Source: Synergistota bacterium (GTDB lineage: Bacteria > Synergistota > GBS-1). From it: DNA of 64,000 bases. This document shows positions 1-64,000 of the stretch, piece by piece (position 1 is the stretch's first letter; each line of letters begins with the position of its first letter). The stretch covers positions 124,001 through 188,000 of the forward strand of contig JANXBX010000001.1 in assembly GCA_025060595.1 (NCBI GenBank), written 5' to 3'. The translations under genes and the position numbers were made by a program. Under the pieces are notes generated by a model. That model ran no database searches, was not told the DNA's origin, and saw only the letters and a program-made list of their open reading frames with translations.

Positions 1-2
1 AC

Positions 3-1253
3 GTATTAACCCCTCTTGTCGTTAGAAATAAGATCATAGGAATGTCATTAGTATCTACATCAGTATGTCCCGAAGGTTTTAACCAGCAGGTTTTAAACCT
101 ACTTGACACCATAGCACATCAGTGTGCCGTAGGAATAGAGAATATTCGACTTCATAAAGAGATTGACGACATTAGAAAGTTTCTCCAAGAGCTATTTGAT
201 CAACTTCCCCATGGAATTTTAGTGCTCGAAATAAACGGGAAGATTAAAAGCGCAAATAGAAAGCTACTTGAACTAATCGAGCTAAAAGACAAAGAACCTC
301 GTGATGTATTAGGAAAGCGAGTGGAAGAAGTCCTGCCAGACATATTATCTTTAAAGATAAGAGAAGTGCTTACGGAAACCGTGATCAAGGTTAGGGTATC
401 AGAAGAGGAAGTTAGCTATATAGAAAACGACAGAGAGATCACGCTGGGTATAAGCTCCACATTATTTAGACAAAATGAAGATCAAGGAATCATTCTTATA
501 GTAAGAGACCTTTCAGAAAGCAAAGAGCTAGAAAAATTAAGGAGATTAGATAAGCTTAAAAGTGAATTTATCTCTTCGGTTAGTCATGAACTTAAAACGC
601 CCCTTACAGCTATCAAAGGTTTTATCGAATTACTACTTGACAACCCTGAAAGCATTCCCTCAGAAACAGCTAAGGCATATCTATCTTTTATGAATGAGGA
701 GGTTAACAACCTAACACGATTGATAAATGACCTTCTCGACTTTTCGAGACTTGAAACTAGCAAGTTATATCTTGAACTTGAAGAATTTGATATAAACGAA
801 CTAATAGAAAGAGCAGTCTCCATGTTTGAAAGAGATCTAAAGGAAAAGGAGCTGTTTATTTATAAGGAGCTAAACGGGGATCTCCCCTTAGTAAAAGGAG
901 ACAAAGGGAAGCTTCTTCAAGTACTCATAAATTTGATAGACAACGCTATAAAATATATAGGAAATGGGAAAAGAATATGGATAAGAGCAAACGCTGATGA
1001 TGGAAAAGGCATAACTATATGTGTGGAAGATGAAGGAATAGGCATTCCTCCGGAAAGTCTGCCCTATATCTTCGATAAATTCTATAGAGTAGAAAGCGAC
1101 TATACTCACAAAATAAGAGGACTTGGATTAGGCCTTTCTATAGCCAAACAAATTATAGAGGCCCATAAAGGTAAGATATGGGCTGAAAGCAAACCTGATA
1201 AGGGATCCAAGTTTTTCTTCTATCTACCAATTATAGAGAAGGAGGAAAGCTAA
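3..1253 (+). CDS. Sensor histidine kinase, 5'-truncated (GAF-PAS-HisKA-HATPase)
   Basis: The gene enters from before the window: the frame stays open upstream of the first ATG (position 42) and the extra residues complete a GAF-domain strand, so that ATG is internal. After the GAF fragment comes a PAS-like segment, then a HisKA dimerisation domain with the H-box SSVSHELKTPL (His about residue 195 of the visible fragment). The ATPase domain follows with the N-box (LINLIDNAIKY), G1 (DEGIGIPP) and G2 (GLGLGLSIAKQ). It autophosphorylates on His and passes phosphate to a receiver, most likely the double-receiver protein starting 6 bp downstream. No membrane segment is visible in this part; the signal is unknown. 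Confidence 0.9.
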   Translation, partial: VLTPLVVRNKIIGMSLVSTSVCPEGFNQQVLNLLDTIAHQCAVGIENIRLHKEIDDIRKFLQELFDQLPHGILVLEINGKIKSANRKLLELIELKDKEPRDVLGKRVEEVLPDILSLKIREVLTETVIKVRVSEEEVSYIENDREITLGISSTLFRQNEDQGIILIVRDLSESKELEKLRRLDKLKSEFISSVSHELKTPLTAIKGFIELLLDNPESIPSETAKAYLSFMNEEVNNLTRLINDLLDFSRLETSKLYLELEEFDINELIERAVSMFERDLKEKELFIYKELNGDLPLVKGDKGKLLQVLINLIDNAIKYIGNGKRIWIRANADDGKGITICVEDEGIGIPPESLPYIFDKFYRVESDYTHKIRGLGLGLSIAKQIIEAHKGKIWAESKPDKGSKFFFYLPIIEKEES

Positions 1254-1259
1254 TTTGCT

Positions 1260-2087
1260 ATGGGGACAGCAAAAGAAAAAATAATAGTTGCTGAAGATGA
1301 TAGCAAAATTCAGATGGTTATTAAGGGAGCTCTTGAGAAGGAAGGATATGAAATACTTCTTGCCAAGGACGGACTTGAAGCCATAAAGCTACTTCAGGAG
1401 AATCCAGATGTTGTAAGCATTGTAACTGATATAGCCATGCCACGAATGACAGGCTTAGAATTGGTAGAGGAAATAAGGAAAAACGGTCCTAACCCGGATA
1501 TCCCGATACTTATGCTCAGCGCACATCATACTAAGGAAAACATACTAAAGGCAACAGAATTAGGAATAAATGACTTTTTAATAAAACCCTTCTCTATTAA
1601 AGATCTTGTAATAAGACTAAATAGAATGTTAGGGAAGGAAACCCCTACGCTTCCTCCCAAAAGGGAGGAAACCGCACCTCCCCCAGAGAAAACCTCCAAT
1701 AATAATTTCAAGAAGAAGATTCTTGTAGTTGATGACTCTACAATAATTCTAAAAATTATAGAAAGCACTTTAACAAATGCTGGTTTCCACGTAATAACGA
1801 GTGATAATGGGAAGCAAGCTCTTCTTAAAGCAAAAACGGAAAAACCTGATCTTATTCTTACAGACATAATGATGCCTGAAATGGATGGTCTAACACTATG
1901 CGAAGAAATAAGAAAAGACCCTTACACCCAAAGAATACCTATAATTATAGTATCTGCTAAAGGACAAAAGAAAGACGTACTCGAAGCCTTAAAAAGAGGA
2001 GCTAACGGATACATAGTAAAACCTTTCAGTTCGAAAGACCTCATTCTTCGCGTAAAAAACATCCTTGGATTGAGCCAGACTACTTAA
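1260..2087 (+). CDS. Response regulator with two receiver domains
   Basis: 275 aa made of two CheY-like receivers (about 7-125 and 152-273) joined by a Pro/Glu-rich linker (128-148). Both keep the acidic pocket and phospho-acceptor: D57 in VTDIAMP with K109, and D202 in LTDIMMP with K254. There is no output domain, so it probably acts as a phosphorelay shuttle or through protein contacts. The ATG lies 6 bp after the kinase stop, with AGGAGG inside the kinase 3' end, so the two form an operon. Its last 8 bp overlap the convergent CBS-ACT gene. Confidence 0.9.
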   Translation: MGTAKEKIIVAEDDSKIQMVIKGALEKEGYEILLAKDGLEAIKLLQENPDVVSIVTDIAMPRMTGLELVEEIRKNGPNPDIPILMLSAHHTKENILKATELGINDFLIKPFSIKDLVIRLNRMLGKETPTLPPKREETAPPPEKTSNNNFKKKILVVDDSTIILKIIESTLTNAGFHVITSDNGKQALLKAKTEKPDLILTDIMMPEMDGLTLCEEIRKDPYTQRIPIIIVSAKGQKKDVLEALKRGANGYIVKPFSSKDLILRVKNILGLSQTT

Positions 2088-2715
2088 AGTCGCAGATAGA
2101 TATTTCAACACCCTTAAGAGCATCTAAAAATCTGGTTTCATCAATTTCATCAACTCTTACCATGACTCTTGCTTTTCCCTCATGAGGTGATGGATAAGTT
2201 GCAAGCGCTATTATGTTCCCCCCATATCTTGCTATAAGCTGAGTTAGCTGGGCTAATGTGCCTTTCTTATCAGGAACTTCGAAAACGAATCTACGCCCAT
2301 CCCTTCCCGCACCAAGAAGCTTAAGAAGCACCTTGAAGATATCTGTTTCTGTAACTATCCCTACGAGCTCACCGTTGCGCATAACAGGTAGAGCTCCTAC
2401 TTTCTTATCTACCATTATCTTAGCAGCTTCCTCAATAGGAACATCCTCAGATACAGTTATAACGTTACGAGACATTATATCCCTAACTGCAAGCTTACTT
2501 AAAAGATAATTCAACTCCCAAATATCAAGACTCGTAGCCTTAGAGGGAGACGCATAAAGAAGATCCTTCTCTGTGACTATACCTATAAGCTTACCCCCAT
2601 CGACCACAGGAAGCCTCCTTATCCCCTTATCTCTCATCAACTTAAGCGCATCCTGAAAGGATACATCCGGGCTTACAATTATAGGATTAGGAGTCATAAC
2701 ATCCTTAACAAGCAA
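2080..2715 (-). CDS. CBS-pair plus ACT domain protein (AcuB-like)
   Basis: 211 aa. Two CBS motifs span about 1-60 (MTPNPIIV...GIVTEKDL) and 76-135 (MSRNVITV...GIVTETDI) and form a nucleotide-binding Bateman module. A C-terminal ACT domain follows (about 143-211, FEVPDKKGTLAQL). This order is that of AcuB-type proteins, which sense adenine nucleotides or amino acids; the target is unknown. The start is TTG, set by GGAGGTG seven bases upstream. It lies 6 bp after the MuiA-like gene and is probably co-transcribed with it and phoU. Its 3' end overlaps the convergent response regulator by 8 bp. Confidence 0.85.
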   Translation of the reverse strand: MLVKDVMTPNPIIVSPDVSFQDALKLMRDKGIRRLPVVDGGKLIGIVTEKDLLYASPSKATSLDIWELNYLLSKLAVRDIMSRNVITVSEDVPIEEAAKIMVDKKVGALPVMRNGELVGIVTETDIFKVLLKLLGAGRDGRRFVFEVPDKKGTLAQLTQLIARYGGNIIALATYPSPHEGKARVMVRVDEIDETRFLDALKGVEISICDFK

Positions 2716-2721
2716 CTTTAT

Positions 2722-4248
2722 TCACCTCCACGATAACTCTATGTCCTCCTCCTGGGGATAAATTATCCTGTAAGAAAAGATAATCTTCCTTTCTTCTCCA
2801 GCATCAAGCTTGAGCCTCCATTTAAGGTGTCCGGTTTCAGTCTTCTCTTTCTCTTTAGGTTCTACTTTCAAAAGTTCAACCTTTATCCTAGAATCCATAG
2901 AAATGGGGAAAACCTCCTCTAAAAGAAGATCGATTCCCTCTTTAGTTAGGTTTTTGATCTTTAGCTCATAGGCATACTCCCTAACACTCGATTTGTCAAT
3001 TATCCCCTTTGCAGTTTCTCCAAGCTTTGTTGTCTTTCTTTCAACTTCCACTCTCTCATCACTACCAAAACAAATTTCATATACTCCATCACGACTCATA
3101 CCTTCTATTTCACTTCCACCTATAAAAGTCTCCCCCACGAAAAGTTCCGTTTGTCCAGGTAAAAAATCAAATGGAGAAGAAAGCTTAAGAGAAATCATTC
3201 TATATACAGAGGTATCTAAATAAGATCTACAAAGGTAAAAGCTCTCACGAATGGGTATACTACCTCTCCAAATCAAAACTCTCTTTCTTTCCCCCGTGGA
3301 TGGAACAGAGATAACCTGATTTATGCTAACTTTTACACCCAGCTCCTCTTCTTTAAAGGCAACTTTTTCCTCCTGCGGTAAAGCTGCCGTAGGAGCCATC
3401 ATTTTCATCATTGCGGGCTTTTTCACAGATTCTTTTTTAACTATATCAACAATAAGATTTTGCTCTTTCGGTGGAACCAGAGAAAGCCCCTCTCTAATCG
3501 AAGATAAGGTTACTTCAGATTCTGTCCAATCTTTCCCAGTTCTCTGCCAAATATTAGCATAAACCTCAATATCAACTTTTTTATCAGCAGGCTTTAAAGC
3601 AAACCTATAGGATGGAGCCCATCCAGCTTGAGAAGAATAATAGGAATAAGTTAATTTACCCCCTCTATCATTACCGCTTAATTTCAAAAAAGCGACAATT
3701 CTTCTTCTTGAATCAGGGGTATCTATATCCTTCAGTTTCTCCTTAAGAAGATTTATCTTAAGATCGATCTCTTTAACCTTTTTATCTATTCCCTCTACTT
3801 CATTTAAATACCGCGTAGTTCTGTCTTCAATCAAGCTCATCCAAGCGTGAGCGTCACTTGGACTATCCATCTGTACTTTGCTCAACATAATCTTAAGAAG
3901 TTCAAAAGATAACTCAGCACCTTTTCTTTTACTTAAGGCTTTCCCCTTCTCTTCCTCGAGCTCTCTTATCTTATCCTTTATCTCTTTTATAGCAGGAACC
4001 TCATCATCAGAAAGATATATATTTGTGAAGGAAAGAGAATCCACTGAAAAACCCTCTGGAATCACCTTAAAGCTTTCGAGAGAAACGTTATAAGGGATTT
4101 CAATTTTAAGCTCTGAGACCTTAGGTGGCACATTCATCTCTTCCTTTATAATCGCTCCTTGAGGGTAGATCTCTATCTTCATAGAAGCAAGAGAGATATT
4201 GGTAAAAACCCACAAAGACAGGACTAGAACTAGAAGCGCCCTAATCAC
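2722..4248 (-). CDS. Secreted MuiA-family protein (DUF4140/DUF4139)
   Basis: 508 aa with an N-terminal signal peptide (hydrophobic 2-20, cleavage near NISLAS). A DUF4140-like beta domain (22-75) is followed by a charged coiled coil (about 80-165) and a DUF4139 domain (about 200-508, with GWAPSYRFAL and a closing beta-rich part ending IIFSYRIIYP). This is the architecture of mucoidy-inhibitor MuiA-like proteins, whose biochemical role is unknown. The GTG start overlaps the phoU stop by 4 bp (GTGA), so translation is probably coupled. It probably acts in the cell envelope. Confidence 0.8.
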   Translation of the reverse strand: MIRALLVLVLSLWVFTNISLASMKIEIYPQGAIIKEEMNVPPKVSELKIEIPYNVSLESFKVIPEGFSVDSLSFTNIYLSDDEVPAIKEIKDKIRELEEEKGKALSKRKGAELSFELLKIMLSKVQMDSPSDAHAWMSLIEDRTTRYLNEVEGIDKKVKEIDLKINLLKEKLKDIDTPDSRRRIVAFLKLSGNDRGGKLTYSYYSSQAGWAPSYRFALKPADKKVDIEVYANIWQRTGKDWTESEVTLSSIREGLSLVPPKEQNLIVDIVKKESVKKPAMMKMMAPTAALPQEEKVAFKEEELGVKVSINQVISVPSTGERKRVLIWRGSIPIRESFYLCRSYLDTSVYRMISLKLSSPFDFLPGQTELFVGETFIGGSEIEGMSRDGVYEICFGSDERVEVERKTTKLGETAKGIIDKSSVREYAYELKIKNLTKEGIDLLLEEVFPISMDSRIKVELLKVEPKEKEKTETGHLKWRLKLDAGEERKIIFSYRIIYPQEEDIELSWR

Positions 4249-4919
4249 CTTATATCACTGCTCCTCACAAGCTCACCAGTTATCATATATATGACCTTCT
4301 CTGCAAGATTAGTAGTATGATCACCTACCCTCTCAAGATGCCTTGCCACAAACATTAACTGAACACCTTGCTTCAGAGTCCTGCCAGGATTTTCAAGCAT
4401 CAAGAAAAACAACTCACTTACTATCTGCCTTTCCAAATCGTCAAGAAAGTTATCCATCTTGCAAACCTCATAAGCCTTTCCCATGTCTCTCTTTAAGAAA
4501 GCATCTATAGCCATATCAAGCATCTTTTGTGCATGCTCTGCCATTCTTGGAAGATCAATAAGAGGCTTTATAAAAGGCTCCTTACCTATAGCTAAGACTA
4601 TGCGTGCTATGTTAACCGCTAAATCTCCAACCCTTTCTAAATCCACTATCATCTTCATAATTGTCGTTATAGTCCTAAGATCCCTTGCTAAAGGATGCCT
4701 TCTTGCAATAACCTCAACACAAGTCTTATCCAACTCTATCGTAAGATCGTCCAAAAGATCATCCCTATTTATCACTTCTTTTGCTAAATCCAAATCCTGA
4801 TGAACAAGTGCCCTCATAGCTTGATCTAAAGCCTCCTTAGACAGAGAGGCGAGCCTAAGCATCTTCTCTTCTAGGTCTCTTAAATCTTCCTCTAAGCTTG
4901 CTCTTATATTAAAAGCCAA
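4245..4919 (-). CDS. phoU: PhoU phosphate-signalling protein
   Basis: About 224 aa, two tandem PhoU helical domains (roughly 10-105 and 115-215) with the acidic metal-binding motifs D-x3-D/E (VDLERVGDLAVNIA and RHLERVGDHTTNLA). PhoU couples the Pst phosphate transporter to the PhoR/PhoB system; neither is in this window. I choose the TTG at 4919 because GGGAGGTG sits six bases before it. The in-frame GTG at 4928 would lie inside that SD. The downstream MuiA-like gene overlaps by 4 bp. Confidence 0.9.
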   Translation of the reverse strand: MAFNIRASLEEDLRDLEEKMLRLASLSKEALDQAMRALVHQDLDLAKEVINRDDLLDDLTIELDKTCVEVIARRHPLARDLRTITTIMKMIVDLERVGDLAVNIARIVLAIGKEPFIKPLIDLPRMAEHAQKMLDMAIDAFLKRDMGKAYEVCKMDNFLDDLERQIVSELFFLMLENPGRTLKQGVQLMFVARHLERVGDHTTNLAEKVIYMITGELVRSSDIR

Positions 4920-4974
4920 CTTTTTCACCTCCCAATACCATTTTATACTACCCCTTTTTCTTTGAAAAGAGCTA

Positions 4975-4983
4975 TGGTATAAT
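4975..4983 (+). promoter_or_regulatory. Extended -10 promoter for tRNA-Leu
   Basis: TGgTATAAT, a perfect -10 hexamer with the TGn extension, ends 15 bases before the mature tRNA 5' end. No good -35 is present at 17-18 bp, as expected for extended -10 promoters. The same TGnTATAAT form recurs before several genes in this window. Confidence 0.65.
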
Positions 4984-4998
4984 TTAAAAACGAAAGGT

Positions 4999-5088
4999 GC
5001 CGAGATGGCGGAATAGGAAGACGCGCCGGACTCAAAATCCGGTGGGGTTTAAAGCCCCATGCGGGTTCAACTCCCGCTCTCGGCACCA
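4999..5088 (+). tRNA. tRNA-Leu (anticodon CAA)
   Basis: Complete class II tRNA. The acceptor stem GCCGAGA/TCTCGGC pairs perfectly, and the anticodon stem is 5026-5030/5038-5042 with loop CTCAAAA, giving anticodon CAA at 5033-5035 (reads UUG). There is a long variable arm (TGGGG...CCCCA) and a T arm with GGTTCAA. The CCA end is encoded (5086-5088). UUG is both a leucine and a frequent start codon in this genome. Confidence 0.97.
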
Positions 5089-5096
5089 TTAATTTT

Positions 5097-6329
5097 TTAA
5101 GCACTAACTATCCTCTTTGCCTTCCCAGCCGTCCTCTCAATACTTCCGGGAGGAAGTATAACTAAATCTACACTTATACCAAGTTTATCTTTTAGAGCCT
5201 TAGAGACTCTTGCTGTAAGCTCATTTATATCACCTTTAAAGCCGTTAGCAAATTCACATCTTACCTCAAGCCTTTTAAGATGTTTTCTTTCACCAACCAC
5301 AAGCTGGTAGTTTAAACTAAGCTCACTAAAGCTTCCCAAAACAGACTCTACTTGCTTTGGAAACACATTAACACCACGAATTATAAGCATATCATCGCTT
5401 CTTCCCTTTATCCTATCTATCCTATAGCCATGAACACCACAAGGACAATCCCCATTTACAAGCCTAGTTACATCCCTGGTTCTATATCTTATCATCGGTG
5501 TTGCTTCCCTGTTCAAAGTGGTCAGAACAAGCTCCCCCTCTTTACCAAACGGTAGAGGCTTTAAAGTTTCGGGGTCTATTATCTCAACAATAAAGTATTC
5601 ATCATTTATATGAAGACCGTTCTTATAGGGGCACTCCATAGCCACACCAGGTCCCCATATCTCACTCAACCCATATATATCTAAAGCTTTCATTCCCAAG
5701 CCCTTTTCTATTTGAGACCTCATCTCCTCACTCCAAGGCTCGGCTCCTAATATTCCTAAGCGAAGTTTAAGCTCACTAGGAGATATCCCCTTTTCGATCA
5801 AAACTTCAGCAAGATAAAGAGCATAACTAGGAGTACAAGCCAAAACCGTAGTTCCAAGATCCCTCATTAGTTCTATTTGCCTTTCAGTGTTACCACCAGA
5901 TACAGGAATTACACAGCAACCAAGCTTCTCAGCTCCATAATGAAGCCCCAAACCACCGGTAAAAAGCCCATAACCATAAGCAACCTGAACTGTGTCATTC
6001 TCCGTCACCCCAGCAATTTTAAGACACCAAGCAACAAGATTAGCCCATTTTTCAATGTCCCCTTTAGTATAACTAACCACTGTAGGCTTCCCTGTAGTCC
6101 CTGAAGAGCAGTGAACTCTAACTACATCTTTCAAATCCGAAGCGGTAGCACCCCAAGGATATCCCTTTCTAAGATCATCCTTAATCATAAACGGCAAATA
6201 CTGAATATCCTCAAAGCTTCTCACATCTTCAGGCTTAATACCAATCTCATCCATCCTTTCCCTATACCAAGGATATCTCTCATAAGCTCTTCTCAAGCTC
6301 CCCCTTAAAGCTAGTAACCTCTTATCCAT
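5097..6329 (-). CDS. paaK: Phenylacetate-CoA ligase (AMP-forming)
   Basis: 410 aa adenylate-forming enzyme activating an arylacetate with ATP and CoA. The P-loop motif SSGTTGKPT is at 75-83, with YGLSEIWGPG and the hinge region RTRDV (R..D) further on, and a C-terminal AMP-binding lid domain (GRSDDMLIIRGVNVFP). It is about 15-20 aa shorter at the N-terminus than typical PaaK. ATG 6329 has GGGAGGTG six bases upstream; an in-frame GTG just before it is too close. In anaerobes PaaK works with indolepyruvate:ferredoxin oxidoreductase, either oxidatively or, in methanogens, in reverse to make aromatic amino acids from aryl acids. The upstream attenuator with a Tyr/Phe-rich leader peptide argues for the biosynthetic direction here. 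Confidence 0.9.
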   Translation of the reverse strand: MDKRLLALRGSLRRAYERYPWYRERMDEIGIKPEDVRSFEDIQYLPFMIKDDLRKGYPWGATASDLKDVVRVHCSSGTTGKPTVVSYTKGDIEKWANLVAWCLKIAGVTENDTVQVAYGYGLFTGGLGLHYGAEKLGCCVIPVSGGNTERQIELMRDLGTTVLACTPSYALYLAEVLIEKGISPSELKLRLGILGAEPWSEEMRSQIEKGLGMKALDIYGLSEIWGPGVAMECPYKNGLHINDEYFIVEIIDPETLKPLPFGKEGELVLTTLNREATPMIRYRTRDVTRLVNGDCPCGVHGYRIDRIKGRSDDMLIIRGVNVFPKQVESVLGSFSELSLNYQLVVGERKHLKRLEVRCEFANGFKGDINELTARVSKALKDKLGISVDLVILPPGSIERTAGKAKRIVSA

Positions 6330-6353
6330 CACTACACCTCCCTAAAAATAAGG

Positions 6354-6400
6354 ATAAAAATAAAGGCCGGAGGCTCCATTTTAAAATGGAGCCTCCGGCC
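6354..6400 (-). terminator. Attenuator terminator in front of paaK
   Basis: A perfect 36-bp palindrome (6365-6400, arms beginning GGCCGGAGGCTCC) is followed on the minus strand by TTTATTTTTAT. It lies between the leader peptide and paaK, so it must be read through for paaK to be expressed. Its 5' arm (6399-6389) can instead pair with 6451-6441, so terminator and antiterminator exclude each other. Confidence 0.85.
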
Positions 6401-6451
6401 TTACTCAGCCAAAACCCTGGCTTTACCCCACAGGGCTCAAACCGGAGACCC
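6389..6451 (-). promoter_or_regulatory. Antiterminator helix of the paaK attenuator
   Basis: On the minus strand GGGUCUCCGGU (6451-6441) can form an 11-bp helix, with three G-U pairs, with GCCGGAGGCUC (6399-6389). The first arm lies in the last sense codons of the leader ORF and is masked by a ribosome sitting at its stop codon. It is free when the ribosome stalls in the upstream Tyr/Phe run. The second arm is the terminator 5' arm. Pairing was done by eye; energies were not computed. Confidence 0.65.
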
Positions 6452-6502
6452 TAAACATCTAAAGTAGAAGACAAACAGATAAACAACATAATGTTGCCTC
6501 AT
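6437..6502 (-). CDS. paaK leader peptide, Tyr/Phe-rich (21 codons)
   Basis: ATG at 6502, TGA at 6439-6437. Residues 5-14 read YVVYLFVFYF, with three Tyr and three Phe in ten residues. The ORF begins about 6 nt after the predicted transcription start and has no clear SD, so initiation would be nearly leaderless; this is the weak point. Its end overlaps the first arm of an antiterminator helix, as in pheA/trp-type attenuation: charged tRNAs let the ribosome reach the stop and terminate paaK transcription, while shortage stalls it and allows read-through. The call is inferred from architecture; no homologue was recognised. Confidence 0.65.
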   Translation of the reverse strand: MRQHYVVYLFVFYFRCLGSPV

Positions 6503-6513
6503 CTTGATTCTAA

Positions 6514-6542
6514 AGTATATCATTCCAACAAAACCTAGTCAA
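6514..6542 (-). promoter_or_regulatory. Promoter of the paaK leader
   Basis: TTGACT (6542-6537), a 17-bp spacer and TATACT (6519-6514) on the minus strand give a near-consensus housekeeping promoter. The predicted start is about 6507, just downstream of the panC stop (6552). paaK is therefore transcribed separately, with a leader of about 178 nt. Confidence 0.75.
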
Positions 6543-6551
6543 TAAGTTCAT

Positions 6552-7430
6552 TTAAGATAACAATTCTCCATCCTTACCCAATACAGCATTATCAACTATT
6601 CGCGCCAAACCTACATAAGCGGCTAATGCGAGAAGGGTAGGTCCCTTAATTTCCCTGACCTCTTCCAAAGTTTCGGGATCTACAAATTCAACGTAATCAA
6701 CCCTTGTATAGGGGTGAGATTGTATAAGATTTATAAGGTTCTTTTTAATCTCCAGCGTATCCTTAATCCCAGAAGATATCAACTCCTTAGCCTTAATTAT
6801 AGCTCTATAAAGAGACAGAGCTGACTCCCTTTCCTCGGGAGAAAGATAAACATTCCGAGAGCTCATGGCCAAACCATCAGGCTCTCTAACAGTTGGATGC
6901 CCTACGATCTCGATATCAAGGTTAAGATCCTTAACCATTCTCTTAATCACTGCAAACTGCTGATAATCCTTAAGCCCAAAGATACTAACATGCGGCTTAA
7001 CTATGTTAAAGAGCTTTAAAACAACCGTAGTTATACCTCGGAAAAGCCAAGGTCTAGAAATGCCACACAGAGGCTTCGATAGTTTTTCAACCTCCACATA
7101 AGTTTGAAACCCTTGAGGATACATCTCACCAGAGGAAGGAACAAATAAAACATCGACACCCGCATCCTCTGCCATCTTCCTATCCCTCTCCAAATCACGA
7201 GGATACCTATGATAACCCTCTTTCATATCAAACTGAAGAGGATTAACAAATATGCTTACTACTACCCTATCACCCAATCTCCTACCCATTCTCATTAAAG
7301 AGAGATGTCCCTCATGGAAATATCCCATCGTGGGAATGAGAATGATTCGCTTCCCATCCCTCCGAAAACTTTCGGAAAGAGAAGACATCTCTTGGACCGA
7401 TTGAACCAGTCTTAAGCTACCCATCTTCAA
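6552..7430 (-). CDS. panC: Pantoate--beta-alanine ligase
   Basis: 292 aa, usual length for PanC, which joins pantoate and beta-alanine with ATP to give pantothenate for CoA synthesis. It shows the nucleotidyltransferase HIGH-like motif PTMGYFHEGH near residue 34, the pantoate/ATP segment FGLKDYQQ, and the KMSKS-like AMSSRNVYL. The start is TTG 7430 or, equally plausible, ATG 7424, with AGGGAAGTGG upstream of both. It stands alone between the HEPN gene and the paaK leader; panB and panD are not in the window. Supplying CoA next to a CoA ligase may be coincidence. Confidence 0.95.
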   Translation of the reverse strand: MKMGSLRLVQSVQEMSSLSESFRRDGKRIILIPTMGYFHEGHLSLMRMGRRLGDRVVVSIFVNPLQFDMKEGYHRYPRDLERDRKMAEDAGVDVLFVPSSGEMYPQGFQTYVEVEKLSKPLCGISRPWLFRGITTVVLKLFNIVKPHVSIFGLKDYQQFAVIKRMVKDLNLDIEIVGHPTVREPDGLAMSSRNVYLSPEERESALSLYRAIIKAKELISSGIKDTLEIKKNLINLIQSHPYTRVDYVEFVDPETLEEVREIKGPTLLALAAYVGLARIVDNAVLGKDGELLS

Positions 7431-7471
7431 CCACTTCCCTTTATAAAGTATCTTCTTTTAGCTTTTTCTTA

Positions 7472-7500
7472 ATTTTAAAATAAAGGAAGATGTCCTTCAA
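7472..7500 (-). promoter_or_regulatory. Possible panC promoter
   Basis: TTGAAG (7500-7495), 17 bp and TAAAAT (7477-7472) on the minus strand, about 42 bp before the panC start. Moderate match in AT-rich DNA, so tentative. Confidence 0.35.
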
Positions 7501-7502
7501 GA

Positions 7503-7919
7503 TCATTTTAGAAACTTTCTTGCCTTTTCTATTATTTTTAGGGCTATTTCTTCCGCATCTTTAGAATCACGAGCTGTAAAAGCCTCCTCTGGAGTAAGTT
7601 CTGGAAGCCCATTGGGATATCTCGTGGGGATGTAAAACCTATCAAGATATGTAGCTTCTTCTAAAAGATACCTAAACTCAGAATATAAATTCTCATTAAT
7701 TTCCTTAAGATGCTCAATTAGCTTTCTTACAGAATGTCCCCATGGATCAAGACCATGAAGGTAAAACAAGGATTTTAAGGCTTTTTCCGCAGATTGCTGG
7801 AAGAAAAAACAAGCATGAGCATGCTTCCCCTCTCTCCTAAGCAAAGAGGCCGCCTCAAGATCGCTTTCCGCTGTTTTAATCCACCTTAAAGCCTCCTTTT
7901 TAGCCTTTTCCTCGCTCAT
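7503..7919 (-). CDS. HEPN-domain protein, partner of MNT
   Basis: 138 aa all-helical HEPN protein. The helix FFFQQSAEKALKSLFYLHG (about 38-56) is characteristic of the family. The R-x4-H motif of HEPN RNases appears in SVRKLIEHL, and the C-terminal FYIPTRYPNGLPE is typical of the HEPN partners of minimal nucleotidyltransferases. In such pairs HEPN is usually the toxin (RNase) and the MNT the antitoxin that AMPylates it. The ATG overlaps the MNT gene by 20 bp, with GAGGGAAAG upstream. It sits at the end of a long operon, so it may equally be a housekeeping pair. Confidence 0.85.
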   Translation of the reverse strand: MSEEKAKKEALRWIKTAESDLEAASLLRREGKHAHACFFFQQSAEKALKSLFYLHGLDPWGHSVRKLIEHLKEINENLYSEFRYLLEEATYLDRFYIPTRYPNGLPELTPEEAFTARDSKDAEEIALKIIEKARKFLK

Positions 7920-8211
7920 ATATTATCTTTCCCTCTTCTAAAATCTTTTTAAAAAACGTTCTCTCCTTAATCTCCTCCCACTCTAAAGGGGTATAAATTA
8001 GCAGGTCAAGCTCCTCTTGAAAAATCTCATATAGTTCCAAAAAATCTCGATGCCTTCTAAAAAAGGTTTCTTCCGTTTCACAAACTATTAGAAGATCTAT
8101 ATCGCTTTTCCTGCTCTGGGTACCCCGAGCGTAAGAGCCAAACAAAATAACCTTATAAACGTTACTTTTGGATTCAAAATAACTTCTTAAAATTTCCTCA
8201 ATACTACTTAT
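7900..8211 (-). CDS. Minimal nucleotidyltransferase (MNT), HEPN partner
   Basis: Pol-beta superfamily nucleotidyltransferase with GSYARG followed by DIDLLI, the G-S-x(n)-D-x-D active site. It is expected to transfer AMP to the HEPN partner. The first in-frame canonical start (TTG 8145) falls inside the conserved strand VILFGSYARG, so the gene must begin upstream. The frame is open back to the TAA of the flavoprotein gene (8217-8215) and contains no ATG/GTG/TTG there. A GAGGGGTG SD lies seven bases before an ATA at 8211; ATT at 8202 is the alternative. A non-canonical start is inferred. The 20-bp overlap with HEPN supports coupling. Confidence 0.75.
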   Translation of the reverse strand: MSSIEEILRSYFESKSNVYKVILFGSYARGTQSRKSDIDLLIVCETEETFFRRHRDFLELYEIFQEELDLLIYTPLEWEEIKERTFFKKILEEGKIIYERGKG

Positions 8212-8214
8212 ATC

Positions 8215-9738
8215 TTAGCACCCCTCTTTAAATCTAAGCGAAACACCCTCTCTTTCCTTTCTAAAAATTATATGTTTAAACCAGGAATCCGATAAAAAAG
8301 GATAATCTATTCTATAGTGAGCTCCTCGAGACTCTTTTCTTTCCAAGGAAGCTTTAAAGAGAAGCTCTGAAAGCTCAAGCATGCCTTTAAGCTTTAACCA
8401 CTTATCTAATCTAGCCGGTTTCTTACCTCTAATTATCTCCCTAAGATCATGAATTTCATTAACTCCCTTAGACAAAGTCTCCCCACTTCTTATTATACCT
8501 CCGTATTCCCATACTATACTACTTAATTTCTTTTCTTCATATGTAAGAGAATCGCTTCCCATTTTAGGAAAATTAAGATAGTCTAATTCTAGCTTGACAA
8601 AGTCAACGTCCATAGCATGCAAAGCAGCCTCCCTACCAGCTATAGGACCGAAAACAGCACACTCTGTTAAAGCCATCCCCCCTACACGATTCGCTCCATG
8701 AGTACCTCCTGCACACTCTCCACATGCGAATAAACCAGGAACCCCAGTGAAACATTTATCATTTATTTTAACTCCACCCATAGTAAAGTGAGCAACAGGT
8801 TTAACTTCAAGTCCCTCCCTGCCATGTTTCTTAAGAATTTTAAAGAGAAGCGGATTTAGATCATCTATAACTTCATCGCTTAAAGCGGAAAGATCTAAAA
8901 ATACCTTTCCCTGAAGAAATATCTCTCGAGAAAGGATGTCTCTGGTTTCAAGCTCAGCCTTGGGATATTTATTCAAAAAATATTCTCCCCTTTCGTTTTT
9001 AAGTTTAGCACCGTGAGCAAAAAGCGAGGCATATATTCCTATCCATGCTGGTTTAACAAGCCAATAAGGATAAAACTGAACAAATTCTAGATCCATAAGA
9101 TCCGCACCAGCATCTAAAGCATAGATCAGGCTTTCTCCCGTAGTATCAATAGAATTATCACTATAAGCATAAATCTTAGCGAATCCACCGGTAGCCAATA
9201 TGGTAGCCTTAGCCTTGACCAGAAAAAGCTTTCCATCTTTTAAGAAAAGGCCACCTCCAACCCCTCCATCTCCCCTTACAAAACCTATAAAATAAAAGCC
9301 TTCCTTCAAGGAAATATCATTAGATAAAAGATGTCTTCTTAATGGAATGGTTAACTCGCTACTTTTCCATTTCAAGATTTTGTAATACCTAGACCCATTC
9401 TCATTGAGTTTTCCTCCAAACAGAGGAACTCCATACTCTTGAAGTCTCTTTATAGCAAAAGAGCTCTCATCAACAACCCTTTCAAGTAAGTTAAGCTCGT
9501 TAAGTTTTCCACCAGCTTCCCATATCTCTGACAAAAATGATCTTCTCTCGCTTTCTTTGCCTTCGAAAACAAGAAACATCGTTTGAGATATAGCTGATGA
9601 ACCAGAAAGCCCAGCCCTACCTTTTGTAAAAAGCGAGACAGAGACCCCTGTCTTTTTAGCTTCAATAGCAGCAAGAACACCAGCTAATCCACCGCCTATA
9701 ACAAGGACATCACTTTCAAATGTAACCTCAATATTCAT
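8215..9738 (-). CDS. FAD-dependent fumarate reductase/succinate dehydrogenase-type flavoprotein
   Basis: 507 aa flavoprotein of the FrdA/SdhA/NadB family. It shows an N-terminal dinucleotide motif VLVIGGGLAGVLAAIEA (about 11-27), ATGGF, the capping-domain substrate segment HFTMGGV, and GANRVGG plus a C-terminal helical domain. No iron-sulphur or membrane-anchor subunit is adjacent, so it is not a complete FrdABCD. The substrate and electron donor are unknown; L-aspartate oxidase or a soluble fumarate-reductase role is possible. The ATG overlaps the HD-GYP stop by 4 bp (ATGA), with GGGGTGAGG upstream. Confidence 0.75.
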   Translation of the reverse strand: MNIEVTFESDVLVIGGGLAGVLAAIEAKKTGVSVSLFTKGRAGLSGSSAISQTMFLVFEGKESERRSFLSEIWEAGGKLNELNLLERVVDESSFAIKRLQEYGVPLFGGKLNENGSRYYKILKWKSSELTIPLRRHLLSNDISLKEGFYFIGFVRGDGGVGGGLFLKDGKLFLVKAKATILATGGFAKIYAYSDNSIDTTGESLIYALDAGADLMDLEFVQFYPYWLVKPAWIGIYASLFAHGAKLKNERGEYFLNKYPKAELETRDILSREIFLQGKVFLDLSALSDEVIDDLNPLLFKILKKHGREGLEVKPVAHFTMGGVKINDKCFTGVPGLFACGECAGGTHGANRVGGMALTECAVFGPIAGREAALHAMDVDFVKLELDYLNFPKMGSDSLTYEEKKLSSIVWEYGGIIRSGETLSKGVNEIHDLREIIRGKKPARLDKWLKLKGMLELSELLFKASLERKESRGAHYRIDYPFLSDSWFKHIIFRKEREGVSLRFKEGC

Positions 9739-10928
9739 CGCCTCACCCCCCTTAAAAGGGAGAGCATTTCTTTATAGTTTTCCTTCAATACCTTAAAAAC
9801 GCTTTTATCAATAGGCATTTCCCCCATAATTTTAATAGCTTCTTCAGGAGACAAAGCAGAGCGATAGGGCCTTTCACTTATAAGAGCATCAAAAATATCA
9901 GCCACAGCTATTATCCTTGATAAAAGAGGTATTTCCTCCCCTTTTAAACCATCAGGATAACCATTACCATCGACTCTCTCATGATGATGCCTTACAACTT
10001 TAGCTATTACTTCAGCTCCTTTTATGTCGGAAAGAATAGAGAAAGCTATTTCAGGGTGTTTTTTCACCACTTCAAATTCCTCGGGAGAAAGCTTTCCTCT
10101 CTTATTCAGAATCTCATCAGAAATTCCGATTTTACCTATATCATGAAGAAGCGATGCTTCTTCTAAAAGCTCCTTTTCCTTCCTACTTAAACCTAAACGA
10201 TCAGCTAAATAAAGAGAGATAAAAGCTACATTTTTTGAATGATCCCGAGTATAGGGATCTTTTTCTTCCATGATAAAAGATATCTTCTCAAGCAACTTAA
10301 TCTTGGTCAACCTCTCACTATGGGAAGCCACCATTAGCATGAATATTAGCGCTATAAGAATACTAAAAGAAAAAGAAAAAAGAATTTGAGACGGTTTTAG
10401 AAATGGTATCAAAGATTTAAACTTAACTTCTGAAATTTTCACATCCCCCCTAAGATCAGGAACAAAATACTTATCTATTCCTAAGCTTTGAATCAATTTA
10501 GGTAAATCTATTTCAACCTTAACTAGCCAGTCTTCAATAACTCTCTTAACTTTTGAATCCCAAACGTTAAAGTAGATGATGATATTATTATCTATAGCTC
10601 TCATATAATAAAGACCTTCCGAAGCTATATCCTTAGGCCTCTTCACAACTTCAGCCCTTTTAACATAAGAGAAATCCTTCTCCACATAACTAAGGTTCTC
10701 TCTTATAAACTCCTCATCAGATAAGACAAAGGCATTGTAAAAATCATCCCATTGAAAGTAACCTGTAGAAATGGAACGCATGAAACCATCCAGAAAAACA
10801 TCTATAACCTGGGAGCTTCTTCTAAGTTCAGAGACAAATTTCAACCTTTGAATATTCTGAAAATAAACTAAATTAACGGAAATGGTTACTATAAAAATTA
10901 ATATAATCCACCACCTAAGCTCTTTCAA
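9735..10928 (-). CDS. Membrane-anchored HD-GYP phosphodiesterase
   Basis: 397 aa. TM1 at about 7-25, an extracytoplasmic sensor region of about 150 aa, TM2 at about 185-203, then an HD-GYP domain with HDIGK, HHERVDGNGYPDG and the conserved ADIFDALISERPYR. HD-GYP enzymes hydrolyse cyclic di-GMP. Start: TTG 10928 is the first canonical codon but lies 22 bases from the SD. GGGGAGGAG is eight bases before an in-frame ATA at 10943, which would add five residues. The gene overlaps the flavoprotein by 4 bp and follows a second HD-GYP protein. Confidence 0.88.
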   Translation of the reverse strand: MKELRWWIILIFIVTISVNLVYFQNIQRLKFVSELRRSSQVIDVFLDGFMRSISTGYFQWDDFYNAFVLSDEEFIRENLSYVEKDFSYVKRAEVVKRPKDIASEGLYYMRAIDNNIIIYFNVWDSKVKRVIEDWLVKVEIDLPKLIQSLGIDKYFVPDLRGDVKISEVKFKSLIPFLKPSQILFSFSFSILIALIFMLMVASHSERLTKIKLLEKISFIMEEKDPYTRDHSKNVAFISLYLADRLGLSRKEKELLEEASLLHDIGKIGISDEILNKRGKLSPEEFEVVKKHPEIAFSILSDIKGAEVIAKVVRHHHERVDGNGYPDGLKGEEIPLLSRIIAVADIFDALISERPYRSALSPEEAIKIMGEMPIDKSVFKVLKENYKEMLSLLRGVRR

Positions 10929-10967
10929 AATAGAGATTTTTATCTTGATCTCCTCCCCTAAAATTCC

Positions 10968-11957
10968 TCATAGCATTCTCTTTCTAATAACATCGTTTAT
11001 GAAAACATCCAGAATCTTAGGATCAAATAACTTTTCAGAAAGCTTTTCCAATCTTGAAACAGCTTCCTCTACCGTTGGGAGAAAACCAAGCCTGCCCGAA
11101 AGTAAAGCATCAAAATAATTACACAACCCTATTATGCGAGCTTGCCCTATTATCTCTCCCCTCTCTAAACCTTGAGGATAACCACTCCCATCAAAGCTTT
11201 CATGATGCTGGTAAACAGCATGAGAAATGCTAATGGCTAAGTTTCTCATATTTCTTAAAAGACCGTAACCCAACAAAGGATGCATAGCTATAGTAAAGTC
11301 AATCTCACCCTTACTTAGAAAGGAGTTTAAGAAAAAATCCTCAACACTGAGAAAAAGCTTCCCTATATCGTGAAAAAGAGCAGCTGTTCCTATATCCCAT
11401 ATCCTTTTGACTTTGTAACCTAAGCTAAAGGCTGTAAACATCGATAAAACCGCTACATTAAGCCAATGTTCCCAAAGCATACCTCCATCCTCATAACTAA
11501 AACTTCCCAGACTTATAAGCTTTCTTTCTCCTTTAAAGATCTCCCTTAAAAGCGCTAAGGTTATCTTCCTACCTAATTCAATAAAGAAAGCGATCTTAGA
11601 TCTTTCCCACTGAACAGCCTTATCGAATCTCTTCAATATTAACTCACTATCTTCCCAACTAACAATTCCAAAAGAAGCTTTCCTAAACACGCTTAAGTTT
11701 TTTCTTAATCCTGTGTAAATTTCCCTAACCTTATTCAAAAAGGGGTTCTCGAGAAGATCGCCTGACTTTTCGTAAATTTCCCTCTCGTCTTCGCTTTCAA
11801 AAACTGCAACATGAGATATACTAAATCTCTTAATACTATCTATATGCTTCTTCTCGAGAGAAACCCCCCTCTTTAAAAGAGAATATCCCTCAGGGGTATA
11901 TATACTTCTTCCAAGAAGCTCTCCCCCCTTAAGCTCATCAACTCTGACTATTTTCAA
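10968..11957 (-). CDS. Cytoplasmic HD-GYP-type phosphodiesterase
   Basis: 329 aa without membrane segments. An N-terminal DUF3391-like beta region (about 1-60) precedes an HD-GYP domain with LFHDIGK and HHESFDGSGYPQG. The downstream arginine loop is less canonical (YFDALLSGRLGFLP) than in its neighbour. Expected activity is cyclic di-GMP hydrolysis, which needs testing because of this divergence. TTG start with GAGGTG ten bases upstream. It overlaps the PseG-like gene by 20 bp. Two HD-GYP proteins in tandem, with no GGDEF partner in the window, suggest a local degradation module. Confidence 0.8.
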   Translation of the reverse strand: MKIVRVDELKGGELLGRSIYTPEGYSLLKRGVSLEKKHIDSIKRFSISHVAVFESEDEREIYEKSGDLLENPFLNKVREIYTGLRKNLSVFRKASFGIVSWEDSELILKRFDKAVQWERSKIAFFIELGRKITLALLREIFKGERKLISLGSFSYEDGGMLWEHWLNVAVLSMFTAFSLGYKVKRIWDIGTAALFHDIGKLFLSVEDFFLNSFLSKGEIDFTIAMHPLLGYGLLRNMRNLAISISHAVYQHHESFDGSGYPQGLERGEIIGQARIIGLCNYFDALLSGRLGFLPTVEEAVSRLEKLSEKLFDPKILDVFINDVIRKRML

Positions 11958-12807
11958 GTATCTTTAACACCTCTTTCATTGCATCATCTACAGAATAAGC
12001 AAGTTTAACAAAGTTAAAATTATCAAAATAAAACTTTATCCTCCTTTCCTCCATCCCACTTTGAGGAATACCAATGGTGAACCTCTCAAGAAAGACAGAA
12101 TATGCAAAAGAAAGGCCCCCAGAGGAAATAACTATAGAAGAGCACTCGTATAAAAATGCGAGATCCTTTAAAGACTTATAAAGTTTAATATTAGAAGGAA
12201 GAGAGGTCTTCGAAAAAATGGAGTAGTCAGAATTAAGGGGACCAAAGATAATATGAACATTTATGTTTTCCTTAATAGGGTTTTCCTGAATAAGATGAAG
12301 AAACTGTCTTGTAAATTTCCTCGGATCTGCCCCACCAAACGTAACGAGAATATCTCTTCCTCTAGGGGGAAGCCCCTTCAAACGTCTTATTTCTAAAGGG
12401 GGGTAAACATAATCCCAACCAGTTAAAACCTCTTTAGCTTTAAAGCTCATATAACTAGAGAAGATAAAATCAGGATAAACTAGGACATCAACTTCAAAAT
12501 TATTCATAGTACCATCGTTATCAAAGAGAACAACGAATTTCCTATCTTTGAGAGAGCCTAAGATTTCCAATACCTCCTCTTTACTAGGAAGATCTATGAC
12601 AACCCCGGAAGATTCTGCAAGTTTGGTATTAAAGGCCGTTTTTATACCTTCCCTCCATAAATCTCTTGCTATATATATAGACCTATATACGTGACCAAGA
12701 CCTTTCTCTTTAGACCCCTTACAAAATAAGGTAATCAAAGGACTCCTATAATCTTTAAGCTTTAAAGCTATCAAAGAAACAAGGTTAGTTCTTTCCTCAA
12801 ACCCCAC
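11938..12807 (-). CDS. PseG-like nucleotide-sugar hydrolase/glycosyltransferase-fold protein
   Basis: 289 aa GT-B-like protein. It contains the G-x-GH-x2-R motif (KGLGHVYRS, about residue 37) and LVTFGGADPRKFTRQFL, both typical of PseG, which removes UDP from an amino-sugar in pseudaminic-acid synthesis, and of related MurG-like proteins. No other pseudaminic or legionaminic gene is adjacent, so the substrate is open. The GTG start directly follows the dcd stop; a later TTG preceded by GAGG is also possible. Part of the long minus-strand run. Confidence 0.6.
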   Translation of the reverse strand: MGFEERTNLVSLIALKLKDYRSPLITLFCKGSKEKGLGHVYRSIYIARDLWREGIKTAFNTKLAESSGVVIDLPSKEEVLEILGSLKDRKFVVLFDNDGTMNNFEVDVLVYPDFIFSSYMSFKAKEVLTGWDYVYPPLEIRRLKGLPPRGRDILVTFGGADPRKFTRQFLHLIQENPIKENINVHIIFGPLNSDYSIFSKTSLPSNIKLYKSLKDLAFLYECSSIVISSGGLSFAYSVFLERFTIGIPQSGMEERRIKFYFDNFNFVKLAYSVDDAMKEVLKILENSQS

Positions 12808-13425
12808 CTATAATTTATCCTTTCCTTCTTTCATCTTTTTAAGTATCTCCCACTCTGGATCCTTCCACAGAAAACCAATCTCTGGAAGAAGAGAACCTAT
12901 ATATTTACTTGAAGCTTTAGAATAATCCTTAACCTCCCTATCCTTGACCTCGTGGAAAACAAGTTGAGCAATTCTTGTACCAGGATAAAGATAGAGAGGA
13001 GCTATCCCAAGGTTAGCAAGCTCAAGGGTTATTACTCCCCTGTAGCCAGGGGAAACAACAGTAGCTGTTGCTACCACAAGGCCAAGCCTTCCCCATGAAG
13101 ACCTCCCTTCAACATAAGCCATATATTTTTCACTTAAAGCCACATATTCAAGGGTGCTTGATAGAGCAAAATCTCCCGGATGAAGAACAAATGCCTGCCC
13201 CGGCTCTAAAAATATTCTTTCTCCAACCATGGGAAGAAAAGGAGCATCCCCACTTAATGGATCGAATGCTCCCATGACTCTCTTCCTGAAGAGAATAAAA
13301 TCAAGGCCAAGCCTTACATCTAGGCTCCCCTTACCGATCTGAACAGCAGGATCCAAAAGAGGTATGATCTTTATTTCACCACTTTCTATCGCCCTCAATA
13401 TCTCCTGAGAAGGTATCACTCCCAT
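12808..13425 (-). CDS. dcd: dCTP deaminase
   Basis: 205 aa trimeric dUTPase-fold enzyme converting dCTP to dUTP for thymidylate synthesis. It has the active-site segment VEGRSSWGRLGL (about 105-116), catalytic-type Glu135 in GVITLELANLG, and HPGDF. ATG 13425 lacks an SD. GTG 13419 would give MIPSQEIL, matching the usual Dcd N-terminus, so either is possible. The 50-bp overlap with the upstream unknown gene points to coupled translation. Confidence 0.92.
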   Translation of the reverse strand: MGVIPSQEILRAIESGEIKIIPLLDPAVQIGKGSLDVRLGLDFILFRKRVMGAFDPLSGDAPFLPMVGERIFLEPGQAFVLHPGDFALSSTLEYVALSEKYMAYVEGRSSWGRLGLVVATATVVSPGYRGVITLELANLGIAPLYLYPGTRIAQLVFHEVKDREVKDYSKASSKYIGSLLPEIGFLWKDPEWEILKKMKEGKDKL

Positions 13426-14134
13426 GCTTAAACTTATACCACTCCTTTCTAAACGCTCTCAGCTTTAAAGCAGTCATAAGAAGTTCACTAATATTTCTCC
13501 TATCTGTTCCCTCTTTAATTAAAATCCAACCAGCGTTAAAAAGCTCAGGAAGAGAGCAATCTATAGGAGGAAGAGAGTCTTTGAGCTGATTGATTGCAAA
13601 GCTTATATTCTCCATCACAGGGTTATCTATATCTTTATAGAACTTCAATCTAGACTCCCCTTTAGGAAACAAAACCTCTCCTAAAGCAAACTTATAAGCT
13701 TCTCCATATCTTTTTATAGCCATCTTATCAGAGGAAGGAATGTCCAATCCAATCCATCTCAAATATAAACCATAAAGATATGGATAAAGAAGAGGCTCCT
13801 CCAGGAAAAACTCCGGAAGCAGAAGGAGAAAGAAGTCTTTCATAGGATAATAAGTGGGAAACCAACCATCATAAGTGGAAACTATAGGTTTGATACCGCT
13901 TTCCTCTTCCAGGTAGGCCTTTAGAGCCCAGGGTATATCCATCCGAGAACTTCTTAAGAGGTATCTAAAAAGACGTTCAAGAAAAAGTAAATCTTTCTCA
14001 TTAGGTTTAAGAGAAAGTCTCCCTTTCAGGAATTCCAAAACCTTTAAAACCTGAGGAGATATAGAAGGAAGACTCTCAAAGCTTTCTATTTCAAGCCTGA
14101 GGCGCTCTATTCTATAAGACATTATTTCTATCAT
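13376..14134 (-). CDS. Uncharacterised cytoplasmic protein
   Basis: About 252 aa from ATG 14134; family not recognised. It is mostly helical with many aromatic residues (KDFFLLLLPEFFLEEP, PYLYGLYLRWIGL) and no signal peptide. The start is chosen because an extended -10 (TGtTATAAT, 14152-14144) ends only nine bases upstream. An earlier start would lie in the tRNA terminator. This predicts a leaderless mRNA. Its last 50 bp overlap dcd, so it heads the transcription unit running down toward the HEPN gene. Confidence 0.6.
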   Translation of the reverse strand: MIEIMSYRIERLRLEIESFESLPSISPQVLKVLEFLKGRLSLKPNEKDLLFLERLFRYLLRSSRMDIPWALKAYLEEESGIKPIVSTYDGWFPTYYPMKDFFLLLLPEFFLEEPLLYPYLYGLYLRWIGLDIPSSDKMAIKRYGEAYKFALGEVLFPKGESRLKFYKDIDNPVMENISFAINQLKDSLPPIDCSLPELFNAGWILIKEGTDRRNISELLMTALKLRAFRKEWYKFKHGSDTFSGDIEGDRKW

Positions 14135-14143
14135 CTTGTATTT

Positions 14144-14152
14144 ATTATAACA
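14144..14152 (-). promoter_or_regulatory. Extended -10 promoter, probably leaderless transcript
   Basis: TGtTATAAT on the minus strand, with the ATG of the unknown gene nine bases after the hexamer. This leaves a predicted 5' UTR of about 3 nt. It sits directly after the tRNA-Ala terminator. Confidence 0.5.
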
Positions 14153-14193
14153 TAAAAAAATAAAAGGGAGAAAACTCTTCTTGAGCTTCTCCC
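14152..14193 (-). terminator. Terminator of tRNA-Ala
   Basis: Stem GGGAGAA/TTCTCCC (arms 14166-14172 and 14187-14193) followed on the minus strand by TTTTATTTTTTTAT, 12 bp after the tRNA CCA end. Confidence 0.75.
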
Positions 14194-14204
14194 TTGCTAT
14201 CAAC

Positions 14205-14279
14205 TGGTGGAGCTGACGGGAGTCGAACCCGTGACCTCTTCCATGCCAAGGAAGCGCGCTCCCACTGCGCTACAGCCCC
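14205..14279 (-). tRNA. tRNA-Ala (anticodon GGC)
   Basis: Acceptor stem GGGGCTG/CAGCTCC carries the G3-U70 wobble, the alanine identity element. The anticodon arm CTTCC-TTGGCAT-GGAAG gives GGC (plus-strand 14245-14247). T loop TTCGACT; encoded CCA (14207-14205). Complete and flanked by its own promoter and terminator. Confidence 0.97.
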
Positions 14280-14291
14280 AAGCTATGGGAT

Positions 14292-14320
14292 ATTATAAAA
14301 GCACAACCTGAAATTGTCAA
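14292..14320 (-). promoter_or_regulatory. Consensus promoter of tRNA-Ala
   Basis: TTGACA (14320-14315), 17 bp, TATAAT (14297-14292): a perfect sigma70-type promoter on the minus strand, 12 bp before the mature tRNA. The remaining stretch to 14501 is AT-rich and I see no further gene or clear terminator in it. Confidence 0.9.
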
Positions 14321-14501
14321 GGAACCAAAAATAGAAAAATACAGGAACACCTTAACCTCATTTATGGCATTTCAAAAGGCTAAAACAGGTATATGCATTC
14401 TACCTACCCTCAAGGAAGCAAAAGTCAAACTAAAGGCATAATTACGATTAAAGCAATCTAAATCTTACCACTATGGGGATCCTTTGCTAGTAATAATAAA
14501 G

Positions 14502-15140
14502 TCAAGTTAACTTTTTACATGCGTCTTTAAGAGGACAAGCATGACAATTAGGCTTACTAGGTCTGCAGTAAGTTCTCCCTATGAGTATCAACAGTTTATG
14601 AGCTATTAATCTGTCTTCGGGCGGGAAAACCTCCATTAGTTTCAGTCTAATAATTTCATAGCTATCTTTTTGATTTACTAAACCAAATCTTTTTACAACC
14701 CTTTCAATATGCCTATCAATCGCAAATGTTTCATTATATCCAATGTGAAGAAGTATAACATCTGCAGTTTTAGGACCTATCCCATAAATGCTCATTAAAG
14801 ACTTTCTAGGGTCTTCTTCCTCAAGAACCTTTCTTATATCCCCATTCCAAAAATTTATAACTTTATTAGCAAGATTTAAAATATATCTGGACTTGCTCTT
14901 CTTTAAACCTGATAAGGATATAACCGACTCTAAAACTTCCGATTCAAGAGAGAGAATACCATGAGGAGTGACCCTGCCACCAAGCTCCTCTTTTAAACAA
15001 ATAAAAGCTTTAATAGCATTCACATCAGAGGTATTCTGAGAGAGAATTGTAGCAACTGCCACCTCAAAAGGATCAGAGGAAATAGAACTAGAGAAAACCC
15101 CTTTAAGATTAAGTCCCTTGAGAATATCTCTCAAATTCAT
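14502..15140 (-). CDS. nth: Endonuclease III-like DNA glycosylase
   Basis: 212 aa helix-hairpin-helix base-excision glycosylase/AP lyase. It has HhH YGIGPKTADVIL with catalytic-type Lys124, catalytic Asp142 in AIDRHIERV, and a C-terminal 4Fe-4S loop C192-x6-C199-x2-C202-x5-C208. It removes oxidised pyrimidines or, given the divergent AIDRH segment, possibly another lesion. The ATG overlaps the upstream secreted-protein gene by 4 bp, an unexpected operon partner. Confidence 0.88.
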   Translation of the reverse strand: MNLRDILKGLNLKGVFSSSISSDPFEVAVATILSQNTSDVNAIKAFICLKEELGGRVTPHGILSLESEVLESVISLSGLKKSKSRYILNLANKVINFWNGDIRKVLEEEDPRKSLMSIYGIGPKTADVILLHIGYNETFAIDRHIERVVKRFGLVNQKDSYEIIRLKLMEVFPPEDRLIAHKLLILIGRTYCRPSKPNCHACPLKDACKKLT

Positions 15141-16621
15141 GACTTATCACATAAACCCTTAACTGGAGCCATTATTTTCATACCATTAGATAAGGTCAAA
15201 ACAATCCTTAAAACGCCCAAGTCCAGAGATTTTGAGTCTTCCCAATGACACCACAAATTGTAAACCTTACGGCCATAGACTTTAAGATAAAGAGAACCAT
15301 CATACGCGCTTAAAAGCCTTCCATTTTCATCAGTGACTGCTATAACAGGACAACCATCTCCAAGATAAGTATTCCAACTAGCTAAAGAATTGGTAGTGGA
15401 ATAAAGTTCTATACCAGTTATAATACCGTTTCCCTCAAGTACAAGCTTTAGATGAAGGTCTGGTTTAGAATCTCCCTTTATCTCCTCAGAAACTGAAACA
15501 TAATCCTCTGATCCAATTCCTGAAATAGCACATTCCCTTACAGTAATTGGATATTTATAAATTTCTTCTTTCTTAACAGGAAAATCTACCTTCCTTCCGT
15601 CAGAAAGCCAGAGAAAAACTTTATATGAATATTCTTCGCGCGTCATTACTCCAGAATCACAAACATAAAGATTAAGAGTATCTTCCCCTTTGACTGGAAT
15701 GTTTATACTTCCTGAAGGAAGGTTCAGAAACTTACCTGACTTATCTAAAACAGCTATAGCTGGTATCCCATCACCAGGGATTGTATTCCAAGAGGTAATG
15801 TTGTTTTTACCATACCCTCTTACTTCAATAGCTTTTATAGCAACTCCAACCCCTTCAACCTCTATCAAAAATCTCCCATCTCTAAAACCATCAGGGCCAA
15901 TCTCTTCAGAAAAATTAACATGATCATAATCAGAAATGCCATAAAATAAAGCATCCTTAATCCTAAAGAAGCTTTTCTCAGGCAAAGCTGGTTTCAGTTC
16001 CCAGCTATAAAACTCAGCAGCTGATGAATACTCACCAATCGACTTAGCAAAAAAGCCTATATATTTAAATAGTTCTTCCTTAAGGTTAAGCTTACCAAGA
16101 AATTCCCAATCTCCATCTAAATCAGCTTTAAAATAAAAACTGATTTCATTCTTGCTTTTCCTAACTTTCAAAAGACCTTCTTTAGACTTAAACGGAACTT
16201 CAAAAGCATATCCTAAGCTACACTTTTTGGGAAGGCTTCCCGCAAGAACAAGTTTATCCCTATCGTGTGGACCAAACAAAAGATGATAAGTTTTAGACTC
16301 ACCGCCATCCCAAAGAATTAGGCCGAAAGAGGAACCAGGATACCTTTTCTTAGCTTTAAAATGAGAGGTAAATTCCCAATCTCCCAAAGGAACCTCTTTA
16401 ACTAAAAGTGGGGCTCCCTTTTTTGTCTCTCCTTTTCTATAACAAAGGCTAATATCCTGATAAGGATTCGAATAAAGAAATAAATGATAAGAAGTATAAA
16501 AGAAATAAAGGTCATTACCTTCAGGGTCACTCCAGAACCATCCCTGAGCCTGTGAGTGAATACAACTAAGAAAAGTAAAAACTATACAAAAAACAGTTAG
16601 AAGAATTTTTATAACACTCAT
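15137..16621 (-). CDS. Secreted protein with lectin-like and tandem beta domains
   Basis: 494 aa with a signal peptide (hydrophobic 5-20; FLSC near 19-20 could be a weak lipobox). Residues about 25-210 resemble a concanavalin-like (DUF1349-type) fold (FGLILWDGGE...FGPHDRD). Two C-terminal copies of a roughly 110-aa beta unit share SWNT-x-GDG-PxIAV (about 270-370 and 385-490). Probably an envelope or extracellular carbohydrate-binding protein; ligand unknown. An extended -10 (TGtTATAAT, 16646-16638) lies just upstream, giving a very short 5' UTR. Confidence 0.6.
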   Translation of the reverse strand: MSVIKILLTVFCIVFTFLSCIHSQAQGWFWSDPEGNDLYFFYTSYHLFLYSNPYQDISLCYRKGETKKGAPLLVKEVPLGDWEFTSHFKAKKRYPGSSFGLILWDGGESKTYHLLFGPHDRDKLVLAGSLPKKCSLGYAFEVPFKSKEGLLKVRKSKNEISFYFKADLDGDWEFLGKLNLKEELFKYIGFFAKSIGEYSSAAEFYSWELKPALPEKSFFRIKDALFYGISDYDHVNFSEEIGPDGFRDGRFLIEVEGVGVAIKAIEVRGYGKNNITSWNTIPGDGIPAIAVLDKSGKFLNLPSGSINIPVKGEDTLNLYVCDSGVMTREEYSYKVFLWLSDGRKVDFPVKKEEIYKYPITVRECAISGIGSEDYVSVSEEIKGDSKPDLHLKLVLEGNGIITGIELYSTTNSLASWNTYLGDGCPVIAVTDENGRLLSAYDGSLYLKVYGRKVYNLWCHWEDSKSLDLGVLRIVLTLSNGMKIMAPVKGLCDKS

Positions 16622-16637
16622 TTTCTTCCGTAATCAA

Positions 16638-16646
16638 ATTATAACA
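16638..16646 (-). promoter_or_regulatory. Extended -10 promoter of the secreted-protein/nth unit
   Basis: TGtTATAAT on the minus strand, 16 bases before the ATG, located just after the kor terminator. Predicted 5' UTR of about 10 nt containing GGAAG. Confidence 0.5.
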
Positions 16647-16649
16647 TAG

Positions 16650-16690
16650 AATAAAAAGGGACATCCCCTCCCTTGAGGATGTCCCCTTTA
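16650..16690 (-). terminator. Terminator of the kor operon
   Basis: GGGACATCC/GGATGTCCC stem (arms 16658-16666 and 16677-16685) followed on the minus strand by TTTTTAT, downstream of korC. Confidence 0.8.
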
Positions 16691-16733
16691 GGCAAAGCCT
16701 AACAATGAACATATAAATTAATTATGCTCTTTT

Positions 16734-17282
16734 CTAAGCTACCATCTTACCTAATTCATATCCTATATTAAAAGCTTTAAGGTTTTTATCCTCTGTACCT
16801 TGGGGAACTCTAGCAAGTATAGCCTTTTCAAAGGATTCCTTCTTGACTATATTTTCTATTAAAGCACATAATACTCCTAATGCAATTATATTAGCAAAAA
16901 GAGGAGTTCCAAAGCTATCCACGCTCGTTTTCACTATCGGAAGATGCAAAAGCTTTCCCTTAACCTGAGGAAGCTTTCTAACAAAAAAATCGTCCACTAT
17001 AAGTATACCGCCCTCTTTAAGATCAGTACCATGCTTATCCGCAGACTCTTGAGTCAAAGCTATAACTATATCAGGAGAGGCAACTTTGGGATAATCTATC
17101 TCCACATCACTTATTACCACCTCAGATTTACTTGCACCACCTCTTGCTTCCGGACCATAAGACTGAGTCTGAACTGCATTCTTTCCCTCATAAACAGCCA
17201 CTGCCTCTCCAAGGATTACCCCAGCAAGGACTATACCTTGTCCCCCCGCCCCTGAAAATCTAACCTCAAAGCGCCCTATCAT
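16734..17282 (-). CDS. korC: 2-oxoacid:ferredoxin oxidoreductase, gamma subunit
   Basis: 182 aa gamma subunit (POR/KOR gamma fold). The N-terminal FSGAGGQGIVLAGVILG and QSYGPEARGGASKSEV are diagnostic. It completes the korDABC enzyme, which decarboxylates a 2-oxoacid to acyl-CoA with ferredoxin reduction, or runs in reverse. The ATG overlaps the korB stop by 4 bp. 2-Oxoglutarate is the likely substrate from alpha-subunit similarity; 2-oxoisovalerate-type activity cannot be excluded. Confidence 0.9.
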   Translation of the reverse strand: MIGRFEVRFSGAGGQGIVLAGVILGEAVAVYEGKNAVQTQSYGPEARGGASKSEVVISDVEIDYPKVASPDIVIALTQESADKHGTDLKEGGILIVDDFFVRKLPQVKGKLLHLPIVKTSVDSFGTPLFANIIALGVLCALIENIVKKESFEKAILARVPQGTEDKNLKAFNIGYELGKMVA

Positions 17283-18109
17283 TCTTCAGTCCCCTCCTCC
17301 TGAGCCACCTTGCACAGATCCTGATAGAGCTGGGTGTATTCTATCATCTCCTTATCCGCAAACTCCCCGATAACTATTTTGCCTTCAAGCTCTTGAGGAG
17401 ACATCTCCTTAGCCTTAGATATAGGAAAACTATTATTTTTTAGCCATTCCATCATCTCAACTGGTCCTCTAAGTCTATTCCTTCTCCCAAACTGAGTAGG
17501 ACAAACCGATACAATTTCAACGAAGGAAAAGCCCTTCTTTTCCAAAGCCCTCTTTATAAACTTTTCTGTCTGAGGAACGTGAAATACCGTAGCCCTGGCT
17601 ACATAAACCGCTCCAGCTGCAATAGCAAGATTACATAAATCAAACTGGCGTTCAATAAAACCATAAGGCGCTGTGGATCCCTTAGCCCCATGGGGAGTAG
17701 TTGGTGAAGCTTGCCCACCTGTCATTCCATATATGTAGTTATTTAAGACTATCGCAGTCATATCTAGATTTCTTCTTGCCGCATGAATAAAGTGATTTCC
17801 TCCTATGGCAGCACAATCTCCGTCACCCATGACAGCTACAACCTTTAACTTAGGATTAGCAAGTTTAATTCCAGTAGCAAAAGCCAAAGCTCTTCCGTGA
17901 GTAGTATGAAGGGTGTTGGCATTGATATATCCAGGAATCCTTGAAGAACAACCTATTCCTGAAACTACCATGACCTCTTCAGGATTATATCCCATAGAAT
18001 CGAAAGCCCTGACTAAAGCATGAAGGGCAATACCATGGCCGCAACCAGCACAAAATATATGTGGGAAAAGCCCCAACCTTAAAAACCGAGCGATATTTCC
18101 GCGGGGCAT
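17279..18109 (-). CDS. korB: 2-oxoacid:ferredoxin oxidoreductase, beta (TPP) subunit
   Basis: About 276 aa thiamine-diphosphate subunit. CAGCGHGI near residue 17 and GDGDCAAIGGNHFIHA...NNYIYGMTGGQ form the TPP/Mg2+ site. ATG 18109 is preferred (GGAGG nine bases upstream) over the in-frame TTG at 18118, which abuts the SD. No ferredoxin clusters of its own; electrons leave via KorD. One base separates it from the korA stop and it overlaps korC by 4 bp. Confidence 0.93.
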   Translation of the reverse strand: MPRGNIARFLRLGLFPHIFCAGCGHGIALHALVRAFDSMGYNPEEVMVVSGIGCSSRIPGYINANTLHTTHGRALAFATGIKLANPKLKVVAVMGDGDCAAIGGNHFIHAARRNLDMTAIVLNNYIYGMTGGQASPTTPHGAKGSTAPYGFIERQFDLCNLAIAAGAVYVARATVFHVPQTEKFIKRALEKKGFSFVEIVSVCPTQFGRRNRLRGPVEMMEWLKNNSFPISKAKEMSPQELEGKIVIGEFADKEMIEYTQLYQDLCKVAQEEGTEE

Positions 18110-18110
18110 C

Positions 18111-19244
18111 TTAGACAACCTCCTTTATCTTTTCTAATATTTGGCCTGGGGTTATCATCTCGGTATCAAGTCTAAGTAAACTGTATACTTCACATTTGCC
18201 ACGAATAGCCCTCTCAACCTCCCTAACCATAAGCCCAGGATTCATCTCGGGAACTATAATCGCTTTAACCTTAGAAGCTGCTTCCCTTAAAGGTTCGTCC
18301 GGAAAAGGCCAAAGCATGACTGGTCTAAACAAACCTACCTTATATCCTAATTTCCGAGCCTCTCTTATGGCTCCCATGGCAGACCTAGCTACACAACCGA
18401 AAGCCACAACAAGAACATCTGCATCATCAGTAGCAAAGGTAGAAAACTTTACAAGAAGATCTTTCCCTTTTTCAAACTTCCTTAACAACCTTAAATTCAA
18501 GGCTTCTATTACCTTAGGATCATTAGTGGGAAGCCCATATTCATCATGAACAAGCCCAGTAACATGGAAACAGTATCCTTCCCCATATGCTGCCATAGGA
18601 GGAATATCATCTTCAGGATCCGCTCTATAAGGACGATAATCTAAAAAAGAGGTTGACGGTTTTTTCCTATTAACTATTTTTACCTCGTATTCTTCAGGTA
18701 TCTCCATTTTTTCCCTCATATGCCCCACAATCTCATCGGTTAATAAAATCACAGGACTTCTAAAGCGTTCAGCAAGATTAACAGCTTCAATTGTCAAATC
18801 AAAACATTCTTTAACAGTTGAAGGAGAAAGAACTATTAAAGGAAAGCCACCGTGAGATCCCCACCTTGCCTGCATGAAATCTCCCTGGAAAGGTTTCGTA
18901 GGGGTACCTGTGGATGGACCTCCTCTTTGAACATCGACTACAACAACAGGCACCTCAGCCATTATTGCAAAACCTATATTCTCCTGCTTGAGAGAAAAAC
19001 CAGGTCCACTTGTAGCAGTCATGCTTTTCAATCCAGCTAAAGAAGCACCTATAGCAGCAGCCATACTTCCTATCTCGTCTTCCATCTGTATGAAGATTCC
19101 ACCTACTTTCGGAAGCTCAGCAGAAAGTATTTCCGCGATCTCAGATGAAGGAGTTATAGGGTAACCGGCATAAAACCTAACACCAGCCATTATAGCTCCC
19201 ATTGCAACTGCACGATTCCCTTGCCAAAATACAATTTTACCCAA
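18111..19244 (-). CDS. korA: 2-oxoacid:ferredoxin oxidoreductase, alpha subunit
   Basis: About 377 aa, with the pyrimidine-binding and transketolase-C-like domains of KorA. Recognisable segments are GYPITPSSEIAE, EDEIGSMAAAIGASLAG, TATSGPGFSLKQENIG and RGGPSTGTPTKPFQGD. Start TTG 19244 is chosen because AGGAGG lies nine bases upstream; the TTG at 19262 is itself part of that SD. The D-A-B-C order is that of archaeal and anaerobe KOR enzymes. Confidence 0.93.
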   Translation of the reverse strand: MGKIVFWQGNRAVAMGAIMAGVRFYAGYPITPSSEIAEILSAELPKVGGIFIQMEDEIGSMAAAIGASLAGLKSMTATSGPGFSLKQENIGFAIMAEVPVVVVDVQRGGPSTGTPTKPFQGDFMQARWGSHGGFPLIVLSPSTVKECFDLTIEAVNLAERFRSPVILLTDEIVGHMREKMEIPEEYEVKIVNRKKPSTSFLDYRPYRADPEDDIPPMAAYGEGYCFHVTGLVHDEYGLPTNDPKVIEALNLRLLRKFEKGKDLLVKFSTFATDDADVLVVAFGCVARSAMGAIREARKLGYKVGLFRPVMLWPFPDEPLREAASKVKAIIVPEMNPGLMVREVERAIRGKCEVYSLLRLDTEMITPGQILEKIKEVV

Positions 19245-19446
19245 CCCTCTCCGCCTCCTCAACTATTATAGCCAAATCAGGACAATAATACTCACATCTT
19301 CTACAGCCTATACAATTTTCCTGAAACTTTACCTCTGCCTTTAGTCTATCCCCCATAATAAGCACGTTCTTAGGACAAAAAGCTACACACAAACCACATC
19401 CCTTACACCACTTCTCATTTATCCTAACCACAAATTGCCCAGCCAC
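19237..19446 (-). CDS. korD: Ferredoxin-type 2[4Fe-4S] delta subunit of KOR
   Basis: About 69 aa with two cluster motifs CKGCGLCVAFCP and CIGCRRCEYYCP. It carries electrons from the KorB TPP site to free ferredoxin. An upstream in-frame extension to 19557 exists, but it would begin before the promoter, so GTG 19446 (AGAGGGA just before) or a nearby GTG is likelier. The exact start is uncertain. Overlaps korA by 8 bp. Confidence 0.85.
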   Translation of the reverse strand: MAGQFVVRINEKWCKGCGLCVAFCPKNVLIMGDRLKAEVKFQENCIGCRRCEYYCPDLAIIVEEAERVG

Positions 19447-19464
19447 TCCCTCTGCCCCCCTCTT

Positions 19465-19484
19465 GAAGCAATATATGTTGCTTC
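19465..19484. promoter_or_regulatory. Inverted repeat in the kor 5' UTR
   Basis: GAAGCAA-tatatg-TTGCTTC, a perfect 7-bp dyad covering about +4 to +23 of the predicted kor transcript. It could be an operator or an mRNA-stabilising 5' hairpin; no regulator is adjacent. Confidence 0.45.
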
Positions 19485-19494
19485 TGTATTTTAG

Positions 19495-19523
19495 ATTATA
19501 TACTTTCACTATAAAACAATCAA
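19495..19523 (-). promoter_or_regulatory. kor operon promoter
   Basis: TTGATT (19523-19518), 17 bp, TATAAT (19500-19495) on the minus strand; predicted start about 19488, some 42 bases before korD. Confidence 0.75.
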
Positions 19524-19534
19524 TCCTAATAGGC

Positions 19535-19578
19535 AAAAATAAAGAGAGGAAACCCAATATATTGGGTTTCCTCTCTTT
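19535..19578 (-). terminator. Terminator after the ABC/DUF4340 operon
   Basis: A 38-bp perfect palindrome (19541-19578, arms AAAGAGAGGAAACCCAAT) ends on the minus strand in TTTATTTTTG. It lies between the DUF4340 gene and the kor promoter. Confidence 0.85.
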
Positions 19579-19601
19579 AAAATTCTCAGATGCAAAAATG
19601 T

Positions 19602-20885
19602 TTACTTCTTAGCAAGATTTGGAAGAAGCTCTTCCAAAAGCTTACCTAGCTTATAAACTATAGGATAATCTAAATCCTTAGCCCAACCACTATCAATACC
19701 CTCATAGTATTCCACTTTAACTTCCTTAAGAGCATCTTTCGCAATCACTTTAAGAACCGGCTTTACGTCAGGTGGAAGCTCTCCATTATAAACAATCTTT
19801 TCAGCTTCTATATCGCAAAGCTCCCTTGCTATGCTATCTGCATTTTCGGTACCAGTCCACTTTCCACCCTCTTCCTTTATCGAAACTTTATTGCCATTTG
19901 GATACTCTATCTCTATAAAGTTAAGAGAATAATAGCTACCCCTCAGAGGTCTTTTATCAAGCAAATCATTTATAGAGGTTACCCTCAAAGTCTTAGGAAT
20001 ATGCTTCCCAAATTTATATACACTTACACCACCCTTAAGCATTCCCCAAAGGGTCCTTTCATCCTTAGACCAGGAGTAAAGGACTTCATATTCTTTACCC
20101 TTCTCAGTTTTAAGTTTAACTATAAGTTGGGGAGAGTCTAACCCATATTCTTTCAGATCCTTAGGGTTATCTATTATCTCCTCAGCTTTTCCCTCAACTA
20201 CATCCCAAAGTACATCAGTAACCTTATCCTGACTTATAGGAACATTTACAGGAGATGTAATATTCCAAAGGCTTTGCTCACCCCTTTTGAAGGAAAACTC
20301 TCTAGCAGGCCTAAGATAAGACAAAGAAAATTCCTGAATAGCTATGGTATTCTCAGGAATAAGGTCTTTTTTGCGGAGAGAGTAAAGACTTTGATCAATT
20401 TGTTTAAAAACGTAGGAGCCAATAAGATAAATAGCCTTGTCCCCTTCAACCATTAAATACCTTTCAGCAGTGATTGGATTTTCCTTCCCTAATAAAAAGG
20501 TCACCTTTTCTCCCTTTTTATTTTCAACCTTAAACACTACCTCAGGTTTATCAAGACCATAATCTTTAGGATCACCAGAATCAGCTACTTTTTCTTTAGT
20601 AGCATCCTTAATGGAAGAAAACATCAGACTGATCGTAAAGTCGTCTGCCAATGTATTAACAGGAGAAGTTATCTCCCATGAATCTTTTCCCGTTCTTACC
20701 ACCCTTGCATTTAGATTCTTTGAGTCAACTTTAAGCTCAAAGGCTACTACCTCCTCCTCAGGCCAGGGAATAAACTTAGACTCTTCCCTTTTTCTCCTTT
20801 CTGATGGAACATCTATAACAAATATGTAAAATAAAAGAGAAGCAAGGATTATCGAAAGAATAAAAGTACTCCTTCTCATCTTCAT
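19602..20885 (-). CDS. DUF4340 membrane-anchored protein
   Basis: About 427 aa with one N-terminal TM (about 5-22) and a large extracytoplasmic part. It contains two related DUF4340 units (SWEITSPVNTLADD and LWNITSPVNVPIS, then DYGLDKPE / EYGLDSPQ). Such proteins occur next to GldG-type ABC auxiliary proteins and are thought to assist the exporter; the molecular role is unknown. ATG 20885 overlaps the upstream stop (TGATG) with AAGGAGG nine bases away; GTG 20888 is possible. It ends at a strong terminator, so it is the last gene of the unit. Confidence 0.78.
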   Translation of the reverse strand: MKMRRSTFILSIILASLLFYIFVIDVPSERRKREESKFIPWPEEEVVAFELKVDSKNLNARVVRTGKDSWEITSPVNTLADDFTISLMFSSIKDATKEKVADSGDPKDYGLDKPEVVFKVENKKGEKVTFLLGKENPITAERYLMVEGDKAIYLIGSYVFKQIDQSLYSLRKKDLIPENTIAIQEFSLSYLRPAREFSFKRGEQSLWNITSPVNVPISQDKVTDVLWDVVEGKAEEIIDNPKDLKEYGLDSPQLIVKLKTEKGKEYEVLYSWSKDERTLWGMLKGGVSVYKFGKHIPKTLRVTSINDLLDKRPLRGSYYSLNFIEIEYPNGNKVSIKEEGGKWTGTENADSIARELCDIEAEKIVYNGELPPDVKPVLKVIAKDALKEVKVEYYEGIDSGWAKDLDYPIVYKLGKLLEELLPNLAKK

Positions 20886-22195
20886 CACAATCTCCTCCTT
20901 ATGATCCAAGCCATTCCTCCCAGAAGAAACAGAACTCCAGGAACTATGACAAGTGAAAGCCATAAACTAAGGTTACCAAGCCATGAGGGAATCATGAAGG
21001 CGGTGTACTTACCCTTCATGATAGGTATGTCAACAAGCTTAATCTCCTTAGCAAGATAAAACGTAAATCTCTGTGCTAGATCTCCATTACCAGATATTCT
21101 AAAATTAGCGTTTCTCAAGAAGTCACTATCCCCAATTACTATAGCTTCTCCCTCCCTCTGAGTATCTCTAACTAGATAAGCTAAGGTTAAAGGCCCCTTT
21201 ATATCTTTCCCCTCATCAAACTCAACAACAGTTGTATCAGGTTTAATATCCATCTCAAGCCAACTTGAAGCGCCGGCCTCGAACAATTTATCCTCGCTAA
21301 GCCTGCCTTTTTCCTTACTTAAAGCAGTAGCAAGCGGGAAAAAGGTAGCCAAATTAAAATCTGAAAGAACCTTAGTATAGGGATAATTGACAATTACTGG
21401 AGTTAAAGCATTTGCTCCAAAAGCCTTAGCCAAAGGATCAATAATTACTCCATCATGGACAAAAACCTCAAAGTTTTCCAAACACCATGTTTTCCATATC
21501 TTTGGAGAATCATACTCTAAAGCTACGAGGATTCTCCCCCCACTTCTAAAGTATTCGGTAAGAGCATTAAGCTCCACCCCCAAAGGTTCCCTTTGAGGGC
21601 CAATTAAAATTACACATAAGGCATCAGGAGGAACTTTAGTAGTTGAGAGCAAGTTAAGAGCCTTTGGTGTAAATCCTTTCCCCTTAAGAGCATCCCTTAG
21701 AGCAGTTATGCCTTGGTCAGAAGCATCATCAAGAGAAGGCTCTCCATGCCCAGTAACAAAGTAAACAACCCTCTCTCCTATCATCTGAACTTTTATTATG
21801 GCATTAGTGATGTTCTCCTCATCAAAATAATCTACCTTAACTTGCCTGTCACCTTGAACCACTACAGCTTGGCCATAGAAATCTATACCGTACTTCTTAG
21901 CCTCAAGGGGTTGCTTGCTAGCATCTATTATAGAGTAAACTATTTTAGGGCAATAATACTTATAGGTATCAAGAAGAGTCTTAAATCTATCTACATCATC
22001 TCTCGCAGGAAAAGCATAAATTTCTATTTTATCTTTAACTTGACGAAGAACCTCTAAGGTCTTTTCATCTAACGTATTTTCTCTCCACATAGTTAAATCC
22101 CATCTATGATAGTGCTTATCAACAATATAATTTATTGCAACTAAAATACAAACCAAAAGTATGAAATTTATTATTAGAGTTCTTTTCTCTGTCAT
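20885..22195 (-). CDS. GldG-like ABC-exporter auxiliary protein
   Basis: About 436 aa. N-terminal TM (about 8-26), extracytoplasmic ABC_transp_aux domain with YFVTGHGEPS and RSGGRILVALE (GldG/intraflagellar-transport-like), IVIGDSDFLRN, and a C-terminal TM followed by RRR. In Bacteroidota GldA-GldF-GldG support gliding; outside that phylum homologues accompany exporters of unknown cargo. ATG 22195 (AGGAGG eight bases upstream) overlaps the permease stop by one base. Confidence 0.8.
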   Translation of the reverse strand: MTEKRTLIINFILLVCILVAINYIVDKHYHRWDLTMWRENTLDEKTLEVLRQVKDKIEIYAFPARDDVDRFKTLLDTYKYYCPKIVYSIIDASKQPLEAKKYGIDFYGQAVVVQGDRQVKVDYFDEENITNAIIKVQMIGERVVYFVTGHGEPSLDDASDQGITALRDALKGKGFTPKALNLLSTTKVPPDALCVILIGPQREPLGVELNALTEYFRSGGRILVALEYDSPKIWKTWCLENFEVFVHDGVIIDPLAKAFGANALTPVIVNYPYTKVLSDFNLATFFPLATALSKEKGRLSEDKLFEAGASSWLEMDIKPDTTVVEFDEGKDIKGPLTLAYLVRDTQREGEAIVIGDSDFLRNANFRISGNGDLAQRFTFYLAKEIKLVDIPIMKGKYTAFMIPSWLGNLSLWLSLVIVPGVLFLLGGMAWIIRRRL

Positions 22196-22956
22196 TACTT
22201 CCACCTCCTTGAGGCAAGAGAAATAACAGAAAGATAAAGAAAGAGCACTATCAAACTAACAAAGAAAACTATATTCCTCAGATCGATAACTCCCTCCGAG
22301 AAAGCTCTTACCCTATTGAATAGAGCAAGCCTCCAAAGTATACCACCTAAAACAGGATAAGTTGTTCCAACATTTGAAGCGGCCCAGTTGATAAACCACA
22401 ACAAAATAAGAAGTGCAAAAGCAAGCATTGAAGCCGTGGCTTGCCTCCTAGTCAAAGATGCAGCAAATATACCTGCTGAAAAGAAAGCAGCACCTGCAAG
22501 AAGCATACCTATATAACCGGAAACTATCAAACCTATATCGAGTTCCCCAGCTCTGCTTAGAGTAAAAGGTATATAAAGGAAGATAACCAAAGCAATACCA
22601 TAGATGAAGTAAGAGGCAAGGAACTTCCCCATAACTATCTGAAACTCAGTTATAGGAGAAGTCAGAAGTAGCTCAAAGGTCCCAGCGGCTTCCTCCTCTG
22701 GAAAGCTCCTCATAGTTAAAACGGGAACAAGAAAAATCAACAGAAACAGTATATTCTGAAAGAGTGGATAAAGAATAAACTTCGTAGAGTTAAGACCATA
22801 TCCTCCCCACCTACTTACCTGAAGCATATAGTAAGCAAGGACGTTTATATAGAAGTAGCCCACTACAAGAAGAAAAGCCCCCACTACTGTATATGCCAAT
22901 GGAGAAAGAAGATAAATCTTCAGGTCTTTTCTAAATATAGAAAGTATCATCTTCAT
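22195..22956 (-). CDS. ABC-2 type permease (GldF-like)
   Basis: 253 aa with six predicted TM segments and the conserved RSFPEEEAAGTFELLLTSPITEFQIVMGKF split over the second loop, typical of GldF/NosY-type ABC-2 permeases. Overlaps the ATPase gene by 4 bp. Forms the membrane part of the exporter with the adjacent ATPase; substrate unknown. Confidence 0.85.
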   Translation of the reverse strand: MKMILSIFRKDLKIYLLSPLAYTVVGAFLLVVGYFYINVLAYYMLQVSRWGGYGLNSTKFILYPLFQNILFLLIFLVPVLTMRSFPEEEAAGTFELLLTSPITEFQIVMGKFLASYFIYGIALVIFLYIPFTLSRAGELDIGLIVSGYIGMLLAGAAFFSAGIFAASLTRRQATASMLAFALLILLWFINWAASNVGTTYPVLGGILWRLALFNRVRAFSEGVIDLRNIVFFVSLIVLFLYLSVISLASRRWK

Positions 22957-23888
22957 GCCCTTCCCGCCTCCTCTTCAGTAACAAGCTGCAAGAACACTTC
23001 TTCTAATGTCATGCTGACCGGCTTCAATTCAAGTAAACCGGCACCAAGTCCAACAACAACTCTAGCTATATCCTCTCTAAGGTCAAGGCTTTGAGGATAC
23101 TCAATAAGAATAGTATCATCTCTAGAAGGAACAACGCTTATTACGCTTGGAAGTTTAGAAAGCTCTTGAGAAACTTTATCCCTATAGCGAGCAACTTTAA
23201 CCTCAACCTTTTTAGATGGTCTTAGACGAGCTTCCAGCCCTTCAAGAGTGTCCTCAGCAGCGATTCTTCCATTACTTATTATTATCACCCTGTCGCATGT
23301 AGCTGTTACCTCAGGCAATATATGAGTAGAAAGTATTACCGTGTGTCTCCCCTTCAAAGACTTAATTAAAGATCTAATCTCAACTATCTGAACAGCATCA
23401 AGTCCACTTGTAGGCTCATCAAGTATGAGCAAATCTGGATCTGATATCAGTGCCTGAGCTAACGCAACCCTTTGCCTATATCCGCGAGAAAGGTTTCCTA
23501 TAAGCCTACCATAAACTTCCTTAAGGCCACAGTATTCTATAACCTCAGAGAGCCTTTCCTTCCTTCTATTTCTTGGAACATCTTTTATCTCCATCACAAA
23601 CTTAAGATACTCCTTAACAGTAAGCTCCCTATATATAGGTGGGCTTTCAGGTAAATATCCTATTCTTCTTTTAACTTCAAGAGGATTTTCAGTTACATCA
23701 TAACCAGCCACCTTAACTTTCCCTACGGAAGGAGGAAGATAACCGGTGATTATCCTCATGGTTGTCGTCTTCCCCGCTCCGTTCGGACCAAGAAAACCTA
23801 AAATCTCCCCCTCCCTTACAGTGAAATTTACATCGCGTAAAACCCATCTTCCGTGAAATTCCTTACCAAGATCTTGAACATCCACCAA
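22953..23888 (-). CDS. ABC transporter ATPase (GldA-like)
   Basis: 311 aa cytoplasmic ATPase with Walker A GPNGAGKTTT (about 34-43), signature NLSRGYRQRVALAQAL, Walker B LLILDEPTSGLD and H-loop STHILPE. A C-terminal 80-aa extension is typical of GldA/CcmA-type exporters. It starts at TTG 23888 (GAGGGGGTGA upstream) with GTG 23885 as alternative. First gene of the four-gene exporter unit. Confidence 0.92.
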   Translation of the reverse strand: MVDVQDLGKEFHGRWVLRDVNFTVREGEILGFLGPNGAGKTTTMRIITGYLPPSVGKVKVAGYDVTENPLEVKRRIGYLPESPPIYRELTVKEYLKFVMEIKDVPRNRRKERLSEVIEYCGLKEVYGRLIGNLSRGYRQRVALAQALISDPDLLILDEPTSGLDAVQIVEIRSLIKSLKGRHTVILSTHILPEVTATCDRVIIISNGRIAAEDTLEGLEARLRPSKKVEVKVARYRDKVSQELSKLPSVISVVPSRDDTILIEYPQSLDLREDIARVVVGLGAGLLELKPVSMTLEEVFLQLVTEEEAGRA

Positions 23889-23896
23889 GGCTTAGA

Positions 23897-24388
23897 TCAC
23901 CCCCTCTTATACTTCGTCACCTCTCTTAAGAATTTCTTCCTTTTCTTTATATCCTCTTCCTCCTCCACGCCCTTGCTTGGGAATCCATCAATAACACCAA
24001 TTATACCCCTTCCCTGCTCCGTCTGAGCGACTATAATCTCAAGAGGGTTAGCAGTTGCAGTGAATATCCTACAAACTTCCTGGCAATTTTTAATAGCATT
24101 AAGCACATTGATAGGATAACCATCCTTAATCATTATAACGAAGGCATGACCTGCACTTAATTTTCTAGCATTCTCCACTGCAACTTTAATAAGCTCCTCA
24201 TTATTCCCTTCGTATCTTATAAGACATGGCCCAGAAGCCTCACAAAAGGCTATACCAAATTTAAGATAAGGGGAACTAGTTATTAATATCTCATATAAAT
24301 CTTCAACTGTTTTAATGAAATGACTGTGCCCAACTATTATATTACACCCTTCAGGTATTTCCATTCTAACAACCTCAAAATTAATCAA
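23897..24388 (-). CDS. Adenosine-specific kinase family protein
   Basis: About 163 aa of the family named adenosine-specific kinase (PF04008), common in archaea and deep-branching anaerobic bacteria. [14 protein letters not shown] and [15 protein letters not shown] and a C-terminal [16 protein letters not shown] are recognisable. TTG 24388 is preferred: AAGGGGGTG lies six bases before it, and it gives the short N-terminus usual for the family. The biochemical assignment is by family name only. Confidence 0.75.
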
Positions 24389-24406
24389 AAGACCCACCCC
24401 CTTTTT

Positions 24407-25504
24407 TCAAAGCCTATTAGCGATTTCCTCTGCCATCCTTAAGGTGGAAACCGCTTTCTTCTCATCCTCACCCTTATCCCTTAATATATCATAGGTAACA
24501 TATCTGCCCTCCTCAAGAACAGATATAATCGCCTTCTCAAGCTTTAAAGCATAATCATTAAGATCAAGATACTCAAGCAACATCTTTGCTGTCATAAGCA
24601 TAGCTGTAGGGTTTATCTTATACTGTCCAGCATACTTAGGCGCAGAACCATGTGTTGGCTCAAATAGAGCATATCTATCCCCGATGTTTCCAGAAGCTAC
24701 AACTCCCATTCCCCCAACGAGCTGAGCACATTCATCAGAAAGAATATCTCCAAACATGTTAGTTGTAACCATAACATCATAGTTCTGTGGATTTTTTATA
24801 AGCCACATAGCAGTAGCATCAACATTTTCTATATTCCACTCTATCTCAGGATAATCCTTAGCTACCGTTTCCGCCACCTCCAAAAACATCCCACCAGTAG
24901 CTCTAACAACATTAGGCTTTTCCACTACAGTAACCTTTCTTCTTCCTTTCTCCCTCGCATAGTTGAAAGCTGCCCTTATTATCCTTTCACAACCTTCCCA
25001 CGAAAAAATCCTTAAACTACCAGCAACATCTTTTTTACCCTTATATTTAGCTAGGTCGGGATGAAGAGAATAAAGCTCCTCAGGCAGAGGACGCCATTCG
25101 ATTCCAGCGTAAAGATCTTCGGTATTTTCTCTAAAAAGGACTATATCTATGTCAGGCCTATGGGAAGGAACACCAGGAAGAGACTTAAAGGGTCTTAGGT
25201 TTATATAAAGATCAAACTTCTGTCTTATCTGAATCACAGCAGATTTAAATCCCTTAATCCCAGGTTTACTCGTTATAGCGCTAAGCAAAGCTGCATCGCT
25301 TTCCTGAAGTGCCTTCCAAGTTTGAGGCGGAACAGTATCTCCATATTTCTCCCACATGCACCACCCAGCATCAGCTCTCACCCAATCTATAGGCGGGTTA
25401 AGCTTTTCCATAACAAGCATACAAGCCTCCATAACATCATGACCAGAGTCATCTCCAGGTATATAAACCACCTTATATCTTTCCTTTTTCACCGGGACCC
25501 TCAT
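24407..25504 (-). CDS. Isocitrate/isopropylmalate dehydrogenase family (isocitrate dehydrogenase-like)
   Basis: About 366 aa beta-decarboxylating dehydrogenase. IRQKFDLYINLRPFKS and LFRENTEDLYAGIEW mark the substrate/Mg site, NMFGDILSDECAQLVGGMGVVASGNIG the signature, and FEPTHGSAPKYAGQ the cofactor loop. It would give 2-oxoglutarate from isocitrate, matching the nearby kor operon, but homoisocitrate or isopropylmalate cannot be excluded by eye. ATG 25504 has GGAGGG nine bases upstream and an extended -10 promoter 38 bases upstream. Confidence 0.82.
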   Translation of the reverse strand: MRVPVKKERYKVVYIPGDDSGHDVMEACMLVMEKLNPPIDWVRADAGWCMWEKYGDTVPPQTWKALQESDAALLSAITSKPGIKGFKSAVIQIRQKFDLYINLRPFKSLPGVPSHRPDIDIVLFRENTEDLYAGIEWRPLPEELYSLHPDLAKYKGKKDVAGSLRIFSWEGCERIIRAAFNYAREKGRRKVTVVEKPNVVRATGGMFLEVAETVAKDYPEIEWNIENVDATAMWLIKNPQNYDVMVTTNMFGDILSDECAQLVGGMGVVASGNIGDRYALFEPTHGSAPKYAGQYKINPTAMLMTAKMLLEYLDLNDYALKLEKAIISVLEEGRYVTYDILRDKGEDEKKAVSTLRMAEEIANRL

Positions 25505-25541
25505 AGAATATATCCCTCCATTTCTTTTGATTCCCCTATGG

Positions 25542-25550
25542 ATTATACCA
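25542..25550 (-). promoter_or_regulatory. Extended -10 promoter of the dehydrogenase gene
   Basis: TGgTATAAT on the minus strand within the 86-bp divergent region shared with rpmB. Confidence 0.6.
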
Positions 25551-25559
25551 TAAGGAATA

Positions 25560-25568
25560 TGATATAAT
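25560..25568 (+). promoter_or_regulatory. Extended -10 promoter of rpmB
   Basis: TGaTATAAT on the plus strand, 22 bases before the rpmB ATG. It lies back-to-back with the divergent dehydrogenase promoter (only 9 bp between the -10 elements), so the two may interfere. Confidence 0.6.
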
Positions 25569-25590
25569 TTTCGCCTTGGGAGGTGGAAAA

Positions 25591-25782
25591 ATGGCAAAGC
25601 TTTGTGAGATGTGCGGTAAGAAACCTGTTACTGGCTTTAAGGTAAGCCACTCCAACAGACACTCAAAAAGAAGATGGAACCCCAACCTGCAAGAAGTTAA
25701 GGCCATAATCGGAGGAGAAGTAAGAAGAGTAAAAGTCTGCGCTAGGTGTCTTAAAAGCGGCAAAGTAGTAAGAGCTATATAA
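25591..25782 (+). CDS. rpmB: Ribosomal protein bL28 (zinc form)
   Basis: 63 aa, full length for bL28. The C+ form is recognisable by C5-x2-C8 and C50-x2-C53 (zinc ribbon), plus VSHSNRHSKRRWNPNLQ. ATG 25591 has GGGAGGTG five bases upstream; the in-frame ATG at 25576 lacks an SD. Lone plus-strand gene here; its last 8 bp overlap the convergent DUF401 gene. Confidence 0.95.
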   Translation: MAKLCEMCGKKPVTGFKVSHSNRHSKRRWNPNLQEVKAIIGGEVRRVKVCARCLKSGKVVRAI

Positions 25783-26977
25783 TAGTTATAACTAGCGTTA
25801 TCAGTAGCACGGCGAAAACTACAGGTATAAGTTCAAGATAAACTTCACTCCATCTCACCTTATAATACTCCTTCGTAGTTATAAGGCACAAGTGAAAGGG
25901 AGAAACAAGGTGGCCGCTATACCCGCTCACAAAACTCCAGGCAGCAAGCTTCAAATTTACAGGATCTCCCATTAAGGGAACCAAAAGCGGAAAGGTTAGG
26001 GCCACCGCCGCCGTGCTTATTCCTGTCATAAAAGAAATCAAAAAGGGAAAGAAAAACAAAGAAAAAAGAATAGGAACATTAGCCGCCTTAAGTAGATTAG
26101 GAACCACATAAACCGCATTGCTCACTTTAAGCATGCTTTGGAAGCAAAAAATCGTGAAAACCATTGCTATAAGGTTGAAGTCTACAGAGGATTTAAATAT
26201 GCCAATAGCTTGTTTTAAATGGAGATGCTTGCTTAATACTTCGCCTAAAACAGCTACTAAAAGGAGTAAAACTAAATTTATTTTAAATGCTAAAAAGCCT
26301 ATAAGAACGAATAATACTGTCCAGGTAGTAAAAAGTAAGTCCAAAAGCTTCTTAAAGTTAAACGAAAAGCCGTTTAAATCCTCAGGTCTGCGAAATCTAA
26401 ACCAGCTTGATATAGCCCCTAAAGCCATCGCTATAAAAACTATGTACCATTGATAAGAAATAACAGCCGCTAAAGAAACGCCCAAGGCAGCAGCTTCAAA
26501 AATAACAGAAGGATAAAGAGGAAGAGAGTATTCCCAAATGTGCCTAAACCAGTAGTTTATAAAATGTTTTAAGGAAGGTTTGGCTTTTAACTTATTCCCA
26601 ATTTCATCAGTCAAAGAAGCAGTAAAAAGAGCCCCAGCAGGCATGGGAAGAAACCCAACTATCATTGGTGGAAAGAATATAACCATTCTCATATCGCCAA
26701 GGATGTCCGAGAGCTTATTACTCATCCTTTGAAGGGTTCCTGTATCCTTTAAAAGCCCGTTCAAAAACAATACGAGTATTATAACAGCAAGTACTTCCCA
26801 AACATTATAGTCTGTAACGGTCATAAAAAGAGCTTTCCAAAATCCTGAGACCCCTACATTAAACAAAAGCCCTAATAGCAGAAATCCAATTAACATGGTT
26901 AGCGATAAATTAACCCTTTTAAAAAGCAAGGCTATCAAGGTCACTAGCACAGCAAAAAGCTTTAATCCATCTAACAT
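25775..26977 (-). CDS. DUF401 family integral membrane protein
   Basis: About 400 aa with some 10-11 hydrophobic segments, related to the ion-transporter-like DUF401 (TIGR00529) family. LPMPAGALFTASLTDEIGNKL and MTGISTAAVALTFPLLVPL resemble helical hairpins of that superfamily. Substrate unknown. ATG 26977 is set by GGGGTG six bases upstream. Directly follows topA. Confidence 0.75.
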   Translation of the reverse strand: MLDGLKLFAVLVTLIALLFKRVNLSLTMLIGFLLLGLLFNVGVSGFWKALFMTVTDYNVWEVLAVIILVLFLNGLLKDTGTLQRMSNKLSDILGDMRMVIFFPPMIVGFLPMPAGALFTASLTDEIGNKLKAKPSLKHFINYWFRHIWEYSLPLYPSVIFEAAALGVSLAAVISYQWYIVFIAMALGAISSWFRFRRPEDLNGFSFNFKKLLDLLFTTWTVLFVLIGFLAFKINLVLLLLVAVLGEVLSKHLHLKQAIGIFKSSVDFNLIAMVFTIFCFQSMLKVSNAVYVVPNLLKAANVPILFSLFFFPFLISFMTGISTAAVALTFPLLVPLMGDPVNLKLAAWSFVSGYSGHLVSPFHLCLITTKEYYKVRWSEVYLELIPVVFAVLLITLVITII

Positions 26978-26996
26978 TTTTAACACCCCCTAAGCA

Positions 26997-28580
26997 CTAT
27001 CTTAGCTTTGATAATAAAGTATCATAAAAATCCCTCAACAACCCCTCGGGCTCAAGAAAATTCGACTCTATCTTATCTAAGGAGTCCTCCATGTAAGAGG
27101 TAAATTGTGGTGAAAGAAATTCCTCACCAAGGAGCCTCTCAAGGAAAGAACAAGCTTCAACCCCAAGCTTGGTAGGAATAATAAACCCCCCTCTTTTAAT
27201 AACATACTTTCTCTTTAAAAGAGTAGAAATTATATTAGCGTAAGTTGAGGGTCTCCCCACCCCTTTTTTCTCAAGCTCTCTAACCAAGGTCGCTTCCTTA
27301 TACCTTGGAGGAGGCTGAGTTTTCCTCTTAAAGATCGATATCTCATTCACCCTGAACAAATTCCCCTCAGCAAGGTAAGGAAGAGGCTTCCTGCTACTTC
27401 TTTTCAAGATTTTAGTCCAGCCATCAAAAAGAATCCTTTCACCCAAGGCAAGAAAACACTTATCCTTCCATAAAAACAGAGCCCTTTCCTTAAGAAGTTT
27501 TGCATCAGAAGTTTGAGAGGCAATGAAAGTCTTCCATATTAAATCATACAAAGGAGATACGCCTATTAGCTTTACATCTGTTGGCCTTATAGCCTCATGA
27601 GTTCCTTCCGTTTCATACCTTCTAACTTTAATGTAAGTTTCACCAAAGTTTTCCCTGATAAAGGAAACAGCCATATCTATAGCCCTATTGCTGAGAAAAA
27701 GCGAGTCCGTTCTATGATAAGTTATATAACCCTTCTCAAATAGTTCCTGAGCCTCTTTCATTGTTAAGGAAGAAGAAAGCCCGAGGAAGGAAGAGGCTTT
27801 CTGAATCAGAGTAGCTGTCTTAAGAGGAGGTGGAGGAGGTATAAAATGCTCTTCGAATTCAAGAGAACGAAGCTCTAACAGACCTCCCTCTAAAGCCTTT
27901 TGTAAGCTCTCAGCTTCCTCCTTACGAAGCCTAAGAGGAACATCCTCCCTTGGATCCCAAAGCTTAGCTTCAAGAGGAAAACCATCGATATCGAGATTCA
28001 CCCTAAGCTCATACCATTCTTGAGGAGTAAACCTTTCCCTCTCTTTCTCTCTATCAACTATCATTTTAAGAGCACAAGATTGAACTCGCCCTGCAGAAAG
28101 CCCCTTTAATTTTAGACCCCTACATAAAACAGGAGAAACCAAATAACCGTAAAGCCTATCAAGAATTCTTCTTGAAACTGCAGATTTAACACGGGAAATA
28201 TTTACATCTTTTGGATTATTTATGGCTTCCCTTATGGCATCATATGTTATTTCATGAAACTCTATCCTTTTAGCAGACAACCCCTTACTTCTAAGGAAAT
28301 TCCACACATCAAAAGCTATCCTTTCCCCTTCTCTATCAGGATCAGTAGCTATAAGAAAGAAAGCTTCACGCGAAGATATTTCCTCCAGCAGCTTTTTCTT
28401 ACCTCTTAAAAATAGCCAGGTGGGATGAAAGGTATCACGATCCACCCCTAAGCTATTCACAGGAAGATCTTTAATATGCCCTAAAGTTGCTTTAACCTCA
28501 TATTCTTTTCCTAAAAATTTTCTAATGGTTTTAGCTTTGGTTGGAGATTCTACAAGTATCAGGAAGCGTCGACCCTGCAT
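26997..28580 (-). CDS. topA: DNA topoisomerase I, short form without zinc fingers
   Basis: 527 aa type IA topoisomerase. Toprim VESPTKAKTIRKFL (10-23) and DPDREGE (80-86), SAGRVQS, the catalytic Tyr288 in YITYHRTDS, and KKGVGRPSTYANII. It relaxes negative supercoils. It stops right after the core, so the C-terminal Cys4 zinc domains of typical TopA (about 650-860 aa) are absent. No Cys-rich remnant follows before the next gene, so this looks genuine rather than frameshifted. It overlaps the LarA-like gene by 50 bp and has no clear SD, implying coupled translation. Confidence 0.93.
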   Translation of the reverse strand: MQGRRFLILVESPTKAKTIRKFLGKEYEVKATLGHIKDLPVNSLGVDRDTFHPTWLFLRGKKKLLEEISSREAFFLIATDPDREGERIAFDVWNFLRSKGLSAKRIEFHEITYDAIREAINNPKDVNISRVKSAVSRRILDRLYGYLVSPVLCRGLKLKGLSAGRVQSCALKMIVDREKERERFTPQEWYELRVNLDIDGFPLEAKLWDPREDVPLRLRKEEAESLQKALEGGLLELRSLEFEEHFIPPPPPLKTATLIQKASSFLGLSSSLTMKEAQELFEKGYITYHRTDSLFLSNRAIDMAVSFIRENFGETYIKVRRYETEGTHEAIRPTDVKLIGVSPLYDLIWKTFIASQTSDAKLLKERALFLWKDKCFLALGERILFDGWTKILKRSSRKPLPYLAEGNLFRVNEISIFKRKTQPPPRYKEATLVRELEKKGVGRPSTYANIISTLLKRKYVIKRGGFIIPTKLGVEACSFLERLLGEEFLSPQFTSYMEDSLDKIESNFLEPEGLLRDFYDTLLSKLR

Positions 28581-29736
28581 AAGGCATCACTAAAACAGAA
28601 GCATTTGATCCTAACTCAGCTAATGCTTTATCTAAAGCAGCTTTAGGATCCCTAAAAAGCTCAAAAAAGGTAGGAGCGAAATCATCAGGTAAAGATTTCG
28701 AAACTAAGAATACTCTTGCCTTCTTCCTTATCAGAGCTATTCTCATAACCTTGTGAGGCCCAAGTTGAAAGCCTTCTTTTCTTAACCTTTCTATAGGTTC
28801 ATCTAACGTTTTGGCAGAAACTAGCCAACTCTCCATTTTTTCGTGCCCAACACCTTCTAAGCAATCCGCCAAAAGAATTATTATCCCTCCATCTTTTACA
28901 GCTAAAGCAGCGTTTTCAAGCGCCTTATGTGCCTGATAAAGATTTATATCTTTTGGAAAACCACCGCAAGAAGCCACCACCATATCAGCAAGGCTAGCTT
29001 TCACCTTATACATGCTATCAACAAGGTAAGTCCCCTTCCTATGAGCTTCAAAAAGGTCTCCAGAGAAAATCCCAACAATCTCCTTTTTTGTATTCAGCAC
29101 AACATTAAAAAGATAAGTTTTTTCGCTCAGTAAAGCTCCCGCTTCATCCATATCCTTTCTGACAGCCCCATCCATAGAACCAGGAACACAGGAAGGATCA
29201 AGCATTAGACTATGGTTCTGAGCTATAGTCTTAATAGAAGAAACCCCAGGAAGAATTGCCTTAGCACCACCGGTGTAACCAGCAAAATAGTGATATTCAA
29301 TATTACCCGTAGCTATTATCAAATCAGAATCTAACACTTCTTCTAAAACCTCGACTTCGGTACCATAGCTTGTCCTACCTACAAAGCGACATCTATTCAC
29401 GTCATGATTAATATACGGGTAATCACCACCTAAAAGCTCTCTTGCCTCATGAGGAGTTTGCTCTCTATGAGTTCCCAGGCCGAATACCGCAAAAGCCTTT
29501 TTCTCTCTCAACATTTCCCATATCTCTTTGAAGAAAAGCTTCGTAGGAACAGGCCTAGTAATGTCACTAACAATTATAGAGATCTTTTTAGCATTGCTAA
29601 GCCTTTCCTCTAAAGAGTAAAGAGCTTCCTTGACCTTCGATTTCAAATTCTCCAAAGGAGGAAGTTCCTTTGGGAAAATGGTTTCGTAACCATCTAATGG
29701 AAGATCAACGCTTCCTTTCCCCAGCTTTAGCTCCAT
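28531..29736 (-). CDS. LarA-family nickel-pincer racemase/epimerase
   Basis: 401 aa of the LarA (DUF2088) family. The active-site segment EYHYFAGYTGGAKAILPG supplies the His and Lys that bind the nickel-pincer nucleotide; GTHREQT and NHSLMLDPS are further LarA signatures. LarA racemises lactate; relatives act on other 2-hydroxyacids, so the substrate is open. The cofactor genes larB, larC and larE are not in the window. ATG 29736 with GGAAGGAGGAG upstream. Overlaps ftsB/divIC by 32 bp and topA by 50 bp. Confidence 0.82.
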   Translation of the reverse strand: MELKLGKGSVDLPLDGYETIFPKELPPLENLKSKVKEALYSLEERLSNAKKISIIVSDITRPVPTKLFFKEIWEMLREKKAFAVFGLGTHREQTPHEARELLGGDYPYINHDVNRCRFVGRTSYGTEVEVLEEVLDSDLIIATGNIEYHYFAGYTGGAKAILPGVSSIKTIAQNHSLMLDPSCVPGSMDGAVRKDMDEAGALLSEKTYLFNVVLNTKKEIVGIFSGDLFEAHRKGTYLVDSMYKVKASLADMVVASCGGFPKDINLYQAHKALENAALAVKDGGIIILLADCLEGVGHEKMESWLVSAKTLDEPIERLRKEGFQLGPHKVMRIALIRKKARVFLVSKSLPDDFAPTFFELFRDPKAALDKALAELGSNASVLVMPYAGSTLPDTCRISNQS

Positions 29737-30013
29737 TTTCTTCTCCTCCTTCCCTAAAGAAAAATATCATTTCACCAGGTTTGGCCATCTTAAGTTCCTC
29801 TCTCACTATCTTTTCAAGAAGAAATCCACTCTCAGCCAATCGAATTTTTTCTCTCAAATTTTTGTTCTCTGCTTCTAGTTCAGAAATTTTAACTCTTAAA
29901 AGATATGCCCTCTGATCAAACAGGATTATCTTTCTTACCTCTCTAATTATAGAAATGGAAGTAACAGAAAGAATAAAAATAAAAAGAGCATATGAAAGCC
30001 ACTTTCTTATCAA
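29705..30013 (-). CDS. FtsB/DivIC-like septum formation initiator
   Basis: 102 aa bitopic protein: N-terminal TM (about 5-23), coiled coil (about 35-62) and the C-terminal signature VREELKMAKPGEMIFFF of the FtsB/DivIC family. It acts in the divisome with FtsL/FtsQ. The charged tail beyond residue 85 is variable. TTG start 8 bp after the argS stop. Confidence 0.82.
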   Translation of the reverse strand: MIRKWLSYALFIFILSVTSISIIREVRKIILFDQRAYLLRVKISELEAENKNLREKIRLAESGFLLEKIVREELKMAKPGEMIFFFREGGEENGAKAGERKR

Positions 30014-30021
30014 TTATTCGT

Positions 30022-31704
30022 TCACATCCTCTCAGGCGCAGAAACACCTATAAGCGACAGAAAGTTTCTTATCACTATACCAACCGCTTTAGACAAAGCT
30101 AATCTTGCGTTTCTTAAATCCTGCGATGCGGAGAGTATAGGATGCCTATTATAGAAAGAGTGAAAGGCAGCTGATAATTTCTGAAGATAATAAGGAATCC
30201 TATGGGGAGCAAGTTCCCTGACAGCTATAGATATTTCTCCCTCAGCTTCTGATAAAACCTTCAAAAGCTCGATCTCTTCAGGTTCCACTAAAAGGTCTAA
30301 AGGTACCTTGGATAAGTCTGGAATAGGTATTCCCCTTTCTTTTGCCTGTTCGAACAAAGAACATATCCTAGCATGAGCGTATTGAACATAATATACGGGA
30401 TTCTCTTCAGACTGCCTCTTAGCAAGTTCAAGATCGAACTCAAGATGGCTATCACACTTTCTCGTCAAAAACATATATCTTGCTGCATCTTTACCAACCT
30501 CAGCAACTACTTCGGCAAGGGTCACAAATTCTCCAGCCCTTGTAGACATAGAAACAGGTTTTCCATCCCTTAATAGAGTTACAAACTGTATCAGAAGAAT
30601 TTGAAGAGAATCCGAACTTCTACCAAGAGCTTGAACAGCTGCCTTCATTCTCGGTATGTAGCCGTGGTGATCCGCTCCCCATATATCTATGACTATATCA
30701 AATCCTCTTTCATATTTATTTTTATGATAAGCTATATCCGAATAAATATATGTTGGAGCACCTTTATATCTAACAACGACTCTGTCTTTCTCATCTCCAA
30801 AAAGGGTAGACTTAAACCACAACGCTCCATCCTTCTCATAAATAAAACCTCTCTCCCTGAGATAAGCAATAGCCGCTTCTACTTCTCCATTCTCATAGAG
30901 AGATTTTTCACTAAACCAGACATCATATTTAACACCAAAATCTTCAAGATCTTTTTTAATCCCTTCTAAAATTCTTTCACAGGCATAGTTTCTAAAGTAA
31001 GTTAAACTTTCCTTTTCAGGCACATTAAGCCATTTATCACCATCTTTATCGATTATCTCCCTAGCTATATCATAAATATACTCTCCTTTATAACCATCCT
31101 CTGGAAAAGGAGCTTCTTGGGACCTACCCAAAAGCTCAAAATATCTTGACCTTACTGAGTTTCCAAGTATCTCCATTTGAAGACCAGCGTCATTTATGTA
31201 GTATTCCCTTTCAACCTCATAACCACCAAACTCTAAAATCGAAGCGAGAGAATCTCCAACAGCTGCACCTCTACCATGACCTACATGAAGAGGACCGGTA
31301 GGGTTAGCGCTAACAAATTCAACTTGGACCTTCTTCCCTTTACCCAAATCAAGCCTGCCAAAATCCTGATCCTTCCTTAATATCTCTCTGACAAATTCCT
31401 TAAACCAATCGAAGTTAAAACGGAAATTAATAAAACCTGGTCCAGCAATTTCGAAACCTTTGAGGATATCCTTCGGAACTTCTAACCTTTGAGAAATCCT
31501 TTCTGCAACTTCCCTTGGATTTACCTTAAAAAGGGACCCTATCTTCATAGCAATATTAGTAGCCCAATCACCAAATTCCGGCTTTCTAGGCTTCTCAAGT
31601 TCAGGTTCCGGCAAAAGCTTAATATCCCATCCCATCTCACTAGCTAACGATAAGATCGCCTTCTTTAATGCCTCGAGAATAATCCCCTTTATCTTTTCTT
31701 CCAT
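30022..31704 (-). CDS. argS: Arginyl-tRNA synthetase
   Basis: About 560 aa class I synthetase. Arg-specific N-terminal domain (to about 110), HIGH-type motif in ANPTGPLHVGHGRGA, the KMSK-like MSTRAG, and the C-terminal DALR anticodon domain ending FLSLIGVSAPERM. ATG 31704 follows GGGGAGGTGA; the earlier in-frame codon belongs to the upstream gene overlap. Housekeeping. Confidence 0.96.
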   Translation of the reverse strand: MEEKIKGIILEALKKAILSLASEMGWDIKLLPEPELEKPRKPEFGDWATNIAMKIGSLFKVNPREVAERISQRLEVPKDILKGFEIAGPGFINFRFNFDWFKEFVREILRKDQDFGRLDLGKGKKVQVEFVSANPTGPLHVGHGRGAAVGDSLASILEFGGYEVEREYYINDAGLQMEILGNSVRSRYFELLGRSQEAPFPEDGYKGEYIYDIAREIIDKDGDKWLNVPEKESLTYFRNYACERILEGIKKDLEDFGVKYDVWFSEKSLYENGEVEAAIAYLRERGFIYEKDGALWFKSTLFGDEKDRVVVRYKGAPTYIYSDIAYHKNKYERGFDIVIDIWGADHHGYIPRMKAAVQALGRSSDSLQILLIQFVTLLRDGKPVSMSTRAGEFVTLAEVVAEVGKDAARYMFLTRKCDSHLEFDLELAKRQSEENPVYYVQYAHARICSLFEQAKERGIPIPDLSKVPLDLLVEPEEIELLKVLSEAEGEISIAVRELAPHRIPYYLQKLSAAFHSFYNRHPILSASQDLRNARLALSKAVGIVIRNFLSLIGVSAPERM

Positions 31705-31708
31705 TAAT

Positions 31709-33364
31709 TCACCTCCCCTCAAAAAGAAGCTGGCTACCTATATAATCTTCTAACATGGCTAATCCTTTCAACAAGGAGAACCATTCCTCCTTAGAAAGAA
31801 CTTTTTCCTTTAACTTGAAGGAATAAGTAAGTGTAACTTTATTCCCCCCTTTTTCATAAAACCTAGCTGAGATAGAAAAAGCATTCCCCGTTCTCGAAAA
31901 AGGAAGCGGTAGAGACAAAAGCCTCCAGTTTTTAGGATACTTTAATGTAATATTATGCTCAAAGCTTCTTAAGAAACCCAAATCTATAGGGGAATTCCTT
32001 TCTAGGGGCAAAGATAAAAAATCCAACGGGAAACCAATCTTAGGTAAACTTACAACCACTCTTTTACCAAAACTATCAACAAAAATATTTCCTTTACCGT
32101 TGACCTTGCCTAAGATAGCATTGCCCTTACTTTCAAAGCTAAACTCCTTTACACCTTGAATATTAGAAAACCTTTTCAAGTTATCAACAAGCCATCCCCT
32201 TGACACAGCATTGATACTAAAGTCATAATTCCCTGAAGACGAAAGCTCCATGGAAAAATCAACCTCTTCAGACGAAAGAGAATCAGGAAGAACAGGAATA
32301 GCTACAAATCTAACTCCCTGGGAAGAAAAAATCACCCCTTTATTTCCCTGAAAACGTGGATGAATATATCCCACTGGAAGGCCCAAAGCGTATGGATCAA
32401 GCCAGAAAGTCTTATCATCAACTACAACCTTTATCAAGGGATGACTTAGAAGAGAGGGAACCGGATATTTTTCACTTAAAGGACACTCAGAGACCCATAC
32501 CATCTCAGGGGAAAGCCCTATATCCTTAAGCATAAAGTAAGCAAGAAATGATAAATCCGAGGGAGTGACTTCCTTTCTTTCCCAAACATCCTTAATAGAA
32601 GAAAATTTATACCCCTGATCAGAAAAGCTCCACCCCTCTAAAACCTTCTTCTCAGACAAAATTTTCCAAATAAGCTCAACCTTGGCTCTCTTACCAGACA
32701 ATCGTGAAAGTCTATCCTCTATTTCTCTTATTACGAAAGCTTCCTCAGACAGGGAAAACAAAGAGGAAACCGTATCCCAAGATGGTAAAGAGGTAACAAA
32801 TAGAGGCTCTTGCATTGGAGAAGATGGATCCAAAGGGGAGATATTATTCTTCTCAAGGACCCCGCTCGAAAAGCTCTCATTGGAAGAAAAACTTCCTGGG
32901 CAGGATACTTCCCACCTAAGTTTATTAACACCTATACCTCGAGGATAAGGATAATACCACCAAAAATATGGAGGAAGAACGGACCCTTTTCTCAAACTAA
33001 AAGACACTTCTATTATGTCCCCGCGCCTTAATCCTTCAAGAGTAACTTTTTTCTCAACCAAACTACCATAATCCTTGACCTCCAATGCTAACAACTCAAC
33101 CCTGCCATCTGCTCTTCTAAGTCTAAGCTTTTCAATCGCTAAATCTGAATCTCCAGAATGATATCTCCAAACCATAACCTTAGGAAAGGTAGAAGGATCT
33201 TCAACCTTAATTAAAGCTTTGCTCTCCCAAAGTACGTTTCCTTTAACATCGACTCTGAGGCTGTTCCAGGAAAGAAGATAAGCGTTTTCTGCCAAAGCTG
33301 AAGATCCTAACACCATTAAAAGAAAAATCCCGCTTAAAAGAGCTATCCCCCTCTTACCTTTCAA
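31709..33364 (-). CDS. Secreted DUF3857/transglutaminase-like protein, probably inactive
   Basis: 551 aa with a signal peptide (cleavage near SALA-EN, 25). N-terminal DUF3857 beta domain (about 26-200), a transglutaminase-like helical middle (about 215-330) and a C-terminal beta region. In active members the middle has a G-[DN]-C-K-D nucleophile; here the aligned part is VTPSDLSFLAYFMLKDIGL, so the Cys is gone. The later His/Asp pair survives (HPLIKVVVDD...FWLDP). Probably a non-catalytic envelope protein. Lies between argS and secA. Confidence 0.7.
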   Translation of the reverse strand: MKGKRGIALLSGIFLLMVLGSSALAENAYLLSWNSLRVDVKGNVLWESKALIKVEDPSTFPKVMVWRYHSGDSDLAIEKLRLRRADGRVELLALEVKDYGSLVEKKVTLEGLRRGDIIEVSFSLRKGSVLPPYFWWYYPYPRGIGVNKLRWEVSCPGSFSSNESFSSGVLEKNNISPLDPSSPMQEPLFVTSLPSWDTVSSLFSLSEEAFVIREIEDRLSRLSGKRAKVELIWKILSEKKVLEGWSFSDQGYKFSSIKDVWERKEVTPSDLSFLAYFMLKDIGLSPEMVWVSECPLSEKYPVPSLLSHPLIKVVVDDKTFWLDPYALGLPVGYIHPRFQGNKGVIFSSQGVRFVAIPVLPDSLSSEEVDFSMELSSSGNYDFSINAVSRGWLVDNLKRFSNIQGVKEFSFESKGNAILGKVNGKGNIFVDSFGKRVVVSLPKIGFPLDFLSLPLERNSPIDLGFLRSFEHNITLKYPKNWRLLSLPLPFSRTGNAFSISARFYEKGGNKVTLTYSFKLKEKVLSKEEWFSLLKGLAMLEDYIGSQLLFEGR

Positions 33365-33369
33365 TCTTA

Positions 33370-35928
33370 TCAGCCCTTTCTTCTCTTCTTCTTTTTAGGC
33401 GAAGAAGCGGGAAGGTGATCCCTGAAAACTCTTTCCTGCCTTTCTCGATGAGGAACTATTTCTACTCTGAAAAGATAAGTTATTATCTCCTCTTTTATTC
33501 TTGCAATAAGCTCCTTAAATAGCTCAAAAGCTTCAAACTGATATTCTAAAAGAGGATCTTTCTGCCCGTACGCTCTTAAACCTATACCTTGGCGTAAATG
33601 ATCTAAGGCTAAAAGATGTTCTTTCCACCTTGTGTCTATAACATGAAGCATTACTAGCTTTTCTAATTGTCTCATAACATCAGGGCCTACTCTTCTTTCC
33701 TTGTCCTCATAAAACTCTTTTGCCTTAGAAAGAATCTTTACTTTTATATCCTCCCGCCGCCCCTCGAGAACCTCTTCCTCGGTTATATCTACGCTAAAGG
33801 GAAAGAGGCCTTTTAATTTATGAATAAACCCTTTAACATCCCTCTCTTCAGGCCTTATTTCCTCTCCCACATAAGCATCGAGCAAAAGATCTATCACATC
33901 CTCAACCATTTTAAACAAATGCTCTTTAAGTTGCAGATTTTCAAGAACATATTTTCGCTCCTTATATATTACCTCTCTTTGCTTATTCATAACGTCATCA
34001 TAAGCTAAAAGATATTTTCTTGCTTCAAAGTGCATGCTTTCGACCTTCTTTTGGGCCGCCTCTATGGCCTTAGTAAGCCAAGGATGCTCTATTGCCTCTC
34101 CTTCTTTCATACCAAGCTTTTCCATCAATGAAGATATTCTATCGGAACCAAAAAGTCTAAGTAGATCATCCTCCAAAGAAAGATAAAATCGAGAGGAACC
34201 TGGATCCCCTTGTCTCCCAGCCCTACCCCTAAGCTGATTATCTATCCTTCTTGCCTCATGCCTTTCTGTTCCTATTATGTGAAGCCCGCCAAGTTCGACT
34301 ACCTTTTTATGCTCCTCATCAGTAACTTTTTTCCACTTTTCGTATAACTTTCTCCACTCTTCTGAAGATACTTCGCTTGGATCCTTGCCCATTCTCTTAA
34401 GTTCCTCTTTCGCAAGAAAATCAGGGTTACCACCCAAAAGAATATCCGTTCCTCTTCCTGCCATATTAGTAGCAATAGTAACTGCACCAACTCTACCAGC
34501 TTGAGCAACTATTTGAGCTTCTTTCTCGTGATACTTCGCATTGAGTACTTGATGAGGTATGCCACGAGCCCTAAGAAGTTTCGAAAGCTTCTCGGATTTT
34601 TCTATCGAGGTAGTTCCCACAAGAACAGGTCTCCCGACTTTATAAAGCTCTTCTATTTCATCAACAACAGCGTTAAACTTTTCCCTTTCAGTTCTATATA
34701 TAACATCAGGATAATCTATCCTAATCATAGGCTTATGTGTAGGTATAACCACAACGTCAAGCTTGTAAATCTCTTTAAACTCCTCAGCTTCGGTCGCAGC
34801 AGTACCAGTCATACCAGCAAGCTTTTCATACATCCTAAAGTAATTCTGTATTGTTATAGTAGCAAGGGTTTGGGTCTCGCTTCTCACTCTTAAACCTTCT
34901 TTCGCCTCTATAGCTTGATGAAGACCATCACTATATCTTCTTCCAAACATCAATCTTCCCGTGAACTCATCAACTATTATAACTTCACCATCCTTAACGA
35001 CATAATCCACATCCCTCTTAAACAGATAATGTGCTCTTAAGGCCTGAATAAGTCTATGAGCTAGCTCACTATTTAAATCCTCATATAAGCTCTTAACTCC
35101 AAGGAGTTTCTCGGCTTTTTCTATACCCTTCTCCGTTAAAACCACGTTTCTTTCCTTCTCGTTAACCTCGAAATCATCACCAGGTTTTAAAAACTTGACG
35201 ATATTATTAACCTTATAGTATATGCTGGGATCATCTTCAGAAGGACCAGATATTATAAGTGGGGTTCTTGCTTCATCTATAAGAATACAGTCAACCTCAT
35301 CCACTATAGCATAGTAATGCCCTCTCTGAACAGCATCATCTAAAGAATAGACCATGTTATCCCTCAGATAATCAAAGCCAAACTCACTATTAGTCCCGTA
35401 AGTAATGTCAGCTTGATACGCCCTTTTTCTTTCATCGAAAGGCATGCCATTATAAAGGTAAGCTACACTTAAACCAAGAAATTTATATATAGGGCCCATC
35501 CATTCGGTATCTCTCTTAGCGAGATAGTCATTTACCGTTACAACATGAACTCCTCTACCTAAAAGGGCATTAAGATAAACGGGAAGGGTAGCAACAAGCG
35601 TCTTACCCTCCCCGGTTTTCATTTCTGCTATTTTCCCCTCATGAAGAACTATACCACCCATAAGCTGGACATCGAAATGTCTTAAGCCTATAGTTCTCTT
35701 TGAAACTTCCCTTACCACAGCGAAAGTTTCTATCAGAAGATCATCGAGCTTGGCTCCTTGCGATAATCTCTCCTTAAACTCCACAGTCTTACGAGCTAGC
35801 TCCTCATCAGATAGTTTCTCCATCACTGGTTCAAGCTCATTTATACGCGTAACAATCTTGCCCAACCTTTTTAGTTCTCTTTCATTAGGATCAAGCCCTA
35901 AAACCTTTTTAAACACACCTAAAACCAT
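33370..35928 (-). CDS. secA: Preprotein translocase motor SecA
   Basis: 852 aa ATPase driving proteins through SecYEG. Walker [10 protein letters not shown] (about 101-109), [34 protein letters not shown], and [13 protein letters not shown] of the second helicase domain. It ends in a basic KKKKRRKG tail and lacks the C-terminal Cys3-His zinc motif used for SecB/lipid binding. The ATG overlaps the stop region of the phosphatase gene (TAAATGG). Confidence 0.97.
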
Positions 35929-36567
35929 TTAAAGCGCCCCCTCCAAGGCCCTATTAGGGGAGCATAAATGACAAGTATCATTAAACCTTTTTAAGCAGAA
36001 ACCCCTATTACCATCAAGGCTTTCTAATATTGAAAGGTTAGCGTTGTCCTGCCTAAATTTCCAAAAATAAGACAAAGGAAGATTAAGAAGATAACAGAAA
36101 ATAACTCTATTAACACCGCCATGTGCCACTATAAGGACAGTTTTTCTATTATACTTTTCAATGATGTGATCTAAAAGAGGCTTTACCCTGTTTAAAACCA
36201 TAGTTAAGTTTTCCCCCGACGGAATGGTCATTCTCTCAGGATCTTTCCTCCACCTTTCAAAAGCATCAGCGTACTTCTCTCTAACTTCGCTCAAAAGCAT
36301 GCCCTCCCACTCTCCATGGTGTATTTCGCTAAGCTCATCTCTAACAAAAATAGGAACACTAACTTTTATGCTTATTATCTTAGCTGTATCAAGAGCTCTT
36401 CTTAATGGGCTTGAAAATATCACATCAATTCCCTCATCAGAAAGAGCTTCGCCAAGTAAAAAGGCCTGTTTTATTCCGTTCTCATTCAAAGGGGTGTCTA
36501 TCCTCCCTTGATATCTACACTCCTTATTCCAGTCAGTCTCGCCGTGTCTTGCCACAATCAACCTCAT
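35929..36567 (-). CDS. Histidine phosphatase family protein (phosphoglycerate mutase-like)
   Basis: 212 aa with the phosphohistidine motif ARHGETDWN at the N-terminus, SSPLRRALDTA, catalytic Glu region ELSEIHHGEWEG, and VAHGGVNRV. The family includes dPGM, CobC and broad phosphatases. The position next to serA raises the possibility of phosphoserine phosphatase activity, which would complete serine synthesis with the two downstream-coupled genes. Overlaps serA by 4 bp. Confidence 0.8.
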   Translation of the reverse strand: MRLIVARHGETDWNKECRYQGRIDTPLNENGIKQAFLLGEALSDEGIDVIFSSPLRRALDTAKIISIKVSVPIFVRDELSEIHHGEWEGMLLSEVREKYADAFERWRKDPERMTIPSGENLTMVLNRVKPLLDHIIEKYNRKTVLIVAHGGVNRVIFCYLLNLPLSYFWKFRQDNANLSILESLDGNRGFCLKRFNDTCHLCSPNRALEGAL

Positions 36568-38150
36568 AGAGATATAAAATCTACCCTCTCAAAACCATCT
36601 ATGGATCTTATCTTATCTAAAACATCTGGAGGAACAGGTTCATCAACACATAAGGTCATAACAGCTTCTCCCCTTATTTCCTTCCTACCCACATACATGT
36701 TAGCTATATTTATGTTATTCTCTCCAAGTATGCTACCTATTTTCCCTATCATCCCAGGTCTATCATTATGCCTTGTAAGTATTATATTACCCTTAGGCTC
36801 TACATCTACTCTAAAACCATCTATTTCAACTATCTTAGGAATGTTTCTTCCTATCAGAGTACCAGCTATTTCATAATACTCCTTACCAACCCTAACTTCA
36901 ACTCTAACTAAGTTTGTAAACTCTCCCTCTGCCTTGCCAACTGACTCTGTAACAACTATTCCCCTCTCCTTAGCCATACAAACAGCATTTATATAATTAA
37001 CAGGTTCGCCTAAAACAGGATCAAGAATCCCTTTGGCAAAAGCAGCAGTTATAAGAGAATAAGGAAGGTCAACCACATCACCTATATAAGTTAGTCTTAT
37101 TTCATCAACATGCCTTTTTATCCACTGTCCCATAAATTGCCCCATTTTTTCAGAAAGATACAGGTAAGGTTTAAGGTAAGCATAAAGTTCGGGCGGCATA
37201 GAAGGCATATTTATAGAAGATCTTACAGGACCTCCCTGTAAAGCCATCCATATCTCTTCAACCACTTCAAGGGCAACCTTATGCTGAGCCTCATGGGTTG
37301 CTGAACCTATATGTGGTGTAGCTATAACCTGAGGTAGCTTAACCAAGGACCAATCAGTGGGAGGTTCACACTCATGAACATCTAATGCAGCACCAGCTAT
37401 ATGCCCATCAACTATAGCTTTGTAAAGAGCACTACTTTTGATGACCTTACCCCTAGAACAGTTAATTATGAATGAACCCCTTTTCATCATTCTAAGCTCT
37501 CTCTCTGCTATCATATACTTAGTTTCATCAGTAAGCGGGACATGAAGGGTTAGAATATCAACCTGCGGAAGAAGCTCTTCTAAGGAAGAAATAAGCTTAA
37601 CTCCATATTTTTCCACATCCTCTTGTCTTATATAAGGATCATAACCAAGAATTTTCATGCCAAAGGCATTCGCTCTTAAAGCAACCTGTCTACCTATCCT
37701 TCCCACACCTATTATTCCTAAGACTTTTCCATAAAGCTCTACCCCATGAAGCTCTTTCTTCTTCCACTGCTCTTTCTTCATGTAACTATCAGCTAAGGGT
37801 ATTTTTCTCAAAAGAGCGAGCATAAGACCAATTGTAAGCTCAGCCGTTGAAATCATATAACCATAAGGAGCATTAAGGACCAAAACACCATACCTTGTAG
37901 CTGCATCTGTATCTATATTATCAAAACCAACACCAGCTCTACCAACAACCTTAAGTCTTGGAACACCACGAGCTATAACCTCTTCTGTAACGCTAGTGTT
38001 AGTCCTGACTATAAGAGCATCAAATTCTCCAATCCTTTGAAGGATCTCCTCATAAGTAGGACGACTGTACTCAACCTCCGCTCCCTTGCTCTTAAGCCAC
38101 TCTATTCCTATCTCATCAAGGTCTTCTGTTATCCATATCCTATACACCAT
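36564..38150 (-). CDS. serA: D-3-phosphoglycerate dehydrogenase
   Basis: 528 aa long-form SerA. NAD motif LGIIGVGRIGRQVA (about 143-156), catalytic Arg in NCSRGKVI, Glu in DVHECEPP and His in TPHIGSATHEA. It is followed by an intervening domain and a C-terminal ACT domain (about 455-528, TRHNDRPGMIGKIG) for serine feedback. ATG 38150 with AGGAGG six bases upstream; overlaps the aminotransferase by 11 bp. First step of serine synthesis. Confidence 0.95.
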   Translation of the reverse strand: MVYRIWITEDLDEIGIEWLKSKGAEVEYSRPTYEEILQRIGEFDALIVRTNTSVTEEVIARGVPRLKVVGRAGVGFDNIDTDAATRYGVLVLNAPYGYMISTAELTIGLMLALLRKIPLADSYMKKEQWKKKELHGVELYGKVLGIIGVGRIGRQVALRANAFGMKILGYDPYIRQEDVEKYGVKLISSLEELLPQVDILTLHVPLTDETKYMIAERELRMMKRGSFIINCSRGKVIKSSALYKAIVDGHIAGAALDVHECEPPTDWSLVKLPQVIATPHIGSATHEAQHKVALEVVEEIWMALQGGPVRSSINMPSMPPELYAYLKPYLYLSEKMGQFMGQWIKRHVDEIRLTYIGDVVDLPYSLITAAFAKGILDPVLGEPVNYINAVCMAKERGIVVTESVGKAEGEFTNLVRVEVRVGKEYYEIAGTLIGRNIPKIVEIDGFRVDVEPKGNIILTRHNDRPGMIGKIGSILGENNINIANMYVGRKEIRGEAVMTLCVDEPVPPDVLDKIRSIDGFERVDFISL

Positions 38151-39225
38151 CTACTACCTCCTTTAGAGCATCTAGAAAAATTATTATGTCATTCTTACTA
38201 ACATTACCCATATGGGCAACTCTAAAGACCTTATCTTTAATAGGCCCCATACCACCAGCAACTATAACTCCCTTTTTCTCAAGATCCTTCTTTATTTTAT
38301 GAGGATTCATATCTTGCGGAACTTTAATCGCGCTCACCGTAGGTGAAGCGTAATTTTCTTTAGGAAGAATATCAAATCCTATCTTTCTCAAGCCATCCCG
38401 CAAAAATTGAGAAAGTTCCTTGTGCCTTTTCCAAGAGTTTTCGATCCCTTCCTCAATAAGAAGGGTCAATGCTTTATCAAGTGCGTAAAGTAAGCTTAAA
38501 GCCGGTGTATAGGGCGTCTGCTTAGGCGACTTATTAAGAAACTCATCAGCAAGTTTTAAATCCCAATAGTAGCTGGATGGCGTCAAGCTTAAAACTTTCT
38601 TAAAAGCTCTTTCGCTTACAGCGATTAAAGCCAAACCAGGAGGAGACATCAAGGCTTTCTGCGATGCTGTCAAAACAACATCTATGTCCCATTCATCCAT
38701 CTTCAAAGGGGCTCCCCCAAGAGAACTTACAGCATCAACACATGTTAAAGTATCCGGTGCTAACCTTTTTATAAGTGAGACAGTCTCCTTAAGAGGATTT
38801 AAAACCCCCGTTGAGGTCTCATTATGCGTCATTAATATGCCAGAGTACCTTTTTTCTTTCAGCTTTTTCTCGATCAACTCAAGATCCCAAGCTTCACCAT
38901 ATGGAAACTCAAGAACATCAACTTTAAGCCCTCTTCTTTGAGCTATCTCAGCCCATCTCTCTGCAAAAGAGCCATTCGATAGTGATAAAACTTCCTCACC
39001 ATGATCAAAGAGATTAGAAACCGCACATTCAAGGGCACCTGTTCCCGTTCCCGGAAATATATAAACAGGCCTCGATGTCATAAAAACCTTTCTAAGCTTA
39101 AACTGGAGCCTTCCCATAAGCTCACCAAAAGCATGTCCTCTATGGTCTATCATATCTTCAAACATTGAAGCCCTTACTTCCTCAGGAACAGGGGTAGGGC
39201 CAGGTATGAGAAGCACTTCTCTCAT
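38140..39225 (-). CDS. Class V aminotransferase (serine-pyruvate/phosphoserine type)
   Basis: 361 aa PLP enzyme of the small alanine-glyoxylate/serine-pyruvate aminotransferase subgroup. N-terminal LLIPGPTPVPEEV, PLP Lys in TASQKALMSPPG, and HNETSTGVLNP. In many anaerobes this enzyme pairs with serA and replaces SerC, and the 11-bp overlap with serA supports that role. GGGAGGTG precedes the ATG by five bases. Confidence 0.85.
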   Translation of the reverse strand: MREVLLIPGPTPVPEEVRASMFEDMIDHRGHAFGELMGRLQFKLRKVFMTSRPVYIFPGTGTGALECAVSNLFDHGEEVLSLSNGSFAERWAEIAQRRGLKVDVLEFPYGEAWDLELIEKKLKEKRYSGILMTHNETSTGVLNPLKETVSLIKRLAPDTLTCVDAVSSLGGAPLKMDEWDIDVVLTASQKALMSPPGLALIAVSERAFKKVLSLTPSSYYWDLKLADEFLNKSPKQTPYTPALSLLYALDKALTLLIEEGIENSWKRHKELSQFLRDGLRKIGFDILPKENYASPTVSAIKVPQDMNPHKIKKDLEKKGVIVAGGMGPIKDKVFRVAHMGNVSKNDIIIFLDALKEVVDGV

Positions 39226-39237
39226 CTAAACACCTCC

Positions 39238-39765
39238 CTAAATAGCAGGCTCTATCAATCCATAATCTCCATCTTTTCTTCTGTAAACCACATTAATTTG
39301 ATTAGTATTAGCATTAAGAAAAACAAAGAAATCATGCCCCAAAAGATCCATTTGCATTATAGCTTCCTCAGGAAACATGGGTTTAAGCTGAAACCTTTTA
39401 ACTTTTACTATTTTAGGTTCCTCTTCAGGATGCTTTTCTATAACTGGAGCCACCTCCTCTGGAGGAATATTAAATTTATATTTCTTAGAAAGCTTATCCT
39501 TAAACCTCCTTAACTGCTTTTCTATCTTATCAATTGCAAAATCCAAAGCCACTTGAAAATTATCTGCCCTTTCAACACCTCTAAGTATAACTCCATTAGC
39601 ATCTAAAGTTATTTCTACTTGAGGAGAATTCCCTTCCATTTCGAAAATTACATTAGCATCAAGTATCCTATCAAAGTAACGTGTCATTTTTGATATTTTT
39701 TTCTCAGCATAGTCCCTGAGAAAATCTGTGACTTCTACTCCTCTTCCTGTTATCCGAACTTGCAT
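39238..39765 (-). CDS. hpf: Ribosome hibernation promoting factor, long form
   Basis: About 175 aa. N-terminal HPF/YfiA beta-alpha domain (about 1-100, MQVRITGRGVEVTDFLRDY) and C-terminal dimerisation domain (about 118-175, KRFQLKPMFPEEAIMQMDLLGHDFFVF), the long form that makes 100S ribosome dimers. ATG 39765 is set by GGAAGGAGGG; an in-frame extension upstream lacks an SD. Confidence 0.92.
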   Translation of the reverse strand: MQVRITGRGVEVTDFLRDYAEKKISKMTRYFDRILDANVIFEMEGNSPQVEITLDANGVILRGVERADNFQVALDFAIDKIEKQLRRFKDKLSKKYKFNIPPEEVAPVIEKHPEEEPKIVKVKRFQLKPMFPEEAIMQMDLLGHDFFVFLNANTNQINVVYRRKDGDYGLIEPAI

Positions 39766-39814
39766 ATAAACTCCCTCCTTCCAATTCCCTAAAGCTACCA
39801 AAAGGTTATATGAT

Positions 39815-39823
39815 AGTATACCA
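39815..39823 (-). promoter_or_regulatory. Extended -10 promoter of hpf
   Basis: TGgTATACT on the minus strand, 49 bases before the hpf ATG. The TTGATT upstream is too close (12 bp) to serve as -35 for it. Confidence 0.45.
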
Positions 39824-39913
39824 TAAAAGGGTAATCAATTTAAAGCCTTTGCCTAAAATTGTCTCTCATGATAATATAATGTAAGCCCTGTAACAAGCTG
39901 GAGGTGAAATTTA

Positions 39914-40195
39914 ATGGATATATTTTTATTCGCTTTAACACTATCTTTAGGAATACTGGTAGGAAGAAAAAGCTTAGCACCAAGTTGGATTATGGATAAA
40001 TCCGATAAAGCTTTAAGCCTCGTAATTTACATTCTGATATTTCTAATAGGAATGGAGATAGGAAGCTATAGAGAAGTAATTTATAGCCTGGGAAGCATAG
40101 GTTTAAAATCTATCACGATAGCTCTATTTTCAACGTTCTTTAGCGCTTATTTAAGCAAATTGTTAAGCGAGAGGAAGATAGAAATTGGACCCTAA
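39914..40195 (+). CDS. LysO N-terminal part (DUF340), split exporter
   Basis: 93 aa with three predicted TM segments; LSLGILVGRKSL and LIFLIGMEIGSYREV match the first part of the lysine exporter LysO (YbjE, about 299 aa). SD TGGAGGTGA precedes the ATG. A TATAAT lies at 39875-39880. It overlaps the next ORF by 11 bp in a different frame, and together they give 298 aa, a full LysO. Either a two-gene exporter or a frameshift. Confidence 0.7.
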   Translation: MDIFLFALTLSLGILVGRKSLAPSWIMDKSDKALSLVIYILIFLIGMEIGSYREVIYSLGSIGLKSITIALFSTFFSAYLSKLLSERKIEIGP

Positions 40196-40802
40196 ACCGC
40201 TTTTAGTTTTATCAACTGGTATTATCATTGGATATCTTAATATCCTTCCTATAGGAATAAAGAATTTCAACTCTATCGCTATAAAGGGAGCACTTTTAGC
40301 CCTGTTCATAGCAATAGGCATAGATATGGGAAAAGATTCAAAATTATGGGAGAGCATAAAATCATTTAGAAAAGACATATTCACGATAACCTTCACCGGT
40401 CTTGCTGGAAGCCTTTTAGGAGGGGTTTTCGCCTCTTTACTATTAAAAATACCCCTTTCTATAGGTGTAGCATCAGCAGTAGGAAGCGGCTATTATAGTC
40501 TAACAACATTAATATTGAAAGAAATAGGCGGACCAGAACAAGCCCTCATAGGTTTTTTTTCGAACATCCTAAGAGAATTAATAGTAATAGTAGGAATGCC
40601 ATTAATCGCCAAGTTTTTTGGAAAATCTGGATCAATCGCAGCCGCAGGAGCAACCGCTATGGATACCGCCCTTCCATTCATAATAAAAAGCGTTGGGAAA
40701 GAAATCGGTATATTCTCCTTCACATCTGGAGTTATAATAACCATTTTAGTTCCATTCCTAGTTCCAACGATATATAGAATTTTGTCGAATTTTGGCTGGT
40801 AA
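40185..40802 (+). CDS. lysO: LysO C-terminal part, lysine exporter family
   Basis: 205 aa, about six TM segments. The LysO core FTGLAGSLLGGVFASLLL, GVASAVGSGYYSLTTLIL and AAAGATAMDTALPFI are present, the Asp and Ser/Thr residues being typical of the family. TTG 40185 with GAGAGG about ten bases upstream, inside the end of the N-terminal ORF, so coupled translation is plausible. Exports lysine or a toxic analogue in known members. Confidence 0.78.
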   Translation: MDPKPLLVLSTGIIIGYLNILPIGIKNFNSIAIKGALLALFIAIGIDMGKDSKLWESIKSFRKDIFTITFTGLAGSLLGGVFASLLLKIPLSIGVASAVGSGYYSLTTLILKEIGGPEQALIGFFSNILRELIVIVGMPLIAKFFGKSGSIAAAGATAMDTALPFIIKSVGKEIGIFSFTSGVIITILVPFLVPTIYRILSNFGW

Positions 40803-40848
40803 ACTCTCAAAATCTGCGTTATGCTTTTTTATTCTTCTTCTTCCATAA

Positions 40849-40878
40849 TTGACTGACCGGTCAGTTCCATGATACTAT
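40849..40878 (+). promoter_or_regulatory. TetR operon promoter with overlapping operator
   Basis: TTGACT (40849-40854), 18 bp, TACTAT (40873-40878). The perfect palindrome ACTGACCGGTCAGT (40852-40865) overlaps the -35, the classical position for a TetR-family repressor site. This also excludes the in-frame ATG at 40869 as the regulator start. Confidence 0.8.
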
Positions 40879-40904
40879 TTACACACCATCTTAGAGGAAG
40901 GGAG

Positions 40905-41564
40905 TTGATAAAAATCAGTAAAAAGGGAACACATGAAAGAAAAGCTTTAACCCGAGAAAAAATACTTAATGCCGCTTTAGAATGCTTTGCCCAAAAGGGA
41001 TTCAAAGAAACCACGGTAGACGAAATAGCTAAAAGAGCAAAAGTAAGCAAAGGAAACATTTACTGGCACTTTAAAAGCAAGTTTGAAATATTTAGAGAAC
41101 TTATAAAAGAAGAGGTCAAAAAGATCCATCAGCTCATCGAAGAAGAGGGGGATGATTCTCTTTCACTAAAAGAGTTGTGGAGAAGGAAAACAGAGAAAGC
41201 TTTCGCACTTATAGGAAAACTAGAAAAACAGCTTAAAGTATTTTATGAGATCTTATTCAGCGCTTGGAAAACAGAAGAAGCCAAAAATTTTTTCCTTGAA
41301 ATAGAGGAAGAAAACATAAATAAACATAGAAGAATTCTTGAAGGAGAGCTTAAAGTAAGAAACCTACATTTATCAGAAACTGATCTAGAACATATTTCTA
41401 AACTGCTAACGCTACTTCATTATGCTATTGTTTTCAGAGTTCTACTTTTTCAAGGAAATGAAAGTTTATGGAAAGAGTTAAAGGAAATGACCTCCTCATT
41501 CTTTGATATCCTAGCCTTCTATATTTACAAGAGGGGTGATCAAGATGAAACTACGACAAAATAA
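40905..41564 (+). CDS. TetR/AcrR-family repressor of the efflux operon
   Basis: About 219 aa. N-terminal HTH TTVDEIAKRAKVSKGNIYWHF followed by the all-helical ligand domain. TTG 40905 has AGAGG seven bases upstream and lies about 20 nt after the predicted transcription start. It heads the TolC-MFP-RND operon and very probably represses it through the 14-bp palindrome in its own promoter; the inducing compound is unknown. Overlaps the TolC gene by 20 bp. Confidence 0.88.
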   Translation: MIKISKKGTHERKALTREKILNAALECFAQKGFKETTVDEIAKRAKVSKGNIYWHFKSKFEIFRELIKEEVKKIHQLIEEEGDDSLSLKELWRRKTEKAFALIGKLEKQLKVFYEILFSAWKTEEAKNFFLEIEEENINKHRRILEGELKVRNLHLSETDLEHISKLLTLLHYAIVFRVLLFQGNESLWKELKEMTSSFFDILAFYIYKRGDQDETTTK

Positions 41565-42885
41565 TGTCTTAATAATAGGTTTTATCTTATCTTTAACTTT
41601 ATTACACCTTTTAGGACACTTAACCTATGCAAAAGTCATAAAGCTCAATGAAGCTATAAACTTAGCTTTATCAAATAACCCTGCCATAAAGGAAGCCGAA
41701 GCTAAGGTAAGACAAGCAGAAGGAGAGCTTCAATCTGCCAGAGCAGGACTTTTCCCTAAACTGAAATTTGAATCTTCATATGTTCGAATAAATGAGGAAA
41801 AGGCCATTCCTATATTCACCATCCAGGATGGAAGACCTGTTAAACTTTTCTCAATACCAATAGCTCTTGAGGATACCTTCTCTCTAGCAGTAAAGCTTGA
41901 GTGGTTAATATGGGGAGGAGGAAAAGTTCAAGCTTTAGTTAATGCCTTAGAGTATGGGGTTAAGGCCGCACAGGCAAATCTTGAAGCAACTAAAAACAAC
42001 ATAATCCATGAAACAGAAAAAGCTTATTATTCGGTTCTTAAAGCCAAAGCCTACATGGAGCTTATGGAAGATATGGTAAAGCTCCTTGAAGTTCACCAGG
42101 ATAGGGTGAAAAAGTTATACGAAAAAGGTGTAGTTCCTAAATCGGATCTTCTAAGGGTTGGAGTTGAGCTTTCAAATACTAAACTAGGATACCTCAGAGC
42201 GCAAAATTCTTTCAGGATAGCAAAAGCCTCTTTAAAAACCATTTTGGGCATAAAAGAGGAAGTAGAACCAGAAGATGTCACCTCCCAGCCTGAAATAAAG
42301 CTAATGGAGTTAAACCAATACTTTGATATAGCTAAAAGCAAAAGAGCAGAACTTTTAGCTATCCAAAGAGCACTAAGTCAAGCTGAAAGTTACATAAGAG
42401 CCGCTACAGGTAATCTTAAACCAAGTTACGTGCTTTCTGCAAAATATGGGAAATATGACTCAAGCTTTCCTCCTAAAGAAGAAGAGTGGAACATAGCTTT
42501 GGCCATTCAGTGGAATCTATACGATGGAGGAGAAACTAAAGGAAATATAGAAAAGGCTAAGGGAATAAGAGATGAACTTCTAGCCACATATAAAAAAGTA
42601 GAAAACAATGTACTTTTAGGGGTCGAAAATGCTTACCTCAATCTTGAATCCGCTCTTGAGAGGTTAGAAGTAGCAAAAAAAGAGGTAGAAAGCGCAAAGG
42701 TTGATTATGAAATGATGGTCAAAAGGTACAACGCCCAGGTTGCATCGATAATTGACGTTCTTGATGCCCAAACCGCCTTAAAGGAGGCTAGAACTCATCT
42801 TATAGATGCTTTGTACGAAGTCTGGATATCCTGGTCCGATTTAAAATATCATTGTGGATATGAGGTGATGAAAAATGAGAAGTAA
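41545..42885 (+). CDS. TolC-family outer-membrane efflux protein
   Basis: About 446 aa. Signal peptide (about 5-30, cleavage near TYAK), then two OEP repeats with long coiled-coil helices (NEAINLALSNNPAIKEAEAKV and the second copy after 240). It forms the outer-membrane channel of the efflux pump and is direct evidence for a diderm envelope. ATG 41545 follows GAGGGGTG; GTG 41536 is part of that SD. Confidence 0.9.
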   Translation: MKLRQNNVLIIGFILSLTLLHLLGHLTYAKVIKLNEAINLALSNNPAIKEAEAKVRQAEGELQSARAGLFPKLKFESSYVRINEEKAIPIFTIQDGRPVKLFSIPIALEDTFSLAVKLEWLIWGGGKVQALVNALEYGVKAAQANLEATKNNIIHETEKAYYSVLKAKAYMELMEDMVKLLEVHQDRVKKLYEKGVVPKSDLLRVGVELSNTKLGYLRAQNSFRIAKASLKTILGIKEEVEPEDVTSQPEIKLMELNQYFDIAKSKRAELLAIQRALSQAESYIRAATGNLKPSYVLSAKYGKYDSSFPPKEEEWNIALAIQWNLYDGGETKGNIEKAKGIRDELLATYKKVENNVLLGVENAYLNLESALERLEVAKKEVESAKVDYEMMVKRYNAQVASIIDVLDAQTALKEARTHLIDALYEVWISWSDLKYHCGYEVMKNEK

Positions 42886-44041
42886 AAAACTGTTCGTTTT
42901 CCTTATAGTATTGCTATTTATAGCATCTTTTGCAGGTCTTATAGCATTTAGAGCTCATGAAAAAGCCTTAAAACAAAAGGTGTCTGCACAAGAGGAAAAG
43001 TCCATTCCAGTTGAAGCCTTTAGAGTATCTCAAACCAAAATGAAGATCATGATTAATCTGACAGGAACTACTTCCGCTTATGAAGATATAGCTGTTTTCC
43101 CAAGGGTAAGCGGAGGTAAGGTTATAAAAATCTATAAGGAAGTAGGAGATCTTGTTAAAAATGGAGAAGTTCTAGCTGAACTTGATACAGAAATGATAGA
43201 TGCTCAACTTAAACAAGCTAATGCCTCTAAAGCATCTGCAAGTGCAGCAATAAGACAGGCAGAAATTCAAGTTTCAACCCTTCGAAAGGATTATGAGAGA
43301 ATTAAAAAGCTTTATGAAGAGGAAGTCGTACCAAAGCAACAGCTTGACCAAATAGAAGGGCAATATCTTGCAGCTAAAGCTGCTTTAGAGGTAGCCAAAA
43401 GGAAGCTCGAGGAGGTAGAAGCTTTGATAAGGCAACTCGAGTTAACGAGAAGCTATCATCAAATATTAGCACCGGCTTCCGGAATTATATCTGAAAGAAA
43501 GATAGAAGTAGGAGAAATTGTAAGCGTTTCTCATCCTATATTTAAGATAAATAGCATTTCCAGGGTTAAAGTAAAAGTGTCTGTTCCTGAAAACTACCTT
43601 CATGGAATTAAACCGGGAATGGGAGCAGAAATATTAGCTGATGCATACCCTGATAGAAAATTTCTAGGAAAGATAAGGCTTATATCTCCTATTGTAGATC
43701 CTAAAACGAGAACAGCTGAAGTAGAAATAGAGGTAGATAACAAGGAGCTTCTATTAAAACCTGGCATGTTTACAAGAGTAAAGATAGACATAGGAGAAAA
43801 AGAAGTATTGTTTGTTCCTCAGCAAGCTTTAAAGAGATTTGAGGGAACAGGAACCTATTATGTATTTATAGTGGATGAGAACAGAAGAGCAAGGATAAAG
43901 GAAATAACTATAGGTAATAGAAGTGAAGATAAGATAGAGGTAATAAAAGGGCTTTCACCTAACGAGCTCGTCATTTTAACCGTTACAAGCGGAGTTAAAG
44001 AAGGAGTTTTACTCGATGTTAAGGAGGTGGCAATTCAATGA
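42875..44041 (+). CDS. RND periplasmic adaptor (membrane-fusion protein)
   Basis: 388 aa. N-terminal membrane anchor (about 5-25), lipoyl-like halves (VSGGKVIKIYKEVGDLVKNGEVLAEL around 75-100 and LAPASGIISERKIEVGEIV), a helical hairpin between them, and beta-barrel (SVPENYLHGIKPGM) and membrane-proximal domains. Bridges the RND pump and TolC. SD GAGGTGA; overlaps TolC by 11 bp and the pump gene by 4 bp. Confidence 0.92.
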   Translation: MRSKKLFVFLIVLLFIASFAGLIAFRAHEKALKQKVSAQEEKSIPVEAFRVSQTKMKIMINLTGTTSAYEDIAVFPRVSGGKVIKIYKEVGDLVKNGEVLAELDTEMIDAQLKQANASKASASAAIRQAEIQVSTLRKDYERIKKLYEEEVVPKQQLDQIEGQYLAAKAALEVAKRKLEEVEALIRQLELTRSYHQILAPASGIISERKIEVGEIVSVSHPIFKINSISRVKVKVSVPENYLHGIKPGMGAEILADAYPDRKFLGKIRLISPIVDPKTRTAEVEIEVDNKELLLKPGMFTRVKIDIGEKEVLFVPQQALKRFEGTGTYYVFIVDENRRARIKEITIGNRSEDKIEVIKGLSPNELVILTVTSGVKEGVLLDVKEVAIQ

Positions 44042-47000
44042 ACCTTCCGTCGCTTGCCGTCAGAAAACCAATAGCTACATTAATGGTATTCTTAGCTTCT
44101 ATACTTCTAGGGATGGTCTCCTTATATTTCATGCCAATAGATTTACTCCCAAAATTTGATATTCCATCTATAAGCGTTATAACTCCCTGGCCAGGAGCTT
44201 CAGCTGGAGATGTAGAAACAGAGGTTACCAAAAAGCTGGAGGACCAGCTATCCCTAGTAGAAGGTATAGATAACATCTATTCTAAATCCTTTGATAATTT
44301 ATCAGTAGTAACACTGGCTTTCAAATGGGGAACAGACTTAGATGCAAGGATGAACGATGTAAGGGATCAAATAAACTTTATAAAAAGAGACTTACCCGAT
44401 GGAGCAGAAGAACCGATAGTACTTAAACTATCAAGCGCTATAGCCCCAGTAGCTGTTATATCCGTCTATTCAGAAAAACACTACGAAAGCTTAAGACACA
44501 TAGCTGAAAGGGAAATAGGAGATAAACTTAAACAAGTTCCAGGCGTAGGAAGAATAATGGTTTATGGTGGGCTTGAAAGGGAAATAAAGATAAAGCTTGA
44601 TCCACAAAAGCTCGAAGCTTATGGGATAAGCATCCAAAGATTAAGAAGTACCCTTTCGGCTGAAAACATAAATATCCCCGCAGGCTCACTTAAAGTAGGA
44701 AGGACAGAATTCTTTATAAGAGTTCCAGGAAAGTTCAAAGATGCTGACGAAATAGCCAATACTGTATTGGGAAATATTAGCGGCAAAATAGTTAGACTAA
44801 GAGACATTGCCGAAGTAGAAGATTCTTACAAGGATAGAGAAATGTTTAGTTACTCTGAGGGGAAGCCTAGCGTGATATTAATAGCTTTGAAAAACATCGA
44901 TGCTAACACGGTCGAGGTAGCAAGAGGAGTAAGAAAAAAGCTAGAAGAAATATCTAAAACGCTACCATCTTATGTAAAGCTAAACCTAGTACTAGACACC
45001 TCTAGATACATATTTCTATCTTTAAGAAACCTAACTTCCTCCCTACTTTATGGGATAGCCTTTGTAATTATAGTAACGTATGCTCTATTAGGTAGTGCAA
45101 AACCCTCTTTGATAATAGCCTTTGCTATTCCTTTCTCTCTAATAATAAACTTCCTTATAATGAAAATATCAAATTTTACTATAAACGTTATGACCTTAAG
45201 CGCTTTAGCTATAGCTTCTGGAATGGTAGTTGATAACGCTATCGTGGTAACAGATAGCATAATGGAATATAGAATAAAGGGAGCTCGTCCTGAAATAGCT
45301 GCTGTCCTCGGAACAGAGGAAGTCGGAAGCGCTATAATGGCCTCAAGCCTAACTACAATAGTCGTATTCGTTCCTCTAATGTTTATATCTGGACTAACAA
45401 GTATTCTCTTTAGATCGCTTGGCATCGTAACGATTGGAGCTATAACAGCATCTCTTCTGGTAGCTTTAACCCTAACCCCAGTAGCAACAGTAAAGCTTAT
45501 AAGGGAAGAAACTCTTCAAAAAAGAGGATTGATAGCAAAAATCGGAGATAGAATCTTATCATCGATAGAAAACAATTATAAAGCATTAATATCTTGGTCA
45601 TTAAGGCATAAAAAGATGGTTGTCGCTTTAGCCTCTTTGCTCTTTATCATGACCATATATGGCTTTAGATTTGTAGACACAGAATTCGTTCCAGAACCAG
45701 ATACGGGAGATCTAGAAGTAAACATAACCCTACCAGAGGGAACAAACGTAGATTATACTAACAAGGTTTTAAAGAATCTTATATCTTATATTAACGAAAA
45801 GGTACCAGAAGTTGTCCACACTGGAGGATTCTGCGGTGAAACAGAACAGGGTCTCGGAAAAGCCTTAGGCCAAAATGAAGGCCCAAATGCAGCAACTTTA
45901 TATATTAGGTTAAAAGACCTAAAGGAAAGACAAAGAAGAGCCCGCAATATAGCAGACGAGTTAAGGAAATACCTCTCCTTGTTACCAGGGATAGAAAAGG
46001 TAAGCATTAAGGCCTCAAGCGGCATAAGATCTATGTTTATGGGTGGTAAGAGCATCATAATAGAAATATATGGAAGCGATCTCAATGAAATAGCAAAAGT
46101 GGCAAGATCAATAGAAAAGGTGGTCAAGGAGATCCCTGGTACTGTAGATGTTGCCTTAGGTAAAAGAGAAGATCGCCCTGAAATTCATATACTAATAGAT
46201 AGAGAAAAAGCTTCCTTCTTAGACTTAAATATAGCAACTATAGCCGATACTTTGAGAAGCTACCTTTACGGAAGCTCACCAACTGAATTCACAGAAAGCG
46301 GAGAAAACTATGATATTACTCTAAAACTTAGCAATGCAAGAAGCTATGAGATATCTAAGCTTGCAGAACTACCTATACAAAGCCTTTCAGGAAAGTTTGT
46401 CAAGCTTGGCACGATAGCAGAGATAAAGCAAGATTACGGGACAAGCGAAATTCTAAGAAAAGATAGAGAAAGGTATATAACCGTTGAGTGTAATGTTTCG
46501 GGAAGAGCTCTTGGTGCAGTGGTTAAAGATATCGAAAAAGCTCTGTCAAATATTGAAATACCTCAAGGGATAAGAATAAAGTTTGGAGGAGAGGTAGAAC
46601 AACAAGAAGAGTCCTTCCAACAACTAGGATGGCTATTCCTGATAGGCATCGTGTTGGTTTATATGGTTATGGCCGGTCAATTTGAAGCCTTCGGACATCC
46701 CTTTGTGATAATGTTCAGTGTGCCGTTTGCTTTAACCGGAGCAGTTTTTGCTTTTCTCCTTACAGGCGTTCCGCTTTCCATCCAAGGATTCCTGGGCATA
46801 GTAATGCTTGTAGGAATCGTAGTAAACAACGCCATAGTGTTAGTAGACTACACAAATCTCCTTAGAGCTAGAGGAGTTAAACTTTACGAGGCTGTTGAAG
46901 AAGCAGGAAGAAGAAGGTTAAGACCCGTACTAATGACTACATTAACCACTATCTTTGGCATGCTTCCATTAGCTTTGAATAAAGGAGAAGGAGCTGAAAT

Positions 47001-47169
47001 ATGGAAAGCCCTTGCTATTTCCATGATAGGAGGAATGACAGTAAGTACATTAGTAACCTTAGTTTTGATCCCCGTAGTTTACACAATATATGAAGAACAC
47101 ATTATTCCCCTATTTCTTCGTAAAAAGGAGGCGATTTTAAGTGAAGCTTCTTCTGATTCTTTGCGATAA
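44038..47169 (+). CDS. RND efflux transporter (AcrB/HAE1 type)
   Basis: 1043 aa inner-membrane proton-driven pump with 12 TM helices and two large periplasmic loops. TM4 carries the proton-relay Asp in SGMVVDNAIVVTDSI, and the matching TM10 segment is VGIVVNNAIVLVDYTNLLRARG. The N-terminal PSLAVRKPIATLMV and PGASAGDVETEV are typical of hydrophobe/multidrug exporters. Substrate not deducible. Confidence 0.95.
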   Translation: MNLPSLAVRKPIATLMVFLASILLGMVSLYFMPIDLLPKFDIPSISVITPWPGASAGDVETEVTKKLEDQLSLVEGIDNIYSKSFDNLSVVTLAFKWGTDLDARMNDVRDQINFIKRDLPDGAEEPIVLKLSSAIAPVAVISVYSEKHYESLRHIAEREIGDKLKQVPGVGRIMVYGGLEREIKIKLDPQKLEAYGISIQRLRSTLSAENINIPAGSLKVGRTEFFIRVPGKFKDADEIANTVLGNISGKIVRLRDIAEVEDSYKDREMFSYSEGKPSVILIALKNIDANTVEVARGVRKKLEEISKTLPSYVKLNLVLDTSRYIFLSLRNLTSSLLYGIAFVIIVTYALLGSAKPSLIIAFAIPFSLIINFLIMKISNFTINVMTLSALAIASGMVVDNAIVVTDSIMEYRIKGARPEIAAVLGTEEVGSAIMASSLTTIVVFVPLMFISGLTSILFRSLGIVTIGAITASLLVALTLTPVATVKLIREETLQKRGLIAKIGDRILSSIENNYKALISWSLRHKKMVVALASLLFIMTIYGFRFVDTEFVPEPDTGDLEVNITLPEGTNVDYTNKVLKNLISYINEKVPEVVHTGGFCGETEQGLGKALGQNEGPNAATLYIRLKDLKERQRRARNIADELRKYLSLLPGIEKVSIKASSGIRSMFMGGKSIIIEIYGSDLNEIAKVARSIEKVVKEIPGTVDVALGKREDRPEIHILIDREKASFLDLNIATIADTLRSYLYGSSPTEFTESGENYDITLKLSNARSYEISKLAELPIQSLSGKFVKLGTIAEIKQDYGTSEILRKDRERYITVECNVSGRALGAVVKDIEKALSNIEIPQGIRIKFGGEVEQQEESFQQLGWLFLIGIVLVYMVMAGQFEAFGHPFVIMFSVPFALTGAVFAFLLTGVPLSIQGFLGIVMLVGIVVNNAIVLVDYTNLLRARGVKLYEAVEEAGRRRLRPVLMTTLTTIFGMLPLALNKGEGAEIWKALAISMIGGMTVSTLVTLVLIPVVYTIYEEHIIPLFLRKKEAILSEASSDSLR

Positions 47170-47440
47170 AGCTTATGAGCTGGACGTAATAGAGTTCCTT
47201 GAAAAAATTGGTATAGATACATATGAAATGATAGATGGAGCGAGGTTTAGCTCTCCCCACATTAAAAGGCTTTCAACCCCTGTGTGGCCTGGACGTGAGG
47301 TAATGTTTCTTGGATTCTTAAAAGAACTAAATGATCATCAAAAAAACTCTTTAAAGGATCTTAAAATCAATATAGAGAAAAAGGGTTTACCAGGAACTCT
47401 TCCCATAAGAATATATATACAAGACATAGAAGAGATATAA
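47141..47440 (+). CDS. Small PII-like protein of the RND operon
   Basis: 99 aa. The beta-alpha-beta pattern (MKLLLILCDKAYELDVIEFL ... TLPIRIYIQDIEEI) resembles PII-like/DUF3240 ferredoxin-fold proteins found after some efflux operons. No cofactor motif is visible, so function is only suggested by position. GTG start with AAGGAGG nine bases upstream, overlapping the RND gene by 29 bp; last gene of the operon. Confidence 0.6.
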   Translation: MKLLLILCDKAYELDVIEFLEKIGIDTYEMIDGARFSSPHIKRLSTPVWPGREVMFLGFLKELNDHQKNSLKDLKINIEKKGLPGTLPIRIYIQDIEEI

Positions 47441-47445
47441 CACTT

Positions 47446-48207
47446 TTAACCTTTCGGCATGTATCCCATACGCCGAGAGATTTCCCTTGCACTTTCAACT
47501 ACAGCTTTAGCAAGTTCTTCTCCCACAGGAAGTATTCTAAAAGATGGACCAGCAATAGCAAGACAAGCTACAACCTTCCCCGTAGAATCGAAAATGGGAG
47601 AGGCCACCGTGGCCACTCCCTCCTCTCTTTCAGAGTTACTTATATCATAACCTATGGTTCTTATTTTCTCCAATCTCCTGTAAATTTCCTCCTTATCCGT
47701 AATTGTGCTAGAAGTAAAGGGTTTTATCATACTTAAAATTCTTTCCACGTCCTCCTTATCCATATAAGCTAAAAAGCATCTCCCCGATGAACCTGCCCAT
47801 AAAGGAAGCCTGTCTCCAATTCGAGCAGCACGCCTTAAACCTAGAGGACTTTCAACTTGCTCTATACAAACCCTATAATCTCCATCAAGAATATAAAGAT
47901 TAACAGTCTCCTTATATTTATCCCTAAGTCTCCTCATAAAGGGTAAAGCAACATTTCTAACCTCAAGGTCCTCTCGAGCAATAGCACTTAAATAGTATAG
48001 AGCAGGTCCTAACCTATAAACCTTTCTATCATCATCCTTTTGAAGAAAACCAAGCTCACACAAAACAGAAACCATACGTGAAGTGGTAGATAAAGGCAGA
48101 TTAACCTTATGAGATATTTCTGTTAGATTCTGCTTTCTACAATCTGACGAAAAAGTCAAAAGAATAGAGAAAGCACGCTTCACAGACTTAGCTACTTCCC
48201 TTTCCAT
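47446..48207 (-). CDS. IclR-family transcriptional regulator
   Basis: 253 aa. N-terminal winged HTH (SHKVNLPLSTTSRMVSVLCEL, about 30-50) and a C-terminal IclR effector domain (RAARIGDRLPLWAGSSGRCFLA, GVATVASPIFD). IclR proteins control carboxylate, uronate and aromatic catabolism. It is the last gene of the aroD-tctCBA unit, overlapping tctA by 20 bp. Candidate targets are that unit and the kduI/TRAP operon at 57.7 kb, whose promoter carries a long dyad. Confidence 0.88.
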   Translation of the reverse strand: MEREVAKSVKRAFSILLTFSSDCRKQNLTEISHKVNLPLSTTSRMVSVLCELGFLQKDDDRKVYRLGPALYYLSAIAREDLEVRNVALPFMRRLRDKYKETVNLYILDGDYRVCIEQVESPLGLRRAARIGDRLPLWAGSSGRCFLAYMDKEDVERILSMIKPFTSSTITDKEEIYRRLEKIRTIGYDISNSEREEGVATVASPIFDSTGKVVACLAIAGPSFRILPVGEELAKAVVESAREISRRMGYMPKG

Positions 48208-49711
48208 CGCTATAGACCGCCTCCCTCCCCTTCCTCAGGTTTTTCAAGAGTCCAGTTTGCGAAACTATCATATATATTATAGCAATAGAAAGAACAAGAC
48301 TAATGGGATAGGAAAAAAGGTCTCCTATAAAGGCTAGAGGATTGTTTTCAGCGAGTTGCATGGACCTACGAAAGTTAGTTTCAATTATAGGCCCTAAGAT
48401 AATTCCGAGAACCATCGGCCCTACAGCATATCCGTAAAGCCTCATAAAGTACCCCAAGATTCCAAAACCAAGCATCCAATAGACATCCGTAAGACTATTC
48501 TGGATAGCATAAGTTCCTATAACAGAAAGCATAACCACCATAGGCATAAGTATGTTCTTAGGAATCTCTATGAGCTTAAGAAAAACCTTCAATGTAGAAA
48601 GGACCAAGAGAACCATGGTAATAGCAGATATGGTTAAGCAACTAACGATTACCCAGAAAACTTGAGGAGTCTCGATCATAAGAAGCGGCCCCGGCTTCAA
48701 CCCATGAATAAAAAGCGCTCCTATTATTATGGCTGTGACAGCATCACCAGGAATACCAAGGGTAAGCATAGGTATGAAAGCCCCACCGATTGCAGCGTTA
48801 TTTGCAGACTCAGGAGCAATAACTCCCTCATAGGCTCCCTGACCAAATGGCCTTGAAGGGTTCTTAACAGTCCTTCTTGCACTATCATAAGCTATCAAAG
48901 CAGCTACATCTCCACCAGTTCCAGGCAAAGCTCCTATCCAAACCCCTATAAGGGAAGATCTTATAACAAGAGGTAAATGCTTCAAAACAGTTTTAAGATC
49001 TGGTATGACTTTATCAACAACTTGCTTTATAGGAGGGAGGGCCCCTCCACGAACCTGAAACAAGGCTTCGGAAACCCCAAATAATCCTATCATAGCAGGT
49101 ATAAAACTTATTCCCTGCATGAGATAAACTGTACCGAAGGTATATCTGAGCTCTCCCGTGCTTGGATCCAAACCAACAGTACTTAACAAAACTCCTAAAG
49201 CACCAGCTATTATCCCCTTCACCATAGAACCTTGTCCCATACCAGTAATAAGAAGTATTCCCATAACACCCAAAAGAAAGTACTCCCTTGGACCAAATTT
49301 TAAGGCAAACTTGGATACCGCTGGAGCTCCTATGGCAAGAATGATTACCCCTATAAGTCCCCCAATAAGAGAAGTTGTAACAGCAAGACCTATAGCTCTA
49401 CCAGCTTCTCCCCTCTGAGCTAAAGGATAACCGTCGAAAACGGTAGCAATAGCAGCAGGAGCCCCAGGAATATTTATCAATATCGCCGTTATGGAACCAC
49501 CGTAAACACCACCCATATAAACACCGCATATTAAAGCGAGTGCACTATAAAGATCCCACGAAAATGTAAAAGATATTAACAAAGAGGCAGCCATAGTAAC
49601 GCTTAAACCTGGGATCGCTCCAACCCACATGCCCGCAAATGTCCCAATAATTGTTAAAAAAAGAAGCTTAAGGTCTAAAAGAGGCATTAAAAGATACTCC
49701 CAATTCCCCAT
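48188..49711 (-). CDS. tctA: Tripartite tricarboxylate transporter, TctA large permease
   Basis: 507 aa with about 11-12 TM segments. The conserved GAIPGLSVTMAASLLISFTF, YGGSITAILINIPGAPAAIAT and ESANNAAIGGAFIPMLTLGIPGD are TctA signatures. Imports an organic acid with the TctC binding protein. ATG with AAGGAGGG upstream. Substrate unknown; citrate-like acids are only one option in this family. Confidence 0.93.
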   Translation of the reverse strand: MGNWEYLLMPLLDLKLLFLTIIGTFAGMWVGAIPGLSVTMAASLLISFTFSWDLYSALALICGVYMGGVYGGSITAILINIPGAPAAIATVFDGYPLAQRGEAGRAIGLAVTTSLIGGLIGVIILAIGAPAVSKFALKFGPREYFLLGVMGILLITGMGQGSMVKGIIAGALGVLLSTVGLDPSTGELRYTFGTVYLMQGISFIPAMIGLFGVSEALFQVRGGALPPIKQVVDKVIPDLKTVLKHLPLVIRSSLIGVWIGALPGTGGDVAALIAYDSARRTVKNPSRPFGQGAYEGVIAPESANNAAIGGAFIPMLTLGIPGDAVTAIIIGALFIHGLKPGPLLMIETPQVFWVIVSCLTISAITMVLLVLSTLKVFLKLIEIPKNILMPMVVMLSVIGTYAIQNSLTDVYWMLGFGILGYFMRLYGYAVGPMVLGIILGPIIETNFRRSMQLAENNPLAFIGDLFSYPISLVLSIAIIYMIVSQTGLLKNLRKGREAVYSDGKGSS

Positions 49712-49727
49712 TCTAATATAACCCTCC

Positions 49728-50204
49728 TTAAGGAAGAATCACCTTAAAAATTGTCCTAAAAACTACTGTTGAGAAGATCACAAAACCAACTGAATAAATA
49801 AGATACAAAAAGGAAGATTTTATATTCTTTCTTTCACAATAGAAAAACATACAGGTGAAAAGAAAAATTATAGTAGCAGATGTGAAGTGAATCACAGGAA
49901 GCATGAACGCCAAAAGAAACATCATTAAAATCATAAATAAAACGTTCCTATCTAAAGCATGCTTCAAAAGACCACTTATGGCTCTTATATCAACTTTTAC
50001 GTTACCAAGCTTTTTAATGGTAACGACAATTTCATAAAAGCATAGAGAAACTATTAACAGCGAGGTTAACTTTGGGAAAATTGACGGGGAGTACCATGTA
50101 CCTGAAGTCATACTCATAGCCTCGTAATATGCAAAGATCCCCACCCATAGAAAGAAAAGAGCAAATAAAAGCTCTCCCCACAAAGAATAATGGTTTTCTT
50201 TCAT
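49728..50204 (-). CDS. tctB: Tripartite tricarboxylate transporter, TctB small permease
   Basis: 158 aa with four predicted TM helices (LWGELLFALFFLWVGIFAYY first). Poorly conserved in sequence; identified mainly by size, topology and place between tctC and tctA. GGGGGAGG upstream of the ATG. Confidence 0.85.
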   Translation of the reverse strand: MKENHYSLWGELLFALFFLWVGIFAYYEAMSMTSGTWYSPSIFPKLTSLLIVSLCFYEIVVTIKKLGNVKVDIRAISGLLKHALDRNVLFMILMMFLLAFMLPVIHFTSATIIFLFTCMFFYCERKNIKSSFLYLIYSVGFVIFSTVVFRTIFKVILP

Positions 50205-50230
50205 GTCCCTTACCTCCCCCTTGAGAAGAG

Positions 50231-50268
50231 AAAATTAAGGGGGCTTGGTAAGGTTCTTACCAAGCCCC
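50231..50268 (-). terminator. Intra-operon hairpin between tctC and tctB
   Basis: 13-bp stem (arms 50240-50252 and 50256-50268, GGGGCTTGGTAAG) with a 3-nt loop, followed on the minus strand by TTAATTTTC. Probably a leaky terminator or stabiliser that keeps binding-protein mRNA more abundant than permease mRNA. Confidence 0.6.
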
Positions 50269-50283
50269 TCTACAATTTCTATC

Positions 50284-51282
50284 TTAAGGCTTAGGGATAC
50301 CAAATTCCTCAGGAGACTTTTTAGCAGCACCAGCTTGCCAAAGAAGCCAAGAAGCTATAGATCTTTGCTTATCCAAGAATGTCCTCGCTTCCTTTCCAGT
50401 CAAGCCTAACGGTATGGTATCCCTTTTAGCCAAAAATTCCTGAAACTTAGGATCATCGTATGCTTTCTTAAAAGCATCAGTAAGTTTGTCAATTATCTCC
50501 TTTGGGGTACCTTTTTTCACAAAAACACCATACCAGGGATAGTAGGGAACATATTTGTCATACTCAGGATAAACTTCCGTTATAGCTGGAATATCCGGAA
50601 AAGCAGGAAGCCTCTTCTTGTCAAATACCATAAGACCTCTTAACATCTTGGCCCTTAAAAACTCAGCCGCAGGAGCTATACCAGAGGGCATAGCATCTAC
50701 ATGTCCCCCAAGAAGAGCTGTAAGACCAGGTCCTTCACCAGGAAACTCTACCATATTAAACTCAACACCACTAACTACCTTCATGATTGAACAAACGACA
50801 TAAGGAGCGCCTCCTACACCTGTAGCAGCAATCTTAACTTTTCCAGGATTAGCTTTAGCATCCTCCAGAAACTCCTTGAAGCTCTTATATTTAGAATCAG
50901 CTTTAACCACCGTAACATTAGGAACAGCACCAATAATTATTATTGGCTCAAAATCACCATAATCTATCTCCGCAAGTCCTAAAACCTTATACATCGATGG
51001 GTTCTCCGCTCCAAAAAGAAGATTATATCCATCCGCGGGCTGGTTATAAACATAAGTCATACCGATAACTCCAGTAGCTCCAGGCCTATTAACTAAGATT
51101 ATCTTCTTACCCAAGTAAGCCTCAGCCAATGGGGCTATGGCCCTTGAAATAACGTCCGTAGCTCCACCTGCTCCCCATTGAATAGTGCCTTGGATCTCTT
51201 TCTCAGGATAGGAAGCAAATGAAATTCCACCCCATAAAATAACTCCCACACATATAAGCACTAATACAAACCTTTTAAACAC
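50284..51282 (-). CDS. tctC: Tripartite tricarboxylate transporter substrate-binding protein (TctC/Bug)
   Basis: 332 aa. Signal peptide with cleavage near ISFAS (24), then the Bug fold: IQWGAGGATDVISRAIAP, VNRPGATGVIGMTYVYNQPADGY and GGHVDAMPSGIAPA. It captures the carboxylate in the periplasm. GTG start with AAGGGGG six bases upstream. The ligand cannot be read from sequence; the neighbours suggest a hydroxy-acid or shikimate-like acid only weakly. Confidence 0.92.
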   Translation of the reverse strand: MFKRFVLVLICVGVILWGGISFASYPEKEIQGTIQWGAGGATDVISRAIAPLAEAYLGKKIILVNRPGATGVIGMTYVYNQPADGYNLLFGAENPSMYKVLGLAEIDYGDFEPIIIIGAVPNVTVVKADSKYKSFKEFLEDAKANPGKVKIAATGVGGAPYVVCSIMKVVSGVEFNMVEFPGEGPGLTALLGGHVDAMPSGIAPAAEFLRAKMLRGLMVFDKKRLPAFPDIPAITEVYPEYDKYVPYYPWYGVFVKKGTPKEIIDKLTDAFKKAYDDPKFQEFLAKRDTIPLGLTGKEARTFLDKQRSIASWLLWQAGAAKKSPEEFGIPKP

Positions 51283-51350
51283 AAGTATCCCCCCTTCTCA
51301 GCTAAGCTAAAGTTTAAAACTATTACGGCTTAAACTTTTTTCTGAGTTAG

Positions 51351-52136
51351 TCACCCCCTTTCCCACATACCCAGATTTTCAAAAATTTTAAAGAGCTCGG
51401 AAAGAATAGAAGCAGGAACCTGACCCGGAGCAGAAGCCTCAGATAGCATAGCAAAACTTAAATCTGAACCCCAAGCGAAACCAACAATTCTACTTAAAAT
51501 GCCAATTCTTCCCATAGCCATGCTGATGATAGGAGTATTAGGAAAAGCTTTCCTAGCACGCAATGTAGCATTAAGGAGAGATATTAAATCATCATGTGAT
51601 TTTGGCATAATTGCAACCTTAGCTACATCAGCACCACAAAAAACCTCTTGAGAAAACTTTGCAAAGATTTCATCCTCAGATAACTCTTCAGAAAACTCAT
51701 GATAAGACAAAATCAAAAAGGATGTTCCTTTTCTTACCTTAATAGAATTTATATAATCCTGTCCTAAGGCAAGCTCAAGATCTATAAAATCAACGAGATT
51801 TTCCTCAAGCGCTTTAATATAGATCTTTCTTTTCAGATCAAGGTCAATATCCTTAAATCCACCTTCCTTAAAATCCCTACAGGTAAGGATAAACGGGGTA
51901 TCTGGAAACTTTTTCCTTAATAAGAAAATCACATCTATAACTTTAGAAACATCTTCTAAAAAATCCCAATAGTCTATTCTAAGCTCTATAAAATCTGGCC
52001 CAAAGGAAAAAATAAAATCAGCAACTTTAAAAACCTCTTCTTGTGAACGAGCTACAAGGGGTATACAAAGCACGGGCCTAGGACCACCTAAAACCTTCTT
52101 TCTAACGCCTAGGGGATGCAAACAAGCTAATCTCAC
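51351..52136 (-). CDS. aroD: Type I 3-dehydroquinate dehydratase
   Basis: 261 aa TIM-barrel enzyme of the shikimate pathway, 3-dehydroquinate to 3-dehydroshikimate. Schiff-base Lys173 in ADVAKVAIMPKS and catalytic His146 in LSYHEFSE; substrate-binding LELRIDYWD-like segment at about 50-58. GTG start. It has its own consensus promoter and is followed by tctC after 68 bp. It may serve biosynthesis with aroE or feed imported quinate/shikimate. Confidence 0.93.
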   Translation of the reverse strand: MRLACLHPLGVRKKVLGGPRPVLCIPLVARSQEEVFKVADFIFSFGPDFIELRIDYWDFLEDVSKVIDVIFLLRKKFPDTPFILTCRDFKEGGFKDIDLDLKRKIYIKALEENLVDFIDLELALGQDYINSIKVRKGTSFLILSYHEFSEELSEDEIFAKFSQEVFCGADVAKVAIMPKSHDDLISLLNATLRARKAFPNTPIISMAMGRIGILSRIVGFAWGSDLSFAMLSEASAPGQVPASILSELFKIFENLGMWERG

Positions 52137-52193
52137 TTTTCCACCCCTTTCTACTTTGTGAAAAATAATTCTAGTATATAAGAGCTCAAAATA

Positions 52194-52222
52194 ATTATAT
52201 TATACGCATTATGGCATGTCAA
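52194..52222 (-). promoter_or_regulatory. Consensus promoter of aroD
   Basis: TTGACA (52222-52217), 17 bp, TATAAT (52199-52194) on the minus strand, an exact sigma70-type consensus. It separates aroD from aroE transcription although the genes are adjacent. Confidence 0.9.
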
Positions 52223-52261
52223 CCTATAAACTTCTATAGATATCTGGAAACCAAAAATAAA

Positions 52262-53227
52262 CTATACAAATCTGGTAATTTTATCATATTTATGAAAACT
52301 AAAAGACGTATCAAAATGAGCGTCAAAAACCTCAAACATCAAATTAATATCTGGTTCTGAATCTGTCCAAATCTTAAAAGCTAAAGCGGCTTGATAAATC
52401 AACATTCCTTTACCAGAAAGAGTTTTAGCTCCGACTCTCTCAGCACACTGAAGCATTTTAGTTTTTGGGGGATCATAAACTATGTCACACACTAACTGGT
52501 TTGCCCTAAAGTCCTCCTCGCAAAGGAGAGACTCTTCTTTAGAAGAATACATTCCAACGCTAGTGGTGTTTATAATAACATCAAACTCTCTTGCCATACC
52601 AATTTTTAACTCACTTAACGGGATAAAACTACTCTTTCCAGGAAAAAGCTTGTTTAAATCCTTAACCAACCTTTCTCCTCTTTCAACACTCCTATTAACT
52701 ATAACTAAGGCTTCTACCCCACTTTTAAGCATCTCAAAGGATATTGATCTAGCGGAACCCCCAGCTCCAAGTATTAGAACCCTTTTACCCTTAGGGCCTT
52801 CCCCAAAAGCCTCTATGAAAGAAATCATAAAACCCATACCATCGGTGTTATAGCCTATAAGCTTCCCATCTTTAAGGGCTATAGTATTTACAGACTTACA
52901 AAGAGATGCACTTTCATCAAGCTCATTGAGAAAATCAATAACCTTCTCTTTCCAAGGAATGGTTACATTAAAACCAACAAAGTTAAAATAGGACATTCCT
53001 TTAACTATTCCTTCAAGATACCCTTCTTCCCTAACCTCGATAGGCAGATATAGATAATCTAAACCTAGCTTTCTAAAACAAGCATTGTGTAACTTTGGAG
53101 AAAGGCTTTTAGAAAGGGGATACCCCACAATTCCTAAATACTTAGTTTTAACTGTTGGTATAAAACTATCATAATAAAGCCTATCCATTTCTTTTAAACT
53201 TTCCAATCTCGCTAGGGAAGACCCCAA
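52262..53227 (-). CDS. aroE: Shikimate dehydrogenase
   Basis: About 321 aa, some 40 longer than usual through an N-terminal extension before YLGIVGYPLSKSLSPKLHN. Shikimate-binding SLS, catalytic Lys in NVTIPWKEKV and Asp in YNTDGMGF, cofactor motif LGAGGSARSI and NRSVERGE (NADP-type). Reduces 3-dehydroshikimate to shikimate. TTG 53227 has GGGAGGT seven bases upstream; GTG 53236 lies inside that SD. Expression passes a leader-peptide attenuator, which argues for a biosynthetic rather than quinate-catabolic role. Confidence 0.92.
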   Translation of the reverse strand: MGSSLARLESLKEMDRLYYDSFIPTVKTKYLGIVGYPLSKSLSPKLHNACFRKLGLDYLYLPIEVREEGYLEGIVKGMSYFNFVGFNVTIPWKEKVIDFLNELDESASLCKSVNTIALKDGKLIGYNTDGMGFMISFIEAFGEGPKGKRVLILGAGGSARSISFEMLKSGVEALVIVNRSVERGERLVKDLNKLFPGKSSFIPLSELKIGMAREFDVIINTTSVGMYSSKEESLLCEEDFRANQLVCDIVYDPPKTKMLQCAERVGAKTLSGKGMLIYQAALAFKIWTDSEPDINLMFEVFDAHFDTSFSFHKYDKITRFV

Positions 53228-53250
53228 AGATACCACCTCCCAAAAGAGTA

Positions 53251-53285
53251 ATAAAAAAAGCCGCCACCGGGAAAGGTGGCGGCTT
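53251..53285 (-). terminator. Attenuator terminator in front of aroE
   Basis: 11-bp GC-rich stem (arms 53258-53268 and 53275-53285, AAGCCGCCACC) with a 6-nt loop, followed on the minus strand by TTTTTTTATT, 15-20 bases before the aroE SD. Its loop and 5' arm are also the partner of the antiterminator. Confidence 0.88.
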
Positions 53286-53344
53286 TTCGTTCAAGCCTTA
53301 GAGGTAGATTCCTACCTCTTACAAAGCATAGCCAACCTTTCCCG
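53268..53344 (-). promoter_or_regulatory. Antiterminator helix of the aroE attenuator
   Basis: CGGGAAAGGU (53344-53335) can pair over 10 bp with ACCUUUCCCG (53277-53268), which disrupts the terminator. The first arm is in turn sequestered by a 13-bp helix between 53413-53401 and 53337-53325 (one G-U) and by the hairpin CCCGC/GCGGG at 53356-53341. An extra 8-bp hairpin (53300-53307/53312-53319) lies between. This 1:2, 2:3, 3:4 scheme is that of amino-acid biosynthetic attenuators. Confidence 0.75.
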
Positions 53345-53422
53345 CAACTTGGCGGGCCAAGTAAAGTAAAAATAATAATAAAAGGAAAACCACACATTAA
53401 GGTTGGCTACGCTTTTGACCAC
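53312..53422 (-). CDS. aroE leader peptide, aromatic-rich (36 codons)
   Basis: GTG at 53422 with GAGGGAGG seven bases upstream; TAG at 53314-53312. Residues 11-22 read WFSFYYYFYFTW: two Trp, four Phe, four Tyr in twelve. Translation of this run needs all three aromatic aminoacyl-tRNAs. A stall there leaves the antiterminator arm (53344-53335) free, while a ribosome reaching the end of the ORF covers it and lets the terminator form. The mechanism is inferred from known trp/pheA-type leaders; the peptide itself is clear in the sequence. Confidence 0.85.
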   Translation of the reverse strand: MVKSVANLNVWFSFYYYFYFTWPAKLRERLAMLCKR

Positions 53423-53454
53423 GGGAATACCTCCCTCTTAAGCTATTGCTTAAT

Positions 53455-53483
53455 TATATATCACAAAGAGATAAACCTGTCAA
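53455..53483 (-). promoter_or_regulatory. Promoter of the aroE leader
   Basis: TTGACA (53483-53478) with TATATA at 17 bp (53460-53455) or TATAAT at 19 bp (53458-53453) on the minus strand. The -35 overlaps the dctQ stop codon. Predicted start about 53447, giving a leader of about 220 nt. Confidence 0.8.
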
Positions 53484-54010
53484 TAGGTCAAGGGCTCCTT
53501 TTGTTCAAGGCTTTCCTCCATGGGACATTCTTTAACCTTATCTTTAAATTTAAGTCGGCATATAAAGGATGCTATGGAATAAAGCAACATGATAAAGCCC
53601 GATATAGGCATACAGGAATATAAAATACGTTTGGGGAGCCTAAATATAGGAGTCCAATCAGTGGCTATGACCGTAAGCTTTAAACTATATATAAAAAGCG
53701 TAAGGAAAAAGAGAATATTTATAATACTAATAGCAATATCAAAGGCCTTCCTAGCCTTTCCCTTAAACCTAGAGGGAATAAGGTAAACCACAAAATGTTC
53801 TCCCTCTCGCCATAAAGCAGCTGAACCATAAAAAACAAAGTAAGCAAACATCATCTCCACTATCTCGTCAAACCATCCAAAAGAAAAAACGGGTATAAAG
53901 CGGAAAACCACATTACCTAAAACAAGAAAAAAGAGAGCGCTTAAAGAAAATATACTCATACCTCGTAAAAACTTTCCTAAAGCTCTATCAAAGCCCTTAA
54001 TAAAATTCAT
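53480..54010 (-). CDS. dctQ: TRAP transporter small permease (DctQ)
   Basis: 176 aa with four TM helices; FFLVLGNVVFRFIPVFSFGWFDEIVEMMFAYFVFYGSAALWREGEHF in parts matches DctQ, where the W-x-DE segment is conserved. Partner of DctM and DctP for Na+-coupled uptake of a carboxylate or sugar acid. ATG 12 bp after dctM. Confidence 0.88.
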   Translation of the reverse strand: MNFIKGFDRALGKFLRGMSIFSLSALFFLVLGNVVFRFIPVFSFGWFDEIVEMMFAYFVFYGSAALWREGEHFVVYLIPSRFKGKARKAFDIAISIINILFFLTLFIYSLKLTVIATDWTPIFRLPKRILYSCMPISGFIMLLYSIASFICRLKFKDKVKECPMEESLEQKEPLTY

Positions 54011-54022
54011 CTTTATCTCCCC

Positions 54023-55303
54023 TCAACCAACTAGGTTAGGAAGAAATAGAGCTAACCCTGGCCATAGAGCCATGATCAAAGTTACTATGAAAATACCGAT
54101 AATATAAGGCAGGAGCTCCTTACTCAGAGTCCAAATATCAACACCACTTATACTCGCTACCGCATAAAGACTCATCCCTACAGGAGGAGTAACTAGACCA
54201 ATCATGGAACACAATATCATGATTACTCCAAAGTGAACAAAATCTATATTATATCTGGCTATAAGAGGCATAAATATAGGAATAGTTATTACTAAGACAG
54301 CTATACCTTCAAGAAAACAACCTAAAACAAGCAGTACAGCAATTATCACCAGCAACAGACCAGTAGGTGTTGAAACCATAGATGTCAAGGCATTTATAAC
54401 AGCATCAGGTATCCGTTGATGAATCATTAACCAACCAAAAAATCCAGCCGTTGCAATTATAAACATGACACGAACAGAGTGAACCGTCGTTTCCCACAAT
54501 ATCCTTGGTATATCTTTTATCGAAATTTCTTTGTATACAACAATACCTAAAAACAAAGCATAAACGCAAGCCACCATCGCAGCTTCAGTAGGTGTAAAAA
54601 GCCCTGATAAAATTCCTCCAATGATAATTACAGGCATAATAAGGGCAAGTGATGCCCCTTTAAAGCTCTCCCATATTTCTCTTGGAGAAGCGCGTTCACC
54701 CTTGGGATAGTTCCTAATTTTTGCCGTTATGTATACCGCAATCATCATAGCAATAGCCATCATAAAACCAGGAATGAAACCAGCCAAGAAAAGTTTCCCC
54801 ACAGATGTATTAGTAAGGCTTCCATAAATTACAAAGGGGATGCTGGGAGGAACAACCGGACCTATCGTGGATGAGGCAGCAGTTACAGCAGCTGAAAAGG
54901 GTCTGTCGTAACCAGCCTCATCCATTGCCTTTATCTCAACCAACCCTAAGCCCGCAGCATCAGCCACTGCAGACCCAGACATCCCAGAAAAAATCAGACT
55001 TGCCAAAACGTTAACATGCCCGAGACCACCTTTAACATGACCAACCAAAGCGTTAGCAAACCTAAATATTCTCGTTGTCATACCCCCTGTATTCATTAAG
55101 TTTCCAGCTAATATGAAAAAGGGTATCGCCAAAAGAGTGAAACCTGTAGTTGCAGCATACATACGCTGAGCTATCATAGTAAGGACATGAGTTTCTCCAA
55201 GATAAACGAAAAACCCAACCGCGGTTATACCCATAGACACAGCTACAGGAACCCCTAAAAACATCAAGCCAACTAATACCGCAAATATGGCAAATGCCAT
55301 CAT
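54023..55303 (-). CDS. dctM: TRAP transporter large permease (DctM)
   Basis: 426 aa, about 12 TM helices. GVPVAVSMGITAVGFF, IPFFILAGNLMNTGG, MSGSAVADAAGLGLVEIKAM and FTPTEAAMVACVYALF are DctM signatures. Ion-transporter superfamily channel of the TRAP system. Starts about 35 bp after dctP. Confidence 0.94.
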   Translation of the reverse strand: MMAFAIFAVLVGLMFLGVPVAVSMGITAVGFFVYLGETHVLTMIAQRMYAATTGFTLLAIPFFILAGNLMNTGGMTTRIFRFANALVGHVKGGLGHVNVLASLIFSGMSGSAVADAAGLGLVEIKAMDEAGYDRPFSAAVTAASSTIGPVVPPSIPFVIYGSLTNTSVGKLFLAGFIPGFMMAIAMMIAVYITAKIRNYPKGERASPREIWESFKGASLALIMPVIIIGGILSGLFTPTEAAMVACVYALFLGIVVYKEISIKDIPRILWETTVHSVRVMFIIATAGFFGWLMIHQRIPDAVINALTSMVSTPTGLLLVIIAVLLVLGCFLEGIAVLVITIPIFMPLIARYNIDFVHFGVIMILCSMIGLVTPPVGMSLYAVASISGVDIWTLSKELLPYIIGIFIVTLIMALWPGLALFLPNLVG

Positions 55304-55338
55304 CCCAGCATCCCCAATCCCTTAAAAACCAGTTACTG

Positions 55339-56337
55339 TTACAATTTCTCTACCATCTTAAGGAATGTCTCTACATTTTCTTTTCCTGCATACTGAGCTA
55401 TTCTTTCATAAGCCGGTCCCATCTTGGCCTTAAAAGGAGCGAGATCTGGCGTTGTAATTACCATACCCAATCCCTTCAGCTTTTCAATAAGCCCTGCTTC
55501 CTCATTAACAAGGGTTTGCCTCATATAATCTCCTGCCTTCTTACTCTCCTCAGCTATAATTTTTTGCTGTTCAGGTGTAAGTTTATCCCAGGCTTTCTTA
55601 CTCATCACATGAACCATAGAGTTATAGCAGTGACGTGTTAAGGCCAAATACTTCTGAACCTCGTAAATCTTATTAGCATAGATAACAGCTATCGGGTTTT
55701 CCTGACCATCAACAACACCCTGCTTTAATGCCATATAAAGCTCAGCAAAAGATATCTTCGTAACTACAGCTCCTAAGGCTTCCATTGCAGCTTGAAGCTG
55801 GATCTCCGGCGGAGTACGAATCTTAAGACCTTTCACATCATCAGGTGAATTAATGGGGCGGACATTGTTTGTCAAGTTTCTGAAACCCCACTCCCAATTA
55901 GAAAGGAATATTAGACCTTGCTTCTCAAGTTCACCAGAAGTCCACTCCTTGAAGGGACCATCAAGAACCTTGTGAGCATGACTATAATCCCTATAAACGA
56001 AAGGCAACATAACAACAGCAAACTTCTTGGAATACTTATCTAATGCGCCTTGAGTAGGTAAGCTCATTTCTATAACACCAGCGATGTTTTGCTCCAAAAG
56101 TTGAGGTGGATCCCCAAGTTGATTATTCGGATAAACTGCTATAACTATTCCACCGTTAGTGCGCTTCTGGACATTCTCCGCAAACATATTAGCAGCGCGA
56201 TCGCCAGGATGCCCTGGTGCAGCATAGTGACCAAACTTCATGGTTATGGTTTTCGCTTCGGCAACTGTAAATCCAGGTATGTAAGCTAATACTATGGCCA
56301 AACACAACATAACCACTAAACCTACACTCCTCTTCAT
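55339..56337 (-). CDS. dctP: TRAP transporter substrate-binding protein (DctP)
   Basis: 332 aa. Signal peptide with cleavage near VAEA (28), then FGHYAAPGHPGDRAANMFAE and GLKIRTPPEIQLQAAMEALGA; the conserved Arg of the carboxylate pocket lies in LKIRTPP, and GVVDGQENP follows. The gene order cupin-kduI-dctP-dctM-dctQ points to a uronate or unsaturated uronide as ligand. Confidence 0.93.
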   Translation of the reverse strand: MKRSVGLVVMLCLAIVLAYIPGFTVAEAKTITMKFGHYAAPGHPGDRAANMFAENVQKRTNGGIVIAVYPNNQLGDPPQLLEQNIAGVIEMSLPTQGALDKYSKKFAVVMLPFVYRDYSHAHKVLDGPFKEWTSGELEKQGLIFLSNWEWGFRNLTNNVRPINSPDDVKGLKIRTPPEIQLQAAMEALGAVVTKISFAELYMALKQGVVDGQENPIAVIYANKIYEVQKYLALTRHCYNSMVHVMSKKAWDKLTPEQQKIIAEESKKAGDYMRQTLVNEEAGLIEKLKGLGMVITTPDLAPFKAKMGPAYERIAQYAGKENVETFLKMVEKL

Positions 56338-56417
56338 CTTTACCCCCCCTCTCTAGAAGCCTCTTATGAGGCCTTATATAAACGTGAACCTCAAAGGATT
56401 TTGGGTCCCAATCTATA

Positions 56418-57266
56418 TCAAAACAAACTATCTAAGGATACCGCATCCATATCATCGAAAGCCTGATTTTCCCCAACCATTCCCCACACAAAAGAGTAGT
56501 TGCATGTTCCAACACCGCAATGAATAGACCAACTCGGAGCTATCACTGCCTCTTCATTTCTTACCACTATGTGTCTCGTTTCTTTGGGAAGACCTATGAA
56601 GTGAAAAACTATTGCATTCTGAGGAAGATCAAAATAAAGATAAACTTCCATACGTCTTTCATGGGTATGAGGAGGCATAGTATTCCAAACAGAGCCAACT
56701 TCTAAGCAAGTTACTCCCATTACTAAGTTACACGTGGGAAGAATCTCCGGGTGAAGCATCTGATAGATAGTCCTCTTATTACTAGTTTCTAAAGCTCCTA
56801 AGGATACCTTTCGAGCCTCTTCTTTTGTCACCCTACGAGTAGGAAAACTTGTGTGAGCTGTTCCACTTAAAAAATAAAACTTCGCAGGATCACTTGGGTT
56901 TAAGCTTCTTAAACGAACATCCTTATTCCCTTTCCCAACATAAAGCGCGTCCAACCTATTTAATGTGTATGAGACTCCGTCAACCAAAACCTCACCTGGA
57001 CCGCCTAAGTTTATAACTCCTAACTCTCGTCTTTCCAATAAATAGTCCGCTCCCAGAGTCTTCCTATTCATCTCAAGCTTTACTTCACTTAATGGAACAG
57101 CTCCTCCAACAATAATCCTATCTATATGAGAATAAATCAATTTTACCTTCTCAGGGACAAACAAATCCTGTATAAGAAATTCTCTCCTTAAAGCCTGAGT
57201 GTCTAATACTTTAGCATGGTCCGGATGTATGTTATAACGTATCTCTAAATCAATCTGACTACTCAT
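56418..57266 (-). CDS. kduI: 5-keto-4-deoxyuronate isomerase
   Basis: About 282 aa, full length for KduI. The Zn site H-x-H-x4-E is in MPPHTHERRMEVY with the last His in SWSIHCGVGT; QMLHPE and IYSHIDRIIVGGAVP are further signatures. Converts 5-keto-4-deoxyuronate (from pectin or glycosaminoglycan disaccharides) to 2,5-diketo-3-deoxygluconate. ATG 57266 with GGAGGAGG upstream; overlaps the cupin gene by 8 bp. kduD and kdgK are not seen nearby. Confidence 0.9.
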   Translation of the reverse strand: MSSQIDLEIRYNIHPDHAKVLDTQALRREFLIQDLFVPEKVKLIYSHIDRIIVGGAVPLSEVKLEMNRKTLGADYLLERRELGVINLGGPGEVLVDGVSYTLNRLDALYVGKGNKDVRLRSLNPSDPAKFYFLSGTAHTSFPTRRVTKEEARKVSLGALETSNKRTIYQMLHPEILPTCNLVMGVTCLEVGSVWNTMPPHTHERRMEVYLYFDLPQNAIVFHFIGLPKETRHIVVRNEEAVIAPSWSIHCGVGTCNYSFVWGMVGENQAFDDMDAVSLDSLF

Positions 57267-57663
57267 TTTTCTCCTCCTCCACAACAAGACCTTGCTTACG
57301 CATCAACTCCACATGGCTATCACGGGGCGGACAAAATATATCTATTCCCTTAAAACCAGTTTTTGTATAACCACCATGTTCTACATTGGGCGGATGAACT
57401 ACCACATCCCCTGCCTCCACATGGTATGTTTGTCCATCAATAACATGCTCCTCCGAACCCTCTAAAATAATCAAAATCTGCTCCGCCTCATGCCTATGAA
57501 GCGGGAACTCTGTACCCGGTGGGTTTTCAATAAAGCTTATCAATATGTTTTCGCCTAATATGAAGCGCGTTTTAGAAGCTTCCGTTAACCAACTTATAGG
57601 TAGCTCTGATATCCGGTATACGTAACGCTTGTCTTTCATTCTAAATTTCCCCATAAGATACAC
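57259..57663 (-). CDS. Small cupin-domain protein (KdgF-like candidate)
   Basis: 134 aa single cupin: motif 1 FPLHRHEAEQILIILEG (H-x-H-x3-E) and motif 2 GDVVVHPPNVEHGGY. Size and place next to kduI resemble KdgF, which linearises unsaturated uronates before KduI; this is inference from context. First gene of the operon after a consensus promoter, SD AGGAGGTG. Confidence 0.7.
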   Translation of the reverse strand: MYLMGKFRMKDKRYVYRISELPISWLTEASKTRFILGENILISFIENPPGTEFPLHRHEAEQILIILEGSEEHVIDGQTYHVEAGDVVVHPPNVEHGGYTKTGFKGIDIFCPPRDSHVELMRKQGLVVEEEKNE

Positions 57664-57702
57664 CTCCTAAAGATATTCAGAATCTCTAATAAGGTCTTAC
57701 TT

Positions 57703-57719
57703 GTTTCAAAAAATGAAAC
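57703..57719. promoter_or_regulatory. Operator-like dyad GTTTCA-N5-TGAAAC
   Basis: A perfect 6+6 inverted repeat with five central A/T bases, just downstream of the predicted transcription start of the cupin-kduI-TRAP operon. A repressor here would block elongation or initiation. The IclR protein at 47.4 kb is one candidate. Confidence 0.5.
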
Positions 57720-57729
57720 TATGTGTTAC

Positions 57730-57766
57730 ATTATACATTGTATAATAAATATTGACTATCTGTCAA
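57730..57766 (-). promoter_or_regulatory. Promoter and palindromic operator of the cupin-kduI-TRAP operon
   Basis: TTGACA (57766-57761), 18 bp, TACAAT (57742-57737) on the minus strand. A perfect 17-bp palindrome ATTATACA-T-TGTATAAT (57730-57746) sits on the -10, which is unusual for a bare promoter and suggests an operator. Confidence 0.7.
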
Positions 57767-57769
57767 GGA

Positions 57770-57812
57770 TGAAAATAAAAACTCGGTAGCCCTGAAACGA
57801 AGGGCTACCGAG
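57770..57812 (-). terminator. Terminator between the 57.9 kb gene and the cupin operon
   Basis: 12-bp stem (arms 57782-57793 and 57801-57812, CTCGGTAGCCCT) followed on the minus strand by TTTTTATTTTC. Confidence 0.88.
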
Positions 57813-57866
57813 CCACTAAACAGGAGAAAACGCAATTATACTTATCAACAACCTTGCTTTCCAGTT

Positions 57867-58514
57867 TTATGACTTCTTGAAAAGTATCTCTGTAGCCATA
57901 AATATACCCTTTGTTACGGTTTCGTATTGGTGCCAAGGATACTCACAATTTTCATCATACATTGGTATATGACTACAACCTGGAGCCATATATTCCTCAC
58001 GATATAAGGTATTTAAATCTCGATCATAGTATTGCTGCATCTTCCCAATTCCGACAATTTGTGTATGAACTTCCATTATAGGAGGTCCTCCCCAATGCGT
58101 CTTGTGAAGCCCTACGTTTAGTGGAATCGAGCCAGCAAAACACATATTTACCGCTAAATCCTCACCTACCTTTACCTTAGGAGAGCGCCAGAGTGCAACC
58201 CCTTTATGCCTTTCCTCACCAGTCACACTATAAGCAAGAGGCCATTTCTTTTTAACTTCCTCAAATAACGCTTCCTCATCAGGATAATCTGCAAATTTTT
58301 CAACCACAAGACAACGTTTAACATTAACTATAGATGTATTTACCACCACTACCGATTGAAAAAACATAAGCGGTCTATTATTTATAAATAAAGGCTCTGT
58401 AGATACGTTTAACACAATACATTTCCCTATAATAAAATATTCCCTTTCATCAACTATATATTTAACAGGGAAAAAGGGCTCCGCAAAATCCAATGATATG
58501 ACACTCATTTTCAC
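57867..58514 (-). CDS. Uncharacterised protein, possibly cupin-like
   Basis: 215 aa, no signal peptide or TM; family not recognised. The C-terminal half has paired His residues on predicted beta strands (MEVHTQIVGIGKM, CSHIPMYDENCEYPWHQYETVTKG), reminiscent of a cupin metal site, but the spacing is not canonical. It lies 15 bp after a racemase-family gene and ends at a strong terminator, so it closes the unit running from the dehydrogenase genes. A role in sugar or sugar-acid conversion is only suggested by position. Confidence 0.5.
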   Translation of the reverse strand: MKMSVISLDFAEPFFPVKYIVDEREYFIIGKCIVLNVSTEPLFINNRPLMFFQSVVVVNTSIVNVKRCLVVEKFADYPDEEALFEEVKKKWPLAYSVTGEERHKGVALWRSPKVKVGEDLAVNMCFAGSIPLNVGLHKTHWGGPPIMEVHTQIVGIGKMQQYYDRDLNTLYREEYMAPGCSHIPMYDENCEYPWHQYETVTKGIFMATEILFKKS

Positions 58515-58529
58515 CCCCCCTTTAAAAAG

Positions 58530-59201
58530 CTATTTTAAAAGCTCTGCAATGTATTTGAAAGCTACCTCTCCAGCAAAAAGCACAGGAACTTTAAAAGATG
58601 CTTCTTTTATTCTATCTTCCATAACTGCAAAGGGTATCTGCCCCATTAAAATGCAATCTACTCCTTTCTTTTCCAACCTTTTCATATCCTCAATCACTAC
58701 CATTTCATATCTTTCAAATTCACCCTTATTAAACAACTCTAATGCCGAAGTATTCTCCGAGAAAATAATTTCGATTTTTTTCCCCATGGCTAAAGCTTTT
58801 GATTCCAGACTCTCCCTCACATATGGAATGACATATTCAGTTGTAACTTCAACACCAATTTTACTGTAACTTTCAATAGCTTTCTGATGCAATATAGAAT
58901 CCAACTGTATCACTGGTATATTCACTACCTTACTTGCATACTCCGTTGCCCTAGGCATTAAGCTACAGCAAGATACTACTAAACTACAACCTGATTTTTC
59001 CAATTCATAAGCATAATTTGCATAACGCAAAAGATTTATCTTAGGAGTTACCCCGATAGGAGAGGAAAAATTATCTTTTTTTATCAGCCCATTATAAATA
59101 TGAATATACTCCACATCTGGCAAAAACCTTTTCATAAACTTCTCCACCATTCCAATGGTCACCGGCGTAGTATGAATAAAACCTACCAATTTTGAAGGCA
59201 T
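58530..59201 (-). CDS. Asp/Glu racemase superfamily protein
   Basis: 223 aa. The N-terminal HTTPVTIG and the nucleophile segment VVSCCSLMPRA (first Cys of the pair) match the Asp/Glu/hydantoin racemase fold. The second half has CILMGQIPFA where active racemases usually place a second Cys (GC-x-GC type), so catalysis may be one-Cys, as in arylmalonate decarboxylase or maleate isomerase relatives, or altered. ATG start with GGGGAGG upstream. Confidence 0.7.
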   Translation of the reverse strand: MPSKLVGFIHTTPVTIGMVEKFMKRFLPDVEYIHIYNGLIKKDNFSSPIGVTPKINLLRYANYAYELEKSGCSLVVSCCSLMPRATEYASKVVNIPVIQLDSILHQKAIESYSKIGVEVTTEYVIPYVRESLESKALAMGKKIEIIFSENTSALELFNKGEFERYEMVVIEDMKRLEKKGVDCILMGQIPFAVMEDRIKEASFKVPVLFAGEVAFKYIAELLK

Positions 59202-59234
59202 AATACCGCCTCCCCTCTTTAAAAAATCAATATA

Positions 59235-60321
59235 TTATACATTTAACCACCTTTTTTCTTTAGCCGATTTAAATAATTTATCTAATATTTTGAATATAAA
59301 TCCCATCTTCTAAGGATGGAGCTGCAGGTTTACCCTCCTTAATAGCTTTAAGGAAGCTATAAATACTATGAAGGTGCCCTCCAAGCCAACCAGGTGAGTG
59401 TCTTGGAGAAGGAAAACACCTTTCGGGATATCTATTAAAACACTCTATTTTCTTATATCCCCTATTTCCTCCATAAGGACCAGATTTGTCATTTGCATCA
59501 TAAAACCAAAGCCAATCAGGATTCTCAATGTCGAACTTAAGTGCCCCTTTTTCGCAATAAACTTCTACAATATATTCATTATTAGCACCATAGGCTATCT
59601 TACTTGCTTCAATAACTCCTTCAGCGCCATTTTTCATTTTAACTATAGCGAAAAAGGCATCTTCTGTACCCTCCTGCGCATTTTCACTTAAGTATTTAAC
59701 ATCTGCAAGAAGACTATCAAAATCCCCCATAAGATAGCGTGCCATATCAGTAAGGTGACATCCCAAATCTATTATCGCCCCTGTTGCAAGCGCGTTAGGA
59801 CTTGCGGTTCCTTCTAATCGACTCATAGTGTAATACCTTATATGAAAACCTATAGGTTTACCTATCCTCCCACTATCAATTATCTCCTTTGCCCTTATGG
59901 CACAAGGATAAAATCGAGAATGAAAACCAATTCTATGTATCACACTTTTACCTTGCAAAGCTTTTGAAATCTCTAAGGCATCCTCATAATTGGCTGTAAG
60001 AGGTTTCTCACAATAGATATGAGTATTCCTTTTTAAAGCCTCTATTACAACCTCTTTATGCGTATCATTAGGACTGCACACGTGAACTATATCCAGATCA
60101 TTTTCAAAAAATTCTTTTATATCAGTGGTCCAAGTCTCAAAACCAAAGTCCTTAGCTGCTTTTTGGGCTGCTTCTTCCGGTAAAGTACATACTGCTTTAA
60201 ATTTAATATCTATGGGAAGACCACCATAAAAAAACGGTATCGCTCTATATGCATACGTATGGGCCTTTCCCATGAATCCAAATCCTACTATACCCACATT
60301 ATAAACCTTCATACATACCAC
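59235..60321 (-). pseudogene. Gfo/Idh/MocA oxidoreductase with C-terminal frameshift
   Basis: The main frame (60321-59278, 347 aa) has NAD motif VGIVGFGFMGKAH and the active-site EKPLTA. It stops at LEDGIYIQNIR, before the helix that normally closes the fold. In another frame, starting one base after the last shared codon (around 59288-59292, within CAAAAT), the sequence continues KILDKLFKSAKEKRWLNV and stops at 59235. That is exactly the expected family ending. A small indel in an A-run therefore truncates the protein by about 18 aa. It could be a true mutation, a sequencing error or, less likely, programmed frameshifting; the enzyme may still fold. Substrate unknown, probably a sugar or cyclitol. 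Confidence 0.7.
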
Positions 60322-60328
60322 CTTCCCT

Positions 60329-61513
60329 TCAAAACTCTATAGCTTTACCCTCTTCCGCTGACCAATACGCAGCATATATTATCCTTATAGTCTCATAGGC
60401 GAGATCAAAATCAGAAAGAGGCTTTCTATCATACCATACGCATTCAACAAAGTCTTGAAGCTCCCCTACATAGCCCCTTAATATCTCATCACATACAAAC
60501 ACATGCTGCCAACCTATATAGGTAGGCAGCATCTCGGCTATAGCAACATCTTCAAGTCCCATTTCATCTAAAAAGTAAGCATCCATGCACCCAGGAGGGG
60601 TCAATCTGCAAATTAGACTAGAATCGCTTGTATAAACCTCAACATAGTTATTAGTGCCACCTAAAACCGTGTCAACTGCTATAACCAATGCTTTCGTTCC
60701 ATCGGAAAAGGTAAGCGTTAAAGTAGCCACATCCTCCACATCCCAAGGTTTAGCCCTTATATAGCTTCTTTCCCCCTCCCTTATAGCGTTAGTAGCCACT
60801 CCCACATCACAACTTACCTTTTTAACAATTATATTTTCTCCTCGCGATTCCGATTCACATTTCTTAAGCCAAAGAAGCCCAGAAAGAGGATGACAACCTA
60901 TTCTTATTAAGCTTCCTCCCCCTGTTTTATTCCAATATCCTGCGAGGGGAGAGCTCGAACCAGCTAAACTCTCCTCACCTTTCATGAATAAAATTTTGCT
61001 TTTCCTCTTTCTAATTATTTCGGCTGCTTTCTGGATTGTCGGAGCATAGACATAGTTTTCAGCATACATAAATAATCTGTCGCTATTCTTAACAATCCTT
61101 TTGAGCCTTTCAATTTCCTCTAAAACATACTCATACATAACCTTCTTCGAAACATTTTTACCTATCGGCTCTAAATCCCCTTCACGACCAAAATACCCAG
61201 TTAGCGGTTTCTCACAGATAACGTGTTTACCAGCCTCAAAAGATTCCATTACCATCACAGAATGCAAGAAAGGAGGAGTACATATATCTACGACATCTAT
61301 CTCCTTATCATCAAGGATGTTTCTATAATCAGTAAACGCCTTTTCGATCCCATAAATCTCTGCCATCTTCTTAGCTTTCTCCTCAACTATATCCGCTACT
61401 GCTTTAATCCTTACAGGGATACCGCTTATTTTTTTATAACCATTTAGATGAAGATAGGAAGCGTAACCGCTCCCTACTATCCCAACCGTTAAAGGTTTTG
61501 CCGTCCTTTCCAA
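60329..61513 (-). CDS. Gfo/Idh/MocA-family oxidoreductase
   Basis: 394 aa. N-terminal Rossmann domain with VGIVGSGYASYLHLNGY, CTPPFLHSVMVMESFEAGKHV and the catalytic CEKPLTGYFG; the C-terminal alpha/beta domain ends normally (ETIRIIYAAYWSAEEGKAIEF), unlike its partner. An insertion of about 30 aa follows EKPLTGYFG. TTG start with AGGAGG nine bases upstream. Gfo/Idh pairs next to a TIM-barrel isomerase often oxidise and reduce inositols or 3-keto-sugars; the exact substrate is unknown. Confidence 0.85.
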   Translation of the reverse strand: MERTAKPLTVGIVGSGYASYLHLNGYKKISGIPVRIKAVADIVEEKAKKMAEIYGIEKAFTDYRNILDDKEIDVVDICTPPFLHSVMVMESFEAGKHVICEKPLTGYFGREGDLEPIGKNVSKKVMYEYVLEEIERLKRIVKNSDRLFMYAENYVYAPTIQKAAEIIRKRKSKILFMKGEESLAGSSSPLAGYWNKTGGGSLIRIGCHPLSGLLWLKKCESESRGENIIVKKVSCDVGVATNAIREGERSYIRAKPWDVEDVATLTLTFSDGTKALVIAVDTVLGGTNNYVEVYTSDSSLICRLTPPGCMDAYFLDEMGLEDVAIAEMLPTYIGWQHVFVCDEILRGYVGELQDFVECVWYDRKPLSDFDLAYETIRIIYAAYWSAEEGKAIEF

Positions 61514-61537
61514 CTTTAAACACCTCCTATTTCATGA

Positions 61538-61578
61538 TAAATAAAGGGCCGTTGGCATTGCTTCATGCCAACGGCCCT
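61538..61578 (-). terminator. Terminator hairpin between isomerase and dehydrogenase genes
   Basis: 14-bp stem (arms 61545-61558 and 61565-61578, AGGGCCGTTGGCAT) followed on the minus strand by TTTATTTAT. The next gene starts about 25 bases later with an SD and no visible promoter, so read-through is probably partial. Confidence 0.8.
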
Positions 61579-61593
61579 CTTTCTAATCGAAAC

Positions 61594-62397
61594 TCAACTC
61601 CTATAAGGATATATGCCAAACTGCTTAAAGAACTCTATACCCTTTTTAATATCCTCTTCATAATTATCAAAAGTGTTAGCCTCAATAGCTATAATCTCCT
61701 TGTAACATATCCTCTTAAGGACATCTATTAGCGCAGCATAATTATAGCTATCGCTTAAGCTTGGCATTAATCTCTTGGGAAACTCCGTTAATGGGTTATC
61801 TATATGAATATGCTTCACATATTTCTCATATTTAGCTATGTCTTCCACGCTTCTTCCAACAGCTACAAGCCACCTAAGATCACACATGGTCTTTAAGTTA
61901 TATTTTCCGAACTTTTCTATGAAATCCACAGCTTCAGGAATGGAGTTAATGAAATTAGAAAGACTTGGTGCTAAAGGCTCAAGTAAAACGGTTATATTAT
62001 ATTCAGCAGTAACATCACAAAGGATATTCAAGAAATCCATAAGTTTATTATAGGCAGACTGAATATCCCCTTCAGTAGGAAGGCTCCTTGACCTACCATT
62101 ACCAAACACATAATAGCGCGCACCAAGCTCCGCTGTTCTATAAGCTCCTATCTTTAGATATTCAGTCCAATACTTTAAATCAAAATCTGGAGAAGCTATA
62201 CGAACATCAAGAGGAATAGGATTATCAAAAACTTCACAGGTTATGTCAAGGCTTTTAATTTTCTTAAGCGCTGCTTTAAACTCATCCTCACTAAGCTCTA
62301 CAATTTCTCTTACCTGAAGCTCTGCACAATCATAGCCCGCTTTCTCTATAGCTTCAAGATCTTTTATTTTGCCAAAGCAAGAGAGCTTCATTTTCAT
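61594..62397 (-). CDS. Sugar phosphate isomerase/epimerase family (TIM barrel)
   Basis: 267 aa xylose-isomerase-like TIM barrel (PF01261). Metal-ligand type residues appear in VLLEPLAPS (Glu), MCDLRWL (Asp), HIHIDNPL (His) and IAIEANTF (Glu). Family members isomerise or epimerise inosose, ketoses or sugar acids. It groups with the two Gfo/Idh enzymes and an alcohol dehydrogenase, a combination typical of cyclitol or uncommon-sugar catabolism. Confidence 0.8.
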   Translation of the reverse strand: MKMKLSCFGKIKDLEAIEKAGYDCAELQVREIVELSEDEFKAALKKIKSLDITCEVFDNPIPLDVRIASPDFDLKYWTEYLKIGAYRTAELGARYYVFGNGRSRSLPTEGDIQSAYNKLMDFLNILCDVTAEYNITVLLEPLAPSLSNFINSIPEAVDFIEKFGKYNLKTMCDLRWLVAVGRSVEDIAKYEKYVKHIHIDNPLTEFPKRLMPSLSDSYNYAALIDVLKRICYKEIIAIEANTFDNYEEDIKKGIEFFKQFGIYPYRS

Positions 62398-62411
62398 AAC
62401 CTTTTCACCCC

Positions 62412-63455
62412 CTAATTTATCTTAACCAATACTTTAATTTCCTCACCATCAGCTGATAGCTTCCTAAAGGCTTCAGGTACTTCTTCCAAAGAACAAACTG
62501 AGGTAATCATACTTTTAACATCAAGCTTCCTCTGAGCTATATAGTTCATTACCTCATACATTTCATTAGTGAACATATAGCTACCATAGATGGTCAGCTT
62601 TCTTCCAACTATCTCAACAGGGTTTACCTCAACATTCTTCCTTATTATGCCAACTAATACGATATCACCACCATTTCTGACAAGCTTAAACGAGTCTTTA
62701 AGAGCTGATGGTACACCAGCAGCAACTATAACCCTATCAAAACCAACTTTATCAACCAAACCTAATAAACTCTCTACTGGTTCATCTTTAACATTTAAAA
62801 CATAATCCGCCCCAAGCTTTTTAGCAACTTCAAGCTTAAAATCAACCACATCAGTTACTACAATCTTACCTGATCCTAAAACTTTTAAAAATTCCAATAT
62901 CATTAAACCTATAGGTCCGGCTCCGATAACTGCTACATTCTCGCCCTTTTCGAAATTTCCTTCCTTAGCTGCAGAAAGACATACAGATAATGGTTCTAAC
63001 AAGGCACCTTCCTCAAAACTAACTTCCTCGTGCAAAGGGACAAGAGCAAATTCAGGAACACAAACATACTCAGCAAAAGCACCGTCACACCGCTTCTTCT
63101 CAACACCTAACGTTCTTCCAACGCTTCTTCTATAAGGGCATAAGTTTATCCAACCTCTTTGACAGTAATAACACTTACCACAATAAAGCATAGGGTTAAC
63201 GCTAACTCTTTGACCAACCCTATCTTTTGAGACACCTGGGCCTACTTCAACAATCTCTCCTGAAAACTCATGCCCAAATATAATAGGTGGTATAGCTCTA
63301 TCAGAGCCTATCTTGTACTCTTCTACATCAGAACCACATATTCCAGCAAACTTAACCTTTATACAAACCTCACCCTCCTTAGGAATAGGCTTGGGAACCA
63401 TCTCATAACGCATATCGCCAGGTCCATGAAAGACAACCGCTCTCATGTAATCCAT
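62412..63455 (-). CDS. Zinc-dependent alcohol dehydrogenase (sorbitol/threonine dehydrogenase type)
   Basis: About 347 aa MDR enzyme. Catalytic zinc region GICGSDVEEYKIG and GHEFSGEIVEVG, structural zinc C-x2-C-x2-C-x7-C in CGKCYYCQRGWINLC, and NAD motif VIGAGPIGLMILEFL. Oxidises a secondary alcohol such as a polyol. ATG 63455 is chosen as the usual N-terminus; an in-frame start at 63473 is also open and is flanked by GGGGAGG. Part of the sugar-type cluster. Confidence 0.88.
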   Translation of the reverse strand: MDYMRAVVFHGPGDMRYEMVPKPIPKEGEVCIKVKFAGICGSDVEEYKIGSDRAIPPIIFGHEFSGEIVEVGPGVSKDRVGQRVSVNPMLYCGKCYYCQRGWINLCPYRRSVGRTLGVEKKRCDGAFAEYVCVPEFALVPLHEEVSFEEGALLEPLSVCLSAAKEGNFEKGENVAVIGAGPIGLMILEFLKVLGSGKIVVTDVVDFKLEVAKKLGADYVLNVKDEPVESLLGLVDKVGFDRVIVAAGVPSALKDSFKLVRNGGDIVLVGIIRKNVEVNPVEIVGRKLTIYGSYMFTNEMYEVMNYIAQRKLDVKSMITSVCSLEEVPEAFRKLSADGEEIKVLVKIN

Positions 63456-63484
63456 ACAAGCTCCCCTCCCCAAAGTTTATACTT

Positions 63485-63519
63485 AAGGGCGTGACGTTTA
63501 CTAAAATTGTCACGCCCTT
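63485..63519. other. Inter-gene hairpin after the creatininase-family gene
   Basis: 11-bp perfect stem AAGGGCGTGAC/GTCACGCCCTT (63485-63495 and 63509-63519) with a 13-nt loop. No T-run follows on either strand, so it is more likely an mRNA-stabilising hairpin or operator than a terminator. Confidence 0.5.
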
Positions 63520-63530
63520 GAACAAGCACA

Positions 63531-64000
63531 TTATGGTGGCCATGCAATTACATAAATATGCTTACCACCTTTTGTAGGACCTTTAAGCACAGCTTCTATG
63601 AGCTCAGGATCTCTCTGAGTGATCAGTTTAGCATCCGGCAACTTCCCAGGTGGGAATATAGATAAGATATCATTGTGAAGCTTAAGTAGATAATCGCAAG
63701 CTCTTTCTATACAGGCTCTTGCCTTTTCTGCCTTCGCCTTAGTAGCTTTACCAAGTACTCCCTCAGGAGCGGTGATACATTCAATACCTACATTACCTAC
63801 TTGACAGTGTCCAGGTATCGGATAACCGTATATATCTCCACCCCTATCCACATGACCAGGAGGCAGATAACCCTTTATAGTTGTATCCTCCGCATGCTCC
63901 ATATCACAGAACTCCGGGAAAAGAGCTAAAGAAATAGATGTTTCAGCCTCATCCGCATGCTGAAATGGCGTCTCAAATGGACCACCGTGCTCCTTATCCA
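63531..64000 (-). CDS. Creatininase-family amidohydrolase, 5'-truncated
   Basis: The gene runs off the window end. The frame is open from 63902 to the edge and adds EHGGPFETPFQHADEAETS, the metal-binding and H-A-x-E-x-E-T-S part of the creatininase fold, so the ATG at 63902 is internal. Visible GHVDRGGDIYGYP and GVLGKATKAKAEKA are typical of the C-terminal half. Members hydrolyse creatinine, formamides or lactams; the role in this sugar-type cluster is unknown. Confidence 0.8.
   Translation of the reverse strand, partial: DKEHGGPFETPFQHADEAETSISLALFPEFCDMEHAEDTTIKGYLPPGHVDRGGDIYGYPIPGHCQVGNVGIECITAPEGVLGKATKAKAEKARACIERACDYLLKLHNDILSIFPPGKLPDAKLITQRDPELIEAVLKGPTKGGKHIYVIAWPP

Follow-up and report, generated by a model that had tools for sequence, protein, structure and literature searches.

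A leader peptide reading tryptophan, phenylalanine and tyrosine codons is predicted to control aroE-aroD by transcription attenuation in Synergistota

Ribosome-mediated transcription attenuation is an established mechanism, exemplified by the pheA, pheST and trp leaders of Escherichia coli (PMC1183508). Attenuation has also been proposed for aroF-tyrA and tyrA-linked genes of Vibrio, Shewanella and other bacteria, that is, for early genes of the aromatic pathway and, in one predicted operon, together with aroE; in the accessible text of these reports, the cases are predicted from terminators or ascribed to Tyr-tRNA, and no comparatively supported leader peptide with Trp, Phe and Tyr codons is described (PMC2659441, PMC1173090). 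His leader attenuators have been recognized by comparative genomics in Firmicutes (PMC2965389, PMC9413887), and for Synergistetes a HisR repressor has been reported (PMC9413887). Our literature search, which covered few subscription papers, returned no leader attenuators described for Synergistetes and no aroE, DAHP-synthase or Tyr leader peptides of the type considered here. An earlier sequence-only reading had suggested that the aroE leader is not a textbook case.

The locus lies in a window of 64,000 nucleotides, the whole stretch of DNA analyzed here, which is part of contig C1 of a Synergistota genome (G000). Positions 53483-53253 of its minus strand hold a promoter, a Shine-Dalgarno sequence, a 36-codon open reading frame (ORF), competing helices and an intrinsic terminator, followed by aroE-aroD. 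Like the E. coli pheA, pheST and trp leaders, this element combines a short ORF containing codons for the end products with mutually exclusive antiterminator and terminator helices, the terminator preceding the gene. It differs from them in that it reads all three aromatic amino acids, targets the common pathway (aroE-aroD) rather than a terminal branch, carries its control codons between arms 1 and 2, and has an antiterminator that pairs with the loop and upper stem of the terminator. Several amino acids of a shared pathway are likewise reported by one leader in the ilvGMEDA and thr operons, although those leaders concern branched-chain amino acids or Thr/Ile, have other sequences and belong to another phylum. 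The His leaders of Firmicutes resemble the present element in occurring outside Proteobacteria and Actinobacteria and in having paralogous copies before related genes, but they read only His, unlike the Trp/Phe/Tyr leader of aroE. The element would be an attenuator of a known kind, new in that it responds to all three aromatic amino acids and acts on the common pathway.

The promoter, Shine-Dalgarno sequence, GTG-initiated ORF and aromatic run at residues 11-22 named in the sequence-only reading were all found in place. The promoter (53483-53453) consists of TTGACA (53483-53478) and TATATAAT (53460-53453), with 17 nt between TTGACA and TATATA and 19 nt to TATAAT. A generic sigma-70 scan did not list it, owing to the -10 rule of the scan; a TTGAC(A/T)-17/18-TATAWN match is present at about equal distance in all 7 copies of the element described below. 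Following the Shine-Dalgarno sequence GAGGGAGG (53437-53430), recognized by sequence, the leader ORF (53422-53312; MVKSVANLNVWFSFYYYFYFTWPAKLRERLAMLCKR) extends from a GTG start at 53422 to a TAG stop at 53314-53312 and has orthologues in genome G001, of the same genus, and in genome G003, of another genus of the same family. Codons 4-8 form arm 1 of the 1:2 helix (AGCGUAGCCAACCUU, 53413-53399), and codons 11-22 (53392-53357) form the putative sensor WFSFYYYFYFTW (W F S F Y Y Y F Y F T W), in which 10 of the 12 residues are aromatic (W2 F4 Y4). Next come a small hairpin identified by sequence (53356-53341; CCCGC-CAAGUU-GCGGG), the 3' strand of which is common to the antiterminator, the 5' strand of the antiterminator itself (CGGGAAAGGU, 53344-53335), still within the leader ORF, and arm 2 (AAAGGUUGGCUAUGCUUU, 53340-53323), which, like arm 1, is supported by covariation. 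Another small hairpin, suggested by folding and comparison, surrounds the stop codon (AGAGGUAGGAAUCUACCUCU, 53319-53300).

The intrinsic terminator (53287-53253; AAAAGCCGCCACC-UUUCCC-GGUGGCGGCUUUU plus a U-run) is identical in three aroE copies, and its loop and upper stem constitute the 3' strand of the antiterminator (ACCUUUCCCG, 53277-53268). The 10-bp antiterminator proposed previously was recovered as such (53344-53335 with 53277-53268). The other two helices exist as well, but their lengths had been underestimated: the 1:2 helix (53413-53399 with 53340-53323) has about 15-16 bp, including one G.U pair, rather than 13 bp, and the terminator has a 13-14-bp stem capped by the UUUCCC loop rather than an 11-bp one.

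The first gene behind the terminator, aroE (shikimate dehydrogenase, TIGR00507; 53227-52262), is the sole aroE match in the G000 genome. It is preceded by a Shine-Dalgarno sequence, GGAGG (53240-53236), and since the GTG at 53236 overlaps this motif, the TTG at 53227 is more likely the start codon. The gene for type I 3-dehydroquinate dehydratase, aroD (52136-51351), lies on the same strand. Beyond it, again on the same strand, we noted a gene for a tripartite tricarboxylate transporter receptor (tctC, 50284-51282) and two membrane genes (48188-50204); tctC follows aroE-aroD in G001 and G003 also. The tctC gene may belong to the operon under attenuation, and its transporter could serve to take up an intermediate of the pathway. 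Upstream, positions 53480-57287 of the same strand encode a TRAP transporter (dctP, dctM, dctQ), different from those discussed below, and a KduI-family gene.

An aromatic run of this density is exceptional. Among 1,282 short ORFs of the window, 10 Trp, Phe or Tyr in 12 residues occurred once, in the aroE leader, and none of the 111,029 short ORFs in 60 first-order Markov windows reached this value. The ORF ranking second in the window, with 9 of 12 (29943-30047), shares its DNA with coding genes read in a different frame and was attributed to chance. Compared with shuffled sequences, the leader RNA folded with a z-score of -6.1, none of 200 shuffles being as stable.

Some aromatic genes elsewhere are controlled by T-boxes, and one report cites T-boxes for tyrosine (PMC1262725), so the RNA might sense something else, as a T-box or metabolite riboswitch, with the aromatic ORF being secondary. 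We regard this as extremely improbable: Rfam covariance models, including the Trp leader (RF00513) and T-box models, matched nothing but tRNAs at gathering scores in the window and eight related loci, the helix strands lie inside an ORF that looks translated, and, as described below, codon content follows the product of the operon.

Relatives of the element were sought in 185 genomes of the phylum with a sequence pattern and a covariance model, R1, which comprises the CGGGAAAGG/CCUUUCCCG core and the 1:2 helix and was built from six of its seven strong matches. These seven matches (E <= 3.4e-22; next best E 4.4e-5) fall in 4 of the 185 genomes, all of one family, three of them upstream of aroE and the other four upstream of a TRAP dctPQM operon. 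The element is kept in all three aroE-aroD loci found (G000, G001 and G003), which represent two genera and share the order dctQ-leader-aroE-aroD-tctC; the leaders of G001 and G003 read LLRNCVTSLNVWFVYYYYFYFTWPAKVRERLVALSRR and MRKGTASLNVWFSFNYYYFYFTWPAKLRERLAVLSLR, respectively. Alignment of the region upstream of aroE, proposed earlier as a check, thus revealed retention of the Trp/Phe/Tyr run and of the alternative helices, with covarying pairs, in 3 of 3 loci. The R1-type element is absent from aroE of G002, the product of which is 38% identical to that of G000, and from aroE genes of other families. Many matches from other genera, with E values between 1e-3 and 1, have the appearance of ordinary terminators, and a weak match in G000 (contig C11, position 55032; E 0.36) resembles a gene end with its terminator and was judged to be due to chance.

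The four TRAP paralogues, one in each of the four genomes, have the same RNA core, but their leader run is almost exclusively Tyr (MIINAVSLKDKSYCVYYYYYYYLKPAKLRERLAALLLR in G000, MLMVTSAASEKVYYYAYYYFYYYSPPEGGKGWLRKG in G001, LLSQSAASKLHSFGYRYYYYYLKPARMRERLAVLTMG in G002 and LLISVTSRRNVSYYAYYYYYYLYPARLRERLVALPLR in G003), with no Trp and with Tyr from about codon 13. In these copies, the hairpin around the stop codon retains its pairing with altered sequence or register. The aroE and TRAP leaders thus form a near-identical natural pair of putative attenuators differing mainly in the amino acids read, which could serve as a tool for relating codon number and identity to specificity.

Comparison of six copies revealed compensatory double changes in six pairs of the 1:2 helix. 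The covariation score of the whole structure was 0.226 versus 0.149 for shuffled alignments (0 of 500 reaching it), and slid controls scored far lower. The antiterminator is invariant among the aroE copies and shows one double change (UGGGAAAGG/CCUUUCCCA) in the TRAP copy of G001, where the end pair is U-A instead of the C-G found elsewhere. In the same copy, the small hairpin is CCCACC-AGAA-GGUGGG, a compensatory version of CCCGC-CAAGNU-GCGGG, and the RNA core lies in another reading frame, so that the peptide tail reads PPEGGKGWLRKG. Therefore, the conserved entity is the RNA rather than the peptide tail, and the sequences indicate that selection is on the RNA and the aromatic codons. The geometry is also nearly fixed in the seven copies: counted from the start of the ORF, arm 1 occupies nt 9-27, the run extends from nt 30 or 36 to 63-69, GGGAAAGG is at 79-85, the stop at 108-114 and CCUUUCCC at 146-154.

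These observations bear on the possibility that a functional small (membrane) protein is made from the short ORF, the terminator being incidental or belonging to the ORF's own transcript. The ORF does have a Shine-Dalgarno sequence, and the segment PAKLRERLA is strongly conserved in most copies. Yet the frame change in the TRAP copy of G001 replaces this segment with PPEGGKGWLRKG, the N-terminal residues vary while arm 1 covaries with arm 2, the run switches from Trp/Phe/Tyr to nearly all Tyr along with the downstream gene, and different leaders following the same logic precede other aromatic operons (see below). A small protein is accordingly a very improbable explanation.

We also considered that the terminator merely ends the upstream dctPQM transcript, with the promoter and ORF arising by chance and aroE being unregulated at this site. 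The element indeed directly follows dctQ, and the -35 hexamer of the leader promoter begins at about the dctQ stop codon. However, the upstream neighbors of the TRAP copies differ from those of the aroE copies, and a gene still follows; every copy retains the combination of promoter-like hexamers, ORF, run and helices; and the interval from the terminator to aroE lacks promoter-like sites, the two listed in its vicinity being inside aroE. It is thus highly unlikely that the terminator serves only the upstream operon.

In sum, the features by which attenuators are recognized in sequence are all present, namely an ORF near the transcript start led by a Shine-Dalgarno sequence, cognate codons, mutually exclusive helices and an intrinsic terminator, and comparison adds the covariation of the helices, their fixed geometry and the link to aromatic genes. 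We are therefore highly confident in predicting that the aroE-aroD element is a ribosome-mediated transcription attenuator. From its layout, we infer that the ORF is translated, that ribosomes stall in it, that transcription terminates at its end and that each of the three amino acids elicits a response. RNA polymerase would start at about 53450, with a ribosome trailing on the leader ORF. When Trp-, Phe- and Tyr-tRNA are all charged, the ribosome would either cover arm 2 from the stop codon or leave, allowing the 1:2 helix to form; the antiterminator strand would thus be unavailable, the terminator at 53287-53253 would form and aroE-aroD would be off. Undercharging of any of the three tRNAs would stall the ribosome between codons 11 and 22, where it would sit between arms 1 and 2; a ribosome stalled early would cover arm 1, and one stalled late would cover the CCCGC strand of the small hairpin. 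CGGGAAAGGU could then pair with ACCUUUCCCG, precluding the terminator, and aroE-aroD would be transcribed. The leader would probably keep aroE off unless Trp, Phe or Tyr runs short. For a phylum that has received little study, this amounts to a scheme of chorismate-pathway regulation that lends itself to direct testing.

In equilibrium folding of the full-length RNA, the terminator always wins. The switch must therefore be kinetic and be decided during transcription, as in known attenuators (PMC1183508). When stalls were modeled by masking only the nucleotides under the ribosome, arm 2 was freed and the antiterminator formed solely for stalls at W11 and F12. When pairing across the ribosome was also disallowed, the antiterminator formed with the ribosome stalled anywhere between codon 9 and W22 and was lost from A24, just past the run. 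The attenuator reading is thereby qualified: the control codons are placed between the two arms of the 1:2 helix instead of on arm 1, and in folding, stalls beyond F12 antiterminate only if the ribosome bound in the loop holds the arms apart. Which aromatic codons count thus depends, in the model, on the assumption made about the stalled ribosome. The TRAP leader of G000 behaved like the aroE leader, as did the aroE leader of G003, albeit more weakly for early stalls, whereas in the TRAP leader of G003 the antiterminator was restored only at Y20-Y23.

Taken at face value, the mask-only result would mean that the element is an attenuator in which only the W11 and F12 codons control aroE, the remainder of the run being inert or slowing the ribosome. 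We consider this rather unlikely, given that three orthologues preserve the run in full, that it ends where a stalled ribosome would start to hide the antiterminator strand, and that the TRAP copies, with no Trp and with Tyr from about codon 13, would show almost no response under the mask-only assumption.

Leader codons match the operon product in four operons of G000: WWW for trp, W/F/YYYFFF for DAHP synthase-aroA-aroC-aroKB, W2F4Y4 for aroE-aroD and Y8 for TRAP. The DAHP synthase leaders of G000 (contig C2) and G003 (contig C3), MNIWADRIRDFGYYYFFFE or MNIVVSKVGACWYYYFFFE (...YYYFFFE), are followed by a three-segment attenuator, GGGGUGUUUACCC / GGGUAAAUACCCC / GGUAUUUACCC. In G000, DAHP synthase is the first gene of a series that continues with aroA, aroC and a fused aroKB; together with aroE-aroD, this covers the chorismate pathway with two operons, both of them preceded by an aromatic leader, and we infer that the two act together. 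WWW leaders (NWWWQA) stand at the head of the trpE-G-D operon in G000 and of the trpE region in G003, in both cases ahead of GC-rich hairpins with T-runs.

At 24 of the 27 DAHP synthase loci examined outside the family, the gene is preceded by a leader that combines an aromatic run with a GQWRYYASG-like segment; CGUGGAAAUCCG, located further along, pairs with the loop of the terminator. In 18 sequences, six pairs of this antiterminator are doubly changed, with 18 doubly changed cells against 5.3 in shuffled data. Most aroE genes of the phylum have no leader of their own, and a search of 1,500 nt at separate aroE genes in other families revealed none. Both genes were located in 32 genomes, in 18 of which aroE shares its contig and strand with DAHP synthase, lying 1.3-5.5 kb downstream in 16 and just upstream in 2, and DAHP synthase usually has its own aromatic leader. 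In the family of G000, G001 and G003, by comparison, aroE is apart from DAHP synthase, beside aroD and behind an aromatic leader of its own (three loci).

It seems likely that aromatic amino acids are managed throughout the phylum by leader-peptide attenuators, with Trp, Phe and Tyr read jointly upstream of DAHP synthase (and a second time, in one family, upstream of the separated aroE-aroD operon), Trp alone before trp and Tyr alone before transporters. The aroE and TRAP elements would then be copies with a re-coded run, and the sensor a swappable module.

For one kind of sodium:solute symporter (Pfam SSF), 19 of 27 genes also have Tyr-rich leaders such as MMGKALFNNNYYYYFYAYPRTYDASGFLVFSTK upstream. 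Leader codons alone thus predict tyrosine or aromatic substrates for the TRAP transporter and the symporters, and the transporters behind Tyr leaders are likely tyrosine transporters. The Tyr-rich leaders of the symporters come with terminators in many genomes of the phylum.
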